Assembly: GCF_000284015.1 (NCBI RefSeq)
Contig: NC_016943.1
Span: forward strand, 4,691,541 to 4,755,540
Direction: 5' to 3'
Origin: Blastococcus saxobsidens DD2
GTDB taxonomy: Bacteria; Actinomycetota; Actinomycetes; Mycobacteriales; Geodermatophilaceae
DNA: 64,000 nucleotides
The first letter of the stretch is position 1; each line of letters opens with the position of its first letter. Made by a program: the position numbers and the translations under genes. Below the pieces are notes generated by a model that saw nothing but the letters and a program-made list of their open reading frames with translations, did no database searches and was not told the origin of the DNA. Shown in pieces: positions 1 through 64,000 of the stretch.

Positions 1-1
1 C

Positions 2-1024
2 GACGCCGCGCTGGTGCTGCTCGGGCTGCCCGCACCGCTGCGGGTGGAGCGGCTGCCGCAGGTGCACGGCATCCTCCTGGTGCTGGGGTTCGTCGGCACG
101 CTGGTGGCCCTGGAACGGGCGGTCGCGCTCCGCCGCGGCTGGGGCTTCACGGCGCCCGCCGGCCTGGGTGCCGGAGCCCTGCTGCTGATCTCGCCGCTGC
201 CGATCGCCGTCGGCGCCACGGCCCTGGTGCTGGGCACCGGCGCGCTCGTGGCCGTCTACGTGCCGCTGTGGCGGCGGCAACCGGCCGGGGCGGTGGCGGT
301 GCAGGCGCTCGGTGCCGTGCTGGGCACGGGAGCCGCCCTGCTCTGGGCGGGCGGCGTGCCGGTGCCCCGGCTGCTGCCGTGGCTGGCGGGCTTCCTGGTG
401 CTCACCATCGTCGGTGAGCGGCTCGAACTGGCCCGGGTCGGTGCACTGGCCCCGCGAGCGGAAGGCATGGCGGTCGGCCTGGCCGCGGCGGTGGCGGCCG
501 GTGCGCTCGCGGCGCTGATGTGGCCGGCGGTGGGCCACCCGCTCCTCGGCGGCGCCCTCCTCGGTCTGGCCGGCTGGCTGCTGCGCTACGACATCGCCCG
601 GCACACCGTGCGGTCCACCGGGCTGCCGCGGTTCATGGCCGGTTGCCTGCTCGCCGGCTACGCATGGCTGCTGGTGGCCGGTGCGGTCTGGCTGCTCGTC
701 GGGCCGGTGACCGCAGGGGCGGGCTACGACGTCGTCGTGCACGCGGTGTTCCTGGGCTTCGTGCTGTCGATGGTGATGGCGCACGCGCCGGTGATCCTCC
801 CCGCGGTGCTGCGCCGTCCACTGCCCTACCGGCCGGCCATGGTCGTGCCGGCCGTCCTGCTGCACGCCTCCCTGGCGGTGCGGGTCGTGCTGGGCGACGT
901 GCGCGGCATCGAGGTCGCCTGGCAGCTGGGTGGGCTCCTCGGCATCGGAGCGGTCCTGCTCTTCGCCGCCGTGGCGGCGTGGTCGGCGGCGTCCGTCCGG
1001 CGCCCGGGCGGGGCAGTCCGATGA
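2..1024 (+). CDS. NnrS-like polytopic membrane protein (5' partial)
   Basis: The reading frame is open from the window edge, so the true start is probably upstream; the first in-frame GTG is at 14. The product is almost entirely hydrophobic, with roughly ten membrane segments. It has conserved-looking histidines in the pattern HAVFLGFVLSM...AHAP near residue 240, which resembles the heme/copper membrane protein NnrS found next to denitrification genes. Its stop overlaps the start of the NirK fusion gene by four bases (ATGA), so the two are translationally coupled and likely act together in the membrane. The function is inferred from the neighbour and the histidine pattern; no catalytic motif proves it. 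Confidence 0.65.
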   Translation, partial: DAALVLLGLPAPLRVERLPQVHGILLVLGFVGTLVALERAVALRRGWGFTAPAGLGAGALLLISPLPIAVGATALVLGTGALVAVYVPLWRRQPAGAVAVQALGAVLGTGAALLWAGGVPVPRLLPWLAGFLVLTIVGERLELARVGALAPRAEGMAVGLAAAVAAGALAALMWPAVGHPLLGGALLGLAGWLLRYDIARHTVRSTGLPRFMAGCLLAGYAWLLVAGAVWLLVGPVTAGAGYDVVVHAVFLGFVLSMVMAHAPVILPAVLRRPLPYRPAMVVPAVLLHASLAVRVVLGDVRGIEVAWQLGGLLGIGAVLLFAAVAAWSAASVRRPGGAVR

Positions 1025-3615
1025 CCCGGCAGGCGAGCCGCTCCCGCGCATTCTGGCCGCTGCGCGACCTGCCGGTGGTGGTCTGGTTGGTCGCGACGGT
1101 CGTCGCCGCCCTGGTGCATCCGTTCGTGCCCGCCCCGCGCTGGCTGCTGATCCACCTAGTCCTGCTGGGTGCGGTGAGCCACGCGATCCTGGTGTGGAGC
1201 CGGCACTTCGCCGACGCGCTCCTGCACACGGCTCCCAGGGACGGCGACCGGCGGGTCCAGTCCATGCGGCTGCTGCTGCTCAACGGCGGCGTCCTGCTCG
1301 TGCTCACCGGTGTGGCCGGCGGGATCTGGCCGCTGACGGTCGCCGGGGCCGGCGGGGTGGCCGGTGCCGTCGGCTGGCACGGTGCCGCCCTCGTGGGACA
1401 GCTGCGCCGGGCGCTGCCCGGCCGGTTCCGGTCGACCGTGCGCTACTACGTCGCGGCGACCTGCTTCCTGCCCACCGGCGCGCTGCTGGGCACGCTGCTG
1501 GCCCGCGGGCTGGGCGACCTGCACGAGCGCGCCACGCTCGCCCACGCGGTGATCAACCTGCTCGGCTGGATGGGGCTGACCGTCGTCGGCACCCTCGTGA
1601 CGCTGTGGCCGACGATGCTCCGGACCCGGATCGCCGACACCGCCGAGCGGACGGCCCGCCGGGCGTTGCCGGTCCTGGCGCTCGCGGTGGTCGTCGCGGC
1701 GACCGGCGCCCTGCTGGGATCGCGGCCGGTCGCCGCCGTCGGCCTCGCCGGCTACGTCGCCGGGCTCTCGATGGTGGCGCGCGTGCTCGTCGTCACGGCC
1801 CGCAGCCGGCCGCCGTCGTCGTACCCGGCCTGGTCGGTCGCCGCAGGCCTGCTGTGGCTGGCCGGCTGCCTCACCGCCGCCGCCGTCGGGGTGGGGACCG
1901 CCGGCTCCTGGGCGCAGGCCGGGGACCGGTTCGGCTGGCTGACCCCGTTCCTGGCCGCCGGGTTCGGCACGCAGGTACTGCTCGGGGCGCTGTCCTACCT
2001 GGTTCCGGTGGCCCTGGGCGGTGGCGCCGGGCCGGTGCGCGCGGCGAACGCCGCCCTCGACCGGGGCGGCGCCTTCCGGATCGTCGTGGTGAACGCCGGC
2101 CTGCTGGTCTGCGCGCTCCCGGTGCCGAGCATCGTCCGGGTGGCGTGCTCGCTGCTGGTGCTCGCCGGCCTGGCCACCTTTGTCCCGCTGCTGTTCCTGG
2201 CCATCCGCGCTGCCCGCCTCGCCCGCCGCGCCCCGGCCGCAGAGCCGTCGCCGGCGCCCTCCCCCGCGCCGGGCCGGGTTCCCGGCCTGGCCGTCGCGGG
2301 GCTGGCCGCCGTGCTGCTGGCCGCGGCCGCCGGCGTGGCCGCCGATCCCGCGGCGCTGGGCGTCGCGACCGCAGCCACCCCGGGCGATGTCGCGGCCACC
2401 GGTCGGACGACGACGGTGCAGGTGCGCGCCGAAGGGATGCGGTTCGTGCCGGACGTGATCGATGTCCCGGCCGGCGACCGGCTGGTCGTCGTCCTGACCA
2501 ATGCCGGTGACCAGCCGCACGACCTGGTGCTGGCCAACGGAGCCCGCACCGACCGGATCGACCCGGGCGAGCGGGCAGAGCTCGACGCCGGGGTCATCGG
2601 CGGCGACCTGGACGGCTGGTGCTCGCTCGTGGGACACCGGCAGATGGGCATGGAGCTGCAGGTCCGCGTGGTCGGCGGATCAACGGCCGGGCACGACCCG
2701 CACCGGGCCGGTGAGGACGACGGGCCCTCGGCCGCGCTGGACATCGATCCCGCCGCGGAGCCGGATCCCGGCTTCGAGCCGTTCGACGCGGCGCTCCCCC
2801 CGGCGAGCGACCAGCGGACGCACCGGATCACGCTGCCGGTCACCGACGTGGAGCGGGAGGTGGCGCCCGGCGTCACCCAGACGCTGTGGACGTTCGGCGG
2901 GACCGCTCCGGGGCCGACGCTGCGCGGGCGCGTCGGGGACGTCTTCGAGATCACGCTGGTCAACGACGGGTCGATCGGCCACTCGATCGACTTCCACGCC
3001 GGCGCGCTGGCACCCGACGGCCCGATGCGGACGATCCCGCCGGGCGAGTCGCTGACCTACCGCTTCACCGCCACCCGCAGCGGTATCTGGCTGTACCACT
3101 GCGCCACGATGCCGATGTCGCTGCACGTCGCGAACGGGATGTTCGGCGCCGTGGTGATCGACCCTCCGGACCTCGCGCCGGTCGACCGAGAGTACCTGCT
3201 CGTGCAGTCGGAGTTCTACCTCGGGCCGCAGGGTGGCGTCGCCGATCCGGAGCGGATCGCCGCCGGCGCTCCCGATCTGGTGGTCTTCAACGGCTACGCT
3301 CGGCAGTACGACGCGGCACCGCTGGCGGCCCGGGCCGGGGAGCGCGTGCGCATCTGGGTGCTCGCCGCCGGGCCGAACCGGGGCAGCTCGTTCCACGTCG
3401 TCGGCGGGCAGTTCGACACGGTCTACCGGGAGGGGGCCTACGACCTGCGCCCCGGGCCCGGCGGGACCGGGGGCAGCCAGGCGCTGGGCCTGACGCCGGC
3501 CCAGGGCGGGTTCGTCGAGCTCACGTTCCCCGAGGCCGGCACCTATCCCTTCGTGACCCACGCGATGGCCGACGCCGAGCGCGGCGCGCACGGCCTCGTG
3601 CGGGTGACGCCGTGA
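1021..3615 (+). CDS. nirK: Membrane-anchored cupredoxin-copper nitrite reductase fusion (NirK type)
   Basis: 864 aa in three parts. Residues 1-410 are a polytopic NnrS-like membrane domain. About 440-550 is a single cupredoxin domain with type-1 copper ligands H500, C534, H539 and M542 or M544. About 590-864 is a two-domain copper nitrite reductase. In the last part all NirK residues are visible: type-1 ligands H654, C694, H702, M707; type-2 ligands H659, H693, H847; catalytic D657 and H792. It should reduce nitrite to nitric oxide outside the membrane, with the middle cupredoxin as a built-in electron donor (inference). The start is the ATG overlapping the upstream stop; a longer open frame back to 520 is antisense-like noise inside the previous gene. 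A multicopper oxidase is less likely because the trinuclear-site HxH motifs are absent. Confidence 0.85.
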   Translation: MTRQASRSRAFWPLRDLPVVVWLVATVVAALVHPFVPAPRWLLIHLVLLGAVSHAILVWSRHFADALLHTAPRDGDRRVQSMRLLLLNGGVLLVLTGVAGGIWPLTVAGAGGVAGAVGWHGAALVGQLRRALPGRFRSTVRYYVAATCFLPTGALLGTLLARGLGDLHERATLAHAVINLLGWMGLTVVGTLVTLWPTMLRTRIADTAERTARRALPVLALAVVVAATGALLGSRPVAAVGLAGYVAGLSMVARVLVVTARSRPPSSYPAWSVAAGLLWLAGCLTAAAVGVGTAGSWAQAGDRFGWLTPFLAAGFGTQVLLGALSYLVPVALGGGAGPVRAANAALDRGGAFRIVVVNAGLLVCALPVPSIVRVACSLLVLAGLATFVPLLFLAIRAARLARRAPAAEPSPAPSPAPGRVPGLAVAGLAAVLLAAAAGVAADPAALGVATAATPGDVAATGRTTTVQVRAEGMRFVPDVIDVPAGDRLVVVLTNAGDQPHDLVLANGARTDRIDPGERAELDAGVIGGDLDGWCSLVGHRQMGMELQVRVVGGSTAGHDPHRAGEDDGPSAALDIDPAAEPDPGFEPFDAALPPASDQRTHRITLPVTDVEREVAPGVTQTLWTFGGTAPGPTLRGRVGDVFEITLVNDGSIGHSIDFHAGALAPDGPMRTIPPGESLTYRFTATRSGIWLYHCATMPMSLHVANGMFGAVVIDPPDLAPVDREYLLVQSEFYLGPQGGVADPERIAAGAPDLVVFNGYARQYDAAPLAARAGERVRIWVLAAGPNRGSSFHVVGGQFDTVYREGAYDLRPGPGGTGGSQALGLTPAQGGFVELTFPEAGTYPFVTHAMADAERGAHGLVRVTP

Positions 3616-4160
3616 GGCATGGCGAGACATGGGCGCACCGTAGGCACCGGGTGGTCGGCGTCTCGGGCGGCGCGCCCGCAGACACCCTCCAGTCGACGAC
3701 GCAAGTAGCCGGGGCGTCCCAGCCGTCACCGCAGCGCTGGTCGCGGACCAGCAGCCGCTCCTCCGGCCTTACCGAGGTCCCGATGAATTAACCTCCCGCG
3801 CCATCCCCAGCCGAAATGGCTGCCAGCTCCCCTGCCGCGAGAAGTGCGCGTAGAGGGATCCCTTGCGGTGGTCACCCGCCGAGCCGATGGGCGACGTCCG
3901 CGGCGCCCGGTACGGGTTCCTCCTATGGAGCAGTCTCGGTCCCCATTCGACTCGTGTTGTCCGCGGTACTGATGCGGTTGCTAGCACTCTAGGCCGGTCA
4001 GGCAGGGACTGCGCGGTGCCGATATCTGAGGTGACCGGCTTGCCATGATTAGCCCCCCGGCGCGCTGGGCGAGCATGACGCGTACGCGAGGTCAGCGGCC
4101 GGCCCGGTGAGCTCAGACATATGCCCGCGAGAGCATTGGACTGGGCCGGAGAATCGAGGC
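3616..4160. other. Gene-poor stretch after nirK
   Basis: No supported gene in about 545 bases. The only short open frames lack ribosome sites and family resemblance. A single CIRCE-like half site (TAGCACTC near 3982) has no partner. No clear terminator hairpin was seen. Confidence 0.5.
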
Positions 4161-4682
4161 TCAGCCACTACCTAGAGCCGACAGGGTCAACCCGACCGGA
4201 ACGCTGACCGCGAGTATGGCGAGAAGAGACTGGTAGACACGCAGCTGCCACGGACGCGCACGGGTGTGGCGGACCGCGCTGAGGAACAACGCGCAGGCGC
4301 CCAGCAACAGCCCGCCGCCGACCATGACCACTGGCACCACATCGGTCAGGGTGCCGATGAGAACACCGGCGTTGGCGCCGTTGTACATGGCGAACTGCAG
4401 ACCACGGAGCCGACCGGAAGGTAGGACGGCGGCGAGCAGAGCTTGCCCGACGCCCAAGCCGAGCTGGGCCACCCCGGCGACCAAGACCAAGTAGGCCGCT
4501 ACCCACGAACCGTCGGTGAAGCCGGTAGGACCCGTGACGGCGGCAACGAGACCACCGGCGATGATGGCGGCGAATCCCAGGAGGAGGAATGGTACCGCCG
4601 CTCGCCATCGCGCGTCGGCCCATGCCAGTGAATGTCGAGATGTCGGACGGAGCGCGCATTCTCTGGTCTTTTTCGTCGTCAT
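4161..4682 (-). CDS. Small four- to five-span membrane protein, unknown function
   Basis: 173 aa. A short charged N-terminus is followed by hydrophobic segments at about residues 28-50, 60-85, 100-135 and 150-170. No cysteine or histidine cluster or family motif was recognised. It lies on the same strand as, and just downstream of, the DUF2249, membrane and ferredoxin genes (75 bases after DUF2249), so it may end that transcription unit. It could be part of the nitrite/NO locus, but nothing in the protein shows it. Confidence 0.55.
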   Translation of the reverse strand: MTTKKTRECALRPTSRHSLAWADARWRAAVPFLLLGFAAIIAGGLVAAVTGPTGFTDGSWVAAYLVLVAGVAQLGLGVGQALLAAVLPSGRLRGLQFAMYNGANAGVLIGTLTDVVPVVMVGGGLLLGACALFLSAVRHTRARPWQLRVYQSLLAILAVSVPVGLTLSALGSG

Positions 4683-4757
4683 GCCCGACGTCGCAGAGCA
4701 GCGGCACAGGACCGTGTCGGCGTCACGCTGGGCCTCCGGGCCATTTTCAGCTACTCA

Positions 4758-5033
4758 TCAGCGTGGCGGCTCGTCCGCGCGCTTCGATGACACCGGGGCC
4801 GCGGTGCGGCCGATGCGCACCCGCCAGACCTTCGGGCCCGTCCTCCAGATAGTTCCACTCGAACTGCCCGGGGTGCTCCGCCGCCACTGGTAGTACAGGG
4901 GCTTGGGATCGTGGTCGTTGACCAGCACGAATCCGTTCCCAGGCGGCAGGTCATCGTAGGCCCCGAAGATCAACTCGTGCCGTCGGGCTGGGGCCTCCTC
5001 GCGGACATCGAGCAGAATGTCGCTATCGGGCAT
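4758..5033 (-). CDS. DUF2249 domain protein with a compensated frameshift
   Basis: 91 aa. The start is the ATG at 5033, preceded by AGGAG; an upstream in-frame ATG at 5075 lacks this. The family signature is present (HELIF, a GNGFVLVNDHDPKPLYY-type core, and WRVRIG near the C-terminus). Between YYQ and VWRV the translated frame gives a run (RRSTPGSSSG...) unlike the family. The neighbouring frame over the same bases gives AAEHPGQFEWNYLEDGPE, which is the expected DUF2249 sequence. One base appears lost near 4886-4890 and one gained near 4830-4833. DUF2249 proteins sit beside nitrite/NO and hemerythrin genes; the biochemical role is not established. The frameshift may be real or a base-call error. 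Confidence 0.75.
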   Translation of the reverse strand: MPDSDILLDVREEAPARRHELIFGAYDDLPPGNGFVLVNDHDPKPLYYQWRRSTPGSSSGTIWRTGPKVWRVRIGRTAAPVSSKRADEPPR

Positions 5034-5067
5034 CGCTTCTCCTGCGGTCGTGAGTGGAAGTCCTGGG

Positions 5068-5538
5068 TCAGCCACCGAGCAGCACGGCGAGGGTGAGCAG
5101 GGCGAGGCTCAGCAGTGCGAGAAGGCCGCGTAGCCCGGCGGCGCGCACGGCGCCCCGGCGTACTCCTGCCGCCAGGACGGGATCGTCGGGCTGGGCCAGC
5201 ACACGCTGCCGCAGACGGCGCATCCGACGGGCCTGTACTACGCCGGCCGTTGTCGTCACCACCAGGACTGCGGCGACGATGACGGTCGCCACGAGCAGCG
5301 CATCCCACGGCCGACCGACGAGCAGCGCGGCTCCGGTGCCGTAGGCGATGGCCAACGCCACGGTGCCGACGATGCCGTACGCGCGGCCAAGCGCGCGGAA
5401 GAACGACACCCGCGCGGCCGGTTGCAGCGTCCGGCTGGCAACTCGAGCAACGACGAAGATCGCGACCAGGCCGCCCACCCAGACAGCGGCGGCGAGGATC
5501 AGCAACCAGGTCAAGGCCAGGGTCACCGCGTCGGGCAC
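5068..5538 (-). CDS. Four-span membrane protein (CopD/DUF4149-like fold)
   Basis: 156 aa with hydrophobic stretches at about 5-32, 55-78, 82-103 and 133-155. The first helix contains AVWVGG, a pattern seen in small CopD-like or DUF4149 membrane proteins that may carry copper or heme. The gene lies 6 bases downstream of the ferredoxin gene and 34 bases upstream of the DUF2249 start, which suggests a single operon. The family assignment rests on general shape only. Confidence 0.6.
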   Translation of the reverse strand: MPDAVTLALTWLLILAAAVWVGGLVAIFVVARVASRTLQPAARVSFFRALGRAYGIVGTVALAIAYGTGAALLVGRPWDALLVATVIVAAVLVVTTTAGVVQARRMRRLRQRVLAQPDDPVLAAGVRRGAVRAAGLRGLLALLSLALLTLAVLLGG

Positions 5539-5544
5539 GAGCGC

Positions 5545-5886
5545 CTACTCGCGCGGAGGGTGGCCGGCCACCAGCTCGGTGTCGGCCCCGACCACGCCGG
5601 TCTTGGCGGCACCGCCGGGTGAGCCGAGGGGGGCCTCCCGGCCGGGCAGCGGCTCTGCGAAGAAGCGCGCGTTGTCCTGGAGGAACGGGACCAGGGATTT
5701 CGGGAGGTCGTCCTCGTAGTAGCTGGCCTCGACCGGGCAGACCGGCTCACAGGCGCCGCAATCGACGCACTCGTCGGGGTGGATGTAGAGCGCCCGGGCT
5801 CCCTCGTAGATGGAGTCCACCGGGCATTCGTCGAGGCACGCCCGGTCGAGTACGTCGATACAGGGCTCACCGATCACGTAGGCCAC
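5545..5886 (-). CDS. fdxA: 7Fe ferredoxin [3Fe-4S][4Fe-4S]
   Basis: 113 aa. C9-x7-C17-x3-C21P near the N-terminus and C40-x2-C-x2-C-x3-CP after it match the seven-iron FdxA type of actinobacteria. The start is GTG at 5886 behind AGGAGA. The C-terminal 40 residues are longer than the usual ~105-aa protein and low in structure. It is a soluble low-potential electron carrier. As first gene of the minus-strand unit it may supply electrons to the nitrite/NO functions around it (inference). Confidence 0.9.
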   Translation of the reverse strand: MAYVIGEPCIDVLDRACLDECPVDSIYEGARALYIHPDECVDCGACEPVCPVEASYYEDDLPKSLVPFLQDNARFFAEPLPGREAPLGSPGGAAKTGVVGADTELVAGHPPRE

Positions 5887-6222
5887 CGCGTTCTCCTCTC
5901 AGGACAATGATGGGCGTCCACCGACGATGGCGGGTGCCCGCTGCCCCACCCACTCTGATCCACACGACGAGTTTTTACCAGTGTTGCTTGGAGAAACGCG
6001 GGGGTGTAGCTCCGCTCCACGCCGGGCGGGGTGACACGGAGAGGGGTGAACCACTACAGCGCCTTCGCGCCGGTCCCGATGTCCACCATGAGGATCCCTC
6101 CCACACCGCCGACGTAAGGGAGCACGGTTCGACGTCGGCGCACAGACCTCATCGACAGACGCGCATGTTCTTCCTACTGTCGATGAGAGAAACGTAGGAC
6201 TGGAGACCACGCGGAGGCAGAC
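5887..6222. promoter_or_regulatory. Divergent promoter region between fdxA and the hemerythrin gene
   Basis: 336 bases separate two divergently read genes, so both promoters must lie here. The stretch is less GC-rich around 5965-6000 and contains an imperfect dyad, GGGTGTAGCTCC...CGGGCGGGGTG. No recognised operator was identified. No gene is supported. Confidence 0.45.
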
Positions 6223-6915
6223 ATGCCGGACGGACACCTGTTGGTCGACGAGCACGCGGTGGTGTTGCAGCAGGTCAAGGCGCGTATGGACCCCATCCTG
6301 GGTGCACTGGGTGACGGGCACTGGCCGCGGACGGAGCTGCAGGATCTGCTGGACTACCTGCGCTACGAGCTGCTCGACCAGACCGTCCACGAGGAGCGGC
6401 TGCTCTTCCCCTTGGCGGCCGGCGGCTTCCGCAACGCGGAGATCGAGCAGCTCGTCGACGATCACGTCGCATTGCGGGATGCGGCCGACCGGCTGGTCGA
6501 GGAGGTGGCAGCCGGGCCCGAGGAGCGGGACAGCGATGAGCTGGCGACGTTCTTGCGGCACCTGCATAACCTGCTGGACGCGCACCTGGTGCGAGAGGAG
6601 CGGATGTTGGCCGCCGTCACCCTCGAAGGAGTCGAGGGGCGGCGGCGTCCGACGTGGTCACGGGACTGGTACCCGCTGACCCAGGGGCCGGTGCTGGACC
6701 TCGACGTCCTGCCCGAGCAGCACGCCGCACGGGTCGCCATGCAGCGATTGGCCCGGTTGTCGGAGGGCGAGGTCGTCGAGGTCTCCTCCAGCCGGGCGCT
6801 CACCGTTCTCCGGGCGTCGGTGGCCAATCGATGGGCCGCCGACTACGGCTGGACCTGTTTGGAAGAGGGGCCGAACCGGTGGCGGGCCGAGATCACCCGC
6901 CGGCGTCCGCAGTGA
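6223..6915 (+). CDS. Hemerythrin-like protein with C-terminal DUF2249 domain
   Basis: 230 aa. Residues 5-135 form a hemerythrin/HHE-type four-helix domain with histidines and glutamates in helical positions (DEHAVVL, VHEERLLFPL, DDHVALRD, HLHNLLDAHLVREERM), a non-heme di-iron site. Residues 160-228 are a DUF2249 domain (LDLDVLP...LEEGPNRWRAEI). A GGAGG site precedes the ATG. Hemerythrin-like proteins of this kind bind O2 or NO or help repair iron centres. The pairing with a second DUF2249 gene 1.2 kb away and with NirK favours a role in NO handling (inference). Confidence 0.85.
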   Translation: MPDGHLLVDEHAVVLQQVKARMDPILGALGDGHWPRTELQDLLDYLRYELLDQTVHEERLLFPLAAGGFRNAEIEQLVDDHVALRDAADRLVEEVAAGPEERDSDELATFLRHLHNLLDAHLVREERMLAAVTLEGVEGRRRPTWSRDWYPLTQGPVLDLDVLPEQHAARVAMQRLARLSEGEVVEVSSSRALTVLRASVANRWAADYGWTCLEEGPNRWRAEITRRRPQ

Positions 6916-7046
6916 GGTGGCGAGGCACCGAGTCGTCATGAAGAAGGGGTCGGTAGATCGCGTGCGGACCTCCAGGCCATCACGACGGCTCAGGCTGCGG
7001 CCACTTCCCTCGGCGGCACACCCTGGCAATCTGTGAAACTGGGACG

Positions 7047-7748
7047 ATGGACGTGCCGCCCGATGGCCGGCCCGCGCAGGAACCTGCCCGCGCGGGCGTC
7101 AGTCGGCAGCATATTCTCGCGCTGCTGCGGGCAACTCCCGGTGGTCTCGGGGTGCAGGATCTGGCTCAGCAGAGCGGACTGCACGCCAATACCGTGCGCT
7201 TCCACCTCGAGCGCCTCGTCGGCGAGGGGCTGGCGGAGCGTCAGACCGAGGAGCGCAGCGAACCCGGTCGCCCACGGCTGACCTTCACGGCGGCCGTGCC
7301 GCGGCCGGACCCGCCCCCCGATAGGCGCAACTATCGGTTGCTTGCCGACATCCTGATCAGCTATGTCACCGGGACGGCGGCCGATCCGGTCCAGGCCTCG
7401 GTCGAGGCGGGACGTGCGTGGGGGCACTACCTCACCGAGCGATCGGTGCCGTTCCAGCGCATCACCGAAGAAGAGGCGGTGATCCGTCTGCTCGGCCTCC
7501 TGGAGGAGGTCGGCTTCGCTCCCGAGCTGGCACCGGACGACCAGCGGCAGGTTCTGGTGCCCCACTGCCCCTTCCTGGAGATCGCCACGGCACACCGCGA
7601 GGTGATCTGCTCCATCCACCTGGGCCTTATGCAGGGCGCGCTGGCCGAGATGCGGGCGCCGGTGACCACCCACCGGCTGCGACCGTTCGTCGAGCCGTCC
7701 CTGTGCGTGGCCCATCTGGCGCCGGAGCCCGACGCTTCCCATCGGTGA
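7047..7748 (+). CDS. HTH regulator with Cys-containing sensor domain (ArsR/SufR-like)
   Basis: 233 aa. Residues 18-75 are a winged helix (LALLRATPGG...ANTVRFHLERLVGEGLAE). The C-terminal half has H-C174-PF, VIC188, and SLC near residue 221 (C-x13-C plus a distal Cys), a layout like iron-sulfur or redox-sensing regulators related to SufR, though SufR normally has four cysteines. It lies between the hemerythrin gene and ctaD on the same strand and may control one or both in response to NO or oxygen (inference). Confidence 0.75.
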   Translation: MDVPPDGRPAQEPARAGVSRQHILALLRATPGGLGVQDLAQQSGLHANTVRFHLERLVGEGLAERQTEERSEPGRPRLTFTAAVPRPDPPPDRRNYRLLADILISYVTGTAADPVQASVEAGRAWGHYLTERSVPFQRITEEEAVIRLLGLLEEVGFAPELAPDDQRQVLVPHCPFLEIATAHREVICSIHLGLMQGALAEMRAPVTTHRLRPFVEPSLCVAHLAPEPDASHR

Positions 7749-8124
7749 CACGGCCGGCCAACAGGCCGCAGATCGTGGTAAGCGGCGGGCTACACGAGTA
7801 TTGGGGGACGCCCGGATGACGACGAGGATGCCCTCTTGTTCGTCCGGACGGCGAGGCGCCAGGCCCCTGCAGCTCGACCCTCCTCTTTCGTTCTCACTAT
7901 CCTTGCTAGTAAAAACGGGTAGGGCTAGCGTCGGCCCTGTCGCGGAGTGTGGACGGCGCGGGACGACCGGTCGTGCACGTCCTGCGGTTCGCATCGGACC
8001 TCTCGGTGTTCCGAGGTAGTCCCCGCACCCACGTCCGAGGAGCCAACGTGACAGCCGAACCCAACAGAGCCCGTGGCCGTTGGGCGCCTACTGCTCCGAC
8101 AGAGCTAGCCGAAGGTCCGCTGGC
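7749..8124. promoter_or_regulatory. Leader and promoter region of ctaD
   Basis: 376 bases with no supported gene. An AT-richer patch around 7895-7925 (TTGCTAGTAAAAACGGG) could carry the promoter. No dyad symmetric enough to name as an operator was seen. Confidence 0.4.
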
Positions 8125-9879
8125 ATGACGGCCATCGCGCCGCGGCCGATCGTGAGTCGGCCAAGCCCGGCGCACGAGCCGAATAAGGGCTCGCGGCTGT
8201 CGAACCTGCTGCGGACCACCGATCACAAGACCATCGGCCTGATGTACCTGGCTACGTCGATGGCGTTCTTCATGGTCGGTGGTCTGATGGCCATGCTGAT
8301 CCGTGGCGAGCTGAGCCGGCCGGGGCTGCAGTTCCTATCGCCGGAGCAGTACAACCAGCTGTTCACGATGCACGGCACGGTCATGCTGCTGCTGTTCGCG
8401 ACGCCGATGTTCTTCGCGTTCGCGAACCTCATCATGCCGCTGCAGATCGGCGCTCCCGACGTCGCCTTCCCGCGGCTGAACGCCCTCTCCTACTGGCTGT
8501 TCCTGTTCGGCAGCCTGATCGTGCTCTCTGGTTTTCTGACTCCCGGAGGGGCGGCGGATTTCGGTTGGACGGCCTACACCCCGCTCTCGACCGGCGTGCA
8601 CTCCCCGGGCGCCGGCGGGAATCTCTGGATCGGCGGCCTGGCTGTCAGTGGCCTGGGCACGATTCTCGGTGCGGTCAACTTCATCACCACGATCGTCTGC
8701 CTCCGCGCACCCGGCATGACGATGTTCCGGATGCCGATCTTCACCTGGAACACGCTGATCACCAGCCTGCTCGTCCTGCTGGTCTTCCCGATCCTGACCG
8801 CCGCGCTCTTCGCCTTGCTCGCCGACCGCAACCTCGGCTCCCTCATCTACTCCGAGGAGATGGGCGGTCCGATGCTATGGCAGCACCTGTTCTGGTACTT
8901 CGGGCACCCCGAGGTCTACATCATCGCGCTGCCGTTCTTTGGCATCGTCACCGAGATCGTCCCCGTATTCGCCCGTAAGCCGCTGTTCGGCTACAAGGGC
9001 ATGATCGGCGCGACCTTGGCCATCGGCTTCCTCTCACTGGGCGTGTGGGCGCACCACATGTTCGCCACCGGCGCGGTGCTACTGCCCTTCTTCAGCTTCC
9101 TCTCCTACCTGATCGCGGTACCCACCGGGCTGAAGTTCTTCAATTGGATCGGCACCATGTGGCGCGGCCAGCTGACCTTCGAGACGCCGATGCTCTGGTC
9201 GATCGGCTTCATGGTCACCTTCCTGCTCGGCGGGCTCACCGGGGTCCTGCTGGCCAGCCCACCACTGGACTGGCACGTCCATGACACCTACTTCGTCGTC
9301 GCCCACTTCCACTACGTCGTCTTCGGCACCGTGGTCTTCTCCGTCTTCGCCGGCATCTTCTTCTGGTTCCCCAAGATCCGCGGCCGGATGTTGGACGAGC
9401 GACTGGGCAAGCTGCAGTTCTGGATGACATTCATCGGCTTCCACGGCACCTTCCTGGTGCAGCACTGGCTAGGCAACAAGGGCATGCCGCGGCGCTACGC
9501 CGACTACCTGCCCACCGACGGCTTCACCACCCTGAACGTGGCGTCGACGATCTTCTCGTTCGTGCTAGGCGCCTCGATGATCCCGTTCTTGTTCAACGTG
9601 GCGAAGTCCTGGAAGCACGGCCAGCTCGCGCTGCGCGACGACCCGTGGGGTGCCGGGAACTCCCTGGAGTGGGCCACATCCTCACCCCCGCCGCGACACA
9701 ACTTCGTCGAGATCCCGCAGATCCGGTCCGAGCGCCCGGCTTTCGAGGCGCACTACCCCCATCTCAGGGAACGGCTGCAGAGCGAGGCCCATGCCGGTCG
9801 GCGACGTGAGCCGTACGCCAGCGAGTTGACAGCTGGCACTGGCTCCCGCCAGGGCCCAGCCGACCCCGACCCCACCTGA
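8125..9879 (+). CDS. ctaD: Cytochrome c oxidase subunit I (aa3 type)
   Basis: 584 aa from the ATG at 8125, which follows GAAGG; an in-frame ATG at 8080 is upstream without a site. Twelve membrane spans are expected. Visible signatures are [10 protein letters not shown] (low-spin heme ligand), [22 protein letters not shown] (D-channel), [10 protein letters not shown] (CuB His and the cross-linked Tyr), GYKGMIGA (K-channel Lys), HHMFATG (CuB) and [12 protein letters not shown] (heme a3 and heme a ligands). It is therefore an oxygen-reducing oxidase core, not a NO reductase, because the HPEVY tyrosine is present. Subunits II-IV are not in the window, so this is probably an additional, solitary copy. 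Confidence 0.93.
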
Positions 9880-9886
9880 CGGATGC

Positions 9887-9941
9887 AAGGGCCCGGCCGG
9901 GATCAAGTCCCAACATGGAACTTGATCCCGGCCGGGCCCTT
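9887..9941 (+). terminator. Strong hairpin after ctaD, 22-bp perfect stem
   Basis: Arms at 9887-9908 and 9920-9941 are perfect reverse complements with an 11-base loop; the stem starts AAGGGCCCGG. It lies 8 bases past the ctaD stop, as expected of a factor-independent terminator in high-GC bacteria (no U-tract). Its length and perfection also fit a dispersed hairpin repeat. Confidence 0.75.
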
Positions 9942-10078
9942 CGACGCGCTGAGCGACGAGGTAGCCTCCGGTTTCGTTCGACCGTCAGCCTGATGTCGAC
10001 AGAGCAGGAGGCGCATCGCACGATCTCGCCGACGGCGTTGGCCTTCCGCGGACGCGGCGGCGCGCGGCGTGGCTACAT

Positions 10079-10279
10079 TCAGCCAGCCTGCCCACGACGG
10101 GCCTGGACCCATGCGTGGAGGTCGTCGCGGCGGCCGAGGACGCGGCGGCCGAGGCGGAAGCTGTGCGGCCCGGTGCCGAGGTGACGCCAGTACCGAAGGG
10201 TGGCGACGGGAGCGCGTAGCACTTCGGCGGCCTCGCTGATGGTAAACAGGTCGGGCTGCTCGGCGGTGTGCTCGGTCAT
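10079..10279 (-). CDS. Excisionase-like HTH DNA-binding protein (AlpA/MerR type)
   Basis: 66 aa. ISEAAEVLRAPVATLRYWRH is a classic excisionase/MerR-type winged helix, followed by LGTGPHSFRLGRRVL. A GGAGA site precedes the ATG. The gene is a close paralogue of the one at 24094-24303 on the other strand; only the tips differ (LGRRDDL here, YRRADL there). Such proteins direct excision or regulate integrated elements, so this gene marks the left part of the accessory region. Confidence 0.8.
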   Translation of the reverse strand: MTEHTAEQPDLFTISEAAEVLRAPVATLRYWRHLGTGPHSFRLGRRVLGRRDDLHAWVQARRGQAG

Positions 10280-10333
10280 GGCTGTCTCCAGGTTGGCGGG
10301 AAGGTCACGTCGCGCACTTCTAAAGGCGCCGTT

Positions 10334-10500
10334 TCACGACCCTTGGTGACAGCCCACAGCCAACTTCTTCAGTCTGCCGAAGTCGTTGAGCCAGGAGTTG
10401 GCGCGCTCGACGACCCAGCGGCGGCCGACCTGGATCGGCGCGGGGGTGCCGCGGTGGGCGGTCTCGCCGACCAGCCCGCGCTCTTCCCCAGGGTGGGTTC
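10334..10500 (-). pseudogene. IS5-family transposase, C-terminal remnant
   Basis: The minus strand encodes GLVGETAHRGTPAPIQ...GRRWVVERANSWLNDFGRL, the conserved C-terminal block of IS5-type DDE transposases including its ERxxSW segment. The N-terminal catalytic part is missing and no inverted repeats are seen. The remnant abuts the iron-box promoter of the next operon. Confidence 0.75.
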
Positions 10501-10519
10501 GGAGGTTAGCCTTCCCTAA
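10501..10519 (+). promoter_or_regulatory. IdeR/DtxR-type iron box
   Basis: The 19 bases GGAGGTTAGCCTTCCCTAA match the IdeR/DtxR consensus TTAGGTTAGSCTAACCTAA at 15 of 19 positions. They end 4 bases before the ATG at 10524, so the box would overlap the -10 region of a leaderless transcript. This predicts iron-dependent repression of the three genes that follow. Confidence 0.65.
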
Positions 10520-10523
10520 TCCG

Positions 10524-10736
10524 ATGATGGCCGGCGTCTGTGAGGGCATCGTGCGAGGACTGCCTCCAGCTCGCGCCGCGGTGGCGGCGGTGCTTGCTGG
10601 CGTGTGTTGCCTACCGTTCCTGGCCGGGGCGGCCGCCCCGGTAGCGGTGCCGGTGGCCGTCGGCGTCGGTGTTGTGATCTCTGCTCTGCTCCTCCTGCTG
10701 GGCCGGCCGGCCGGGAAGCACCATGGGTTCCGTTGA
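10524..10736 (+). CDS. Small membrane protein under an iron box
   Basis: 70 aa, with two hydrophobic segments (about 18-38 and 42-62) around a CCLPF sequence, and a basic C-terminus. No known family was recognised. The start is the ATG pair just after the IdeR-like box, with no Shine-Dalgarno site, consistent with leaderless translation. It overlaps the next gene by 14 bases. It may help export or import an iron ligand or act with the following enzymes; this is inference from regulation only. Confidence 0.5.
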   Translation: MMAGVCEGIVRGLPPARAAVAAVLAGVCCLPFLAGAAAPVAVPVAVGVGVVISALLLLLGRPAGKHHGFR

Positions 10737-11244
10737 TCCGGCTGTTCTCGCGCGTATTTCGCTGGCGCGCGCCCGTGTGGCCGCGCTGCTCACCTATCCC
10801 GACGGACTGTCAGCTGCTCCGCGTCTGACGACGGTGACGGTCAGCGCCGGCGATGACGGCAGCGCTGTCGTTCTGCTTCGGCCCGACTCGCCAGCTGCCC
10901 AGCAGCTGTTGGCCCGGCCCTTCGCGGTCCTGCAGGTTGCGCCGCAGGGCTGTGCGCGGGTCAGCCTTTACGGCGTCACCCGGCGGTTGCCCGACCGGGA
11001 CGGAAGCGGTCGGGTGGCCTATCGGGTGGAAGCCGCTGCCGTGCGCCTCGGGGATCACGGCGAGATCAGCGTCGAGGCCTGCGCCTACGCCACTGCCTGC
11101 CGCGCGCCGCTTGGCCGTGAGGCCGTCGTGCTGCCCTTCCCACGGCCGGGCGCCTCCGAAGACGGCCCCACCACCGGTCTCGCCGCGCGGTACCCGGACC
11201 CGCCCGGACGCCGCATTCCTTGCACCCCCGACGAGCACCCCTGA
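10723..11244 (+). CDS. Hypothetical protein, possible flavin/heme split-barrel (HugZ-like)
   Basis: 173 aa. The layout (helix with ARVAALLTYPDG, then beta-rich LTTVTVSAGDDG...VVLLRPDSPAAQQL, later VEACAYATA) resembles the pyridoxamine-oxidase-like split barrel of heme-degrading HugZ/DUF2470 proteins, but no ligand residue can be assigned. It overlaps the upstream small membrane gene and is followed after 9 bases by a methyltransferase gene. The iron box upstream fits a heme/iron role. The identification is tentative. Confidence 0.5.
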   Translation: MGSVDPAVLARISLARARVAALLTYPDGLSAAPRLTTVTVSAGDDGSAVVLLRPDSPAAQQLLARPFAVLQVAPQGCARVSLYGVTRRLPDRDGSGRVAYRVEAAAVRLGDHGEISVEACAYATACRAPLGREAVVLPFPRPGASEDGPTTGLAARYPDPPGRRIPCTPDEHP

Positions 11245-11253
11245 GAGGCCACC

Positions 11254-12072
11254 ATGCCCGATTCTCTGCCGATTCCCGGAGCCGACCTCGACCCCGCCCG
11301 GATGCCGGGGCACTGGCTGCTCGCCCGGCTGGGCAAGCGGGTACTCCGCCCGGGCGGGCGCGAGCTGACCGCCCAGATGCTCGACGCGCTGGCCATCGGC
11401 CCGCGGGACCGCGTCGTCGAACTCGCACCCGGGCTCGGCACAACCACCCGGCTGGTACTTGCTCGTCATCCCGCCGCGTACACGGGTGTCGAGCGCGACC
11501 GGGCGGCCGCCGATCACGTGCGCCGGCTTTCCACCGGCCCCGACATCGACTGTCGGGTTGGTGACGCCGAGGACACCGGACTCGACGACGACAGTGCGAC
11601 GGTGGTGTTCGGCGAGGCGATGCTGACCATGCAACCTGACCCGGCCAAGACCCGGATCGTGCAGGAGGCGGCCCGGGTGCTGCGCCCCGGTGGGCGGTAC
11701 GGCATCCACGAACTCAGCCTGGTGCCCGACGACATCGACGCCGACACCGTCGCCCGGATCCGGACCGAGCTGTCGCAGACGATCCGCATCGGCGCCCGCC
11801 CGCTCACCGTTCCCGAATGGCGAGCGCTGCTCGAGTCCGCCGGCCTGACCGTCGTGCACGAGGCGCGGGCACCGATGCGCCTGCTCGAACCCTCCCGCCT
11901 GCTGCGCGACGAGGGCGTGCGCGGACTGGCCCGCATCCTCATCCGGGTCGCGAGCGATTCGGTGGCACGTCGACGGGTGCTCGAGATGCGGGCACTGTTC
12001 CGCCGCTACCGCCACCACCTGGGAGCGATCAGCCTCATCGCCGAAGTCCCGGCCGAACAGGCGACGCCGTAG
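11254..12072 (+). CDS. Class I SAM-dependent methyltransferase
   Basis: 272 aa. Motif I is VVELAPGLGTTTRLVL (residues 50-65), followed by an acidic residue in VERDR and motif IV/V blocks (VVFGEAMLTMQ, ARVLRPGGRYGIHEL). This is a small-molecule-type Rossmann methyltransferase. The C-terminal 100 residues are helical and may set the substrate. An AGAGG site precedes the ATG. It is the last gene of the iron-boxed operon. The substrate is unknown. Confidence 0.8.
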   Translation: MPDSLPIPGADLDPARMPGHWLLARLGKRVLRPGGRELTAQMLDALAIGPRDRVVELAPGLGTTTRLVLARHPAAYTGVERDRAAADHVRRLSTGPDIDCRVGDAEDTGLDDDSATVVFGEAMLTMQPDPAKTRIVQEAARVLRPGGRYGIHELSLVPDDIDADTVARIRTELSQTIRIGARPLTVPEWRALLESAGLTVVHEARAPMRLLEPSRLLRDEGVRGLARILIRVASDSVARRRVLEMRALFRRYRHHLGAISLIAEVPAEQATP

Positions 12073-12094
12073 TCAAGGGCGAGCGGTGTCCGCG

Positions 12095-12298
12095 GAACGG
12101 ACGGCCCAGACCACGGAGTGGAGGCGGCCGGCCCGACCCCGGTCACCCTGATCGGCTCCGGGAACGACCGCAGCCAGCCGATCACCTGCTCATGAGCGGG
12201 CGTCAACCGCGACGCGACGATCTCTGCACGTCCGGTCCGCACCCGACGAACGAACGGGCGTGAACATCCAGTCCGACGCTCGTACGCTGACCGGTCAC
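12095..12298 (-). pseudogene. IS110-family transposase, N-terminal remnant
   Basis: The minus strand from 12298 reads VTGQRTSVGLDVHARSFV, the N-terminus of IS110 DEDD transposases with the first Asp. A second frame then reads AEIVASRLTPAHEQVIGWLRS and PEPIRVT, the next conserved part. The frames do not join and the rest is missing, so it is a decayed fragment. The rest of the 12073-12548 stretch holds nothing else recognisable. Confidence 0.7.
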
Positions 12299-12548
12299 TG
12301 GGACCTCCCACGTCTGTGGCTCTACAGTCACGGTCCACCCCTTCTTGGAACTGATGGTCTTCGCGGTCGTCAGCCGCTTCACTTCGGCGACGGGTGCGGC
12401 AATGCGACGCCAGGCGGCATATGCAGCCGCAAGGCCGAGCTGAGGCGGCTGACAAGTTGGCGACACGACTCGCTAGAGGCAGGCGCGCCTGCGCTGCGGC
12501 CTCATCCATACAATGCACGCGCAAAGCAACTGACCTGAGGACGGCGAC

Positions 12549-12882
12549 ATGGCTCAAGAGTTACGAATTATAATTTATGGATGACTTGACCGGCGAACTC
12601 CTGCCCGACGGACAGGGGCAGACGATCAGCTTCGCGCTCGATGGTACTTCTTACGAGATCGACCTGAACAAGGACAATGCCGACGCCCTGAGGGAGGTGT
12701 TCAAGCGGTACGTCGCCGCCGGCCGAAAGGTGGGGCGCGCAAGACAAGTCACCCCACGTCGGCACCGCAACCGCGAGGACACCGCCGCGATCCGCGCATG
12801 GGCGTGGCAGAACGGACTCCAAGTCTCCGAGCGTGGACGCGTTCCCAGCGCAATCGTCCAGGCATACGACGCCGCCAACTGA
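12549..12882 (+). CDS. lsr2: Lsr2-family nucleoid-associated protein, frameshifted at codon ~11
   Basis: The canonical start is ATG 12549 behind GAGGA, reading MAQELRIIIY, then a stop because of one extra G at 12579-12580. Deleting that base gives MAQELRIIIYDDLTGE, which continues perfectly into the rest (FALDGTSYEIDLN, then the C-terminal AT-hook region IRAWAWQNGLQVSERGRVP with the RGR minor-groove clamp). As sequenced, translation could restart at ATG 12577, giving 101 aa without the first dimerisation strand. Lsr2 silences AT-rich foreign DNA. This copy lies in the accessory region and is probably a second, element-borne paralogue. Confidence 0.8.
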
Positions 12883-13091
12883 CGAGCCACGCGCGTCTGC
12901 GCTCACAGGGTGGTGGACTTGCCGAGGTCGTTCGGCACGAGGATCCCGGTGAGGGATCTCGCTACGGCGACGCCCGAGGCGCTCGGGGCCGGAGTCAGCG
13001 CCCCCCTCCCCGAGTTTGTGATTGCGTAGGGCGACGGCGGAAGCCGAACCCGTGTCGGTTCCCCCGCCTTGGCGTTGCAGAGGATGGATTC

Positions 13092-13202
13092 GTGTCACCC
13101 ACTTTGACCGGATCCCGCGTAATCCTATGCCCCCGGCGGGCCGACCACGCCGACGCCATCACCTCCGCCTGCCAGGATCTCGAGATTCAGCACTGGACCT
13201 AG
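13092..13202 (+). pseudogene. GNAT acetyltransferase, N-terminal fragment
   Basis: The 36-residue frame from GTG 13092 (SPTLTGSRVILCPRRADHAD...ACQDLEIQHWT) matches the first strand and helix of RimJ-type GNAT acetyltransferases. It stops at a TAG just where the family continues. The stop sits in a CTAGCTAGCTAG run (13199-13210), possibly an insertion scar. Confidence 0.55.
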
Positions 13203-13264
13203 CTAGCTAGCGTCCGACAGCCGCCAGTAATCCGCAATCTCGACGCCCGCCTCATCGACGGGTG

Positions 13265-13723
13265 CTATCGGGCGGTGGTCCGATTCTCGTCCCTGCTGAC
13301 ACTGAGGAGCGCCCAGACGGTCTTGTGATGATCCTGGCTGTGCCAGCCGTGGTCGCTGGTGAGGTCGGCGATCATGTAGAGCCCGTAGCCACCGGCGCCG
13401 GGGGCGCGGCCGACCGCGGGGACCGGGGGTGCACCGGGGGCACGGTCGGTGACGGTGACCAGCCAGCTGGTCCTGTCGGTGCCGAGGCAAAGGTGTATGG
13501 GGGTGGCGCCGTGGCGGAGGGCGTTGGAGGTGATCTCGTCGATCACCAGGACGAACAGCTCGATCCAGTCCGCGGATAGGGAGACGGGCCCGCTGGTCGC
13601 CGCCATGAACGTGCGGATACGGCTCCGGACACCCGGAAGGTCAGCCAACCGCGTGGGTTCCTGGTGCCACACCTTGTCGAAGCCAGCGGGAGGGCGAGCC
13701 GAAGGCCAACCTGTTACGCCCAT
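13265..13723 (-). CDS. Anti-sigma-type HATPase (RsbW-like)
   Basis: 152 aa from ATG 13723. The GHKL motifs are visible: the N-box VIDEITSNALRHG (about residues 58-70), and a G-rich lid GAGGYGLYMIADL. It resembles the serine-kinase/anti-sigma factors that phosphorylate STAS antagonists. The next minus-strand genes upstream encode a STAS protein and a GAF-ANTAR protein, which suggests a small stress-signalling module. Confidence 0.82.
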   Translation of the reverse strand: MGVTGWPSARPPAGFDKVWHQEPTRLADLPGVRSRIRTFMAATSGPVSLSADWIELFVLVIDEITSNALRHGATPIHLCLGTDRTSWLVTVTDRAPGAPPVPAVGRAPGAGGYGLYMIADLTSDHGWHSQDHHKTVWALLSVSRDENRTTAR

Positions 13724-13837
13724 CCCACCCCCCGCTTCTCGCGCCGTCGGCAACTGGCCACGTGGCCTTGTGTAGCGCCTAGAAAAAGGAACTGGCGCCC
13801 TCCAGGGAAGCACGGCGCGGGCGTCGGCGCCTGTTCG

Positions 13838-14221
13838 TCACCCGGGAGAGGCGGTCAGCCGGGCCCAGAGACCGGTGAGCTGCAGTGGTCGGCGGACGGC
13901 CAGCTGACCACCGCGCAGGGTGAGGCGGATCCCGTCGGCCTCGGCGAGGTGGCGGGCTTCGGCCAGGACGGTGAGGCCGGCGCAATTCAGGAACGTGACT
14001 TCGTCCAGGTCCACGATCACGTGTGTGCATGGTGGTTGCAGGCAGCTCAGCAGGGCCGAACGGAGCACTGCCGCGGTGAGAAAGTCGACCTCTCCGGTGG
14101 GCGACACGGTCACCATGGCGCCTCCGTTGGAGGGTGCGACCTCGACGCCGAGCAGATCATCGGCCACGAACTGTCGGACGCCGGAAGTGTCGCCGCTGTC
14201 TCGGGTCTGGGTGCGGTCCAC
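13838..14221 (-). CDS. STAS-domain protein (anti-sigma antagonist type) lacking the phospho-serine
   Basis: 127 aa. The STAS core is clear: GEVDFLTAAVLRSALLS, then VIVDLDEVTFLNCAGLTVLAEA. In phosphorylatable antagonists the loop reads D-S-S/T-G; here it is N-C-A-G, so the usual serine is missing. It may be a constitutive binder or respond in another way. It lies 114 bases upstream of the HATPase gene on the same strand. Confidence 0.8.
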   Translation of the reverse strand: MDRTQTRDSGDTSGVRQFVADDLLGVEVAPSNGGAMVTVSPTGEVDFLTAAVLRSALLSCLQPPCTHVIVDLDEVTFLNCAGLTVLAEARHLAEADGIRLTLRGGQLAVRRPLQLTGLWARLTASPG

Positions 14222-14424
14222 GGGTGAGAGGCCTCTCGATCAGCGCCCGGCCGACAGATCGTGCGTCGATCCGGTACAGGAGACGATCCGGTACCGATCT
14301 GGCGCGCCTGGCCGGCGGGCGGTTCTGATCGCGGCTGAGGCCTAACCGCTGGACACCAACGTACGGCGCCGGACAGATACGACGCAACGCCCCGCAACGC
14401 GCTGCGGATGGGATCGCCCCCCGA

Positions 14425-15168
14425 TCAGCCGCGGGTGTTGTCGTCGGCGGGTTCGCCGCCGACAGCGCGCACGATGTCGGCGGCGATCGTCCGGAGCTTG
14501 ACATTGCGGCCCTGCGAGGCGCTGCGCAGAATCTCGAAGGCCACCCCAGAGGAGCAACGCTGCTGGGCCATGAGGATGCCGATGGCCTGGTCGATGATCG
14601 AACGAGAGTCCAACGCCTCTGCCAGCTGCTGACCGTGGCGGGTGCGCTCGGCCAGGCGCAGGGCAACCCCAACGGCACCGGAAGCCTGCTGCGCCCAGCG
14701 CTCGGCCTGCTCACGGGCCGCGTCGTCGAAGCCGTTCGCCTCGGTCGAGTACATGTTCAACGCCCCAAAGTGCTGGCCCTCCACGCCCAGCGGGTTGGAC
14801 AGCACCGACCGCACCCCTTGGGCCAGGGCGTAGCTGCGGTAGTTGCCCCACCGGTCGTCGCCGGCCAGGTCCGGCGCGTAGACCACGGTGCCGGTCCTCA
14901 TGGCTTCCAAGCAGGGACCTTCGCCCTGGGCGTACTGGATCTCATCAACCCGTGCGGCCAGTGCGTCGCTGCTGGCCACGGTCCGCGACTTGTCGTCCAG
15001 GCGCACGGTGATCGCACACGGCCCGTGGCCGGCCGCTGCCAGTTGCACCAGCTCGTCGAGGAACTCGGTCATGCCCTGGGTGCTCAGGATCAGTTCCTGC
15101 AGCGCGCTCTGATCGACTCGTGCATCGGCGCTGCCTGTGATGCCGGAGTCATCCGCTGGCCGGACCAT
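14425..15168 (-). CDS. GAF and ANTAR domain RNA-binding regulator
   Basis: 247 aa. Residues 20-170 form a GAF domain (AITVRLDDKSRTVASSD, YAQGEGPCLEAM, SNPLGVEGQHFGALN). Residues 180-235 form an ANTAR domain with the A-Q-G-I-L-M-AQ-x-x-C-S motif that binds paired hairpins in RNA to prevent termination. This combination is abundant in actinobacteria. Its signal and target are not shown by the sequence. Confidence 0.88.
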   Translation of the reverse strand: MVRPADDSGITGSADARVDQSALQELILSTQGMTEFLDELVQLAAAGHGPCAITVRLDDKSRTVASSDALAARVDEIQYAQGEGPCLEAMRTGTVVYAPDLAGDDRWGNYRSYALAQGVRSVLSNPLGVEGQHFGALNMYSTEANGFDDAAREQAERWAQQASGAVGVALRLAERTRHGQQLAEALDSRSIIDQAIGILMAQQRCSSGVAFEILRSASQGRNVKLRTIAADIVRAVGGEPADDNTRG

Positions 15169-15536
15169 GACTGCTTCAATTCCGCAGCCTCAACGAGCGC
15201 CGCTCACCGTCGTTCACCGGGGACGGTGAGCCGCGTGGGAAGGCTCACTCGAGGAGACCTCGATCGACGTCGACGATACGCGCACCGAGTGGACCAGGGG
15301 GCAACGCCGACACCTGGTTGCCGGTTGCGGATCACGCCCCGGCCTCTCCGTGTGCCGATTTGCACCGTTCGGTCTCAGGCGTGCGCTCCGAGGGCACTCC
15401 GCCTGCTCCGAGGATGCTCCGCCGCCAGTTGGTGCTACCCGGGCGCGGCCTCGAGCGCCTGGCCTCCAGGGGAATCCACCGCCCAGTGCAACGCGGCGCA
15501 TTCCGACCGGCGGTGTGCTCAGCTGCGGGAGTGAAG
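15169..15536. other. Gene-free stretch upstream of the toxin-antitoxin pair
   Basis: About 370 bases between the ANTAR gene start and the repeat array. No open frame here has a ribosome site or a recognisable product. It probably contains the ANTAR gene promoter. Confidence 0.4.
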
Positions 15537-15562
15537 ACGTACTTGACGTACTTGACGTACTT
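15537..15562 (+). repeat. Three head-to-tail 9-bp repeats, probable operator
   Basis: ACGTACTTG occurs at 15537 and 15546 and again as ACGTACTT at 15555. Each copy carries GTAC half sites and TTGACG, a -35-like element. The array lies 110 bases before the antitoxin ATG, a typical place for an autoregulatory operator. Confidence 0.6.
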
Positions 15563-15671
15563 ATGGACCATGACAGGCGCGACGCAACACGACAGGCCAC
15601 GATCGGCACGACACACCACGATCGGGATGATGGCTTGCGCCCTCGGCGCGGATGACCGGAGGAGGACCGCA

Positions 15672-16127
15672 ATGGCGACCGTGCGCCACTTCGACACTTT
15701 CACATCGGCGCGGAACAACTTCCGCGGCGTGCTGGACGCCGCCCGCAAGGGCGTGGTCACCACCGTGACCCGCGACAAGGAGCGGTTCGTGGTCGTGTCC
15801 GCCGACGCGTTGCGCGAGCAGCTTCGCCGACTACTACCCTCGCAGGCGGTCGTGGTTTCCGAGGGCGGCGGCTGGGCCGCATTCATCCCCGGCGTTCCTG
15901 TGCACGGCGACGCCGACAGCTTCGACGACGCGATCGGCGACCTCATCGACGCGTTGCGCGACTACGCCGACGACTGGAACGACCGGCTGCACAGCGCACC
16001 TAACCACGGCCAGCATCACAGCCTGGTGGAGCTCGTCGAGCTCTCCGACGACGAACAGCTGCGCGAGTGGCTCGTCGGACGCACCGATGCCGTGACCGAC
16101 ACAGCCGGCGCACTCGCCCGCACGTGA
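15672..16127 (+). CDS. Antitoxin-like protein (Phd/YefM type)
   Basis: 151 aa from ATG 15672 behind GGAGGA. The N-terminus (FTSARNNFRGVLDAARKGVVTTVTRDKERFVVVSADAL) has the Phd/YefM fold, in which this part dimerises and binds DNA. It is followed by a longer HicB-like acidic tail (AAFIPGVPVHGDADSFDDAIGDLIDAL). It overlaps the next gene by four bases (GTGA). The 9-bp repeats upstream fit autoregulation. Confidence 0.75.
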   Translation: MATVRHFDTFTSARNNFRGVLDAARKGVVTTVTRDKERFVVVSADALREQLRRLLPSQAVVVSEGGGWAAFIPGVPVHGDADSFDDAIGDLIDALRDYADDWNDRLHSAPNHGQHHSLVELVELSDDEQLREWLVGRTDAVTDTAGALART

Positions 16128-16555
16128 ACGCGCCCGGCAGCCGCCGCGACCACAACCGCTTCTGCCAACTGGAGGGCTGGACAGAGGTCCGCAACGCACG
16201 CGGCGGGACAGTCAGCCACCACCTCACCTACGAACTATCGCTGCCCGACGGGCGCATCCTGAGGACCCGCATCTCGCGGCCGCCGAACAACGCGACCTAC
16301 GGCCCCCGGCTCTGGAAAACGATCCTGACCGACCAACTGCAGGTCACCGAGCCCCAGTTCTGGGCCTGCGTCTCGAACAAAATCCGGCCCGACCGCGGAA
16401 CGAGTGCCGGCGAGCCGCCCACCAACGCCCTGCCGGCCGATCTGGTCTACCAGCTCATCCACATGGCCGGGGTCCCTGAAAGCGAGGTCGCCGGCATGAC
16501 GCTGCAGTGCGCCGCCGAGGTCATGGTGGCGCACTGGTCTCGACCGAGGGACTGA
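16124..16555 (+). CDS. Putative toxin, cytotoxic translational repressor family
   Basis: 143 aa from GTG 16124, which overlaps the antitoxin stop. The sequence (DHNRFCQLEGWTEVRNARGG, HLTYELSLPDGRILRTRISRP, TYGPRLWKTIL) belongs to an actinobacterial family usually labelled cytotoxic translational repressor of a TA system; the N-terminal half resembles a HicA-like RNA-binding fold. No catalytic residue is established. Toxicity is inferred from the pairing. Confidence 0.65.
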   Translation: MNAPGSRRDHNRFCQLEGWTEVRNARGGTVSHHLTYELSLPDGRILRTRISRPPNNATYGPRLWKTILTDQLQVTEPQFWACVSNKIRPDRGTSAGEPPTNALPADLVYQLIHMAGVPESEVAGMTLQCAAEVMVAHWSRPRD

Positions 16556-16629
16556 CGGCCAGTCGCTCGTCGGCAACCGCCGCCTCACTCATCGGGTAGG
16601 AGCCACCCCCGGCATCCGTCGGCCTCGAT

Positions 16630-17118
16630 CTACCCCGTGCCAGGCGTCGGCCAGGCGACCAGCGGGGACACCCGGTCACCCGGGTGCGGGACTCCGTCAG
16701 GGGCGTGGGTGATGCTGCGGGGTTCGTGGCTGCCGGCGGCGTGGGCGATCGCGGCGAGGACAAGGGTCAGAGCGTGGCGGTCAAGGCCGGCGGCGAGGTC
16801 ACCGAGGTCGACCGGGTGACCGTCGGCGATGCTGGCGGCCGCCCGCAGGACCTGATGGTCACTGCTCCCGCCGGTGATGGTGCCGATCCGCAGGGCCCCG
16901 TCGAGGTCGGGCCAGGCGATGTGGGCCCACAGCCCCTCCCCTTCCACGTCTCCGTCGACGGTGATCAGCCCTCTGTGCTGCAGCTGGGGCAGCCAGTGGC
17001 CGGAGGTGATCAGCAGCAGGACCGCGGCCTCGTCGGAGTAGTCGCCCAGGGCGGCGCGCAGCAGGGCGTTCTCCACGTCGACCGGGTCGAGATCGGCGGC
17101 TCTAGGTTTGAAGATCAC
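16630..17118 (-). CDS. Hypothetical protein of the ardC block
   Basis: 162 aa from GTG 17118 behind GGGAG. It is an acidic, helical, soluble protein (FKPRAADLDPVDVENALLRAALGDYSDEAAVLLLITSGHWLPQL); no known domain was recognised. It follows the broken 17382-17762 frame and the ardC 3' half on the same strand, so all were probably one mobile-element operon before the recombinase element landed. Confidence 0.6.
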   Translation of the reverse strand: MIFKPRAADLDPVDVENALLRAALGDYSDEAAVLLLITSGHWLPQLQHRGLITVDGDVEGEGLWAHIAWPDLDGALRIGTITGGSSDHQVLRAAASIADGHPVDLGDLAAGLDRHALTLVLAAIAHAAGSHEPRSITHAPDGVPHPGDRVSPLVAWPTPGTG

Positions 17119-17381
17119 TAAGTTCTCCCTCTCCCGGCCGGCGTGGGTCGGGGCTGAGTGTGCCGGTGGGGTCTGACAGGCGCGGCCGGTGACGGGTGTC
17201 GGGTGGCGGTCGAGGGGCTGGTGAGCGCGTCGGGCCGGCAGGCCCGCCGGCAGCTCGCTGACGGTTGGCCTCGACGCGCCAGCGGCGAGGCCTCGCGCGC
17301 CCCCGCCGCCGGCCGGCCACCCCGAACCGCCCCCCGGGGCGTGGCCGCCCCCGCAGGGGTGCGGGGACGGCCGGACGCCGG

Positions 17382-17762
17382 TCAGGTCGGGTCGGGTGCG
17401 GGATCGGCGGTGGGTTGCTCGGCGTCGTCGATGATCTGCCGTTCGATGTCGGCGAGTGTGTAGCCGCAGGAGGCCAGGAACCGCAGCCAGCGGGCATCGC
17501 CGGCGCCGGGACTGGCGGTGCAGCCCGGACTCGATGGCCCCGGCGATGTGGGCCAGCAGCGCTACCGCGTGCCGGGCGTCGGGCACCTGTTCGCCGCTGG
17601 TCAGCGTCGGCGCGGGCTTGTCTCGGGTGGTCCACCACTGGCCGGGGGCGTCGATGCTGAGGTCGGCAGCGGCGGCGTCCTGGGCGCGGCGTTTCGGTTG
17701 CGGAGCGCTCGTCGTGGGTGCTCTCGCGGCCGGTGTTTCCGAGCACCAACTGTCGTGGTCAT
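17382..17762 (-). pseudogene. Frameshifted small gene downstream of ardC
   Basis: ATG 17762 has a perfect AAGGAG site, but its frame soon becomes Arg/Pro-rich. A second frame carries QDAAAADLSIDAPGQWWTT...VPDARHAVALLAHIAGAIESGL. After one surplus base near 17518 a third frame carries GDARWLRFLASCGYTLADIE, ending at a stop at 17382. Together these read as one soluble protein of about 125 aa broken by two indels. A Thr/Ser-rich upstream ATG at 17858 also exists. The function is unknown. Confidence 0.45.
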
Positions 17763-17874
17763 GGCGGGTTCTCCTTCGATGCTCTGCGGGGTGGCGGTGC
17801 TCTCGGTGGAGGTGCTCTCGCTGGGGGTGCTGTCGGCCGGGATGCTGGTAGTAGTCATATCGCGCTCTCTCCGC

Positions 17875-18216
17875 TCAGGTGGTGGCGAGGACGCGGGCGC
17901 CGGCGGTCGGCCCGGTCGATCCGGCATGTGGGGCGGCTTCTCCGCCCCCCGCGGCGTTCTCGCTGCTCTCGGCGCCTTCGAGGTGGTCGACGATGCGGCG
18001 GGCGGCGCCGGTCACCGTGGCCGCGGCGGCGCGGACGACCTCGGTGTCCCCGGCCGACCAGGCGGCGACGTAGGGGACGGTGTAGGCGCCGGAGTCCAGC
18101 CCGGCCCAAGCGGTGACGATGTAGGCGACCGACTCGGCTTCGGCCTCCGCCCGCCCGCGGCAGCCGGTGTAGTCGTAGCCCTCGGCGGTGTGCCCGCACT
18201 CGATGTGCGCGAGCTC
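17875..18216 (-). pseudogene. ardC: ardC-like antirestriction gene, 3' half
   Basis: The minus strand from 18216 reads ELAHIECGHTAEGYDYTGC, then AEAEAESVAYIVTAWAGLDS and YVAAWSAG, and ends at 17875. This is the C-terminal metallopeptidase-like part of ArdC proteins, starting inside the H-E-L-A-H zinc motif. Its 5' half lies at 22313-23053. Joining them restores frame exactly (247 plus 114 codons). Confidence 0.85.
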
Positions 18217-18220
18217 TTTT

Positions 18221-18230
18221 CCGCACCAAG
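18221..18230 (+). repeat. Left terminal inverted repeat of the recombinase element
   Basis: CCGCACCAAG lies 4 bases inside the left junction. Its exact reverse complement is at 22293-22302 near the right junction. Confidence 0.7.
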
Positions 18231-18456
18231 ATCGTTGTGTGCAGACGATCGCGGTGACCGGCCGGACCGGTGCAGCGCAGGGCGCACTAACGTGTTGACG
18301 TGGCGTCTTGGCTCCGAAGGGTTGGCCAGTACCTCGGCCTGATCTATCGCGATGACGGGACCTGGAAGATCGGTCGCGGCTACCCGAAGCCGCCGCGGAG
18401 CAGCCGTCGCTCGCGGCCCTCTCGCTAGGGACCGTTTCTCATCGTCGTCTCCGTAC

Positions 18457-20973
18457 TCATGGCGGTGTGATGGCCGCTGGGGTGGCTGGAATGGCGGGGA
18501 GGCCGAGGTCGGTGGTCGTTCGGCTGCGGCGCATCTGGGCGAGCTTCTGTTCGGCCGCGGCGAGGCTGGTCTCCAGGCCGTCGACCTCGCCGAGCCAGTC
18601 CTGATCCTTGGCCTCGGCCAGCCGGGCGTGGAGGTTGGCTCTGATCTCTTCCAGCCGGTGCTGCTGCGCGGGGTCGGGCCGCAGCATGGGGCAGCGGATG
18701 CAGGCGTGCTCGTGCTGGCAGGGGGTGCCGTAGGCGCGCCCGCAGACGCCGAGCTCGACCTTGCGCCGTTGGAAGTGGCCGAGGAACTCGTCCCATTCGG
18801 CGTCGGTCGGCTCGCGGTACTCCTCGCTGGGTCGCACCGCCCTGCGCCGGGCGAGGAAGCCGCGGTAGTGCTCGACGACGTCGGAGTCATAGACGGCGAC
18901 GTAGATCTGGGTGGTGGCCAGCGTCTGGTGGCCGAGGATCTTCGCCGCGATGTGGATCGGCAGGCCGGCGGCGACGGCTTCGGTGGCGAAGAGCCGCCGG
19001 AAGTCGTGCGGGGAGAACCGCATGGGCGTGCCGTCGGGAGCGGTCAGCCCGGCGGCGGTGACCAGCCGGTCGAGCAGCACCCGCACGTAGTGGTGGGTCA
19101 GGCAGTGCGCCGAGGCGCCCCACCAGCGTTGGAACAGGAACGGCAGCGCGGAGCTGTGCACGCGTTCCATGTGGTCGTAGCGGGAGACCAGCGGGATCTG
19201 CTGGTGGCCGGCGCGCACTCGGGCGATCACGGCGGCGAGCACGTCGGCCAGCTCGGGGCTGACCACGAGCAGCCGTTCCCGGTCGGTCTTCGATGGCACG
19301 ATCTGCAGCAGCGGCACCACCTCGCCGGTGTCGGGCACGGTGTAGGCGACGAAGGCCCGGTGGGTGAGCTCGAGCATCTCCTCGATGCGCATCCCGGTGT
19401 GCCGGAGCACCTCGACGATGGCCCAGGTCCAGAACGCGTTGTCCTCGGCGAGGGTGAGGTTGCACCGCGGGCCGCCGTCGGGGTCGTCGACGTAGACGAC
19501 GCCAGGTCGCCGGGTGCTGGCGGCGCGCTGGCCGGTCGCGACCGCCGAGCGCCGCCGCTGCACTCCGTCGAGGTCGAAGGTCTCGCCGGGAGCGACGGCG
19601 GAGGCGGCCTGTAGCAGCGCCGCCGCAGTCCGCCGACCGGTCTCGGCGGCGTCGACCAGCGCGGGCAGCCCCGAGGCCTGGGTGCGGGTGCGCTGGTGCA
19701 TGCGGGCGGTGGTGCGGGTGCGCTGCTTGCCCATTCCGCGCAGGTCGTTGGCGCTGACCGGGTTGGGAGCGACCCACCGCCCCCAACGGAGCGGTTCCTC
19801 CAGCGCCCAGTGGGTCAGGTCGGCGTAGAACGCCCGCACCGCCATCAGGATCGCGTGCGGGTCCTCGCGGCGTTCCCCGATCCGGTGGTTGCCATAGCGG
19901 ATCTCGCCCAGCCGGCTCTTCCAACCCCGCACCATCTGCTGGGACAGCTGGAACGAGTCGATGCCCGGTTCGTGGAGTTCCAGGTCGCGCCAGAACAGCA
20001 GCACCAGCTTGGTCGCCAGCTGGCGCAGCGAGGCGTAGTCCATGCCGGCCTGCCGCTCGTGCAGGTAGTCCACCAGCAGGTCGCGGACCGGACGGCACTC
20101 CACGTCGTAGCCGTCGACCAGCTCCTCCACGGTCAGCTGCCCGCGTCGGCTGGCCGCCCAGATGCTCGGTGGGCTGCCCGGCGGCAGGATGCCGGCCCGC
20201 AGCAACAGCACGTACCAGTAGCTGTGCTGGCGCTGGCTGTATCCGGCCTGCGCCCGGTAGGCCTCCACGCAGTCGGCAAGGGTGACGTCAGCGAGCCGGC
20301 CGCCGTTGTGGATGAGGATGCGGGTCAGCTGACAGAAGGCCAGCCGCCGATCCGCCGGGGTCAACCGCGTGTCGTCCTCGGTGAACAGGGCGTCCAGCGC
20401 GGCGAACCCGTCCGGGTCGTGGCGGGCGCGGAACCGCTCCAGCACGCTGGCCGAGCGCAGCGCATACAGCCAGGCGTAGCTCGGCCGCAGCGCGCCGAGC
20501 ACGATCAGCCGGCCGACCGCCCCGGTGAGCTGTGCGCGGCGGTCAGGGCCGGTCTGCAGCCCGTCGACGTCCACCAGGTCGGCCCAGTCGGAGCCGGCGG
20601 CGTCCGCGCCGCAGGCCTGCCAGCGCTGCTGCCAGGACCCGCCGGGAAAGGTCTGCAGCCAGTCCAGCAGCAGTCCGACCGCGGCGCGACGGCGGCGCCG
20701 CTCTTTGACCGGCACCCCACCGCCCAGCTCGTCCAGCGCGGCGAGGACCTCGCTGCGGCTGCGGGCGGTCTCCGGCCACACGCTCGGCCGCGCCAGGATC
20801 GGGGTCGGCAGCGTCGGCGTGCGGAAGTCGTGCTGCTCGGACGGCCGGCGGGCGGTGCGCGGGCCACGTCCGCGCGGCGCCGGCACCGCATCGACGTAAC
20901 GGTCCGCCCCGGAATCGACGCCCTGCTCTACGAGCTCCTGACCGGACTGGCGGCCGGTGGTCTCAGCGCGCAT
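18457..20973 (-). CDS. Large tyrosine recombinase, TnpB-like
   Basis: 838 aa from ATG 20973, which overlaps the stop of the upstream recombinase. The catalytic residues are in the C-terminal third: R in HTGMRIEEMLELT, H-x-x-R in SPHDFRRLFAT, H in LGHQTLATTQ and the nucleophile Y in QIYVAV. A Cys-rich segment follows (CGRAYGTPCQHEHACIRCPML), probably a zinc knuckle, then a coiled coil. It is longer than Tn554 TnpB (about 630 aa) because of an extended N-terminus. It should act with the partner gene in strand exchange. Confidence 0.88.
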   Translation of the reverse strand: MRAETTGRQSGQELVEQGVDSGADRYVDAVPAPRGRGPRTARRPSEQHDFRTPTLPTPILARPSVWPETARSRSEVLAALDELGGGVPVKERRRRRAAVGLLLDWLQTFPGGSWQQRWQACGADAAGSDWADLVDVDGLQTGPDRRAQLTGAVGRLIVLGALRPSYAWLYALRSASVLERFRARHDPDGFAALDALFTEDDTRLTPADRRLAFCQLTRILIHNGGRLADVTLADCVEAYRAQAGYSQRQHSYWYVLLLRAGILPPGSPPSIWAASRRGQLTVEELVDGYDVECRPVRDLLVDYLHERQAGMDYASLRQLATKLVLLFWRDLELHEPGIDSFQLSQQMVRGWKSRLGEIRYGNHRIGERREDPHAILMAVRAFYADLTHWALEEPLRWGRWVAPNPVSANDLRGMGKQRTRTTARMHQRTRTQASGLPALVDAAETGRRTAAALLQAASAVAPGETFDLDGVQRRRSAVATGQRAASTRRPGVVYVDDPDGGPRCNLTLAEDNAFWTWAIVEVLRHTGMRIEEMLELTHRAFVAYTVPDTGEVVPLLQIVPSKTDRERLLVVSPELADVLAAVIARVRAGHQQIPLVSRYDHMERVHSSALPFLFQRWWGASAHCLTHHYVRVLLDRLVTAAGLTAPDGTPMRFSPHDFRRLFATEAVAAGLPIHIAAKILGHQTLATTQIYVAVYDSDVVEHYRGFLARRRAVRPSEEYREPTDAEWDEFLGHFQRRKVELGVCGRAYGTPCQHEHACIRCPMLRPDPAQQHRLEEIRANLHARLAEAKDQDWLGEVDGLETSLAAAEQKLAQMRRSRTTTDLGLPAIPATPAAITPP

Positions 20974-22171
20974 CGCGGGCCTGCCCGAGCAGCTCGCGCA
21001 GCGAGTCCGGGCGGTAGCCGCCCGACGGCGGCGCTGCCGGCTGCCGTGCCGGCCGGTCACCGCGCGCCCGGTGGTGCTCGAGCACCCGGGCGACCACCGC
21101 GTCCTCGCGTGGACGCAGGTAGATCTGCGTGGTGGCCAGCTGCGCGTGCCCGAGCACCCACTGCACGTCGGTCAGCGTCAGCCGCGGATCCTCGGCCATC
21201 CGGAAGGCCGCGGTGTGCCGCAGATCGTGCAGCGTCCAGCCGGTGCCCAGCTCCTCGTTGGCCCGCTGCAGCACCCGCCGCATCGCCGAATAGGTCAGCG
21301 GCCGGTGCGGTGCCCGGCGGGTCAGCCACAACGCCTGCTGCCCGGCCGGCCGGTCCTGCCGCTGCTGATAGAGCCGTAGCCACACGAACGCGTCCGCCGA
21401 CCCGGGCAGCCACTGCAGCCGACCGCTGCCCTTGCGATGCACCCCGATCCGCTGAGCGCCCACGTCGACCCGGTCCACGCTCACCCCGAGCAGCTCGCTG
21501 GCCCGGGCGCCGGTGCTGACGTAGAGGGCCAGCAGCGCCCGGTCCCGGTCACTGCGCATCGCCGCGAACAACGTGTCGAACAAGTGATCTGGCAGGCTGC
21601 GCGGCAGCCGGGCCGGCGTCTTCTGCCGCAGCGGCGCGCGGCGGTGCCGCTCCGGCGGCGCCATCGGATTGGCGTGCGCACCCACCCGCTGCCCGCCGCG
21701 GCCGACCGCCTCCGGCACCGGGTTGACCACCGGACCGTCCCCGGCCGCCATCCGGTCGGCGTAGAAGCCGCGCAGCACCGCCAGGTTGTGGTTGATCGTC
21801 GCCGGCGCGTACCCGACCCGCTCTCCCACCCGGCCGGCGCGCGTCGCGCCGCCGGCAGTCGTCGCGGCCAGCCGCATCCACAGCACGAAGTCGCGGGCCT
21901 CGACCCGACTCGCCCGCTGCCAGCCCAGCTCCACGGCCGCCAGAAACCGCCACCAGCGCAGCAGCGCGAGCGCGTAGGACCGCACGCTGCCGGTGGCAGC
22001 GCCGCTGGCCAGCAATGAGCACAGGTAGTCCGCGATCGCCGGCACCGGCACCCCCGCAGCGTCGAGCACCGCCACCCCGGGCAGCTCGTCGCTCACCCGG
22101 ATCCCGCCAACCGCGGCCACCGTCAACCCCGTCACGTCCCGTGACGGATCACACTCCCCGGCCCTCGCCAC
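20963..22171 (-). CDS. Tyrosine recombinase, TnpA-like
   Basis: 402 aa. The start is taken as GTG 22171 behind GGGGAGGAG; an ATG lies six codons upstream. The N-terminal SAM-like core-binding domain is about 40-190, the catalytic domain about 210-375. R in STGARASELLGV, HDLRHTAA and LGHAQLATTQIYLR are all present. It is cotranslated with the TnpB-like gene. The frame upstream stays open into the ardC 5' half (see findings). Confidence 0.88.
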   Translation of the reverse strand: MARAGECDPSRDVTGLTVAAVGGIRVSDELPGVAVLDAAGVPVPAIADYLCSLLASGAATGSVRSYALALLRWWRFLAAVELGWQRASRVEARDFVLWMRLAATTAGGATRAGRVGERVGYAPATINHNLAVLRGFYADRMAAGDGPVVNPVPEAVGRGGQRVGAHANPMAPPERHRRAPLRQKTPARLPRSLPDHLFDTLFAAMRSDRDRALLALYVSTGARASELLGVSVDRVDVGAQRIGVHRKGSGRLQWLPGSADAFVWLRLYQQRQDRPAGQQALWLTRRAPHRPLTYSAMRRVLQRANEELGTGWTLHDLRHTAAFRMAEDPRLTLTDVQWVLGHAQLATTQIYLRPREDAVVARVLEHHRARGDRPARQPAAPPSGGYRPDSLRELLGQARDAR

Positions 22172-22292
22172 AGCGGCTCCTCCCCACATCGGTGGAGAGA
22201 GCGCAGCAGCCAACCAGCCCGGATGATCGCAACCGAACCCGCGACGGCGAGTCCGCTGCGCGCGAACCGGCCGCGCACGCTCACCGACCCGG

Positions 22293-22302
22293 CTTGGTGC
22301 GG
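22293..22302 (-). repeat. Right terminal inverted repeat of the recombinase element
   Basis: CTTGGTGCGG on the plus strand is the reverse complement of the left repeat and lies 10 bases inside the right junction. Confidence 0.7.
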
Positions 22303-22312
22303 TCAATAGGTC

Positions 22313-23053
22313 GTGGGCGAGGGTCTTCACCGCCTGCGCGTCGGCGACATCCGGACGCACCCTGACCGTACGGGCGGCCGGGTCGGAGAGGCCGTTGGCC
22401 TGCCCGCAGTCCTCGCGGGTGAGCGTGTAGCCGTGGCCGGCGATCTGGGAGGCCAGCGCGTCCCACAGGGCGGCGGGGGCGTCACCGGTCAGCAGCTCGG
22501 GGACGATGTCGGGCAGCGGGTCGCCCTCGGTCTGGGAGATGTCGAAGACGTGCGCGACGCGGAACCCGCGCAGCACCCGCGCCCCGGCCGGCCGGTCGGC
22601 GTCCCCACCGGAAGGCTCCCCCGCCGCCCCCGGGGCGGGTGCGGCCAGGTCGGCGCTTGCCTTCTTGGGCGTGTAGGTGCAGGGGGCCAGGACCGCGAGC
22701 CCGGTGGACCCCTTGAGCACGCTGCGGCCCAGCGCCTTCCAGGTGCCGAACCCGGCGACCCGGGTCGGGCTGATGCCCAGCCGGGCGGCCTGCAGCCCGA
22801 TCAACAGCTGGTTGCCCAGGCTGTAGGTGTGGAACTTCGCGGCGGCATCGAGCATCGCCCGCCACTGCGGATCGGCGGTGAGCGCCTCGACCTGCTCGCC
22901 GATCTGGTCATGCAGGGCGGCGATCCTCGCCGCCCGGGCGGCGTCGGCTGCCTCCCGCTGCGCCGGACTCAGCTTCGACCGCCGACTCCGGCTCCCCCTG
23001 CTGCCCGTGCCGTTGGCCGCGCTGCTGCGTGTGCTGCTGATGGTGGTGGTCAT
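22313..23053 (-). pseudogene. ardC: ardC-like antirestriction gene, 5' half
   Basis: ATG 23053 follows GGGAGG. 247 codons encode the ssDNA-binding N-terminal ArdC domain (KFHTYSLGNQLLIGLQAARL, VAGFGTWKALGRSVLKGSTG, VAHVFDISQTEG, DALASQIAGHGYTL) and end in AVKTLAH, the first His of the HExxH motif. The rest of the gene is at 17875-18216. ArdC proteins protect incoming plasmid or ICE DNA from restriction. Interruption here should remove the peptidase-like half. Confidence 0.85.
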
Positions 23054-23180
23054 CTGGACCCTCCCGGAGCTGGAGCCGAAACCGGTACGGGAGGAACTGC
23101 GGAACGGGTGTTCTGCCACCCATTCCCCCGGCCCGTCCGGCACAGAGCTCTGCTCAGGGGCCGGGAGCGACGGCGGGGGA

Positions 23181-23244
23181 CGACCGGACCAAGACTGCTT
23201 CCGCAGCGGAGCGCCCGAAGGGCGGAAGGATCTTGGTCCGGTCG
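23181..23244. repeat. 14-bp perfect inverted repeat upstream of ardC
   Basis: CGACCGGACCAAGA at 23181-23194 is the exact reverse complement of 23231-23244. Inside it CTTCCG pairs with CGGAAG at 23199-23226. It lies about 130 bases before the ardC start and could be an operator, attenuator or nick-site hairpin. Confidence 0.6.
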
Positions 23245-23580
23245 GGAGGAGACGGCGCGGGAGGCCCCTACGCTGAGCTGCCGGACGGGTCGGGGGATCA
23301 GCATGCACAGCCCGCCGCAGGCGGACCTTGACGACGGCGCAGCCGGCGCCACGCGCAGCGTGGCCCGAAGGGTGCCCCTGGCCCGGCCCAGCGTTTGCGG
23401 CACGACGACGTCGACGGCGTCCCCACCGGCCGGGGAGTTTCGGTGACCCGACACATCGCGGAGGCCCCTGGCGGACCAGTCACGGGCTCCGCGGTCTCGC
23501 CGTGCCCCGGGTGCGGTGTCCAGCGCCATGAGTCGAGGATGGCCAGGCCGGCGCCCGCCCGAGGGTGTCCGTCCGGATGT

Positions 23581-23604
23581 TGTGGACAGCATCCGTTGTC
23601 CACA
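23581..23604. repeat. Inverted pair of DnaA-box-like sequences
   Basis: TGTGGACAG at 23581-23589 and TTGTCCACA at 23596-23604. The second is identical to the actinobacterial DnaA box (TTGTCCACA); the first is its near-complement. Confidence 0.45.
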
Positions 23605-24093
23605 GGAACCGATAGCGCAGGAGCGTTCCGATGCTCACGGCCTGCAACGGCTGACTGGAGGCCCCCAGGTCAGCAGCGGACCTCCTGTAGTCCTCCTGTC
23701 CGTAGCGGGGCTGGTCGGGCCGGCTGTCGCCGGCCTACCGGAGAACGTGCTTCACAAGCGCGGGCGGCGCAGGGCGGTTGGGGACAGCGTCGCGGCGGAC
23801 AACCCGGGCATCGGCCGGAGGGGAACTGACGGCCGTCCCGGGCGACTGCCTATCGGGACCGGGCCGACCCCAGCCGCAGTACGGGGGCTGCCGCCCGCTG
23901 TCCCGGCGCCGCCTCCCAGCGTCGGCAGACGAAGGCTCTCCGCCGCTGGCAGATGACGCCAGCGGCGGCCGCTACAGGAGAACAACCGGAGATCGTCAGA
24001 CAAGGCTGACTGTGAAGTGTCACCACCGGGCCCGAAATAGCGCCTTCTGTGGTGAAGGCACCGCCCACCACCGATGACCCCCGGGAGCCAGCC

Positions 24094-24303
24094 ATGCCCG
24101 ACCCCACCGCCGAACACGAGCCCGAGCTGCTCACCATCACCGAAGCTGCGGACGTGCTCCGCGCACCCGTCGCCACCCTCCGGTACTGGCGACACCTCGG
24201 CACCGGCCCGAACAGCTTCCGCCTCGGCCGGCGCGTCCTCTACCGCCGCGCCGACCTGCGCTCCTGGATCGACGCACAAGCAGACCAGTCCACGCGCCGA
24301 TAG
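24094..24303 (+). CDS. Excisionase-like HTH DNA-binding protein
   Basis: 69 aa from ATG 24094 behind GGGAG. ITEAADVLRAPVATLRYWRH is an AlpA/MerR-type helix-turn-helix, then LGTGPNSFRLGRRVLYRRADL. It is a paralogue of the protein at 10079-10279. It heads a plus-strand run that includes two hypothetical genes and, past the IS copies, a decayed integrase, which fits an integrative element. Confidence 0.82.
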   Translation: MPDPTAEHEPELLTITEAADVLRAPVATLRYWRHLGTGPNSFRLGRRVLYRRADLRSWIDAQADQSTRR

Positions 24304-24389
24304 CCCCGCGCCTCCGGAGAGCGGCTCGACCGGGCGCGGGCCCCTTCCGACTTCCGGCACACGGTGAGGCCCTGTGGCCACCCCCCGTG

Positions 24390-24414
24390 TGTGGACAACG
24401 ACGGCCGTCCACAG
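24390..24414. repeat. Second DnaA-box-like inverted pair
   Basis: TGTGGACAA at 24390-24398 (complement of TTGTCCACA) faces CGTCCACAG at 24406-24414. It lies 70 bases before the next gene. Confidence 0.4.
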
Positions 24415-24484
24415 AACCGACCGGGACAAGCCAGCGGCAGCGCCGCAACGGCGACGCTGCTCACACGCACCGAGAGGAGCAGCG

Positions 24485-25144
24485 ATGGGATGGATGGGCC
24501 CGGTCGTGGACGACCAGGAGCACGAGGGCTGGGTGGTGCCGCTGTTCGCCGACGGCGCGCAAGGCGCCGGCACCAGCAGCGCCCGCGGTGTGCTGGTCGC
24601 CCGCCAACCCGACGACAGGCCGTGCAACGGCGACCGGGTGCGGCTGACCTACCGCGACGGCTCCACCGCCGAGGGCGTCTGGCAGGACGGCACGCTGATC
24701 CGCGGCGACGGGATCGTGCATGCCCACACCAGCGGCCAGGTTCGCCGTGAGGTAGTGGAGCAGGCCGAGGAGTGGCGCCCGGACGCGGAGGTGGTCGGCT
24801 GGGTCGCCGGCTGCACCTGCGGCTGGCGCGGCACTCCTTGGGCCCGCGTCACCGCATGGGAGCTGGCCGACCCGGCGGCGCGGCGGCTAGCCGTAGCCGG
24901 CCCGTGGGCCGATCTGGAGGCCGCCGACGAGACGCGGGTCATGCGCGAGTGGCGCCGGCACATCGCCGGATGGCAAGCCCTCGAAGACGTCGAGGCGGCC
25001 GCCGCCCGGCAGGCCGCCGCCGCCCGCGCGCTGGACGAGGCTGTACGTGCCGCAGTCGCAGCCGGAGCCTCGTGGGCCGACATCGGCCGAGCCACCGGCC
25101 TGACCGGCCGGTCGGCCACCGAGCGATGGTCCGCCCGTGGCTGA
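24485..25144 (+). CDS. Hypothetical protein of the integrative element
   Basis: 219 aa from ATG 24485 behind GAGAGGAG. It has a beta-rich first half (VRLTYRDGSTAEGVWQDGTLIRGDG), a CTCGWRGTPW segment typical of small zinc or transfer-associated proteins, and a C-terminal helix-turn-helix-like stretch (AAVAAGASWADIGRATGLTGRSATERW). The last part resembles sigma-region-4-like HTHs in phage and ICE proteins. The function is unknown. It overlaps the next gene by 8 bases. Confidence 0.65.
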   Translation: MGWMGPVVDDQEHEGWVVPLFADGAQGAGTSSARGVLVARQPDDRPCNGDRVRLTYRDGSTAEGVWQDGTLIRGDGIVHAHTSGQVRREVVEQAEEWRPDAEVVGWVAGCTCGWRGTPWARVTAWELADPAARRLAVAGPWADLEAADETRVMREWRRHIAGWQALEDVEAAAARQAAAARALDEAVRAAVAAGASWADIGRATGLTGRSATERWSARG

Positions 25145-25790
25145 GCAGGCGACCGGCCAGCCCGGACCGAGCGGGGGAACCCCGCCGGGGCAGCGGACCG
25201 TGCTTGTCGTCGACCTCGATGGGGAGCCGCTGGCGCCGCTGCGCGCCCTGGAAGAGATCCTGCTGCGCCTGGGCACCTGGGAAGACGACGACGACCGGCG
25301 TGATCCGGACACCACCCCGGAGCCGCTGAGGGTGCCGCCGCCGCTGGCCGGCCGGATAGCGCTCGCCGCCGTGCAGCGCCTGCTCACCGCCCTGGCGCCC
25401 AGCCAGTCCCGGGGACCCGGGTGCGGCCGGCTGCTCGCCCCGGACGGCCGCTACGAGCACGCGCCGATGACCGCGCTCATCCTGCCCGCCGCCGACATCG
25501 ACCTTCTCTCCGCAACCGCCGCCGCCCTCGGCCACCCCCGGCTGGACTCCGACATCGCCGAGCTGGTCGACGCCCACGCCGAGCAGCTCGCCGACACTTA
25601 CCGCCGGGCCGACCGCACAGACCTGGTCTCGCTCCTCGCACGGCTGGCCGATCTGCTCGACCTCTCCCCCACCGACGACACCCGACTACTCAGCGCCCGG
25701 CTGCAGGGGACCCCGCCTGCCACCGACTGCGTGCTCAGCGACGCCGAGGAGGCCGCCCACGCCCGCACCGGAACCTGTCAAGCCGGTTGA
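25137..25790 (+). CDS. Hypothetical protein, 3' end replaced by the IS3 element
   Basis: 217 aa as sequenced, from GTG 25137. It is acidic and helical (LAGRIALAAVQRLLTALAPSQ, MTALILPAADIDLLSATAAALGHP, IAELVDAHAEQLADTY). The last five codons and the stop lie inside the IS3 left end (from 25776), so the native C-terminus was cut off. The matching tail is probably at 27302-27373. The family was not recognised. Confidence 0.6.
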   Translation: MAEQATGQPGPSGGTPPGQRTVLVVDLDGEPLAPLRALEEILLRLGTWEDDDDRRDPDTTPEPLRVPPPLAGRIALAAVQRLLTALAPSQSRGPGCGRLLAPDGRYEHAPMTALILPAADIDLLSATAAALGHPRLDSDIAELVDAHAEQLADTYRRADRTDLVSLLARLADLLDLSPTDDTRLLSARLQGTPPATDCVLSDAEEAAHARTGTCQAG

Positions 25791-25802
25791 GACAAGATCG
25801 CG

Positions 25803-26807
25803 TTAGTTGTTCTGGATGAGGGCCTCCCTGCTGGGCTGGTTGATCCAGGCGGCGGTCGGCAGCGGTGGCGGGGTGGGGCGCCGGTGGCCGAAGCGGGTGG
25901 GGTTGGCCGCGTAGGCCGCTGCCAGGGTCGCGGCCCGCTGGGCGCGGACCTCACCGGCGGTGCCGTGGTGCACCGAGGCCGGGGTGTGCAGCCCGAGCCC
26001 GGAGTGGCGGTGGTCGTGGTTGTAGTAGGCGAAGAACGCCTCGCAGAACGCGCGGGCGTCGGCCAGGCAGCCGAACCGGTCGGGGAAGACCGGGGCGTAC
26101 TTCAGCGTCTTGAACGCCGACTCGCTGAACGGGTTGTCGTTGGAGACGTGCGGCCGGGAGTGGGAGCGGGCCACGCCGAGGTCGACCAGCAGCTGGGCGA
26201 CCGGCTTGGAGGTCATTGAGGTGCCGCGGTCGGCGTGCACGCTGCCCGGAGCGCCGTGCACGGCGACCGCGTCGGCGATCAGGGCCTTGGCGATGTCGGC
26301 GTCCTCGCGGGCGGCGACGGTCCAGCCCACGACGTAGCGGGAGAAGATGTCGAGCACGACGTAGAGGTCGTAGTAGACGCCGCGCTGCGGTCCGCGCAGC
26401 TTGGTGATGTCCCAGCTCCACACCTGCCCTGGCGCGGTGGCCAGCAGCTCGGGCTTGGCCCGCGGCGGATGGGTGGCCTGCCGGCGCCGCTCCCGGGACT
26501 GCCCGGCCGTGCGCAGCAGCCGGTGCATGGTCGACATCGAGCACAGGTAGCTGCCCTCGTCCAGCAGCGTCGCCCAGCACTGGGCCACGGACTTGTCGGC
26601 GAACCGGGCGCTGTTGAGCGTGGCCAGCACCTGCTCCCGCTCGGCGTCGGTGAGCGCGTTCGGCGGTGCCGACCGCGGCGGCTTGTCCTGCCGGGGCGCC
26701 GGTGGAATCTGGGCGCGGTAGTGCGTTGCGCGTGACCAGCCCAGCAGCGCACACGCCTGCGTGGTCGAGGTGTGCGCGGCCAGCTCGGCCACCGCTGGGG
26801 CGATCAC
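25803..26807 (-). CDS. IS3-family transposase OrfB (DDE)
   Basis: 334 aa from GTG 26807, which overlaps the orfA stop (GTGA). The rve integrase core is complete: D in VWSWDITKLRG, D in HADRGTSMTS, E in NPFSESAFKTLKY, and a C-terminal YNHDHRHSGLGLHTP block. An upstream HTH_21-like region (VLATLNSARFADKSVAQCWATLL) is present. It may be made by coupling or by a -1 frameshift in the AAGAAG run at the end of orfA. Confidence 0.92.
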   Translation of the reverse strand: MIAPAVAELAAHTSTTQACALLGWSRATHYRAQIPPAPRQDKPPRSAPPNALTDAEREQVLATLNSARFADKSVAQCWATLLDEGSYLCSMSTMHRLLRTAGQSRERRRQATHPPRAKPELLATAPGQVWSWDITKLRGPQRGVYYDLYVVLDIFSRYVVGWTVAAREDADIAKALIADAVAVHGAPGSVHADRGTSMTSKPVAQLLVDLGVARSHSRPHVSNDNPFSESAFKTLKYAPVFPDRFGCLADARAFCEAFFAYYNHDHRHSGLGLHTPASVHHGTAGEVRAQRAATLAAAYAANPTRFGHRRPTPPPLPTAAWINQPSREALIQNN

Positions 26808-27241
26808 TTCTTCGACGGCTTGTCGGTGTCCGCGCTCTCGGAGAGCAGTTCCAAGAGCGCGTGTGCTTTTCCCACAACGTCCAGGGCGGCCTTGGTCTTG
26901 GCCAGCTCGGCCTCGGCCCGCTCCGCGCGGGCCCGCAGCCGCTCGAGCTCGACCTGCTCCGGCGTTCGCTTGGCCGGCCGCGGGCGGCTCTCCAGCCCGG
27001 CCAGGGCGCCGGCGTCGCGGGCGCGGCGCCACTCGACCAGGTGCGAGGAGTACAGGCCTTCCCGGCGCAGCAGCGCGCCCCGCTGGCCGGGCTCGGTGGC
27101 GTCGTACTCGGCCAGGATCTGCAGCTTGTACTCGGCGGTGAAGGAACGCCGCCGGGGACGCTCGGCTCGAGGACTCACCTGTCCATCGTCGGTCACTGGC
27201 GCAGCGGAAAGGTCTGCCGTCGTCATCGTCATCGTGATCAA
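26804..27241 (-). CDS. IS3-family transposase OrfA (HTH)
   Basis: 145 aa. RRSFTAEYKLQILAEYDA and ALLRREGLYSSHLVEWRRARDAG are the standard OrfA helix-turn-helix, followed by a leucine-zipper-like coiled coil (QVELERLRARAERAEAELAKTKAALDVVG). It binds the terminal repeats and joins with OrfB to form the active transposase. Confidence 0.9.
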   Translation of the reverse strand: MITMTMTTADLSAAPVTDDGQVSPRAERPRRRSFTAEYKLQILAEYDATEPGQRGALLRREGLYSSHLVEWRRARDAGALAGLESRPRPAKRTPEQVELERLRARAERAEAELAKTKAALDVVGKAHALLELLSESADTDKPSKK

Positions 27242-27301
27242 CCTGTCTCGCCCTGTGCGGAGGGAGAAAGAACTACCCGAGGTGTCTCACGTCAGCCTGA
27301 C

Positions 27302-27373
27302 GCACAGGGCACCGCCGACCGCATGAACCACCTGTGGACGCACGGCTCCGACATCGACCGCTACCTGTACTGA
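27302..27373 (+). pseudogene. Probable 3' end of the gene interrupted by the IS3 copy
   Basis: Immediately right of the IS3 end, one frame reads AQGTADRMNHLWTHGSDIDRYLY and stops at 27373. It has no start of its own and reads like a protein C-terminus. It could be the tail of the 25137-25775 gene. Confidence 0.4.
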
Positions 27374-27379
27374 CTCTTC

Positions 27380-27475
27380 TTACTTGAGGTGGGGGCTGGT
27401 GTGCCCGCCGCCGATCAGGAGCATGCGTAGCCGGTAGTTGTCCCGGTTGGGGAACCTCGGGTCCGGTGATGACGG
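27380..27475 (-). pseudogene. Transposase C-terminal remnant (ISL3-like)
   Basis: The minus strand reads FPNRDNYRLRMLLIGGG and stops at 27380. The NYRLRMLL block is common at the end of ISL3-type transposases. Only about 30 residues remain. Confidence 0.35.
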
Positions 27476-27562
27476 CGCCACGTCACCGAAGGCATCGGGT
27501 GACGGCTGTCCACGCAAGACCCGCCCGGTGGCCGGTCCCGCACAGGTGCGGTGAATTCCAGC

Positions 27563-29394
27563 GGTCGACGCAACGCGAGCCCGTGTTGATCTTCGTTGCA
27601 GAGCCTAGCCGTGTGACGGTGGGAGGGAAGGGCTTCGCATTTCGGCGCGGAAGCGGGCGGCTGGGGTGTCGTAGTTCAGGCCTTTGCGGGGGCGGGTGTT
27701 CAGTTCGTGCATGACCGCGGCGACGTGGGCGTCGGTGTGCACGGACAGGTCGGTGCCTTTGGGGAAGTACTGGCGCAGGAGGCCGTTGTAGTTCTCGTTC
27801 GCGCCGCGCTGCCAGGGGCTGCAGCGCTCGGCGAAGTAGATCGCCACGCCGGTGGCTCGGGCCAGCTCGCGGTGTCGGGCCATCTCCACGCCCTGGTCCC
27901 AGGTCAGGGTGCGTTTCATGTGCGCGGGCAGGGGCGCGAACGCGGCGGTGGCGGCGGCGTTGACCGTCTCGGCGGTGTGATCGACCGGCAGGTTGATCAC
28001 GATGCCGTACTGGGTGGTGCGTTCGCGCAGGGTCATCATCGCTGAGGCGCACCCCACGCCGAGGATGAGATCGCCTTCCCAGTGCCCGGCCTGCTGTTTG
28101 GTCTCCACCTCGGCTGGCCGCTGGTCGATCATGGTCATGTCGCGGACGGCGGCGCCGTGCCCGGATCGGGTCAGCCAGCGGGACTTGCGGATCCGCCGGC
28201 CGGTGCGCAGCTTGCGGCAGTAGCGCTTGTGCAGTCCCTGGCCGCCGGGCACCAGCAGCGCCCGGTAGATCGTCTCCGGGCACAGCCACATCGTCGGGTC
28301 GGTCGGGTAGGTGCGGCGCAGCCAGCCGCTGATCTCATCGGGTGACCAGCACCGGTTGAGCTTGCGCTGCACGAGCGTGCGCAGCCTCGGGTGGGCGATT
28401 AGCTTGTGCTGTCGGGGCCGGCGGCGCTGCTGGGCCGCGACGTGATCGGCGTGGTGGGGCAGGTAGCGGCCGTGCTCGTCGCGGTGTCGGTCCAGCTCCC
28501 GTTTGATCGTCGAGGGGTAGCGGCCCAGCTCGGCGGCGATCACCCGGATCGAGTAGTCCAGCCGCAGCAGGTCGGCGATCTGCAGCCGTTCGCGCAGCGA
28601 CAGGTAGCGGCTTGAGCGCTCGGTGGGCCGGGACGGCGGGGCGGTCTGCTGGTGGCGGCGGGCGCGGATGCGTGCGCCGGTTTTCCTGTGCACGCCCAGG
28701 ATCGTGGAGGCGGCGGTGTTGCTCAGCCCGGCACGCATCAGCTCCCAGTAGCGCGTGTCGCGCGCCAGCACGTCCGAGCGCGGTGCCCGCCGGCGGGTGA
28801 GTTCCTCGGCATGGCGTGCCGAGGTGCGAAGCGCACGCCGCTCAAGAGCCTCCCGCTCCCGGCGGGCGTGCTCATCGGCGCGGCGCCGTTGGTCCTCCCA
28901 CTGCCTGGCCAGGGGCGTCGGTATCCGCAGCCGCAGCGCGGCGGCCCGCGCGGTCAGGCCCTGCTTGCGCAGCTGCCCGTAGCGGCCGCGCCACCACCGA
29001 TAGCCCGTCGAACGACCCACCCCGGCGGCTCGAGTTGCCGCGCCGATCGAGTCGCCGCCTGCGAAGCGGCGCCAGAAGGCGTCCTCGACCCCGGCGTCGA
29101 CGGCCAGGTGATGCCGCCCGCGGGGGCCCGGTCGCTGCCGTTCCCAGTCGACCATAAGTGGGGAGCAGTAGCCCAGCTCGGCCGCGGCCTGCTCGACGCT
29201 GAGGCCCTCGTCCCGCAGCGCGAGGAACGCCTCCCGCAGCCACCGGTAGCCAGTCTCCTTGCCGATCCCGGCGGCGCGGGCGGACGGTTTGAGACCCCGC
29301 CCCTCCTTGACCGCCGCCAGGAACCGGATACCAGCAGCGGAATCCCGTCGCGCATGCACCAATGACCGCCTTCAAAGAAGGCGTTGCGTCGACC
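27563..29394. mobile_element. IS30-family insertion sequence
   Basis: 1.83 kb bounded by perfect 14-bp inverted repeats, GGTCGACGCAACGC at 27563-27576 and its complement at 29381-29394. One minus-strand transposase gene fills the element. No clear short target duplication was seen in the flanks. Confidence 0.85.
27605..29362 (-). CDS. IS30-family transposase with extended duplicated HTH N-terminus
   Basis: 585 aa; most IS30 transposases are 300-480 aa. The C-terminal DDE core is intact: GHWEGDLILG, TWDQGVEMARH and NENYNGLLRQYFPKGTDLS. A central IS30 HTH_38 region is present (SLRERLQIADLLRLDYSIRVIAAELGR). The N-terminal 170 residues contain two related HTH units (RAAGIGKETGYRWLRE near 31 and RAAGVGRSTGYRWWRGRY near 111), probably an internal duplication. 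The start is TTG or the adjacent GTG. Confidence 0.9.
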   Translation of the reverse strand: MVHARRDSAAGIRFLAAVKEGRGLKPSARAAGIGKETGYRWLREAFLALRDEGLSVEQAAAELGYCSPLMVDWERQRPGPRGRHHLAVDAGVEDAFWRRFAGGDSIGAATRAAGVGRSTGYRWWRGRYGQLRKQGLTARAAALRLRIPTPLARQWEDQRRRADEHARREREALERRALRTSARHAEELTRRRAPRSDVLARDTRYWELMRAGLSNTAASTILGVHRKTGARIRARRHQQTAPPSRPTERSSRYLSLRERLQIADLLRLDYSIRVIAAELGRYPSTIKRELDRHRDEHGRYLPHHADHVAAQQRRRPRQHKLIAHPRLRTLVQRKLNRCWSPDEISGWLRRTYPTDPTMWLCPETIYRALLVPGGQGLHKRYCRKLRTGRRIRKSRWLTRSGHGAAVRDMTMIDQRPAEVETKQQAGHWEGDLILGVGCASAMMTLRERTTQYGIVINLPVDHTAETVNAAATAAFAPLPAHMKRTLTWDQGVEMARHRELARATGVAIYFAERCSPWQRGANENYNGLLRQYFPKGTDLSVHTDAHVAAVMHELNTRPRKGLNYDTPAARFRAEMRSPSLPPSHG

Positions 29395-29502
29395 GATAGA
29401 ACCTGGGGTGCCCCAACCGGGACACCCCTGGGCCGAGTCTGACCCGCAGATATAGGACGCTATCTGAGGGTCCTTGTCCCACCCCGCGGCTAGCGTCGGG
29501 GC

Positions 29503-30289
29503 GTGACCGTGGACGACGAGGGGAAGTCCGCCGAGGACTGGCGGGTGGTCATCCGGCGCCAGTTACAGGACGCGGTCACCACTTGGGTCCGGCCCATCGC
29601 GGAGCAGATCGCCGCAGGGCTCGCCGCCAACCCGCAGTTGATCGCCGCGATCGACCGGCTGCTCGAGCAGCTGCCCGAGAACTGGCCCCGCCGGGGCCTC
29701 AGGCTCGAGCGGGTCACCGAGGTCATCCAGGGCGACGGGCTGCCTCTGGTGTGGGTTCCACCGGCCGAGGTCGTCGCGGCCGTCCTCGCCGCCCCGCACC
29801 GCGACGCCCGTGTCGCGGTATTGCTCGACCACGCCGACGAGCTGGTGCAGGACTGCCGCCGCGTCCTGGCCGAGGTCAACGCCGAACGCCTCGTCACCCA
29901 GCTGCCCCTCGCGCCGCGCGTTCTCGATGCCTTCGAGGCCGGCCATCACGAGGCGGCACAGGCTCTCGCAGTCGTCGTGACCGATGCGGTCATCGCCAGC
30001 TGGCTTCCCGGCAAGTACGAGGTCGGTCGCCGAGGCCGTTCACTTCAATTCCAAGGAGGTGTCGATCCAGGAGGTCCGAGTTCAGGCGGCCGTCGCCCCC
30101 CTGGCGAACTTCAAGGCGCCCTACTTCACCGGAGACGGCGACAGACCGGACGCGCTCAACCGCCAGGTGACGGTCCACTACGCCGACGCCGAGCACTTCA
30201 ATCACGGCAACGCCCTGGTGGCCTGCCTGCTGATGACGTCGGTCCTGCGGGCACTGCAGGAGTTCGAGGAAGAGGAAGGCGACGCATGA
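29503..30289 (+). pseudogene. Hypothetical element protein, frameshifted
   Basis: From GTG 29503 a clean frame runs to about 30018 (VVIRRQLQDAVTTWVRPIAEQIA, DRLLEQLPENWPRRGLRLERV, VVTDAVIASWLPGKYE). The next frame then continues SVAEAVHFNSKEVSIQEVRV, VTVHYADAEHFNHGNALVA and LRALQEFEEEEGDA to 30289. Removing one G near 30020 makes a single protein of about 261 aa. The family is not recognised. It ends in a four-base overlap with the integrase remnant. Confidence 0.6.
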
Positions 30290-30845
30290 CAGCTCTTCTG
30301 CCGATGGCAGCCGCGATTGCGGCCCCCGTCCCAGCCGTCCGCCCCGCTCCGCTCGACCGCCTTCCCGGCACCCCCGGCGACGACCCGCTCCTGCGCCTTG
30401 CCGCCGGCTGGCTGGTGGGCCACCCGGCCAGGACGGCCACCGCCTACCGCCGCGACCTGGAGGCGTGGGCGCGCTGGTGCACGCCCCTCGGCATCCACCC
30501 GTTGGCCGCTGAGCGCCGCCACGTCGACGCCTGGGTGCGCCACTTGACCACCGAGCCCCAGCCGCGTACCGACCGGCCGGCTGTGGCCGCCTCGGTCGCC
30601 CAGGTGGTCACCTACTCCCCCATCGCATCGTGCGCCGGCCCAGGGTCTCCGACGAGTACCAGGCCCGTCGGGCTGACCGCCGGCGCGAGCTCCGCCAGCT
30701 GCTCGCCGTGGCGACGGCGCACTCTGCCCGCTCGGCCGCGCTGGTGTCGGTGCTGACCTTCTGCGGGTTGCGCATCTCCGAGGCCTCGACGCCGACGTCC
30801 GGGACTACGGACACGACCACGGCCACCGCGCACCGCCACAGATGG
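30286..30845 (+). pseudogene. Tyrosine integrase (XerC/D-like), truncated and frameshifted
   Basis: ATG 30286 starts a normal N-terminal integrase domain (PLDRLPGTPGDDPLLRLAAGWL, TATAYRRDLEAWARWCTPLG, HVDAWVRHLTTEPQPRT). Around 30600 about 18 residues appear deleted and the frame changes. RPRVSDEYQARRADRRRELRQ and ALVSVLTFCGLRISEA (with the first catalytic Arg) follow, then the sequence ends before the H-x-x-R and Tyr. It cannot be active. It is probably the former integrase of the island. Confidence 0.75.
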
Positions 30846-30939
30846 CGTGAGCACACGATCTTCTGAATACGCGGGTTGACCTGGGCGGGGGTTTGCAGGG
30901 CGCGGCGGCCGTGCGCCAACGTGATCCCGCGCGGTCGAG

Positions 30940-30958
30940 TAAGGTCAGCCTTGCCTTA
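30940..30958 (+). promoter_or_regulatory. IdeR/DtxR-type iron box of the siderophore operon
   Basis: TAAGGTCAGCCTTGCCTTA matches the 19-bp IdeR consensus at 14 positions. It lies 94 bases before the binding-protein ATG. It predicts repression by iron-loaded IdeR. Confidence 0.75.
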
Positions 30959-31052
30959 CCAGGGTGGTCCTGAGCTGACCCGCTCGCGTCTCGGCTCTGG
31001 GGGCACCGATCGGCCTTGCGACTTCGTCGCTGACTCCCGGAAGGATCCCCCT

Positions 31053-32015
31053 ATGCGCCTACGATCCCTTACCACCGCCGTCCTCACCGTGGCGGCTCTG
31101 AGCGCCTGCGGCTCCTCGGCGGAGGACGTCGCCGAGGAGCCGCAGCTCGCGGATGAGCCGGCGGTCGAGGAGGAGGTCGACGCGGCCGAGCCCCGGCTGG
31201 TCGAGCATGCGATGGGGGCCACCGAGGTCCCGGCCGATCCGGAGCGGGTGGTGGTCCTCGACACCCCGCACCTGGACACGGCGCTGTCCCTGGGGGTGAC
31301 CCCGGTGGGGTCGGTGCAGTCCAGCGTCGCCGAGGGCCTTCCCGGGTACCTCGGAGACCGCACGGAGGGCATCGAGATCGTCGGGACGATCGAGGAGCCC
31401 GACCTGGAGGCCATCGCGGCGCTGGACCCCGACCTGATCCTGTCCTCGCAGGTGCGCCACGAGCAGATCTATGACCAGCTCAGCCAGATCGCCCCGACGG
31501 TCTTCACCGACTACGAGGAAGGCTGGCAGGCGATCTTCGACACCTCCGCGGAGGCGCTGGGGCTGGCCGAGGAGGGCGAGCAGGCGCTGGCCGAGTACGA
31601 GCAGCAGGCCGACGAGGTCGGCGAAGCCATCGGCGCCGAGGGGGCCACCGCCTCGCTCGTGCGGTTCCTGCCCGACGAGACCCGTATCTACGGCCCGGAG
31701 ACCTTCGCCGGCAGCGTGCTCACCGACGTCGGGTTCGAGCTTCCCGAGCTGGGCTACGACGAGTACTCGATGGCCTACATCAGCCCTGAGCAGATCGAGC
31801 AGGCCGCGGCCGACGTGATCTTCTCCACCACCTACGGCGACCCGGCGGCGACCACCCAAGGTGCGGTCACGGCCCTGTGGGAGAACCTGGAAGCGGTTCC
31901 CGACTGCCAGTTCGACGTCGAGGACGACGAGTGGATGCTCGGTATCGGACTGATCGGAGCCGAGATCGTCCTCGACGACGTCGAATCGTTCCTGGCTGAG
32001 GGCAGCTGTCTGTGA
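31053..32015 (+). CDS. Fe3+-siderophore ABC transporter substrate-binding lipoprotein
   Basis: 320 aa from ATG 31053 behind GGAAGGA. The signal peptide ends in a lipobox, LSAC at residues 13-16, so the protein is membrane-anchored. The Fe/B12 periplasmic-binding fold is clear: PERVVVLDTPHLDTALSLGVTPVGS, EIVGTIEEPDLEAIAALDPDLIL, and APTVFTDYEEGWQ. It has an unusually acidic linker after the cysteine. It feeds the two permeases and ATPase downstream. Confidence 0.92.
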   Translation: MRLRSLTTAVLTVAALSACGSSAEDVAEEPQLADEPAVEEEVDAAEPRLVEHAMGATEVPADPERVVVLDTPHLDTALSLGVTPVGSVQSSVAEGLPGYLGDRTEGIEIVGTIEEPDLEAIAALDPDLILSSQVRHEQIYDQLSQIAPTVFTDYEEGWQAIFDTSAEALGLAEEGEQALAEYEQQADEVGEAIGAEGATASLVRFLPDETRIYGPETFAGSVLTDVGFELPELGYDEYSMAYISPEQIEQAAADVIFSTTYGDPAATTQGAVTALWENLEAVPDCQFDVEDDEWMLGIGLIGAEIVLDDVESFLAEGSCL

Positions 32016-32018
32016 CCG

Positions 32019-33230
32019 ATGGGCCGGCGGGCGCGGCTGGTGGCCGCCGCCGCGCCCGCCGGCCGCGGCGTTCCATCCCAGCCGGAGCCTCCGCCGTTGC
32101 CCTCCTCCTCCGAGATCGGGGTGCCCCCGATGGTCCGCACCGCCCGTTCCGACCGGCAACCGGCTCCGGTGTCCCAGACCGTCCGTCCTGACCAGCGGCC
32201 GGCTCCGGTCGCCTCCCGCCGGGCCGGCGGCCTGCGACCTGCCCTGCTGTCAGTGGGATTGCTGGCCAGCCTCGGCGTGCTGGTCGCCACCATCCTGGTG
32301 AGTCTGCGGTTCGGTTCGGTCCCGCTGTCGACCGCGACGGCGATCGAGGCGTTCACGACGTTCGACGGCTCGACCGAGCATCTCATCGTCCGCAAGTCGC
32401 GGCTGCCCCGGACGGTGATCGGGCTGGGTGTCGGCGCGGCGCTGGCCGTCGCCGGGGTCGGCCTGCAGGCGGTGACCCGCAACCCGCTGGGATCCCCGGA
32501 GATCCTGGGACTCAACGCCGGGGCGTCCTTCGCGGTGGTGACCGCCGTCCACCTGTTCGGGATCGTCTCCCCGTCGGCCTACATCTGGTTCGCCTTCGCC
32601 GGAGCGCTGGTGGCGATGACCCTGGTGTTCCTGATCGCCTCGGCCGGCCGCGACGGTGCGACCCCGGTGAAGCTCGCGCTCTCCGGCGCCGTGGTCACGG
32701 CGCTGTTGGGCTCGTGGATCTCGGCGATCCTGGTGCTCGACGAGCGCACCCTGGACCAGGTGCGGTTCTGGCTCGCCGGGTCGCTGGTCGGCCGGGATCT
32801 GGCGGCCTTCGCCGAGGTCGCCCCCTTCCTGGTCGTGGGCCTGGCCCTCGTCGGGGCCATGGCGCGACAGTTCGACACGCTGAGCCTCGGCGAGAGCCTC
32901 GCGGCCGGGCTGGGCCAGCGGACCCGGGCAGTCCGTGCCGCCACCGTCCTCGCCGTGGTCCTGCTGGCCGGCGCCGCGGTCGCGGCCGCGGGTCCGATCG
33001 CCTTCATCGGGCTGGCCGTGCCGCACGCCGTCCGAGCCGTCGTCGGCCCCAGCCACGGCTGGCTGCTGCCCTACTCCGCCATCTACGGCGCCGTCCTGCT
33101 GCTGGCCGCCGACGTGCTCGGGCGCATCGTGGCCCGGCCCAGCGAGATCGACGTCGGCATCATGACCGCGATCGTCGGCGCCCCGTTCCTCGTCCATCTG
33201 GTCCGGAGCCGGAGGCTGAGCGAGCTGTGA
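32019..33230 (+). CDS. Iron-siderophore ABC permease (FecCD family), first subunit
   Basis: 403 aa from ATG 32019, three bases after the binding-protein stop; an in-frame ATG at 32130 would remove 37 low-complexity residues and may be the real start. About ten membrane spans. Family signatures are SRLPRTVIGLGVGAALAVAGVGLQAVTRNPLGSPEILGLNAG, split here by position (about residues 125-165), and PIAFIGLAVPHAVRA near the C-terminus. It forms the channel with the next gene. Confidence 0.92.
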   Translation: MGRRARLVAAAAPAGRGVPSQPEPPPLPSSSEIGVPPMVRTARSDRQPAPVSQTVRPDQRPAPVASRRAGGLRPALLSVGLLASLGVLVATILVSLRFGSVPLSTATAIEAFTTFDGSTEHLIVRKSRLPRTVIGLGVGAALAVAGVGLQAVTRNPLGSPEILGLNAGASFAVVTAVHLFGIVSPSAYIWFAFAGALVAMTLVFLIASAGRDGATPVKLALSGAVVTALLGSWISAILVLDERTLDQVRFWLAGSLVGRDLAAFAEVAPFLVVGLALVGAMARQFDTLSLGESLAAGLGQRTRAVRAATVLAVVLLAGAAVAAAGPIAFIGLAVPHAVRAVVGPSHGWLLPYSAIYGAVLLLAADVLGRIVARPSEIDVGIMTAIVGAPFLVHLVRSRRLSEL

Positions 33231-34303
33231 GCACCGGAACCACGCTGCGCCGGCGGGCCGGGCCCTCCCGGCTCCGCACCGTCCGGCGGATCCGGCCGGT
33301 CCGGATCTCGGTGCGCTACCGCCCGCGCGTCGTCATCACCGGGCTCCTCCTGGCCCTGCTCGCCGCCGGGCTCATGGTCTGGACGATGACCCTCGGTGAG
33401 ATCCGCATCGCGCCGGCGGAGGTGCTCGCGACCTCGCTGGGGTTCGGCTCCGGGGAGCACGACTTCGTCGTGCTGACCCTGCGCCTGCCGCGGACACTGG
33501 CGGCCTTCGGCGTCGGGGTCGCGCTGGCCGTCTCCGGCGCGATCTTCCAGTCCCTGGTCCGCAATCCGCTGGTCGCCCCGGACATCATCGGAGTGATGGC
33601 CGGAGCGGGCTTGGCCGCCGTCGTGCTGATCGTGCTGTTCGGCACGCCGGCGGTCGTTCCGGTCGGGGCCTTCCTCGGCGCCCTGGCTGCCACCGCGCTG
33701 CTGTACGGGCTCACCTGGCGGGGTGGGGTCGCCGGCCACCGGCTGGTCCTCGTGGGCATCGCGATCCACGCCCTGCTCACGGCGCTGACCACGCTGATCC
33801 TCGTCCGCTTCCCGATCGAACTGGTCAGCTCCGCGGTCCTGTGGCTCACCGGCACCCTCTACGCCAGCACGTGGCAGCAGGTCGGCTGGCTGGCCACCGG
33901 CCTCCTGGTCCTCCTGCCGGCGGCGCTGGCGTTGACGCCGCGGCTGCAGGTGCTCGAGCTCGGCGACGACTCGGCCGCCGCGCTCGGCATCCGCACCCAG
34001 CCGGCGCGGGCCGCAGCGCTCCTGGTCGCCGCCTCGCTGGCCGCGGTCGGGGTCGCCGCCGCCGGACCCGTCGGGTTCGTGGCGCTCATGGTGCCGCACG
34101 CCGCCCGGATGCTGCTGGGCCCGCTGACCGGCGGGGTCCTCGCCGCGACCGGCCTGCTCGGCGCCGTGCTGGTGCTGGCCAGCGACCTGATCGCCCAGCA
34201 CGCGTTCTCCCCGGTGAGCCTGCCGGTCGGCGTCGTCACCGCCGCGGTCGGCGCCCCCTACTTCCTGTTCCTGCTCTGGCGAACCAACCGAGGTGTCTCC
34301 TGA
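33227..34303 (+). CDS. Iron-siderophore ABC permease (FecCD family), second subunit
   Basis: 358 aa from GTG 33227, which overlaps the previous stop (GTGA). It carries RLPRTLAAFGVGVALAVSGA, FQSLVRNPLVAPDIIGVMAGAG and PVGFVALMVPHAAR, the same family blocks as its partner. Its stop overlaps the ATPase start by four bases. Confidence 0.92.
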   Translation: MSTGTTLRRRAGPSRLRTVRRIRPVRISVRYRPRVVITGLLLALLAAGLMVWTMTLGEIRIAPAEVLATSLGFGSGEHDFVVLTLRLPRTLAAFGVGVALAVSGAIFQSLVRNPLVAPDIIGVMAGAGLAAVVLIVLFGTPAVVPVGAFLGALAATALLYGLTWRGGVAGHRLVLVGIAIHALLTALTTLILVRFPIELVSSAVLWLTGTLYASTWQQVGWLATGLLVLLPAALALTPRLQVLELGDDSAAALGIRTQPARAAALLVAASLAAVGVAAAGPVGFVALMVPHAARMLLGPLTGGVLAATGLLGAVLVLASDLIAQHAFSPVSLPVGVVTAAVGAPYFLFLLWRTNRGVS

Positions 34304-35124
34304 CCCGCCTGACCGTCGACGCCATCACCCTCGCCTACGATAACGGTCACCCGGTCGTCGACGAGCTGTCCCTCGCCGTACCCGACGAACGGATCACCTG
34401 CATCATCGGGCCCAACGGCTGCGGGAAGTCCACGCTGCTGCGTGCGCTGGCCCGGCTGCTGCGGCCCGCCTCCGGAGCGGTCCTGCTGGACGGCCAGATG
34501 ATCCACCGGCTGCCGACCAAGCAGGTCGCCCGCTCCGTCGGCCTTCTGCCGCAGGCACCCGTCGCGCCGCAGGGCCTCACCGTGGCCGACCTGGTCGCCC
34601 GCGGTCGTTTCCCGCACCGCCGCCTGTTCGACTCCTGGTCCCCCGAAGACGAGACGGCCCTGGAGGAGGCGCTCGCCGCGACCGGCACCGGCGAGCTGCG
34701 GGACCGGCAGGTCGACGAACTCTCCGGCGGCCAACGCCAACGGGTCTGGATCGCCATGGCCCTCGCCCAGCGCACCCCGGTGCTCTTGCTCGACGAGCCG
34801 ACCACCCACCTCGACATCGCCCACCAACTCGAGGTGCTCGAACTACTGGCCGAGCTCAACCGCGTCCAGCAGCGGACCGTCGTCATGGTGCTGCACGACC
34901 TCAACGAAGCCGCCCGCTACGGCCACCACCTCATCGCCATGCGAGCCGGGCGGATCGTGGCCGCCGGGCCGCCGGAGACGGTCGTCACCACCGAAACCGT
35001 GCGCACCGTCTTCGGCATCGACAGCCACATCCTGACCGACCCGGCGACCGGCGGACCCCTCGTCGTTCCGGTCGCCACGCGCACCACCCCCACCGTGGCC
35101 CCGGCGGAGGAGCCGGCGCGGTAG
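34300..35124 (+). CDS. Iron-siderophore ABC transporter ATPase, apparent CTG start
   Basis: 274 aa. Walker A GPNGCGKSTLL, Q-loop LLPQAPVAP, signature LSGGQRQR, Walker B VLLLDEPTTHLD and H-loop VLHDLN are intact. The frame has no ATG, GTG or TTG between the upstream stop and the conserved first strand. The only position that fits is CTG 34300, overlapping the permease stop (CTGA), behind AGGTG. Either CTG is used or a G was misread. It powers uptake through the two permeases. Confidence 0.88.
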   Translation: MTRLTVDAITLAYDNGHPVVDELSLAVPDERITCIIGPNGCGKSTLLRALARLLRPASGAVLLDGQMIHRLPTKQVARSVGLLPQAPVAPQGLTVADLVARGRFPHRRLFDSWSPEDETALEEALAATGTGELRDRQVDELSGGQRQRVWIAMALAQRTPVLLLDEPTTHLDIAHQLEVLELLAELNRVQQRTVVMVLHDLNEAARYGHHLIAMRAGRIVAAGPPETVVTTETVRTVFGIDSHILTDPATGGPLVVPVATRTTPTVAPAEEPAR

Positions 35125-35137
35125 GCCTCCGGCCGCC

Positions 35138-35171
35138 CGCGAGCAGTAGACACAGGACCCCGCTGCTCGCG
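35138..35171 (+). terminator. Hairpin after the siderophore operon
   Basis: CGCGAGCAG at 35138-35146 pairs perfectly with 35163-35171 across a 16-base loop, 13 bases after the ATPase stop. Confidence 0.6.
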
Positions 35172-35214
35172 TCGGGCGCCACTGTCACCCGCTCGCCGTG
35201 TCACGCTCAAGAGC

Positions 35215-35397
35215 GTGACTGATCTGGAGCAGGTGCGGGCACGGGCTGCAGCGGCAAGCCAGGGACCGTGGCAGCGACACGGCAGCGACGTTTGGGTAGA
35301 GGGCTCATCCACGCCGTTGTTCACGGGGCGAGACAGGTCGGCGGAAGTGCGACGGCAAGCTAGCCAAGAGGTCACCTGCCCAGCCGGCGCCCGGTGA
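35215..35397 (+). pseudogene. Truncated hypothetical gene (phage/element type)
   Basis: From GTG 35215: TDLEQVRARAAAASQGPWQRHGSDVWVEG, then FTGRDRSAEVRRQASQE. This resembles the start of small actinobacterial proteins that begin with an EQVRARAAAA helix and a GPW motif. After about residue 52 the sequence leaves the family and runs over the end of the convergent gene, so the 3' part is lost. Confidence 0.45.
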
Positions 35398-35653
35398 CCT
35401 CCTGCCCCTCCTGGGTCAGGGCATATCGGTCGCCGGTGTGGCCGTTTGCTGGCACGACTTCGTGAACCAATCCCCGCCGGTAGAGGCCGAGGAAGGTGTC
35501 GATGAGTTCTAGCTGTCGGGCTAGCCAGGCCTCGCGTTCTTTCTGATCCCTGGGTTCTGGGTTGATCGCGGTGGTGACGTCGAACATGCCGACGGGCTCA
35601 TCGGTCATCGCGAGGACACGCAGAAGCCCGAGTTCGTCGCTGTTCCAAATCAT
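35372..35653 (-). CDS. Putative winged-helix protein, start next to an iron-box-like dyad
   Basis: 93 aa from ATG 35653. The predicted fold is helix-helix-helix-wing (SDELGLLRVLAMTDEPVGMFDVTTAI, LELIDTFLGLYRRGLVHEV, GDRYALTQEGQEV), suggesting a PadR/MarR-like DNA-binding module. No Shine-Dalgarno site is present. A TTAGG-N4-CCTAA dyad ends one base before the ATG, which suggests a leaderless, possibly iron- or self-controlled transcript. The target is unknown. Confidence 0.6.
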   Translation of the reverse strand: MIWNSDELGLLRVLAMTDEPVGMFDVTTAINPEPRDQKEREAWLARQLELIDTFLGLYRRGLVHEVVPANGHTGDRYALTQEGQEVTGRRLGR

Positions 35654-35654
35654 A

Positions 35655-35668
35655 TTAGGGCAGCCTAA
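35655..35668 (-). promoter_or_regulatory. TTAGG-N4-CCTAA dyad at the start of the winged-helix gene
   Basis: TTAGGGCAGCCTAA is a palindrome with perfect 5-bp arms. Read on the minus strand it matches 13 of 19 positions of the IdeR box. It would cover the -10 region of the 35372-35653 gene. Confidence 0.5.
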
Positions 35669-35757
35669 GTGCCGATCGCTGGCCTCGCAGGGCCTTCCCC
35701 CGCTGGTCAGGGCACCTGACGCCGACGGTGCGGCGTCAGAGTTGGAGCGGGCGCGGC

Positions 35758-36789
35758 TCAGGCGTTGGCACGGGTCCTTTGTCGCGCCACTCCATAGGTG
35801 CCCAGTGGCGAGCGCCGGTGCAGCCACTGGTCCGGCGGGGCGGGGTGACCGAGGAGGAAGCCTTGTCCCAGCTCTACCCCCAGTTCGATGAGCTGGCGAC
35901 GTTCGGCCTCGTGTTCGATGCCTTCGGCGATGAGGGTGGCCGACGTTTCGTGAGCGAACTGCACCATGGCTCGCACCAGCGCGCGGCGGCTGGGATCTTC
36001 CTGGACGGCCCGGATCAGGGCCCGATCGAGCTTGATCAGATCGGGGTTGAGCAGGCTGATGTGTTGGAGGCTGGCGAAGCCGGCCCCGGCGTCGTCGACG
36101 GCCAAGCGCACACCGCGCTTGCGCAGGGACCGCAGGGCTCGGCTGAGCGCGGCGTAGTCCTCGACTTGCTCGTGCTCGGTCAGTTCGAGAACAACACGCC
36201 TCGTCTTGACACCGGCGAACAGGTCCGCGGTCCGCGGGTCGACCAGGGCCGCCGGGGAGAGATTCACCGACAAATAGCTCGGCGCGGCGATGTAGGGAAG
36301 CAGGCCCAGGGCCGATCGTGCGGTGGCCAGCTCGAGTTCTACGCCGAGCCCGAGCTGCCGGGCTTCTTCGAACACTGTGTCCGCTGGGATGAGACCGCGC
36401 TGCCCTCCGCCGAAGCGGGACAGCGCCTCATAGCCGACGATGATGTTTCCAGCGAGCCGGCGAATGGGCTGCACGACCACTGAGGTGCCATCGCCGGTGA
36501 ACAAATGGCGGAGAGCGTCACGCCGCTGGGCTCCATTCCGCTCCAGCGTGCGCTGCTGGTCGAGTTCGCGCCCGATCAGGCCGGCGATGATGGCCATGCC
36601 CTGACGTTGGCAAGCGCTGAGGGGTCCCGGCCCGTCGACGGGAACCCCGCGCAGCATGCCGACGACCGTCTGGTCCGGCAGCCGCACGACCACCGCTGCG
36701 CCGGCGCTGACGGCAGCGCCGGTATCGAAGGTCAAATCCAGTCCTACGACCTCGCGGGCCACGCCGAGAAGCCACTCCCCTGGCCGCAC
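35758..36789 (-). CDS. EAL-domain protein with N-terminal GAF-like region
   Basis: 343 aa from GTG 36789 (start uncertain; another in-frame GTG lies 10 codons on). Residues 1-80 look like a GAF sensor. From about 90 there is an EAL domain: YEALSRF, LSVNLSP, VLELTEHEQV, AVDDAGAGFASLQHI, IKLDRALI and AEGIEHEAER. The metal-binding and catalytic residues (E in EAL, N, E, DD, K) are visible, so it may hydrolyse c-di-GMP. It lies with no close operon partner. Confidence 0.8.
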   Translation of the reverse strand: MRPGEWLLGVAREVVGLDLTFDTGAAVSAGAAVVVRLPDQTVVGMLRGVPVDGPGPLSACQRQGMAIIAGLIGRELDQQRTLERNGAQRRDALRHLFTGDGTSVVVQPIRRLAGNIIVGYEALSRFGGGQRGLIPADTVFEEARQLGLGVELELATARSALGLLPYIAAPSYLSVNLSPAALVDPRTADLFAGVKTRRVVLELTEHEQVEDYAALSRALRSLRKRGVRLAVDDAGAGFASLQHISLLNPDLIKLDRALIRAVQEDPSRRALVRAMVQFAHETSATLIAEGIEHEAERRQLIELGVELGQGFLLGHPAPPDQWLHRRSPLGTYGVARQRTRANA

Positions 36790-37187
36790 GCCGGTTCCGG
36801 GGGGTCTGTGACCGCACAGACTCGGTGTGCACCCGGGCCACGACTCACCGTCGACACCGCCGGAGGTCCGCAGAGCGGCCAAGGACAAGAATACCTCTGG
36901 TGGCTCTGGGTATATGTAGCTCGTCGTCACGGCCTGGGTTACCTTCGCTCGACGTCCACCGCCGCTGCGCAAATATCGCGACAGAGCGGACACGTGAATG
37001 TGATCGACACAGGCATGCAAAGCTTGATGCGAAGAATTGAGTGTTTGTGTGCCGATTCCCCATTTAACCCTTAAGGGGTTACTGTCTCCCTCCGGGCGCG
37101 GGGCAGAACAACCAAGGCCCTGCCGCTCGACTTCGGCGGGCACGGGCACGACGCAGACGGCGGCCAGCGGGTCGCGGTGGGAGCTTC
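36790..37187. other. Gene-free stretch between the EAL gene and the next minus-strand gene
   Basis: About 400 bases with no supported gene. It is notably less GC-rich at 36990-37085. A near-palindrome, AACCCTTAAGGGGTT, at 37066-37080 may be an operator or weak terminator for the EAL gene promoter region. Confidence 0.4.
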
Positions 37188-38066
37188 TTAGGCCGCTGGG
37201 GGAAGCGCGCGCCCAGTGGCACACTGCCGCGGCGCGGTGAGTGTGTCGAGGGTTGTCTGGTCCAACAGGTCGGCCAGCGCGAGGCCCTGAACGCATCCGG
37301 AGAGGGCGTTCCACACGCCGTAGCCGGCATCGGCCGCGCTCAACCCTTCGTGGCCGAAGGCCACCACGGCGAGCAGTTGGGCGCCGGCCAGGGCTCGGGT
37401 GCGGCCGGAAAGGTGGGCGGCCCAGCAGGCGGTGTGCATGGCCTCAGCCCAGGGGCGTCGCTGTGCTCGTCCGAGGTCAACGGCGTGGCGCCAGCGATGT
37501 CGCTCCTCGGTGCGCAGGCCGGCCACGGTGGTGAACAGCGTGGTCAGGTGCGCACTTGCGGGGCCGACGTCCGGCCATCCGTGGCCGCAGCTGGCGGTCA
37601 CCGCGTCGAGGGGCGCGGTGAGTCGGTGATGAACGCAGGCCGGGAGCATGTCGATGGCGGCGTCGGCCAGCACGTCGGCCGCGCGCTCCCGGACGCGGTC
37701 GTCGGTGGCGGCTGCCGCGAGATGCTCGGGGCCGAGGATGTCGGCACGCAGCAGCCGCTCCACGGCTGCGGCGGTGCCGATCGTGCTGTCGGTGAGGTAC
37801 CGGACCAATGCGCTAGATGTCCCCGGCATCCGGGCCGGTTGTGGTGGAACCGCTCCCACGTGCGGAACGTCGGCCGCGACCTCTCGGCTGCGGCGGGTGT
37901 CCACGGCGTAGGCGGGCCCTGAGCCGGGATGGGCGTCCGCGAGCCGATGCAACAGGTCGCCATCGGCGGCCAGCGCGGTGAGCATCACTTCGGCGACGCG
38001 GCGACCGGCGGGTCGCCGGACCAGGTCGAAGCCGAGCGTGGCGGCGCTGGTCAGCGTGTAGGGCAC
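37188..38066 (-). CDS. Hypothetical protein (~292 aa)
   Basis: The start is GTG 38066 behind GAAGGAGG. It is an all-helical soluble protein rich in Ala, Arg and His (GRRVAEVMLTALAADGDLLHRLADAHP, VERLLRADILGPEHLAAAAT, WAEAMHTACWAAHLSGRTRALAGAQLLAVVAFGHEG). No domain was recognised. It is monocistronic, with a hairpin separating it from the chemoreceptor gene. It is probably accessory. Confidence 0.65.
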   Translation of the reverse strand: MPYTLTSAATLGFDLVRRPAGRRVAEVMLTALAADGDLLHRLADAHPGSGPAYAVDTRRSREVAADVPHVGAVPPQPARMPGTSSALVRYLTDSTIGTAAAVERLLRADILGPEHLAAAATDDRVRERAADVLADAAIDMLPACVHHRLTAPLDAVTASCGHGWPDVGPASAHLTTLFTTVAGLRTEERHRWRHAVDLGRAQRRPWAEAMHTACWAAHLSGRTRALAGAQLLAVVAFGHEGLSAADAGYGVWNALSGCVQGLALADLLDQTTLDTLTAPRQCATGRALPPAA

Positions 38067-38115
38067 GGCGCCTCCTTCAGGGATCAGCCGGTCGGTCGTG
38101 CGCTGTATGCGGGCT

Positions 38116-38158
38116 GCGGCCGTCCTCCGCCCCCCATCGGTGGGCGGAGGACGGCCGC
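38116..38158 (-). terminator. 17-bp perfect hairpin ending the chemoreceptor gene
   Basis: Arms 38116-38132 and 38142-38158 (GCGGCCGTCCTCCGCCC and complement) with a 9-base loop, 39 bases past the chemoreceptor stop on the minus strand. Confidence 0.8.
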
Positions 38159-38196
38159 GTTGTGTCGCTCCCGTGAGCCAGTGGCGACGAACGTGC

Positions 38197-39778
38197 TCAG
38201 TAGGTGAACCGGGCGACGCTGCTGCGCAGGTCGGCGGCCATCCGGGAGAGCTCGTCGACCGCGACGCGGGTCTGGGTCAGCGCCTGGGTGGTGGATTCCG
38301 CGGCGGTCGAGACCCCGACGATGTTGTCGGCGATCTGCCCCGAGCCGCCGGCGGCCTCGGTGACCGAGCGCGACATCTCGTTCGTGGTGGCGGTCTGCTC
38401 CTCCACCGCGCTGGCGATGGTGGTCTGCCGGTCGCTGATCTGACCCACGATCATCGAGATCTCCTCGATCGCGGTCACCGCCGCGGTGGTGTCGCCCTGG
38501 ATGGCTTGCACCCGCTGGGCGATGTCCTCGGTCGCCTTGGCCGTCTCCTGGGCCAGCTCCTTGACCTCGTTGGCCACCACCGCGAAGCCCTTGCCGGCCT
38601 CGCCGGCGCGCGCCGCCTCGATGGTGGCGTTGAGCGCGAGCAGGTTGGTCTGCTCGGCGATGCTGGTGATGACCTTCACGATGTTGCCGATCTCGGCGGA
38701 GGACTCGCCCAGCTTGGTCACCGTCGCCGTCGTCGCCTGCGCCGCGGTCACCGCGCGGGAGGCCACCTCACTGGCCTCGGCGGCGTTGGTGGCGATCTCC
38801 CGGATGCTGGCACCCATCTCCTCGGCACCTGCGGCGACGGTCTGCACGTTGCGGCTGACCTCCTCGGCCGCCGAGGCGACCACACCGGACTGGGCGCTGG
38901 TCTCCTCCGCCGACGCCGAGATCTACGCCGACGAGGCGCTTAGCTCCTCCGACGACGCCGCCACCGCATCGGCCGATCCGACGACCGATGCCATCACCGA
39001 CCGCAGGTCGGCAACCGCGGAGTCCAGCGCCTGACCCATCTGCCCCAGCTCGTCGCGGGTGGTGAGCCCAGTGCTGTGCGTCAGATCGCCCTGGGCGAGG
39101 GCGTCGGTGACGTCCCGAACCTTGCGCGTGGCCCGGGCGATCCCCGTAGCGACGACCAGGCCCACGCCGACGGCGATGAGAAGGCCAACGATCATGATGA
39201 TCAAGGAGATGGTCGTCTGCGTCGCGGCGGAGGAGTCGATGGCCGCGACGGCCGTCTGCGCCTCCTCGCCCTCGAGTTCACGCAGCCTCAGGACGGCCTC
39301 GGTCATGGCCTCTGTCAAGGGCGAGACCTCAGCCTCGTTCACAGCGATCCACTGCGGGATGTCACCGGCCGCCGCCAACGGCGCCAACAACTCTTCCTGA
39401 TTCAGCTCGTACTCGCCGAGCGCCGCGGCCAGCTCATCGAAGGCGACCTGGCGCCGCTCACCCAACCCACCCGCGGTGTACGTCTCCGCGACGGCGTCGA
39501 ACTCCGCCCGGAGCCTGTCCAGCTGCTCAAGCTCGAGCTGCGTCTCCTGCGGAGTAGGTGCCAGCAGGGCATCCCGGGCCACGATGCGCATCTCGCTGAT
39601 CAGCCGGTTCATGTCCCCGGTGGCCGCGACGGCCGTAACGTTGTTCTCGTAAAGAGAATTGGCCTGGGTAGTGGCCTCGCCCATCGCCTGCATGCCCAGG
39701 ATCCCGATGACGCCGGCCGCGGCAGCGGGCACGGCGACCGCCGCCAGGATCTTGGTCTTGACACCGCGGTCACCCCAC
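38197..39778 (-). pseudogene. mcp: Methyl-accepting chemotaxis protein, main part, IS21-split and amber-interrupted
   Basis: This stretch encodes a first membrane helix (KTKILAAVAVPAAAAGVIGI), a helical sensor region, a second membrane helix (TTISLIIMIVGLLIAVGVGLVV), a HAMP domain, and the signalling hairpin tip with [19 protein letters not shown]...[11 protein letters not shown]. The true start, 18 codons and RBS lie beyond the IS21 element at 42476-42531. In addition an in-frame TAG at 38925-38923 interrupts the frame where relatives have Gln (SASSA[12 protein letters not shown]). Without both lesions the protein would be 543 aa. Confidence 0.88.
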
Positions 39779-39967
39779 TGTCGGCGGCCACGGCATTCTG
39801 CCCGGAGACGGCCACGAAGTTGCCCGCTGGCGGACATGAGAACTGCCCGCTGATGGTCACGGGATCTGCCCAACACGACGTCGTCTGCCTCGCCGCCTGC
39901 GGCGGTTGAGGCCCCTTCTCGGGTGCGCTGGCGGTGCTGAAGCGCCGCTCACCCGAGAAGGGACACC

Positions 39968-41539
39968 GTGAAGTCTGCAGGGGAGATCATGGAAATTCTG
40001 GAAGCGTTCGACCTGACCGGGTCCTACCGCGATGCCGGCGAGCTGGCCGGCTGCTCGCATCACACCGTCGCGCACTACGTCGGGCGGCGTGAGGCCGGCG
40101 GGATCAGCGATCGGCCGGCGGCGCGCCCGCGGCTGATCGATGAGTTCCTGCCCAAGGTCGAGGAGTGGATGGAGCGCTCGAAGGGCACGATCCGCGCGGA
40201 CAAGGCCCACGAGAAGCTCGTTGCCCTCGGCTACACCGGCTCGGAGCGCACCACCCGCCGCGCGGTCGCGGAGGTGCGGACAGCGTTTCGGGCCGGGCGG
40301 GTGCGGGTGCACCGGCCGTGGGTGACCGAGCCGGGCATGTGGCTGCAGTACGACTTCGGCGACGGCCCGCTCATCGGCGGGGCGAGGACCACGCTGTTCT
40401 GCGCGTGGCTGGCCTGGGCACGGTTCCGGGTGGTGCTGGCGATCCGGGACAAGACCACCGCCAGCGTGTTCGCCGCGCTGGACGTGACGCTGCGCCGCCT
40501 GGGTGGGGCGCCGACGTACGTGCTGACCGACAACGAGAAGACCGTCACCGTCGAACACGTCGCCGGGATGCCGGTGCGCAATCAGCAGACCGTCGCCTTC
40601 GCCCGGCACTACGGGATCACGATCCACACCTGCGAGCCGGCCGACCCCGCCTCCAAGGGCGGCAGCGAGAACACTGTGAAGCTGGCCAAGGCCGACCTGG
40701 TGCCCACCGACACCAACCTGCGGGAGGCCTACGGCTCCTTCGCCGAGCTGGAGGCCGCCTGCGAGGCGTTCTGCGACCAGGTCAACGCCCGGATCCACCG
40801 GGTGACCCGCCGTGCTCCGGTGGACATGCTGGCCGAGGAGCAGCAGCGGCTGCACCCGATCCCGGCCGCGCCGCACACCGTCGCGCTCGGGGTGACCCGC
40901 ACGGTGGCGGTGAACACGCCGCTGGTCACCTTCGACGGCGGGCAGTACTCGGTGCCGCACACCCTGCTGAGCGCCACCGTCTGGGTCCGGGTCCACGGGC
41001 AAGGCTCCGGTGAGCGGGTGGTGATCGTGCACGTCGGTGACGCCGGGCCGGTCGAGGTTGCCCGCCACGCCCGCGCCACCCCGGGCAGCCCGCAGCTGAT
41101 CGATGAGCACTTCCCGCCCGCACCGGTCGGCGCGCTGGACCGCCAGCCCAAGCCGAAGACCGCCGCCGAGGTGGAGTTCCTGGCTCTGGGCGACGGGGCC
41201 CGGCTGTGGTTGACCGAGGCCGCCGCGGTGGGCACGACCAAGATGCGGGTCAAGATGGCCGCCGCGGTGACGATGGCCAAGCTCGTCGGCTCGGGCGAGG
41301 TGGACTGGGCGCTGGGGCACGCCGCGGTGCATGCCCGCTTCGCCGAGGCCGACCTGGGCTCGATCCTCGAACACCGGTCCGCCGGCACGAACGGGACCAG
41401 GCATTCCGCGGCCGAGGACCGCAGCCTGACCCAGGGCACCGCGGGCTGGGCCGCCCTCGGCGCCGCACCGACCACCGGTCCCAGCGCCAAGCCAGGCGCC
41501 GCCCCCGACACCGACGCCGACGCCGAGGTGACCCGATGA
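39968..41539 (+). CDS. istA: IS21 transposase IstA
   Basis: 523 aa. There is an N-terminal HTH (YRDAGELAGCSHHTVAHYVGRR), then the DDE core: D in LQYDFGDGP, D in VLTDNEKTV and E in SKGGSENTVKLAKADL. The C-terminal beta-barrel domain follows. The stop overlaps istB by four bases (ATGA). IstA performs cutting and joining with IstB. Confidence 0.94.
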   Translation: MKSAGEIMEILEAFDLTGSYRDAGELAGCSHHTVAHYVGRREAGGISDRPAARPRLIDEFLPKVEEWMERSKGTIRADKAHEKLVALGYTGSERTTRRAVAEVRTAFRAGRVRVHRPWVTEPGMWLQYDFGDGPLIGGARTTLFCAWLAWARFRVVLAIRDKTTASVFAALDVTLRRLGGAPTYVLTDNEKTVTVEHVAGMPVRNQQTVAFARHYGITIHTCEPADPASKGGSENTVKLAKADLVPTDTNLREAYGSFAELEAACEAFCDQVNARIHRVTRRAPVDMLAEEQQRLHPIPAAPHTVALGVTRTVAVNTPLVTFDGGQYSVPHTLLSATVWVRVHGQGSGERVVIVHVGDAGPVEVARHARATPGSPQLIDEHFPPAPVGALDRQPKPKTAAEVEFLALGDGARLWLTEAAAVGTTKMRVKMAAAVTMAKLVGSGEVDWALGHAAVHARFAEADLGSILEHRSAGTNGTRHSAAEDRSLTQGTAGWAALGAAPTTGPSAKPGAAPDTDADAEVTR

Positions 41540-42357
41540 CCGCCGCCACGAGGTCGGCATCCGCGGTGGCGGTCGGACCGGCGGTCGGGACGCCGGCGGC
41601 ACCGGCGCTGCCGGATGATCTGGAGACGCTGCTGCGCCGGCTGCGGCTGCCCCACGTCCGCCGGCATGCCGCTGACGTGCTGGCCACGGCCAAGGCCCAG
41701 CGCTGGGACCCGGCCGAGGTGCTGCGCGTGCTGCTCGGGGAGGAGGTCGCCGGCCGGGACCGCTCGGCGTTGGCCACCCGGCGGGCCGCCGCCGCGTTCC
41801 CCACGGGGAAGACTTTCGACGCCTGGACGCCGGAGGCCAGCAGCATCCCTGCCCCAACGCAGCAGGCGCTGCGGACGTTGGAGTGGCTGCACCGGCGGGA
41901 GAACCTGGTCATCTGCGGTCCCTCCGGCACCGGGAAGACGTTCCTGCTCGAGGCGCTGGGCTCCTCCGCGGTCGAACAAGGGCTCAAGGTCGCCTGGTTC
42001 ACCCTGGAGGACCTCGGGCTGCTGGTCCGCCGGCACCGCGCCGATGACACCGTCACCAAGGCCATCGCCCGCGTGCTGCGCGCCGACCTCGTGGTGATCG
42101 ACGACATCGGCCTACTCCCGGTCGCCACCGACGCAGCCGAAGGGCTCTACCGACTCGTCGACGCCGCCTACGAGAAGCGCTCGGTCGCCGTCTCCAGCAA
42201 CCTGCACCCGGCAGCCTTCGACGAGCTCATGCCCAAGACCCTCGCCACCGCGACAGTCGACCGGCTGCTGCACCACGCCCACGTCTGCCAGACCAGCGGC
42301 GACAGCGTCCGCCTCTCCCAGGCCCTGGCCGGGCAGGGGGTGAGGCCACTGACCTGA
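41536..42357 (+). CDS. istB: IS21 helper ATPase IstB
   Basis: 273 aa. AAA+ motifs are Walker A CGPSGTGKTFLL and Walker B LVVIDDIGLLP, plus sensor I VAVSSNLHP. The N-terminal IstB helix bundle (LETLLRRLRLPHVRRHAADVL) is present. It loads IstA on target DNA. Confidence 0.94.
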   Translation: MTAATRSASAVAVGPAVGTPAAPALPDDLETLLRRLRLPHVRRHAADVLATAKAQRWDPAEVLRVLLGEEVAGRDRSALATRRAAAAFPTGKTFDAWTPEASSIPAPTQQALRTLEWLHRRENLVICGPSGTGKTFLLEALGSSAVEQGLKVAWFTLEDLGLLVRRHRADDTVTKAIARVLRADLVVIDDIGLLPVATDAAEGLYRLVDAAYEKRSVAVSSNLHPAAFDELMPKTLATATVDRLLHHAHVCQTSGDSVRLSQALAGQGVRPLT

Positions 42358-42475
42358 CACCGGACTGGTGATGGCCAGCCTGGGCAGATCCCATGGCCAT
42401 CACCGGGCAGAGCGAGTGACCGTCAGCGGGCAGGTCTCACGACCGCCGCTGGGCAGAACCTCATGGCCCTTGACA

Positions 42476-42531
42476 CCCCACCACGCGCGGGATTCCCGCG
42501 CGGCGGAAAGGGGGCTGGGCGTATTGGGCAT
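42476..42531 (-). pseudogene. mcp: Methyl-accepting chemotaxis protein, 5' fragment
   Basis: ATG 42531 follows AGGAGAACGCC. It encodes MPNTPSPLSAARESRAWWG, which continues without a gap into DRGVKTKILAAVAV at 39772 once the IS21 copy and one CCCCAC are removed. Confidence 0.88.
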
Positions 42532-43295
42532 GGCGTTCTCCTGAGTGAGACCGGTGATGGTGCTGCGGCTGTGGGCTGATCCGGCGGGCGAGGACGTCAT
42601 CGGCCCCTGCGGCCGAGGATCCAGGCCAATCACCGCGAAACGGGGTGTACGACACCGAAATGAGTAGGTCACCGTGCCAACTCAGGAGACGCGGCTACAT
42701 GTCGACAATCATCCGGCTTCGACCATCGGAAGCCGCAACACCCGCTCACTCAGAAGGCGATTAGCCTCTAGTACTACAGGGCTCAACAACTATCGGGTTC
42801 GGCTCTATAACGCCTGACATCTACACATGAGCCTGGCGATGCTCGCCCAGACATTCCTCACAGTTCTCGCGCACTGACATCACGCGAAAGAGGGCCGTAT
42901 CTGACCTTCGTTTTTCCACCCAAGATCGGGGATGCACGCCCGCCAGTGTCTAGGGGGTCTGCTGGCGTCGATCGAACGCAAGAGCGGGTAGACGATCGTC
43001 GAGCGCCCCGCGGACTTCGACACCGCCCGCAGCCTCGGGGGTGCTGCCGTCCAAGGGATACCTGCTTGCCCGCCCCAGCACCAACCGGGCCGACCTCACC
43101 CGCTGCGTCTCGCACGGCATTACGATCCCCGGCAGACTCACCGCTGCCGGCACCCCCGTTTCCCACATGCTCCCCGCTGCGACGTCACCTCGACGGGCTC
43201 TGGCCGGTTAGCCCGTCGTTCGGACTTTCCAACGCAGCAACCCTGCCCGCGCGCAACATCGTCGCAGTGCTTCCGGCGACAAAGATCCGTCTCAC
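42532..43295. other. Chemoreceptor promoter region and gene-poor stretch
   Basis: The chemoreceptor promoter must lie just right of 42531. From 42650 to 42900 the DNA is less GC-rich. Short frames around 42860-43200 on both strands have no recognisable product. No RNA gene was recognised. Confidence 0.4.
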
Positions 43296-43703
43296 TTACA
43301 GTTCGGGGATGACGGGCAGCTGGCTGATGCGGATTGGTCCCCCGCGGTCGATGCAGAGATACCACGATTCCGTCCTCGCCGAGGGATCCTTCATCCTGTA
43401 CACGGGCGGATCCTTCCCCGGCCCCGCCAGGACCTTGGCCAGGTCCCACGACGCGAACGACCAGTGATCCGCTGCCGACGCTGCGGCGATCCCTACGCCG
43501 GCCACGAGGACGGGGGAGGGCCCTGCCAGGTCCGGAGCCGCGCACGATGAGCGGCTCGGGTGGCCGGCGTTGACCCAGCGCAGCCGGCCGGTGTCGACGT
43601 CCAGCTGGACAAGTGGGAGCCCCGAACCGAATCTGCCTATCAGGTTGCCGACGGTACCGGCGACGACACGGGCTGCCGATGGAGAAGCCGTGTTCGGTGT
43701 CAC
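43296..43703 (-). pseudogene. Fragment with SpoIIE/PP2C phosphatase segment
   Basis: One frame contains LPLVQLDVDTGRLRWVNAGHP, the hallmark of SpoIIE-type PP2C phosphatases. The family continues as EPLIVRGSGPG only in the next frame, so there is a frameshift at about 43575. The following 70 residues (SFASWDLAKVLAGPGKDPP, YLCIDRGGPIRISQ) are not recognised. It is probably a decayed gene. Nothing convincing fills 43704-44170. Confidence 0.4.
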
Positions 43704-44170
43704 GGTCTTGGCGCACCCTGAGAGCCTGCGGTCACCCTCCGCGCCAGCGGCACAGCAGGGACGTCACCGTGCCCCCGAGCCGCTCGGACCGACACACCCG
43801 GATCACACGGTGGTCCTGCGCCGGGGGTGGGAGCGGTACGGGCGCCACGCGGCCGACGCGGTCCTGCCGGGCGGGATTGCGCTGCCGAACCGCCCAGGTG
43901 CGGTCGTCGTCCTCCCTGCGCCGGTGATCGCCGGGCCGGATTCCTACTCGGGGGCAGCCGGCCCGGCTCCGATAGCTGCACCGGACAGCACCGGGTGGGC
44001 CTGGCACCTGGTCGTGCACCGGCTGTTCCGCCCGCGCCGGCCGTCCTGACCGGCCCGGTCGCCGGCGGGCGACGAGCACTACCTCCTGTCGCGGTAGCGG
44101 GAGCGACGAAGAGGCCGCCGGTCCCCTGCGTGGCGGCGGTGTTCTCTCACCCCGATGGGTTGAGCGTAGA

Positions 44171-44848
44171 TCAGTGGACGCGCAGATCGAACAGCTGGGC
44201 GATCGTCCGGAGGCTCGGCATGTCTGGCGTGATCGGTATGAACTCGAGCGGCAGCAGGGGGACGCGGTCGAAGACAGCCCAGCACTCCCACTGGCTGTTC
44301 AGCCGCGAGGCGTAACGAATCCCGGCATAGGACGACTCGCCGGTCTCGGGGTCGGTGGCGTTGTAGGTCCACGACGAGATGAGCCGCGTGATGCGCCGGT
44401 CGCCGCCGCGGACCACCGAGGTGTCGAGGTCGTGCACGCCGAGAGAGCCGAGGCCGAGCGCGAGTTCGTAGCGCAGGAACTGGAGGGTCTCGACGGCGTC
44501 GATGTCGAGGAAGGGTAGCGGCGCCTGCGCCTCGACCACGCGCACGGCCGTTCGGTGGAAGCGCCAGTCGGCCGGAATCGCCCCGACCTCCATGAAGCCA
44601 TTGGTGCGCCAGTCGGCCTGCAGCAAGGTACGCAGATGTGGCGCGGGCCGAAATCGGGCGAGGGTCTCGCCGAAGCAGCCGTCCAACGTGGTGGCGAAGT
44701 AGAGGACGTTGAAGGTGCCGTCCTGGGAGTCGAACCGGTTGTCTCCTGCGGTGCCGTCGGCCGGCCGGCGAGGAAGGTGCGGTGCGTCGCCCCGCCCGAC
44801 GCGCCAGATGCCGTCGGGCGGAGCAAACACTGACGCCGGCTCAACCAC
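44171..44848 (-). CDS. RES-domain toxin
   Basis: 225 aa from GTG 44848. It has the RES family layout: an early Arg in NRFDSQDGTFNVLYFA, Glu in GCFGETLARF, and Ser in GESSYAGIRYASR. RES toxins (MbcT/ParT type) degrade or transfer from NAD+. The start overlaps the upstream antitoxin stop by 8 bases, the usual antitoxin-toxin arrangement. Confidence 0.85.
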   Translation of the reverse strand: MVEPASVFAPPDGIWRVGRGDAPHLPRRPADGTAGDNRFDSQDGTFNVLYFATTLDGCFGETLARFRPAPHLRTLLQADWRTNGFMEVGAIPADWRFHRTAVRVVEAQAPLPFLDIDAVETLQFLRYELALGLGSLGVHDLDTSVVRGGDRRITRLISSWTYNATDPETGESSYAGIRYASRLNSQWECWAVFDRVPLLPLEFIPITPDMPSLRTIAQLFDLRVH

Positions 44849-45218
44849 CCGCGATGAACGCCCGGGCGGCGGTGAGCGCCTCCTTGAAGCGTCCTTCCCG
44901 GATCACATCAGCCGGGGCCTCGTCGTTGAGCTGCGGGTTGAGGCCCACGAACCATGCGCGTACGACGTGCACGCTCTCGTCACCCTGCAACAGGTGAACG
45001 ATCATCTGGGCGTGCCGAAGACGATCCTCGGCGTCCTGCCGCGGCTTGTTCTGCCCCGAGGCCCACGTCCCCACCGTCCTCGAGTCCTTGATGTTGGCGA
45101 TGTACGCGGTCAGGCGCTGACCCAGCACATCCTGCAGAAATCGTGCTGTGTCGGCGATGTTGAACGAGACCGCCTGCTCATGTGCACGAGCGATCTTCTC
45201 CTTGTTCGTGACGGGCAC
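44841..45218 (-). CDS. Xre/MbcA-type antitoxin of the RES pair (DUF2384-like)
   Basis: 125 aa from GTG 45218 behind GGAGGAGG. DTARFLQDVLGQRLTAYIAN, KDSRTVGTWASGQNKPRQDAEDRLRHAQ and VVRAWFVGLNPQLNDEAPADVI match the Xre-like HTH plus the toxin-binding C-terminal domain of RES antitoxins. It should both neutralise the toxin and repress the pair. Confidence 0.85.
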   Translation of the reverse strand: MPVTNKEKIARAHEQAVSFNIADTARFLQDVLGQRLTAYIANIKDSRTVGTWASGQNKPRQDAEDRLRHAQMIVHLLQGDESVHVVRAWFVGLNPQLNDEAPADVIREGRFKEALTAARAFIAGG

Positions 45219-45667
45219 GGGTCCCTCCTCCAGGGGTGACGACTCAACCATAGGGGGATGTACGGCAATCCGCACCCGGTTCTGGAGCGCAATCCCACCA
45301 GACTTCCCCCTGGGTTTCCAACGTTGTGACAGTCTGGGTTCCCCCCGAGGAACACACCGACCTACGCGCCGCTCGCGGCCAAGCCGCGCAGCGCGGGGCC
45401 GCACCTTGGCCGCTCCCCGGAATCCGGCTTGCTCCCGGCTGCGGCGGGCCGGGGGAAGGGGTGAGCCGCAGACCCATCCCGCGGGAACGCGCAGTGCCCT
45501 TCTGGCAACTCGCCGGATCCGGCAGCTCGGCCGGCTGCGTTGGGCGGCCGTCGTCGCCACGGGGCACAAACGGGGCACATGACGCTCCGATTGGCACTGC
45601 TGGACACTGATTGGATGGAGTGTGTCTTTGCAGGTCAGCAGCACAATCTCGCGAAAGGCCCTGGCCA
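45219..45667. other. Gene-free junction between the RES pair and the chromosomal fragment
   Basis: About 450 bases with no supported gene. The right edge coincides with the start of exonuclease III homology, so it contains a border of the accessory region. The antitoxin promoter should be at its left end. Confidence 0.45.
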
Positions 45668-45856
45668 GTGACCCCCACCCACACGTACTGGGACTACACC
45701 CAGCTGCGCTTCCCCCGCCGTGAGGGCATGCGGATCGACTTCGTGCTCGGCTCACCCGCCCTGGCCGAGCGGGTGACCGGCGCGTTCATCGACCGCCAGG
45801 AGCGCAAGGGCAAGGGCGCCAGCGACCACGCCCCGGTCGTCGTCGACCTCAGGTAG
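45668..45856 (+). pseudogene. xth: Exonuclease III, C-terminal fragment
   Basis: 62 codons: THTYWDYTQLRFPRREGMRIDF, VLGSPALAERV, FIDRQERKGKGASDHAPVVVDL. These are the last conserved blocks of exodeoxyribonuclease III, with the catalytic SDH at the end. The N-terminal 200 residues are missing, so the fragment is inactive. It is followed 8 bases later by yaaA, a natural neighbour. Confidence 0.85.
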
Positions 45857-45864
45857 GGGTCGGC

Positions 45865-46611
45865 GTGCTCGTCCTGCTCCCCCCGTCGGAGACCAAGGCC
45901 CCCGGCGGGGACGGCCCGCCACTGGACCTCCCCGCGCTGACGGCTCCGGAGCTGACGCCGGTGCGCACGGAACTCGCCGGCGTTCTGGTGGCGCTCGCCG
46001 GCGACGTGCCGGCCTCGCGCGCCGCGCTGGGCCTGTCCCCGAGGCAGGACGACGAGATCGCCCGCAACGCCACCCTGCTCACGGCCGGCACGCTGCCGGC
46101 CCTGCAGCGGTACACCGGGGTGCTCTACGACGCCCTGGACGTCAGCTCGCTGACCCGGGCGCAGCGGGCCCGGGCCGACCGCCGGCTGGCCGTCGGATCG
46201 GCGCTGTTCGGACTGGTCGGCGCGGCCGACCGGATCCCGGCCTACCGCCTGTCGGCGGGGTCGGCGCTGCCCGGCCTGCCCACCCTGCGTTCCCTCTGGA
46301 AGCCGGCGCTGGGACCGGTGCTCGCCGGCACCGGGGGTCTGGTCGTCGACCTGCGCAGCGGCTCCTACGCCGCCCTGGCCCCGGTGCCGGGCGCGGTCAC
46401 CGTCACCGTGCTGAGCGAGCGGGCCGACGGCACCCGGTCCGTGGTCAGCCACTTCAACAAGGCGCACAAGGGCCGGCTGGCCCGCCTGCTGGCCACCACC
46501 ACCGCCGAGCCGGACGACGTCGTGCGGCTCAGGAGGCTGCTGAGGCGGGCGGGGTTGCACGTGGAACATGACGGCGGCGACGCGCTCGTGCTGGTCGTCC
46601 CGGCCGACTGA
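45865..46611 (+). CDS. yaaA: Peroxide stress protein YaaA (DUF328)
   Basis: 248 aa from GTG 45865. LVLLPPSETK at the N-terminus, a central RYTGVLYDALD and SHFNKAHKGRLAR near the C-terminus are the YaaA signatures. The family lowers free iron and limits hydrogen-peroxide damage and binds unusual DNA structures. It probably depended on the upstream xth promoter, which has been lost here. Confidence 0.88.
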   Translation: MLVLLPPSETKAPGGDGPPLDLPALTAPELTPVRTELAGVLVALAGDVPASRAALGLSPRQDDEIARNATLLTAGTLPALQRYTGVLYDALDVSSLTRAQRARADRRLAVGSALFGLVGAADRIPAYRLSAGSALPGLPTLRSLWKPALGPVLAGTGGLVVDLRSGSYAALAPVPGAVTVTVLSERADGTRSVVSHFNKAHKGRLARLLATTTAEPDDVVRLRRLLRRAGLHVEHDGGDALVLVVPAD

Positions 46612-46641
46612 GGCCGAGATTTCGCCGACCGGCCCCGCGGT

Positions 46642-46657
46642 CGGTTGCGCGCAACCG
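46642..46657. repeat. 16-bp perfect palindrome between yaaA and the phosphatase gene
   Basis: CGGTTGCGCGCAACCG is fully self-complementary. It lies 31 bases past the yaaA stop and 95 bases before the next start, so it may be a terminator or an operator. Confidence 0.5.
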
Positions 46658-46751
46658 TCCCGCCGTGACATAACTGCGGGGACCACGCCACCCGAACATC
46701 CGCGGTGCGCTGGTGCAGGCATCCGGCGACGGCCGGGGCAGAAGGGCTTCG

Positions 46752-49352
46752 GTGAACGGAACGGACCGCACGGTCGACGTCGGGCATCGCCTCGGCGACC
46801 GCGCGGCGGCCCAGCTGCTCGCTGACCGGAAGCGGGTCGAGGCCGCACAGCAGCTGCTCCCCCGGACCGACCGGGACGGGCTGCACCGGCTCGCCGCGCT
46901 GGCCGCCCGCCTGCTGGGCACCTCGGGCAGCCAGGTCTCGCTGCTGAGCGACGTGCAACTGGTGGCCGCCGGCACGGGGGACGCGGCCGTGGGCTGCACC
47001 GGCCCGCTCGAAGAGTCCCTCTGCACGGTGACCGCGGCGCTGCCGGCCGGCGATGCACTCGTCGTGACCGACGCCCGCTGCGATGCGCGCGTCAACGACC
47101 TGCCGCCGGTGCGGAACGGCGTCGTGGGTTCCTACCTCGGCACCGCGCTGACCGATGCGGCCGGCCGGCCGATCGGCGCGCTCTGCGTCTTCGACCCGGA
47201 GCCGCGCCCGTGGGCAACCTCGGAGATCGCGCTCCTGCGGCAGCTCGCCGCCTCGGTGGTGACCGAGCTGGAGCTGTCCGCCCTGCTGCGCCGGTACGAG
47301 AACGACCGGGTGCGCTGGGAGCTGGCCACCGAGGCCGGCGGGGTCGGCACCTTCGACTGGGACCTGGACAGCGGCCAGCTGATCTGGGACGAGCAGCTGA
47401 TCACGATGTTCGGCTACGACGTCGAGAATTTCGACCAGACGATCGAGGCGTTCCACGAGCGGCTGCACCCCGACGACCGCGACTGGGTGGGGGAGGCCCT
47501 GCAGCACGCCATCGAGACGTGCGGCGACCTCGACCTGACGTACCGCGTGGTGCGGCCCGACGGCGAGATGCGCTGGGTGCACGCCCGCGGCCGGGCACTG
47601 CCCGACCACCGCGACTCCGCGGTCCGGGTGCTCGGCGCCGCGTTCGACATCACCGGTGAGCGCGAGGCCGCCACCCTGGTCACCCGGACGCTCGAGGCGA
47701 TGCCGGCCGGCTTCTACAGCCTGGACCGGGAGTGGCGGTTCACCCACGTCAACGCCGAGGCCGAGCGGCTGCTGCAGGCCAGCCGCGACGAGCTGCTGGG
47801 CCGGGTGCTCTGGGAAGCCTTCCCCGCCGCGCTGAACAGCGTCTTCGAGGACGGCTACCGCGAGGCCGTGCGCACCGGCCAGCCCGTCTCGTTCGACGCC
47901 TACTACCCGCCGCCGCTGGACGGGTGGTACGAGCTGCGCGCCTGGCCGAGCCCCGACGGCCTGTCGGTCTACTTCCTCGAGGTCACCGCGCGCCGCCGCA
48001 TGCAGGAGCAGGCGGAGCGGTCCGCCCAGCGGCTGGCGCTGCTGGCCAACATCAGCGCCGACCTCGCGGGAGGTCTCGACCAGCAGGTCGCGATGGCGCA
48101 CCTGCCCGAGCTCGTCGTCCCCGCACTGGCCGACTTCTGCATCGTCACCGTGGTCGACCCCGAGGGCCGCCCGCAGGACGTCGGGTGCTGGCACCGCGAC
48201 CCGGAGATGCGGCCGGTGCTGGAGCGCTACACCCAGGTCCGCCTGGACGCCATGCCGGCCGGCTCCCCCGCGGCCATGTCCCTGCGCACCGGCCAGCAGA
48301 ACCGCACCCCCGGCCCGGCCGTGCTCGACCTGATGGCCCCGGGCGAGGCACGCGACCTGCTCGCCCGGCTGGCGCCGCGGGAGGCGGTCATCCTCCCGAT
48401 GCGCGGCCGCAACCGCACGCTAGGTCTGCTGACCATGTACTACGGCCAGAACACTCCGATGCTGGCCGACAACGTGGCGACCGCACAGGAAGTGGCCGAT
48501 CGGGCGGGCCTGGCGCTGGACAACAGCCGGCTCTACAGCACGCAGCAGCAGCTCGCCGAGGGCCTCCAGCGCAGTCTGCTCACCGAGCCGCCCGAGCCCG
48601 ACCACGCCGAGATCGCGGTGCGGTACCTGCCGGCCGCCGAGGCGGCCCGCGTGGGCGGCGACTGGTACGACGCCTTTCTGCAGCCCGGCGGGGCGACCAT
48701 GCTCGTGATCGGCGACGTCGTCGGCCACGACACCGAGGCCGCGGCCGCCATGGGCCAGCTGCGCGGGCTGCTGCGCGGGGTGGCCACCTACAGCGACGCC
48801 GGGCCGATGGAGGTGCTGCGGGGACTGGACGCCTCGATGACCACGCTGCAGATCCCGACGCTGGCGACCGCCGCCGTGGCCCGGTTCGAGCAGACCGCCG
48901 ACGAGTTCCGGAGCGGCGTCACCCGCATGCGGTGGGCCAACGCCGGGCACCTGCCACCGTTGGTGATCGAGCCCGACGGCGCCGTGTCGGAGCTGGCCGA
49001 GTGGACCGGCGACCTGCTGCTCGGGGTCGATGCGAGCACCCGCCGCCGGGAATCGGTGGTCACCCTCCGGCGTGGCTCGACGGTGCTGCTGTACACCGAC
49101 GGCCTCGTCGAGCGCCGCGACTCCGACCTCGACGCAGGGATCCTGCGGCTGCGGGAGGCGCTGGTCGAGCTGGCCGACCTGCCGCTCCAGGACCTGCTGG
49201 ACGAGCTGATCGAACGGCTGGTGCACGGCCGGCCCGAGGACGACGTCGCCCTCGTCGCCGTCCGGCTGCACCCGCAGGACCGGCCCCGCCCCGCCGAGGC
49301 GGGGCCCCGTCGGGTCCCCCCGACCGTGCCGCCGGAGCCCTTCCCCGGCTGA
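46752..49352 (+). CDS. GAF-PAS-PAS-GAF-PP2C (SpoIIE) phosphatase
   Basis: 866 aa from GTG 46752 behind GAAGGG. Domain order: GAF (about 35-190), PAS with PAC (200-310, TFDWDLDSGQLIWDEQ), PAS (320-430, MPAGFYSLDREW), GAF (450-610), then the SpoIIE PP2C domain (620-840) with GGDWYDAF, GDVVGHDTEAA, RWANAGHLPPLV, YTDGLVERR and EDDVALVAVR. The metal-binding aspartates are present. It should dephosphorylate STAS anti-sigma antagonists in response to small-molecule or redox/light signals sensed by the PAS/GAF part. Confidence 0.9.
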   Translation: MNGTDRTVDVGHRLGDRAAAQLLADRKRVEAAQQLLPRTDRDGLHRLAALAARLLGTSGSQVSLLSDVQLVAAGTGDAAVGCTGPLEESLCTVTAALPAGDALVVTDARCDARVNDLPPVRNGVVGSYLGTALTDAAGRPIGALCVFDPEPRPWATSEIALLRQLAASVVTELELSALLRRYENDRVRWELATEAGGVGTFDWDLDSGQLIWDEQLITMFGYDVENFDQTIEAFHERLHPDDRDWVGEALQHAIETCGDLDLTYRVVRPDGEMRWVHARGRALPDHRDSAVRVLGAAFDITGEREAATLVTRTLEAMPAGFYSLDREWRFTHVNAEAERLLQASRDELLGRVLWEAFPAALNSVFEDGYREAVRTGQPVSFDAYYPPPLDGWYELRAWPSPDGLSVYFLEVTARRRMQEQAERSAQRLALLANISADLAGGLDQQVAMAHLPELVVPALADFCIVTVVDPEGRPQDVGCWHRDPEMRPVLERYTQVRLDAMPAGSPAAMSLRTGQQNRTPGPAVLDLMAPGEARDLLARLAPREAVILPMRGRNRTLGLLTMYYGQNTPMLADNVATAQEVADRAGLALDNSRLYSTQQQLAEGLQRSLLTEPPEPDHAEIAVRYLPAAEAARVGGDWYDAFLQPGGATMLVIGDVVGHDTEAAAAMGQLRGLLRGVATYSDAGPMEVLRGLDASMTTLQIPTLATAAVARFEQTADEFRSGVTRMRWANAGHLPPLVIEPDGAVSELAEWTGDLLLGVDASTRRRESVVTLRRGSTVLLYTDGLVERRDSDLDAGILRLREALVELADLPLQDLLDELIERLVHGRPEDDVALVAVRLHPQDRPRPAEAGPRRVPPTVPPEPFPG

Positions 49353-49362
49353 GTCTGGACCC

Positions 49363-49438
49363 GGCCACGTAGGCATAGGAAGCTTTGCCTACGGAATCGG
49401 CGGCACATGCATATGCATAGCTTCCTACGCCTGTGGCC
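49363..49438. terminator. Bidirectional terminator between the phosphatase and helicase genes
   Basis: GGCCACGTAGGCATAGGAAG (49363 on) pairs with 49419-49438 over about 20 bases with one bulge and one mismatch. A smaller GTAGGCA/TGCCTAC hairpin lies inside. It occupies the whole gap between two convergent genes. Confidence 0.7.
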
Positions 49439-49441
49439 AGA

Positions 49442-51127
49442 TCACGCGCGGTCCCGCCGGACCTGGGCCTTGCGCCCCTTGATCATGGTGGCGCGGAGGG
49501 CCTGCACGACCTCGTCGGCCGCCGACTCGGGGACCTCGACCAGCGCGAACCGCTGGTGGATTTCGATCGACCCGACGTCCCGCCCGGTCAGGCCGGTCTC
49601 CCCGGTGATGGCGCCCACCAGGTCCCCCGGGCGGATACCGGCGTCCCGTCCGACCCCGACGAAGAGACGGGTGGCGGCGCCGCCCCCCGACCGCGCCCGG
49701 GCCGGCGGCTTCCGGTCGCCGCCCCGGCCGGCCGGTGCCCTGGCACCGTCCCGTTCGGGGCGGAAGGAGACCTGCGGGATCTCCTCGTCGTCGTCGACCG
49801 GGCCTGCCGCCTCGTGCGCCAGCTTCACCGCCGCCAGCGCGACCTCCATGAGGTCGAACTCGTCGGTGAGCGTCTCGACGACCACCCGGAAGCGGTCCAG
49901 GTCGTCGGTGAGCAGGCTCTCCCGGAGCGCACCCCGGGTGAGGTCCAGCCGGCGGGCCCGCAGGTCGGCGACGGTCGGCACCTTCTCGACGGCGATGGGA
50001 GCGCCGGCGACCTTCTCGATGGTCTTGAGCATCCGGTGCTCGCGCGGCTCGGCCAGCGTGATCGCCACACCCTCGCGCCCGGCGCGGCCCACCCGGCCGA
50101 TGCGGTGCACGTAGGACTCCGGCGCCGAGGGGACGTCGTAGTTGACGACGTGGGTGAGCTGCTCGATGTCCAGACCGCGCGCGGCGACGTCGGTGGCGAC
50201 CAGCAGCTCCGCCGTCCCACCGCGCAGCCGGCCCATCACGCGGTCGCGCTGCTCCTGGCTCATCCCGCCGTGCAGGGCCTCGGCGCGGTAGCCGCGGCCG
50301 TTGAGGGTCTCGGTGAGCGAGTCGACCTCCTCGCGGGTGCGGCAGAAGACGATCGCCGCGGTGGGCGCCTCGACGTCGAGGATGCGGCCCAGCGCGGCCG
50401 GCTTGGCGCCGCGGGGCACGACGTAGGCGGTCTGCCGCACCCGCGGCGCCTCCCCCGGCGCGGCCTTCTCCCGGCCGAGGGCGATCCGCACCGGGTCCCG
50501 CAGGTGGCGGCGGGCCAGGGCGTCGAGCCGGCGGGGCATCGTGGCGGAGAACAGCACGGTCTGCCGCTGCTCGGGCGTCTCGTCGAGGATCGCCTCGAGG
50601 TCCTCGGCGAATCCCATGTCGAGCATCTCGTCGGCCTCGTCCAGCACCACGGTGGCGATCTCGCCCAGCTGCAGGGCGCCGCGGTTCAGCAGGTCCAGCG
50701 CCCGGCCCGGGGTGGCGACGACGACGTCGACCCCCGACTCGAGCGAGCGCAGCTGCCGGACGATCGGGGCGCCGCCGTAGACGGGGAGCACCCGGGCGCC
50801 CAGCTCGCGGCCGTAGCGGTGCAGCGCCTCCGACACCTGCACGGCGAGCTCGCGGGTGGGCACGAGCACCAGCGCCACGGGCGGTCGATCGGTGCGGTGC
50901 GCGGGCAGCCGCTGCAGCACCGGCAGCGAGAAGGCCGCCGTCTTGCCGGTGCCGGTGGCGGCCTGGCCCAGCAGGTCGCGCCCCTCGGCCAGCGGCGGGA
51001 TCGCCTCCTGCTGGATGGGGGTGGGCTCCTCGTAGCCCAGGGCGGTCAGTGCGTTCAGCAGCTCCGGACGCAGGCCCAGGTCCTCGAACGTCACGTGGTC
51101 ACCGGAAGTGGCTCGTTCGTCGGTCAT
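49442..51127 (-). CDS. deaD: DEAD-box RNA helicase (DeaD/CsdA type)
   Basis: 561 aa from ATG 51127. Motifs are PTPIQ, AATGTGKTAAF, PTRELA, TPGRALD, VLDEADEMLDMGF, SAT, IVFCRTREE, ATDVAARGLDIE and HRIGRVGRAG. A C-terminal DbpA-like RNA-binding domain (RLFVGVGRDAGIRPGDLVGAI) follows a basic Gly/Arg-rich linker. It remodels RNA in ribosome assembly and mRNA decay. Confidence 0.93.
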   Translation of the reverse strand: MTDERATSGDHVTFEDLGLRPELLNALTALGYEEPTPIQQEAIPPLAEGRDLLGQAATGTGKTAAFSLPVLQRLPAHRTDRPPVALVLVPTRELAVQVSEALHRYGRELGARVLPVYGGAPIVRQLRSLESGVDVVVATPGRALDLLNRGALQLGEIATVVLDEADEMLDMGFAEDLEAILDETPEQRQTVLFSATMPRRLDALARRHLRDPVRIALGREKAAPGEAPRVRQTAYVVPRGAKPAALGRILDVEAPTAAIVFCRTREEVDSLTETLNGRGYRAEALHGGMSQEQRDRVMGRLRGGTAELLVATDVAARGLDIEQLTHVVNYDVPSAPESYVHRIGRVGRAGREGVAITLAEPREHRMLKTIEKVAGAPIAVEKVPTVADLRARRLDLTRGALRESLLTDDLDRFRVVVETLTDEFDLMEVALAAVKLAHEAAGPVDDDEEIPQVSFRPERDGARAPAGRGGDRKPPARARSGGGAATRLFVGVGRDAGIRPGDLVGAITGETGLTGRDVGSIEIHQRFALVEVPESAADEVVQALRATMIKGRKAQVRRDRA

Positions 51128-51190
51128 CGCCACCCATCGTTCCCCGGACGCCGCGGCCTCGCGCATCCGGTCGTCTGGCACGCTGCCGGG

Positions 51191-52609
51191 ATGACCGCCG
51201 ACGACGACCTCTGCACCCGCCCGGCGACCGAGCTCGCCGCCCTGGTACGCGACCGCGAGGTCTCGGCCCGGGAGCTGCTCGAGGCGCACCTGGCCCGCAT
51301 CGAGCGGCTGAACCCGCAGGTGAACGCCGTCGTGACCCTCGACGCGGAGGGCGCGCGGGCGGCCGCCGACGCGGCGGATGCCGCCCAGGCCGCCGGCGAG
51401 CCGCTGCGTCCGCTGCACGGCCTGCCGGTGGCGCACAAGGACACCCACGCCACCGGCGGCATGCGGACGACCTGGGGCTCGCCCCTGCACGCCGACACGG
51501 TGCCGCTGCGCGACGAGCTGGTGGTGGCCCGCATGGCGGCCGCCGGAGCGATCCGCGTCGGCAAGACCAACGTGCCCGAGTTCGCGGCCGGCTCGCACAC
51601 GTTCAACACCCTGTTCGGCGCCACCCACAACCCCTACCGGCACGGGTTGTCGGCGGGCGGCTCCTCCGGCGGGGGCGCGGCCGCGCTGGCCGCCGGGTTC
51701 GTCCCGCTGGCCGACGGCAGCGACATGGGCGGCTCGCTGCGCAACCCGGCCGCCTTCTGCAACGTCGTGGGGCTGCGCCCGACCCCGGGCCGGGTGCCGA
51801 CCTGGCCGGCGCCGATGGCGTGGTCGCAGCTGTCCGTGCAGGGCCCGATGGGGCGGACGGTCGCCGACGTCGCGCTGCAGATGTCGGTCCTCGCCGGGCC
51901 GGACCGCCGGGTGCCGATCGCGCTGGACGACGACCCGGCCGGTCTCGCCGCTCCGCTGCCCGAACGGCTCGACGGCCTGCGCGTCGCATGGGCGCCCGAC
52001 CTCGGCGGCCGCGTCACCGTGGACCCGGCGATCGTCTCGGTGCTCGCCGCCTCGGTACGGGTGTTCGAGGACCTGGGCGCCACCGTCGAGGACGACTGCC
52101 CCGACCTGTCCGGTGCCGACGAGGTGTTCGGGACGCTGCGGGCCTGGCTGTTCGACACGAACTTCTCCGAGCTGGCGCGGCGGCACCCGGACCAGGTGAA
52201 GGAGTCGATCCGCTGGAACGCCGGGCTGGGCGCGCAGCTGAGCGGCGCCGACCTGGCGCGCGCGGAGCAGCTGCACACGAAGCTGCACGAGCGGATGGTC
52301 GCCTTCTTCGAGCGCTACGACGTGCTGCTCGCCCCGACGACGCAGGTGCTGCCCTTCCCGGTGGAGATCGAGTACCCGACCGAGATCGCCGGCGTCCACC
52401 AGGAGAACTACCTGGAGTGGATGCGCTCGTGCACCGTCATCTCGGCGACCGGCTGCCCGGCGCTGTCGGTGCCCGGCGGGTTCACCCCCGACGGGCTGCC
52501 GGTGGGTTTGCAGGTCGTGGGGCCGCCGCGCGCCGACCGGCGGGTGCTCGAGGTCGGGCACGCCTTCGAGCAGGCCACCGGCTTCGGCCGCCGTCGCCCC
52601 GCCCTCTGA
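51191..52609 (+). CDS. Amidase (amidase signature family)
   Basis: 472 aa from ATG 51191. The Ser-cisSer-Lys triad is visible: K in GLPVAHKDTHAT, the GSSGGG loop in SAGGSSGGGAAALAAG, and the nucleophile Ser in ADGSDMGGSLRNPA. The C-terminal ATGCPALSVPGG and LPVGLQVVGP are standard. Substrate is not predictable; it lacks GatBC context, so it is not likely GatA. Confidence 0.9.
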   Translation: MTADDDLCTRPATELAALVRDREVSARELLEAHLARIERLNPQVNAVVTLDAEGARAAADAADAAQAAGEPLRPLHGLPVAHKDTHATGGMRTTWGSPLHADTVPLRDELVVARMAAAGAIRVGKTNVPEFAAGSHTFNTLFGATHNPYRHGLSAGGSSGGGAAALAAGFVPLADGSDMGGSLRNPAAFCNVVGLRPTPGRVPTWPAPMAWSQLSVQGPMGRTVADVALQMSVLAGPDRRVPIALDDDPAGLAAPLPERLDGLRVAWAPDLGGRVTVDPAIVSVLAASVRVFEDLGATVEDDCPDLSGADEVFGTLRAWLFDTNFSELARRHPDQVKESIRWNAGLGAQLSGADLARAEQLHTKLHERMVAFFERYDVLLAPTTQVLPFPVEIEYPTEIAGVHQENYLEWMRSCTVISATGCPALSVPGGFTPDGLPVGLQVVGPPRADRRVLEVGHAFEQATGFGRRRPAL

Positions 52610-52623
52610 AGTCCTCTAGATCT

Positions 52624-52643
52624 TTCTAGCACTCGAGCTAGAG
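52624..52643. promoter_or_regulatory. CTAG-type palindrome, copy A
   Basis: TTCTAG-N8-CTAGAG, the same 20-bp layout as three copies at 61601, 61718 and 61816. It sits just after the amidase stop, in a gap between convergent genes, with no obvious promoter role here. Confidence 0.5.
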
Positions 52644-52689
52644 GAGTCCATGCGCCGCGAGATCCAGGACACGCGCCGAGTGATACGAC

Positions 52690-52720
52690 GTCGTGGCCAT
52701 CAGCGGCTGATGGCCACGAC
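52690..52720. terminator. Perfect hairpin between amidase and zwf
   Basis: GTCGTGGCCATCAGC at 52690-52704 is the exact complement of 52706-52720, leaving a one-base centre. It ends both convergent transcripts. Confidence 0.8.
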
Positions 52721-52754
52721 TCCGTAGCACTCGAGGAAGGGCGGGGCGCCTCGG

Positions 52755-54128
52755 TCAGCCGCGGGCCGGGCCGTCGGAGCCGGCGGGGTACGCCAGCAGC
52801 GGCACCTCGTCGGCCGCCCAGGCGGCGAGGATCGGCTCCACGATCCGCCAGGACTCCTCCGCCTCCACGTCGCTGATCGACAGCGCCGCCTGCCCCGCGA
52901 GGAGCTCGTTCAGCAGCAGCCCGTAGGCCGACAGCCGGGTCGGCGGGAGGTCGACCTCCAGCGACCGGCGCTCCAGGTCGAACGGGTCGCCGGCACCGTT
53001 GAGGTTGACCTCCAGGCTGATCCCGTCCGGGAGCAGGCGCAGCCGCAGCAGGTCCGGCTCGGGCCTACCGCCGTCCTCGCGGCCCCGGTCGAACGCCAGG
53101 TGCGGCACCGGCTTGAACCTGAGCACGATCTCGTGCCGGTCGGCGCCCAGCGCCTTGCCCGAGCGCAGCCGGAAGGGCACGCCCGCCCACCGCCAGTTGT
53201 CGATCTCCACGGTGTACTCGGCGTAGGTCTCGGTGCCGCGGTCGGGCTCGACGCCGTCCTCGGCCGTGTAGTCGGGCAGCTCCCGGTTGCCGACGGTCCC
53301 CGCGGTGTAGCGGGCGCGCACCGTGTCCCGGCGCATGTCGCCCGGCGGGCGGACGGCGCGCAGGACGTCGGCCTTGCGCGCGGCCAGGCTGCGGGCGTCC
53401 AGCGCGGCCGGCGGCTCCATCGCCACCACGGCCAGCATCTGCAGCAGGTGGTTCTGCAGCATGTCGCGCAGCGCGCCGGCGGTGTCGTAGTAGCCGGCGC
53501 GACCCTCCAGCCCCAGCGTCTCGTCGAACACGATGTCCACCCGCTCGACGTGCTGGGCGTTCCAGACCGGCTCGAACATCCGGTTGGCGAACCGCAGCCC
53601 GAGGATGTTGAGCACCGTCTGCATCGCCAGGAAGTGGTCGGTCCGGAAGACCGACTCCTCGGGCACCAGCCGGTGCAAGACCTCGTTGAGCTTCCGGGCG
53701 TCGGCCAGGTTCCGGCCGAACGGCTTCTCGACGGCGACGACGGCGCCCTCGGGCAACCCCACCTCGGCCAGCGCCTCCAGGGTGGGCAGGAAGACCGTGT
53801 TCGGCAGCGCCAGGTAGACCACCGGCACGCCGCCCGCCCGGTCCAGGCCGGCCCGGAGGTCGGCCGGGAGGGTGACGTCGCCGTGCCGGTACCCCAGCCA
53901 CCCCACCAGCCGGTCCCGCGACTTCTCCGGCACGTGCCCGGCGTGCTCGGTGAGCCGCGCGCGGGCCCACTCCCGGTACTGGTCGTCGGACCAGTCCTGC
54001 TGGCTCACCGCGAGGACGGCGACCGGCTCGTCCAGGACGCCGGCGTCGACCAGCTCGGCCAGGCCGGGCAGGAGCAGCCGGCCGGTGAGGTCGCCGGTGC
54101 CGCCGAGGATCAGGAAGGACCGGTTCAT
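52755..54128 (-). CDS. zwf: Glucose-6-phosphate 1-dehydrogenase (divergent)
   Basis: 457 aa from ATG 54128, which overlaps the GH15 stop by four bases. The nucleotide-binding loop is GGTGDLTGRLLLPGL, with VEKPFGRN and the active-site segment RTDHFLAMQTVLN (His in DHF; most relatives have DHYLGKE). RSGKALGADRHEIVLRFKP is typical. The variant motifs suggest a second, perhaps NAD-using or specialised, G6PD paired with the glycosidase. Confidence 0.88.
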   Translation of the reverse strand: MNRSFLILGGTGDLTGRLLLPGLAELVDAGVLDEPVAVLAVSQQDWSDDQYREWARARLTEHAGHVPEKSRDRLVGWLGYRHGDVTLPADLRAGLDRAGGVPVVYLALPNTVFLPTLEALAEVGLPEGAVVAVEKPFGRNLADARKLNEVLHRLVPEESVFRTDHFLAMQTVLNILGLRFANRMFEPVWNAQHVERVDIVFDETLGLEGRAGYYDTAGALRDMLQNHLLQMLAVVAMEPPAALDARSLAARKADVLRAVRPPGDMRRDTVRARYTAGTVGNRELPDYTAEDGVEPDRGTETYAEYTVEIDNWRWAGVPFRLRSGKALGADRHEIVLRFKPVPHLAFDRGREDGGRPEPDLLRLRLLPDGISLEVNLNGAGDPFDLERRSLEVDLPPTRLSAYGLLLNELLAGQAALSISDVEAEESWRIVEPILAAWAADEVPLLAYPAGSDGPARG

Positions 54129-56044
54129 CGGGCGTTCCCCTCCCGGCCGGCGAGCGCCCGGCCGAGGCTCCAGCCGCTGGTGATCACGCCCACGTGGCTG
54201 AACGCCTGCGGGAAGTTGCCGAGGAACGCGCCGGTCGACGGGTCGATCTCCTCGGCCAGCAGCCCGAGCTCGGTGGCCCGCCCGCACAGCGAGTCGTACA
54301 GCTGCACCGCCTCGTCCAGCCGGCCCTGACCGGTGAGGTTGTCGACCAGCCAGAAGCTGCAGAGCAGGAAGGCGCCCTCCCCGCCGGCCAGCCCGTCGGG
54401 GGATTCGGTGTGCAGGTACCGGTAGAGCAGGCCGTCGCCGGCGTCGAGGTGCCGGCGCACCGCCTCGGTGGTCGCCACCATCCGCGGGTCGTCGGCGGCG
54501 ATCAGCCGGCGCAGCGGCAGGGTGAGCAGCGAGCCGTCCAGCCCGCCGTGGCCGGTCTCGCCCGGCGGCGTGAGGTGCTCGGTGAACGTGCCGCGCTCCG
54601 GGTCCCAGGACCGCTCCAGCAGCGTGCTCCGGATCAGTTCCGCCTCCCGTCGCCACCGGTCCTCGGGGAACGGCAGCCCGCAGAGTTCCCCGATCCGGAT
54701 CGCCCGGTCGACGGCGACGTGGCACATCCCGACCGAGTAGGTGAACGGGCGGCCGGCGTCGCGGATCTCCCAGATGCCGTTGTCCGGGGTCCGCCACTGC
54801 CTGATGGCCTCCTCGGTGAGCTCCTGCAGCGCCCGCCACAGCGGCGGCTCGAGCACCCCTCCGCTGCGCACCCACTGGTAGGCGACGTCCAGCAGCTCGC
54901 CGTAGACGTCGTTCTGGATCTGGCGGGCCGCGCCGTTGCCCCACCGGACGGGCCCGGAGCCGCGGTACCCGGACAGCGCCAGATCGGTCCACTCCATCCC
55001 GGGGCGCTTCCCGTCGAGCGTGTAGCAGATGCTCGCGCGGTCGTCCCGCTCGACGTTGCGCAGCGTCCAGGCCAGGAAGGCGTTGGACTCGTCCTGCATG
55101 CCGATCCGCCGCAGCGCGTAGCTGGAGAAGGCGGCGTCCCGCACCCAGGTGAACCGGTAGTCCCAGTTGCGGCTGCCGCCGATCTCCTCGGGCAGGGACG
55201 ACGTCGCCGCCGCCATGATCGCGCCGGTGGGGGCGTGGTCGAGCAGCTTGAGGGTGAGCGCCGACCGGCGGACCAGGTCGTTCTGCGGGCCGCTGTACTG
55301 CAGCCGCCCGGCCCACTCGCGCCACGCGGCAGCGGTCTGGTCGATGAGCACCTCGGGCTCGGTGCCGATGCGGGTGTGGGTCTGGCCGGACCACTGCAGG
55401 GCGACGGTGAGCCGCTCGCCGTCCTCGAGCCGTACCCGGCCGCGGATGGCGCCGTCGCCGGCGACGGTCACCGGGGAGGAGCAGGAGAACAGGATCTCCA
55501 GGCCCGGCTCGGCGGCCCACTGGATCCGCCAGGAGCCCAGCTCCGGGCGGACCAACACGCCGTCCATGGGCGCCAGCGTGACGTCGACGTCCACCGCGCC
55601 GCCGACCGCGCGTGCCAGCCGCAGCAGCTCCCCGCGGCCCGACGGCACCGGCTCGGCGAGGTCGGCGCCCTTGCGCAGGGTGAGGCAGTCGGTCAGCTCG
55701 AGCCGGCCGTCGGGCCCCTGCAGCTCGGTGACCAGGATGCCGGTGTCGGGCAGGTAGCGCTGGGCCGATTCGCGCAGCCCCACCGGCGTGACGTCCAGGC
55801 GGCCGCCGCGATCGGTGTCGAGGATGCCGGCGAGGAACGGCCGGCTGTCGAAGTTCGGCAGGCACAGCCACGGGATGCTGCCGTCGCGGGCCACCAGGGC
55901 GCAGGTGACGCCGTCCCCGATCAGGCCGTGGTCCTCGATGGGCAGGTAGCCGTCGGTGCGGGTGAGCGGGCGTAACGGCACGGGATCGGTCCTCGCGTCG
56001 GGGGCAGGGGTCTCCCCGACCGTGCCCCGCAGCATGACGGCCAA
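54125..56044 (-). CDS. Glycoside hydrolase family 15 protein (glucoamylase/trehalase type)
   Basis: 639 aa; an ATG three codons later is equally possible. The N-terminal beta-sandwich has IEDHGLIGDGVTCALVARDGS. The (alpha/alpha)6 barrel has GGSRNWDYRFTWVRDAAFSSY, with the general acid Glu in PDNGIWEIRD and the base Glu in AEEIDPSTGAFLGNFPQAFSH. Bacterial members of this size hydrolyse trehalose or short alpha-glucans. Translational coupling to zwf suggests feeding released glucose into the pentose phosphate route (inference). Confidence 0.92.
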   Translation of the reverse strand: MAVMLRGTVGETPAPDARTDPVPLRPLTRTDGYLPIEDHGLIGDGVTCALVARDGSIPWLCLPNFDSRPFLAGILDTDRGGRLDVTPVGLRESAQRYLPDTGILVTELQGPDGRLELTDCLTLRKGADLAEPVPSGRGELLRLARAVGGAVDVDVTLAPMDGVLVRPELGSWRIQWAAEPGLEILFSCSSPVTVAGDGAIRGRVRLEDGERLTVALQWSGQTHTRIGTEPEVLIDQTAAAWREWAGRLQYSGPQNDLVRRSALTLKLLDHAPTGAIMAAATSSLPEEIGGSRNWDYRFTWVRDAAFSSYALRRIGMQDESNAFLAWTLRNVERDDRASICYTLDGKRPGMEWTDLALSGYRGSGPVRWGNGAARQIQNDVYGELLDVAYQWVRSGGVLEPPLWRALQELTEEAIRQWRTPDNGIWEIRDAGRPFTYSVGMCHVAVDRAIRIGELCGLPFPEDRWRREAELIRSTLLERSWDPERGTFTEHLTPPGETGHGGLDGSLLTLPLRRLIAADDPRMVATTEAVRRHLDAGDGLLYRYLHTESPDGLAGGEGAFLLCSFWLVDNLTGQGRLDEAVQLYDSLCGRATELGLLAEEIDPSTGAFLGNFPQAFSHVGVITSGWSLGRALAGREGNAR

Positions 56045-56083
56045 TCACCGCCGGCATGACGGTGCCGTGACGGATGCGTCGGG

Positions 56084-59000
56084 CTACTTGTCCCCGGGAC
56101 GCGGCAGCCGGCGGGCCTGGCGGCGGCGGCGCAGGCCGCGCAGGGTGCGGACGGCGACGAGCAGCTCGGCGAGCTCCTGCCGGTCGCCCGCCGTGATGTC
56201 GGCCAGCTGTGCCGCGGCCCGGCGCTGCGCGGCGTCCCAGCCCTCCTCCCACCGCCCCACGAGGTCGCCGGGCGCCTCCTCGTCGGAGGCGCGCAGGGTC
56301 AGCACGTCCTCGGTCAGGGAGGACTGCTCCATGGCCAGGTCGTCGCGCAGCGAGGCCCGCGCCATCGACGGCCACCGGCGGTCGCGCGGCAGGGCGGTCA
56401 CCAGCTCGCGCAGGGCCACCAGCCCCAGCCGCTCGGCCAGCCGCTGCATGACCTGCCCGACCAGCGCCACCGGCGCCCCGGTGCGCTCGGCGACGACGGC
56501 GAAGTCCAGCGCAGCCGGCAGCAGCGGCGCGGCCGCCACCTGCGCCGCCAGCTCCGCGGGCAGGCCTGCCTCCTCCAGCCGCGTTCCCCGCGCCGCGAAC
56601 CCCTCCGCCTCGCTGCCCAGCAGCCAGCCGGGCAGCCCGGCCTGCACCTCGCCCACCGCTGGGGCGAACCGGTTCGTCACGTCGGCCAGCGGGGGCGGGG
56701 CCTCGGCGGTGAGATCGGCCTGGCGGAGCAGCCAGCGGGTGGCCCGCTCGGCCAGCCGGGTCGCCTCGGTGCGCACCTCGATCTGGGTCGCGGCCGCCAC
56801 CCGGCTGTCCAGCGGCCGGACGGCGTCCCACATCCGGTCGACGCCGAAGACGGCCCGGGCGACGGCGTGCGCGCGCACCACCGTGGGCAGCGGCACCCCG
56901 GTCTCCTCGACCAGCCGGAAGAGCCCGGTCGCGCCGGCGACGTTGACCGCCCGGTTGGTCAGCGCGGTCCCGATGATCTCCCGGCGCAGCGGATGGCCGG
57001 TCACGGCGGCCGGGAACCGCTCCCGCAGCGGGGCCGGGAAGTACTCGACCAGCAGGTCATCGAGCGCCGGATCGTCGGGCAGCGAGGAGGCGAGCACCGC
57101 GTCCCCGGCCTGCAGCTTGGCGTAGGCCAGCAGCACGGAGAGCTCCGGGCTGGTCAGCGCCTGCCCGTCGCGCCGCCGTTCGGCCAGGGCGCGGGCGTCG
57201 GGCAGCGCCTCGACCGCGCGGTTGAGCCGGCCCGACCGCTCCAGCGACCGGATGAACCGCTCGTGGGAGTCCAGCAGGCTGCGCGCCGACGACGTCTCCA
57301 CGGCGAGCGTGGCGTTCTGCGCGTGGTTGTCGGTGAGGACGGCGGCGGCGACGTCGTCGGCCATCTCCCCGAGCAGCGCCGCCCGGCCGTCGGCGTCGAT
57401 GCGCCCCTCGTCGACGACGCGGTTGAGCGCGATCTTGATGTTGACCTCGTGGTCGGAGGTGTCCACGCCGGCGGAGTTGTCGATCGCGTCGGTGTTCACC
57501 CGGCCACCGGTGAGCGCGTACTCCACCCGGCCGCGCTGCGTCAGCCCGAGGTTGCCGCCCTCGCCGACCACCCGGGCGCGCACCTGCCCGCCGTCCACCC
57601 GCACGGCGTCGTTCGCCTTGTCCCCCACCTCCAGGTGGCTCTCGGTCGCCGCCTTCACATAGGTGCCGATGCCGCCGTTGAACAGCAGGTCGACCGGCGC
57701 CAGCAGCACCGCCCGCATCAGCTGGACCGGGGTGGCTGCCGTGACGTCCCCGGGGAGGCCGAGGGCCGCGCGCATCTGCCCGGAGACCGGGATGGACTTG
57801 GCGGTCCGCGGCCAGACGCCGCCGCCCTCGCTGATCAGCGCGGGGTCGTAGTCGGCCCACGAGGAGCGCGGCAGGTCGAACAGCCGGCGGCGCTCGGCGA
57901 AGGACGTCGCCGCGTCGGGCGTGGGGTCGACGAAGAGATGCCGGTGGTCGAAGGCGGCGACCAGCCGGATGTGCTCCGAGAGCAGCATGCCGTTGCCGAA
58001 GACGTCACCGGACATGTCGCCGACGCCGACGACGGTGAAATCGTCGCGCTGGACGTCGAGGTCGAGCTCACGGAAGTGGCGGGTCACCGACTCCCAGGCG
58101 CCGCGGGCGGTGATGCCCATCGCCTTGTGGTCGTAGCCCACCGAGCCGCCCGAGGCGAACGCATCGCCCAGCCAGTACCCGCGCTCGAGCGCCACCGAGT
58201 TGGCCAGGTCGGAGAAGGTCGCCGTCCCCTTGTCGGCGGCGACGACCAGGTAGCTGTCGTCGCCGTCGTGCCGGACCACGTTGTCCGGCGGGACGACGGC
58301 GCCGGGGGCCACCCCGTCCGTTGCCTCCCAGTTGTCGGTGAGCGACAGCAGCGCGCCGATGAACAGCCTGTAGCAGGCCTGCCCCTCGGCGACCACCTCC
58401 TCGCGGGAGGCCCCGTCCGGCGGCGGGTTCTTGACCACGAACCCGCCCTTGGCGCCGGTCGGGACGATGACGGTGTTCTTCACCATCTGCGCCTTGACCA
58501 GGCCGAGCACCTCGGTGCGCAGGTCCTCGCGGCGGTCGGACCAGCGCAGCCCACCGCGGGCCACCTTGCCGAAACGCAGGTGGATGCCCATGACCCGCGG
58601 GGAGCTGACCCACACCTCGTGCGCCGGCCGGGGCTCGGGCAGGTCGGGGACCGCGGCGGGGTCGAGCTTGAGCGCCAGGGGTCCACCGGCGTAGTACGTG
58701 GTCCGCTGGGTGGCGGTGATCGCGGCCAGCAGCGAGCTGAGCACCCGGTCGGCGTCGAGGGAGGCCACCTCGCCGATGGACTGGCGCAGGGCCTCGACCA
58801 GCTCGGCCTGCCGGGGCTCCCGCCCGCGGGCGCGGCCGGGGGAGAACCGGGTCTCGAAGAGCGCGACCATCCGGGCCACGACCCCGGGGTGCGCGGCCAG
58901 CGTGGCCTCGACGTAGGCCTGGCTGAACGGCAGCCCCGCCTGGCGCAGCCACTGCACGTAGGCGCGCAGGACGGTGACCTGCCGCCAGTTGAGCCCGGCC

Positions 59001-61111
59001 AGCAGAACCAGTGCGCCGAGGCCGTCGTCCTCGGCCTCCCCGCGCCAGACCGCGCCCACGGCCTCGGTGAACCGCTCCGGCAGGGAGCGGAGCAGCGGCA
59101 GCTCGACCGGCGGGACGGCCACGCCGAAGTCGTAGATCCAGGTGGGGGACGCACCGATCCGGTCGATCTCGTAGGGCCGCTCGTCGACGACGTCGACGCC
59201 CATGTGCTGCAGCACCGGGAGGATCTGCGACAGCAGCAGCCGCTCACCGACCCGGTACACCGACAGCCGCCGTTCCCCGGGGGCCGCACCGGCCGGCGTC
59301 CACAGCCGCAGCCCCAGGTCGCCGGGGGTCAGCGACTCCAGGCGGACCAGGTCCTCCACGGCCCGGGCGGCGGGGAAGTCCTCCTGGTACGCGGCCGGGA
59401 AGGCGTCGGCGACCCGGGCGAACACCGTCTCGGCATCCGCGCCGTGCCGGGCGGCGAGGGCCTCGGCCAGGTCGTCGGTCCAGCTGCGCGCCGCCGCGGC
59501 CAGCTCGGTCTGCAGCCCCTCGACGTCGACGTCGGCGGGCGGCGTCGCAGGCGCGCCCTGCCGGCGCACCGGCAGCCGGACGACGAAGTGCAGCCGGGCC
59601 AGCACCGATTCGGTGGAGCGCGCGGTGAACTCGATGCCGGAGCCGCCGAGCCGCTCGAGCAGCAGCTGCTGCATCGCCAGCCGGACGGCGGTGGTGTACC
59701 GGTCCCGCGGCAGGTAGACCAGCGCCGACCAGAACCGCCCGGTCGGGTCCTGCCGCAGGAACAGCCGGGTCTGCCGCCGCTCCTGCAGGTGCAGCACGGC
59801 CATCGCCACCGGCAGCAACCGGTCCGCCCCGACCTGCATCAGCTCGTCGCGGGGATAGGTCTCCAGGACGTCGAGCAGCTGCTTGCCGGTGTGGCTGTCG
59901 GCCGGCACGCCGGAGCGGCGGATCACCTCGCCGACGCGGCGGCGCACGAGCGGCACGTCGAGCACGCTGGTCCCGTACGCGGTCGACGGGAACAGGCCGA
60001 CGAACCGGCGGCGCCGGGTCACGCCCTGGCTGTGCGGGAGGGTGACGGCGACCAGGTCCAGCCACGCCCGGCGGTGCACCGACGAACGGGTGTCGGCCTT
60101 CGTGACGGTGAGCCGGTGGCGCCCGGTGACCCCGGGGGCCTCGGGCGGTGCGGTCGCCGAGCGGGCCACGTCGGTGTCGCTGCGGAGCACCCCGAGGCCC
60201 GTCCCGGGCACCGGCCGGGCGACGGTCCCCTCCTCGTCCTCGGTGATCTCGACGTCGCGGGCGCCGAGGAGGACGAAGTTGCCGTCGGCCAGCCAGCGCA
60301 GCAGGGCCGCGGCCTCGGCCGGGTCGTCGGCCGGGTCCTCGACCGGGCCGGACCGGTTCCCGTCCCCGGTGGCGAGGTCGTCGAGCTCGGCGGCCAGGTC
60401 GACCATGCGCGCGCGCATCCGGTCGCCGTCCTCGTGCACCGCCCGCACGTCGTCGAGGACGGTGCGCAGCCCGGTGACCAGGTCGCCGGCCGCCTCCTCG
60501 TCGAGCGGGCCGTCGAGCACGACGGCCATCCATGACTCGGCGACGGCGCCGTCGCCGCAGGCAGCGGCGTCCAGGCTGTCGCACAGCGCGGTGATCCCTC
60601 CGCGCAGGTCGCGGCGGACGACGAGCAGCGGGTGGACGACGTGCTCCAGCCGGAACCCCTGCCGGACCACCTCGGCGGTGACCGAGTCGACCAGGTAGGG
60701 CATGTCGTCGGTGACCAGCCGGATCACCGTCCGGGCGGCCTCCCGCTCCCGCGGGACGGGCTGGACATCGATGACCGCCGCCCCGGGCAGGCGCTCCGCC
60801 GCGAGGGAGAGGTGCCCGAGGGCGAGCGCGGCCAGGTGCGCCGGGTCGGTGGCCAGGACCTCCTCGGCGGGCTCGCTCCAGAAGTAGCGACGGAAGAACG
60901 CCGGCAGCTCCCCGGCACCGCACCCCGCGGGCAGCACGGCCGCCCCGCGCTCGGCGTCGGCCACGGCCGCCCCTGCCGCCGCCCGCAGCAGCTGAGCCTT
61001 CTCGTCCCGGCCGGCCTCGAGGGCGGCCAGTCCGGTGAGGGAGCCGCCCGCGGGACCACCGTCCCGCTCCCCGACGGCTGCGTCGTGGACGACACCGGTG
61101 TCACTCGCCAT
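56084..61111 (-). CDS. gdh: NAD-specific glutamate dehydrogenase, large (GDH-180) type
   Basis: 1675 aa. The long N-terminal regulatory half contains ACT-like segments (VIRLVTDDMPYLVDSVTAEV). The catalytic core has LRWSDRREDLRTEVLGLVKAQMVKNT, split here, then PTGAKGGFVVKNPP with the catalytic Lys, and GVGDMSGDVFGNGML in the nucleotide-binding part. It oxidises glutamate to 2-oxoglutarate and ammonium. Length matches the family (about 1600). It is a stand-alone gene. Confidence 0.95.
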   Translation of the reverse strand: MASDTGVVHDAAVGERDGGPAGGSLTGLAALEAGRDEKAQLLRAAAGAAVADAERGAAVLPAGCGAGELPAFFRRYFWSEPAEEVLATDPAHLAALALGHLSLAAERLPGAAVIDVQPVPREREAARTVIRLVTDDMPYLVDSVTAEVVRQGFRLEHVVHPLLVVRRDLRGGITALCDSLDAAACGDGAVAESWMAVVLDGPLDEEAAGDLVTGLRTVLDDVRAVHEDGDRMRARMVDLAAELDDLATGDGNRSGPVEDPADDPAEAAALLRWLADGNFVLLGARDVEITEDEEGTVARPVPGTGLGVLRSDTDVARSATAPPEAPGVTGRHRLTVTKADTRSSVHRRAWLDLVAVTLPHSQGVTRRRRFVGLFPSTAYGTSVLDVPLVRRRVGEVIRRSGVPADSHTGKQLLDVLETYPRDELMQVGADRLLPVAMAVLHLQERRQTRLFLRQDPTGRFWSALVYLPRDRYTTAVRLAMQQLLLERLGGSGIEFTARSTESVLARLHFVVRLPVRRQGAPATPPADVDVEGLQTELAAAARSWTDDLAEALAARHGADAETVFARVADAFPAAYQEDFPAARAVEDLVRLESLTPGDLGLRLWTPAGAAPGERRLSVYRVGERLLLSQILPVLQHMGVDVVDERPYEIDRIGASPTWIYDFGVAVPPVELPLLRSLPERFTEAVGAVWRGEAEDDGLGALVLLAGLNWRQVTVLRAYVQWLRQAGLPFSQAYVEATLAAHPGVVARMVALFETRFSPGRARGREPRQAELVEALRQSIGEVASLDADRVLSSLLAAITATQRTTYYAGGPLALKLDPAAVPDLPEPRPAHEVWVSSPRVMGIHLRFGKVARGGLRWSDRREDLRTEVLGLVKAQMVKNTVIVPTGAKGGFVVKNPPPDGASREEVVAEGQACYRLFIGALLSLTDNWEATDGVAPGAVVPPDNVVRHDGDDSYLVVAADKGTATFSDLANSVALERGYWLGDAFASGGSVGYDHKAMGITARGAWESVTRHFRELDLDVQRDDFTVVGVGDMSGDVFGNGMLLSEHIRLVAAFDHRHLFVDPTPDAATSFAERRRLFDLPRSSWADYDPALISEGGGVWPRTAKSIPVSGQMRAALGLPGDVTAATPVQLMRAVLLAPVDLLFNGGIGTYVKAATESHLEVGDKANDAVRVDGGQVRARVVGEGGNLGLTQRGRVEYALTGGRVNTDAIDNSAGVDTSDHEVNIKIALNRVVDEGRIDADGRAALLGEMADDVAAAVLTDNHAQNATLAVETSSARSLLDSHERFIRSLERSGRLNRAVEALPDARALAERRRDGQALTSPELSVLLAYAKLQAGDAVLASSLPDDPALDDLLVEYFPAPLRERFPAAVTGHPLRREIIGTALTNRAVNVAGATGLFRLVEETGVPLPTVVRAHAVARAVFGVDRMWDAVRPLDSRVAAATQIEVRTEATRLAERATRWLLRQADLTAEAPPPLADVTNRFAPAVGEVQAGLPGWLLGSEAEGFAARGTRLEEAGLPAELAAQVAAAPLLPAALDFAVVAERTGAPVALVGQVMQRLAERLGLVALRELVTALPRDRRWPSMARASLRDDLAMEQSSLTEDVLTLRASDEEAPGDLVGRWEEGWDAAQRRAAAQLADITAGDRQELAELLVAVRTLRGLRRRRQARRLPRPGDK

Positions 61112-61170
61112 GCCAGGCCACGCTACTGCTCCCCGAGACGCGCGTCACGGCGACGCCGGACCGGCCGCGG

Positions 61171-61542
61171 TCAGTGGTCGAGCAGCTGGTCGGCCACCCA
61201 GCCGACGACGGCGAAGATCAGGCCACCGAGCACGGCGGTCCCGAAGCCGTCGACGCTGAGGTGCTCGGTGATCGCGGCGGTCAGCGCGAGGAGCGCAGCG
61301 TTGATGACCAGCAGGAACAGGCCCAGGGTGAGGAGCAGGAACGGCAGCGACAGCAGCCGCAGCACCGGGCCGACGACGGCGTTGACCACGCCGAAGATCA
61401 GGCCGATCCACAGGTAGGCGCCGTACTCCCCCAGCGGGCCGCCCGGGTCGGTCACGACCTCCAGCCCCGGCAGCACGTCGAAGGAGGTCAGCACGTAGAA
61501 CGCCGCCGCGAAGACGACGACCTTGAGCAGGAACTTGATCAC
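61171..61542 (-). CDS. Phage-holin-family (4TM) membrane protein
   Basis: 123 aa with four helices (about 3-22, 43-62, 65-88, 98-118). The pattern LWIGLIFGVVNAVVGPVLRLLSLPFLLLTLGLFLLVINA, split by position, is typical of the mobile 4TM holin-like superfamily (PF04020), which is chromosomal in most actinobacteria and of unknown role. Confidence 0.85.
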   Translation of the reverse strand: MIKFLLKVVVFAAAFYVLTSFDVLPGLEVVTDPGGPLGEYGAYLWIGLIFGVVNAVVGPVLRLLSLPFLLLTLGLFLLVINAALLALTAAITEHLSVDGFGTAVLGGLIFAVVGWVADQLLDH

Positions 61543-61600
61543 GGCGGCGACGCTAGCGGCGCGACGTCGCCGACTGGGGGATCTCGCCGGGTCTATCCCG

Positions 61601-61620
61601 GTCTAGCGTCGGAGCTAGAG
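61601..61620. promoter_or_regulatory. CTAG-type palindrome, copy B
   Basis: GTCTAG-N8-CTAGAG upstream of the AAA ATPase gene. Same spacing as copies A, C and D. Confidence 0.6.
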
Positions 61621-61717
61621 AACTGCAGATGGACCTGTCCTCCGATCAGGAGAGCGGGAACACCCCGCCGGCGACGTACCGACCAGCGCACCCTCGACGC
61701 TCACCTGCTCTACCGAT

Positions 61718-61737
61718 TTCTAGACATCGAGCTAGAG
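61718..61737. promoter_or_regulatory. CTAG-type palindrome, copy C
   Basis: TTCTAG-N8-CTAGAG, 117 bases after copy B. The intervening sequence has no gene. Confidence 0.6.
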
Positions 61738-61815
61738 ATCTCCAGACAGCGGTCGACGGGTCCCCCGATCGCTGGATCGGCGGCTCCGCCCGACACGCTA
61801 GGCCGTTCTACCGGT

Positions 61816-61835
61816 CTCTAGACGGGACGCTAGAG
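61816..61835. promoter_or_regulatory. CTAG-type palindrome, copy D
   Basis: CTCTAG-N8-CTAGAG, 98 bases after copy C and 21 bases before the ATPase start; perfect 6-bp arms. Its position could block ribosome or polymerase access. Confidence 0.6.
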
Positions 61836-61855
61836 AAGCCCATACGGTGGTCGAC

Positions 61856-63049
61856 ATGGATCCGGTGCGGAACCCCTACGCCCCTGGCGCCGGGCAGCGG
61901 CCGCCCGAGCTCGCCGGCCGCGACGGCGAGCTGTCGGCGTTCGACGTCGTCCTGGAACGCATCGCGCGCGGGCGCCCCGAGCGTTCCCTGGTGCTCACCG
62001 GGCTCCGCGGCGTCGGCAAGACCGTGCTGCTGAACCAGCTCCGGTCGGCGGCGATCGCCCGCGGCTGGGGCACCGGGAAGATCGAGGCGCGCCCCGAGCA
62101 GTCGCTGCGCCGGCCGGTCTCCTCGGCGCTGCACATGGCGCTGCGCGAACTCGGGCCGCGGCACGGCGACCAGGAGTCGGTGGCCGAGGTGCTGGGTGTG
62201 GTGAAGGCGTTCGCCCAGAGGGTGAATCCGGCGGAGGCGAAGGTGCGCGACCGCTGGCAGCCGGGCATCGACGTCCCCGCGGCGAGCGGGCGAGCCGACT
62301 CCGGCGACATGGAGATCGACCTGGTCGAGCTGCTGACCGACGCCGCCGGGGTGGCCGCGGACATCGGCAGCGGTATCGCGCTGTTCATCGACGAGATGCA
62401 GGACATCCAGCCCGACGACGTCTCGGCCATCTGCGCCGCCTGCCACGAGCTCTCCCAGCAGGGCGCCCCGCTGATCGTCGTCGGCGCGGGCCTCCCCCAC
62501 CTGCCGGCGGTGCTCTCCGCGTCCAAGAGCTACTCCGAGCGACTCTTCCGCTACCTGCGCATCGACCGGCTCGACCGGGAGGCCGCGGACCGGGCCCTGC
62601 TGGCCCCCGCGGAACGCGAGGACGTCACCTTCGAGCCCGACGCCCTGGATGCGCTCTACGACGCCGCCGACGGCTACCCCTACTTCGTCCAGGCCTACGG
62701 CAAGGTCACCTGGGACGTCGCCGCCTCCTCCCCCATCACCGCCGCGGACGTCGTTATGGCCGCGCCGGTGGCCGAGGCCGAGCTCGCCGTGGGCTTCTTC
62801 GGGTCGCGGTACGACCGCGCCACCCCCGCCGAGCGCGAGTACATGCACGCCATGGCGGAGCTGGGCGGGGACGCCGGCGCGGCGGTGGCGACGTCGGAGG
62901 TCGCCGTCGCGCTGGGGCGCAAGCCCGCCTCGCTCTCCCCGGCCCGCGACTCGCTGATCAAGAAGGGGCTGGTCTACTCGGCCGAGCGGGGCCAGATCGC
63001 CTTCACCGTGCCGCACTTCGGCCGCTACCTGCTGCGCCATCCGGACTAG
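61856..63049 (+). CDS. AAA ATPase (STAND/ORC-like) behind repeated operators
   Basis: 397 aa from ATG 61856. Walker A is GLRGVGKTVLLNQ (about residue 50), Walker B is ALFIDEMQDIQ (about 180), sensor VVGAGLPHLP. A C-terminal winged helix (VAVALGRKPASLSPARDSLIKKGLVYSAERG) probably binds DNA. Such ATP-binding proteins are widespread in actinobacteria with unknown role. The three palindromes upstream suggest tight control, possibly by the protein itself. Confidence 0.85.
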   Translation: MDPVRNPYAPGAGQRPPELAGRDGELSAFDVVLERIARGRPERSLVLTGLRGVGKTVLLNQLRSAAIARGWGTGKIEARPEQSLRRPVSSALHMALRELGPRHGDQESVAEVLGVVKAFAQRVNPAEAKVRDRWQPGIDVPAASGRADSGDMEIDLVELLTDAAGVAADIGSGIALFIDEMQDIQPDDVSAICAACHELSQQGAPLIVVGAGLPHLPAVLSASKSYSERLFRYLRIDRLDREAADRALLAPAEREDVTFEPDALDALYDAADGYPYFVQAYGKVTWDVAASSPITAADVVMAAPVAEAELAVGFFGSRYDRATPAEREYMHAMAELGGDAGAAVATSEVAVALGRKPASLSPARDSLIKKGLVYSAERGQIAFTVPHFGRYLLRHPD

Positions 63050-63244
63050 GTGGCTACCCGGCGTCGGCCCCGCCCCACGGGGTTGTACCGGCCTGCAGCC
63101 CGACGAGCCAGCCTGACGGATTCACCGCGTGAAATCAACCGCCTTCGACGCGGCGATCTGCGGAACCGGACGCATGCGGGGTTGACACCGCCCGGACCGG
63201 GGCACCCCTGGATCCGTCGGTGACCAGGACTCGAGGGGGAGAGC

Positions 63245-63703
63245 ATGGCGCGACTCGCATGGCCGCTGCGCCCGCTGCCCGATGGGCGTGGCGAGGTCTG
63301 GCGGTGGCGACTCGGTGCACTCGCCGAACTGCCCCCCGCCCGCGCCTCCCTCCGCAGCCATCTTGGGGGCCTCGGCTTCCCCGACGACCCGGCCGACGAG
63401 TGCAGCGAGCAGCTGGTGCTCGCGTTCGACGAACTGGCCTCCAACGCCCTGCGCCACGGCGAGTCACCGGTGGTGGCCACGGTCGTGGCCGGCAGCGGCG
63501 GCTGGCTGCTCGACGTGAGCGACCGCGCTCCGGAGGCCATGCCGGCCCCTACCGTCGACCGGGACCCCGCGCAGGGCGGAATGGGGCTGCAGCTGGTGGC
63601 CCGCCTGTCGGTGGCGCACGGCTGGTACGTCGACGACGGCTGCAAGCACGTCTGGGCCTGCCTGCCCACCAGCGGCGACGAGCAGGCCCGGGCGATCGCC
63701 TGA
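63245..63703 (+). CDS. HATPase domain protein (RsbW-like)
   Basis: 152 aa from ATG 63245 behind GGGGGAGAG. The N-box is LAFDELASNALRHG, the G1 region DVSDRAPEAMP and G2 GGMGLQLVARLS. It resembles actinobacterial single-domain anti-sigma kinases and the protein at 13265-13723. It has no STAS or sigma partner next to it; the PP2C gene at 46752 could act in the same network. Confidence 0.85.
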   Translation: MARLAWPLRPLPDGRGEVWRWRLGALAELPPARASLRSHLGGLGFPDDPADECSEQLVLAFDELASNALRHGESPVVATVVAGSGGWLLDVSDRAPEAMPAPTVDRDPAQGGMGLQLVARLSVAHGWYVDDGCKHVWACLPTSGDEQARAIA

Positions 63704-63730
63704 CCGGCTCGCGGAGTGCGGTGCACCGCA

Positions 63731-63761
63731 GAGGCCCAGGACCGGTCCGGTCCTGGGCCTC
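63731..63761. terminator. Perfect hairpin between two convergent genes
   Basis: GAGGCCCAGGACCGG at 63731-63745 pairs exactly with 63747-63761, with a one-base centre. Confidence 0.85.
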
Positions 63762-63787
63762 CGTCGTTCAGCGCTCGGCGCTCATCC

Positions 63788-64000
63788 TCACGGGATGACG
63801 AAGGAGATCGCTCCCTTGCCGTAGGTGGGCACCTCGATGGCGAGGTCCACCCGGTTGAAGGCGGCGAGCATGCCCTCGATGTCACCGGGCAGGTCCTCAC
63901 CGGCCGCGTAGAGCTTGTGCAGCTTCGAGTGCGGGGCACCGGCGGTGTTGAACAGCGCGGAGAGCACGTTCACCACCTCGTGCAGCGCCTCGACCTGCAT
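63788..64000 (-). CDS. Conserved hypothetical protein (5' partial)
   Basis: The frame is open to the window end, so the start lies beyond 64000. The visible 70 residues (EALHEVVNVLSALFNTAGAPHSKLHKLYAAGEDLPGDIEGM, then LAIEVPTYGKGAISFVIP) form the C-terminus of a soluble protein of unrecognised family. Confidence 0.6.
   Translation of the reverse strand: MQVEALHEVVNVLSALFNTAGAPHSKLHKLYAAGEDLPGDIEGMLAAFNRVDLAIEVPTYGKGAISFVIP

Follow-up and report, generated by a model that had tools for sequence, protein, structure and literature searches.

The window, a 64,000-nucleotide stretch of the Blastococcus saxobsidens DD2 genome, contains an ardC gene that is split into two parts by a 4,096-bp element encoding two tyrosine recombinases (Table 1). 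The two parts of ardC rejoin in frame as KTLAH|ELAHIE, with the cut separating the H codon of the HExxH motif from its E codon. An earlier note on this DNA had proposed exactly this cut, and it is borne out both by the rejoined reading frame and by the ardC matches in 13 sister-species genomes, among which the intact genes read KTLAHELAHIECGH. The interrupted gene still encodes its ssDNA-binding N-terminal domain. Further transposase genes lie near the ardC locus, at window positions 25803-29362 and 39968-41539; they have rve integrase cores, one of them with a Mu-type C-terminal domain.

Table 1. Features of the interrupted ardC locus, in window coordinates
Feature	Position	Strand	Evidence or remark
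ardC 5' part, ssDNA-binding ArdcN domain, ending ...DAQAVKTLAH	22313..23053	minus	Pfam PF08401, 9.9e-11
Left hexamer GACCTA, apparently element-carried	22307..22312	minus	Identical in 3/3 copies
Left (tnpA-side) terminal inverted repeat, TTGACCGCACCAAG	22293..22306	minus	Kept in relatives
tnpA, tyrosine recombinase of ordinary size	20963..22171	minus	Pfam Phage_integrase, 8.8e-21
tnpB, long tyrosine recombinase	18457..21060	minus	Pfam Phage_integrase, 3.5e-15
Right (tnpB-side) terminal inverted repeat, CTTGGTGCGGAAAA	18217..18230	minus	Kept in relatives
Right hexamer GAGCTC, the target's Glu-Leu codons	18211..18216	minus	Fits GARCTS of intact ardC genes
ardC 3' part, from ELAHIECGH..., remaining metallopeptidase domain	17875..18216	minus	Joined to the 5' part without a break in intact homologues
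TnpAB transposon, whole, 4,096 bp, left hexamer included	18217..22312	minus	3 near-identical copies; empty sites in sister species

The two recombinase genes overlap and are co-directional. From the start chosen in the earlier note TnpA has 402 amino acids, and its frame is open farther upstream, into ardC; the catalytic R/K/HxxR/H/Y residues are visible as GARASELLG, RKGSG, HDLRH, LGHA and Y. The tnpB product has up to 867 amino acids, or 838 from a start at 20973, and combines the catalytic residues of its family (GMRIEE, SKTD, HDFRR, LGHQ and Y) with a Cys/His cluster at the C-terminus. Together with the Pfam matches, these residues confirm the assignment of two overlapping tyrosine recombinases. 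The 4,096-bp element holds no tnpC or third gene, just 240 bp separating the tnpB stop (18457) from the right end (18217). Its termini form an inverted repeat with 21-nt arms that are 81% complementary and a 14-bp core, TTGACCGCACCAAG on the left and, reverse-complemented, TTTTCCGCACCAAG on the right, identical at 12 of 14 positions; the end repeats first described as 10 bp long are therefore real, but longer.

The element is present three times in the genome, which is a single 4.875-Mb contig, with 0-1 mismatch per 4,096 bp (4,095-4,096 of 4,096). Each copy interrupts a different ardC paralogue at the identical base and in the identical orientation relative to the gene, so the interruption is not a chance event. 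All three share the left junction CTCGCCCAC|GACCTATTGACC, while the right junction reads GCGGAAAA| followed by GAGCTC, GAACTC or GAACTG and then GCGCACATCGAG. We found no uninterrupted full-length ardC in the DD2 genome, where a fourth match is partial. Duplication of a single interrupted locus would account for the left hexamer and orientation common to all three, as well as for homology that reaches a few kb around ardC. We reject this highly improbable history on the divergence of the flanks: the copies of the element are at least 99.98% identical, whereas the ardC flanks are only about 77-89% identical (800 bp on each side) and the outer contexts differ, and transposition is a likelier explanation than gene conversion restricted precisely to the element. 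The same contrast between near-identical elements and diverged surroundings indicates that the copies moved independently and recently.

At the nucleotide level, the intact ardC genes of sister species read CT(C/G)GC(C/T)CAC GARCTS GC(G/C)CA(C/T). Because these intact genes carry GARCTS, it is the right, tnpB-side junction that has the target hexamer, and, on this comparison, the GACCTA at the left end would have arrived with the element. The comparison with sister species thus yielded intact genes that differ from the interrupted ones by neither duplication (the two hexamers share just their initial GA) nor deletion at the junction.

When genomes were scanned with an alignment of two TnpB proteins, that of the window and that of Nocardioides QY071, 80 loci were identified. 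Relatives at 57-69% TnpB identity share their ends and form one clade with an SH-aLRT support of 100, in a tree that left out two loci with frame-shifted TnpB (L037 and L103). Both of these are from Acidimicrobiia, with TnpB split over frames by decay or sequencing error (L037, 3462-5884; L103, 8001-10389). Of the eight clade members with a readable junction, seven are inserted between H and E of an HExxH-type motif; six of these lie in ardC genes of divergent sequence and the seventh in an M48 gene. Reading the relatives' flanks, as the earlier note had advised, thus revealed recurrent insertion at this position. Among the ArdC-type targets, those in Rhodococcus (L034, KTMIH|EAAH), Nocardioides carbamazepini (L035, KTLAH|ELGH) and Nocardioides sp. 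(L036, KTLAH|EFGH) match Pfam ArdcN and, across the junction, M78, the M78 match lying below the curated cut-off in the latter two; L103 (KTLAH|ELAY) and L037 (KTLAH|, left side only) match Pfam ArdcN, and L067 from Acidimicrobiaceae (|ELAHVLLH, right side only) is ArdC-type by sequence likeness.

The M48 insertion lies in the Nocardioides plasmid pCHL (L027) at SLAAH|ELAHVIRRD, where the joined protein matches Peptidase_M48 (5.8e-10) across the junction. The corresponding empty site exists in the Pimelobacter simplex plasmid pA-N39, which has the same gene order and an intact gene at SLAAHELAHVIRR. Compared with the recombinases of the ardC-inserted L035 and L036, those of L027 are 88-90% identical for TnpB and 88-92% for TnpA, so nearly the same enzymes have acted on two metallopeptidase families that are not homologous, inserting at the same pair of codons in each. 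The exception among the eight is L033, inserted in a DUF222 gene at RHE|RT, which is not an HExxH motif.

Several features vary within this group. The window copy is without cargo; L035 (11.1 kb), L027 (7.2 kb), L036 (5.2 kb) and L034 (4.9 kb) have additional DNA in the interval from tnpB to the right end; in L027 it includes hypothetical genes and an IS1380 transposase. In all three DD2 copies the reading frame of the ardC 5' half stays open across the left end and continues into tnpA (20963-23308 on the minus strand in the window), a possible ArdC-N::TnpA fusion; it is not a conserved feature, because L027, L035 and L036 have stops shortly past the junction. In Subtercola boreus (L032, 1-3760), the contig stops a few bases from both element ends, as expected of multicopy repeats that break assemblies.

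The ends of more distant TnpAB pairs (38-50% identity) are recognisably similar, with TTGACYGSACTA lying about 1.1 kb ahead of tnpB. No HE was found at those of their junctions that are readable, many right ends being uncertain, and HE targeting is, as far as these sequences indicate, a trait of one clade. Two scans of viral contigs detected no TnpB relatives; matches to the end pattern in two viral contigs are attributable to chance, as they come without a right end and with long frames unlike TnpB. Across 396 genomes of the phylum and 399 of the order, the end pattern was found only in the DD2 genome, and the element is therefore rare among the genomes scanned.

How far the motif itself defines the target can be gauged from sites that were left alone. 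The pattern GCSCACGARYTSGSSCAY occurs at six more places in the DD2 genome, all uninterrupted and with metalloprotease-like translations; these intact AHE(L/F)(A/G)H genes are M6-like, M48-like, DUF4157-like and others, as named by eye. All three full-length ardC genes are interrupted versus none of the six other AHExxH genes (Fisher p about 0.012), and recognition therefore appears to extend past the motif codons. A site matrix derived from the relatives favours a recognition site that reaches past the motif: over -18..+18 the genome's own ardC sites score 29.6-31.7 versus 15.2-25.7 for the unused AHExxH sites, although over -12..+12 it hardly separates the two, and the matrix is confounded by ArdC homology, most of its rows being ArdC homologues. 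It is accordingly improbable that metallopeptidase genes in general serve as targets, with every HExxH coding sequence open to recognition; the M48 insertion by recombinases so similar to the ardC-inserted ones is what such breadth would predict, but the six intact genes beside three interrupted ardC genes, and the DUF222 insertion of L033, argue against it. The original proposal that the element targets conserved motif codons is in this way upheld for the three paralogues and for seven of eight readable relatives, and narrowed by the same intact sites and by L033. A more ambitious reading, which we put forward tentatively and at somewhat less than even confidence, is that the clade evolved the active-site codons of HExxH as its attachment site, protein chemistry keeping the nucleotides constant, and so enters ArdC/M78 and M48 genes that share only this motif.

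The hexamers at the two junctions offer a second view of the insertion reaction. Left hexamers differ among relatives (GACCTA, GATCTG, GAACTG, GAGCTG and GAGCGG), and GACCTA is seen again in Nocardioides elements at ~60% TnpB identity. The initial bases of the left and right hexamers agree (GA...) in all clade members, and often also in distant elements, as would follow from a need for homology at the start of strand exchange. One distant TnpAB subgroup (for example L084, L091, L098 and L106) has left hexamers that end in AG (GAACAG, GCCCAG, GCTCAG and GCGTAG) and whose first 2-4 bases equal those of the right hexamer, hinting that just the first overlap bases come from, or match, the target.

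In strand-biased circularizing integrative elements (SEs) and Tn554-related elements, the target hexamer comes to lie at the intA/tnpA end and the donor hexamer at the other (PMC10214605, PMC12486829). In the present element it is the tnpB end that has the target hexamer, which means either a reversed polarity or a left hexamer that is simply a constituent of the element. We also considered whether this element obeys the published rule. Every jump would then transfer a copy of the donor hexamer to the opposite side, and all three elements would descend from a single donor that had GACCTA as its target-side hexamer. Such a scheme has precedent in the elements for which the rule was published and would explain the variation of left hexamers among relatives; it is nonetheless rather unlikely, given the opposite side of the target hexamer, the recurrence of GACCTA in Nocardioides elements and the lack of a right-hand GACCTA copy in this genome. 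The identical left hexamer of the three copies could also stem from one common donor.

Taken together, the locus is very probably occupied by a Tn554-related, TnpC-less TnpAB site-specific transposon whose attachment sequence is centred on the CAC|GAG of ardC, the His-Glu codons of HExxH. From the class of the two enzymes, TnpA and TnpB probably catalyse excision of the element as a circle, which would then insert in one orientation at this attachment sequence. The outcome of insertion is one precise cut in a fixed orientation, with the target hexamer (GAR CTS) left intact at the tnpB end and GACCTA presumably supplied by the element at the tnpA end. Protein function leaves this stretch of DNA little room to vary: His and Glu have two codons each, and the surrounding context is conserved. 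The same site would thus be on offer in many ardC genes and, now and then, in an HExxH gene unrelated to them. The orientation is fixed because the site is asymmetric, and it therefore always places tnpAB downstream of, and in line with, the promoter of the host gene, which tnpAB may use. Genes of the ardC type reside on plasmids and further kinds of mobile DNA and would therefore provide the element with both renewed landing sites and vehicles.

These observations suggest that a mobile element can gain portable landing sites from the codon-level conservation of an enzyme motif. The favourite host gene is an anti-restriction gene of plasmids, linking the choice of target to the spread of conjugative DNA. 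The target, the H|E codons of ardC, and the polarity of the junction hexamers both appear new: in the literature searched, most subscription journals lying outside its scope, we found no description of ardC or HExxH codons as a transposon target. Nor did that literature yield the ends, empty sites or insertion rule of TnpC-less actinobacterial Tn554-like elements, which are given here at base resolution and with natural replicates.

Tn554 of Staphylococcus, with its attachment site att554, encodes TnpA, TnpB and TnpC, prefers a single site, generates no target duplication and has 6-bp junction sequences. The element described here shares its TnpA/TnpB logic, its site specificity, the absence of target duplication and junction sequences of 6 bp; it differs in lacking tnpC and resistance cargo, in its target and in its actinobacterial host. 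The likeness to Tn554 drawn in the earlier note consequently holds for two co-directional overlapping recombinases, a fixed site and no duplication, and fails for tnpC and for the polarity of the hexamers, which in Tn554 place the target hexamer at the left (tnpA) end and the donor hexamer at the right (PMC10214605), opposite to the arrangement here. SEs carry intA-tfp-intB-srap and have the target hexamer on the intA side, whereas this element has two genes only and the target hexamer on the tnpB side; RIT elements have three tyrosine recombinases rather than two. Compared by tblastn with the window TnpB, NC_005073, which we take to be pBD2, gives 45.2% identity at 88% coverage, a match to a Famint41 or Famint27 copy.

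In Van Houdt et al. 2012 (PMC3414803), pBD2 appears in Table 2 and carries a Famint41 protein. The paper describes actinobacterial elements related to Tn554 in which a long tyrosine recombinase accompanies a short one, a TnpC-less group included, and guesses at several similar attB sites for them. The kinship of our element with Tn554 rests on that paper and not on direct protein comparison. By its sequence the element fits the TnpC-less transposons of that group (Famint36/41), which likewise pair a very long tyrosine recombinase with one of normal size, adjacent, co-directional and without tnpC, and which occur on plasmids and chromosomes of Actinobacteria in near-identical multiple copies. 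Relatives of the present element are annotated in the same way. While ends and target are not given for Famint36/41 in the parts of PMC3414803 consulted, the ends, empty sites, target and hexamers are here defined for one clade.
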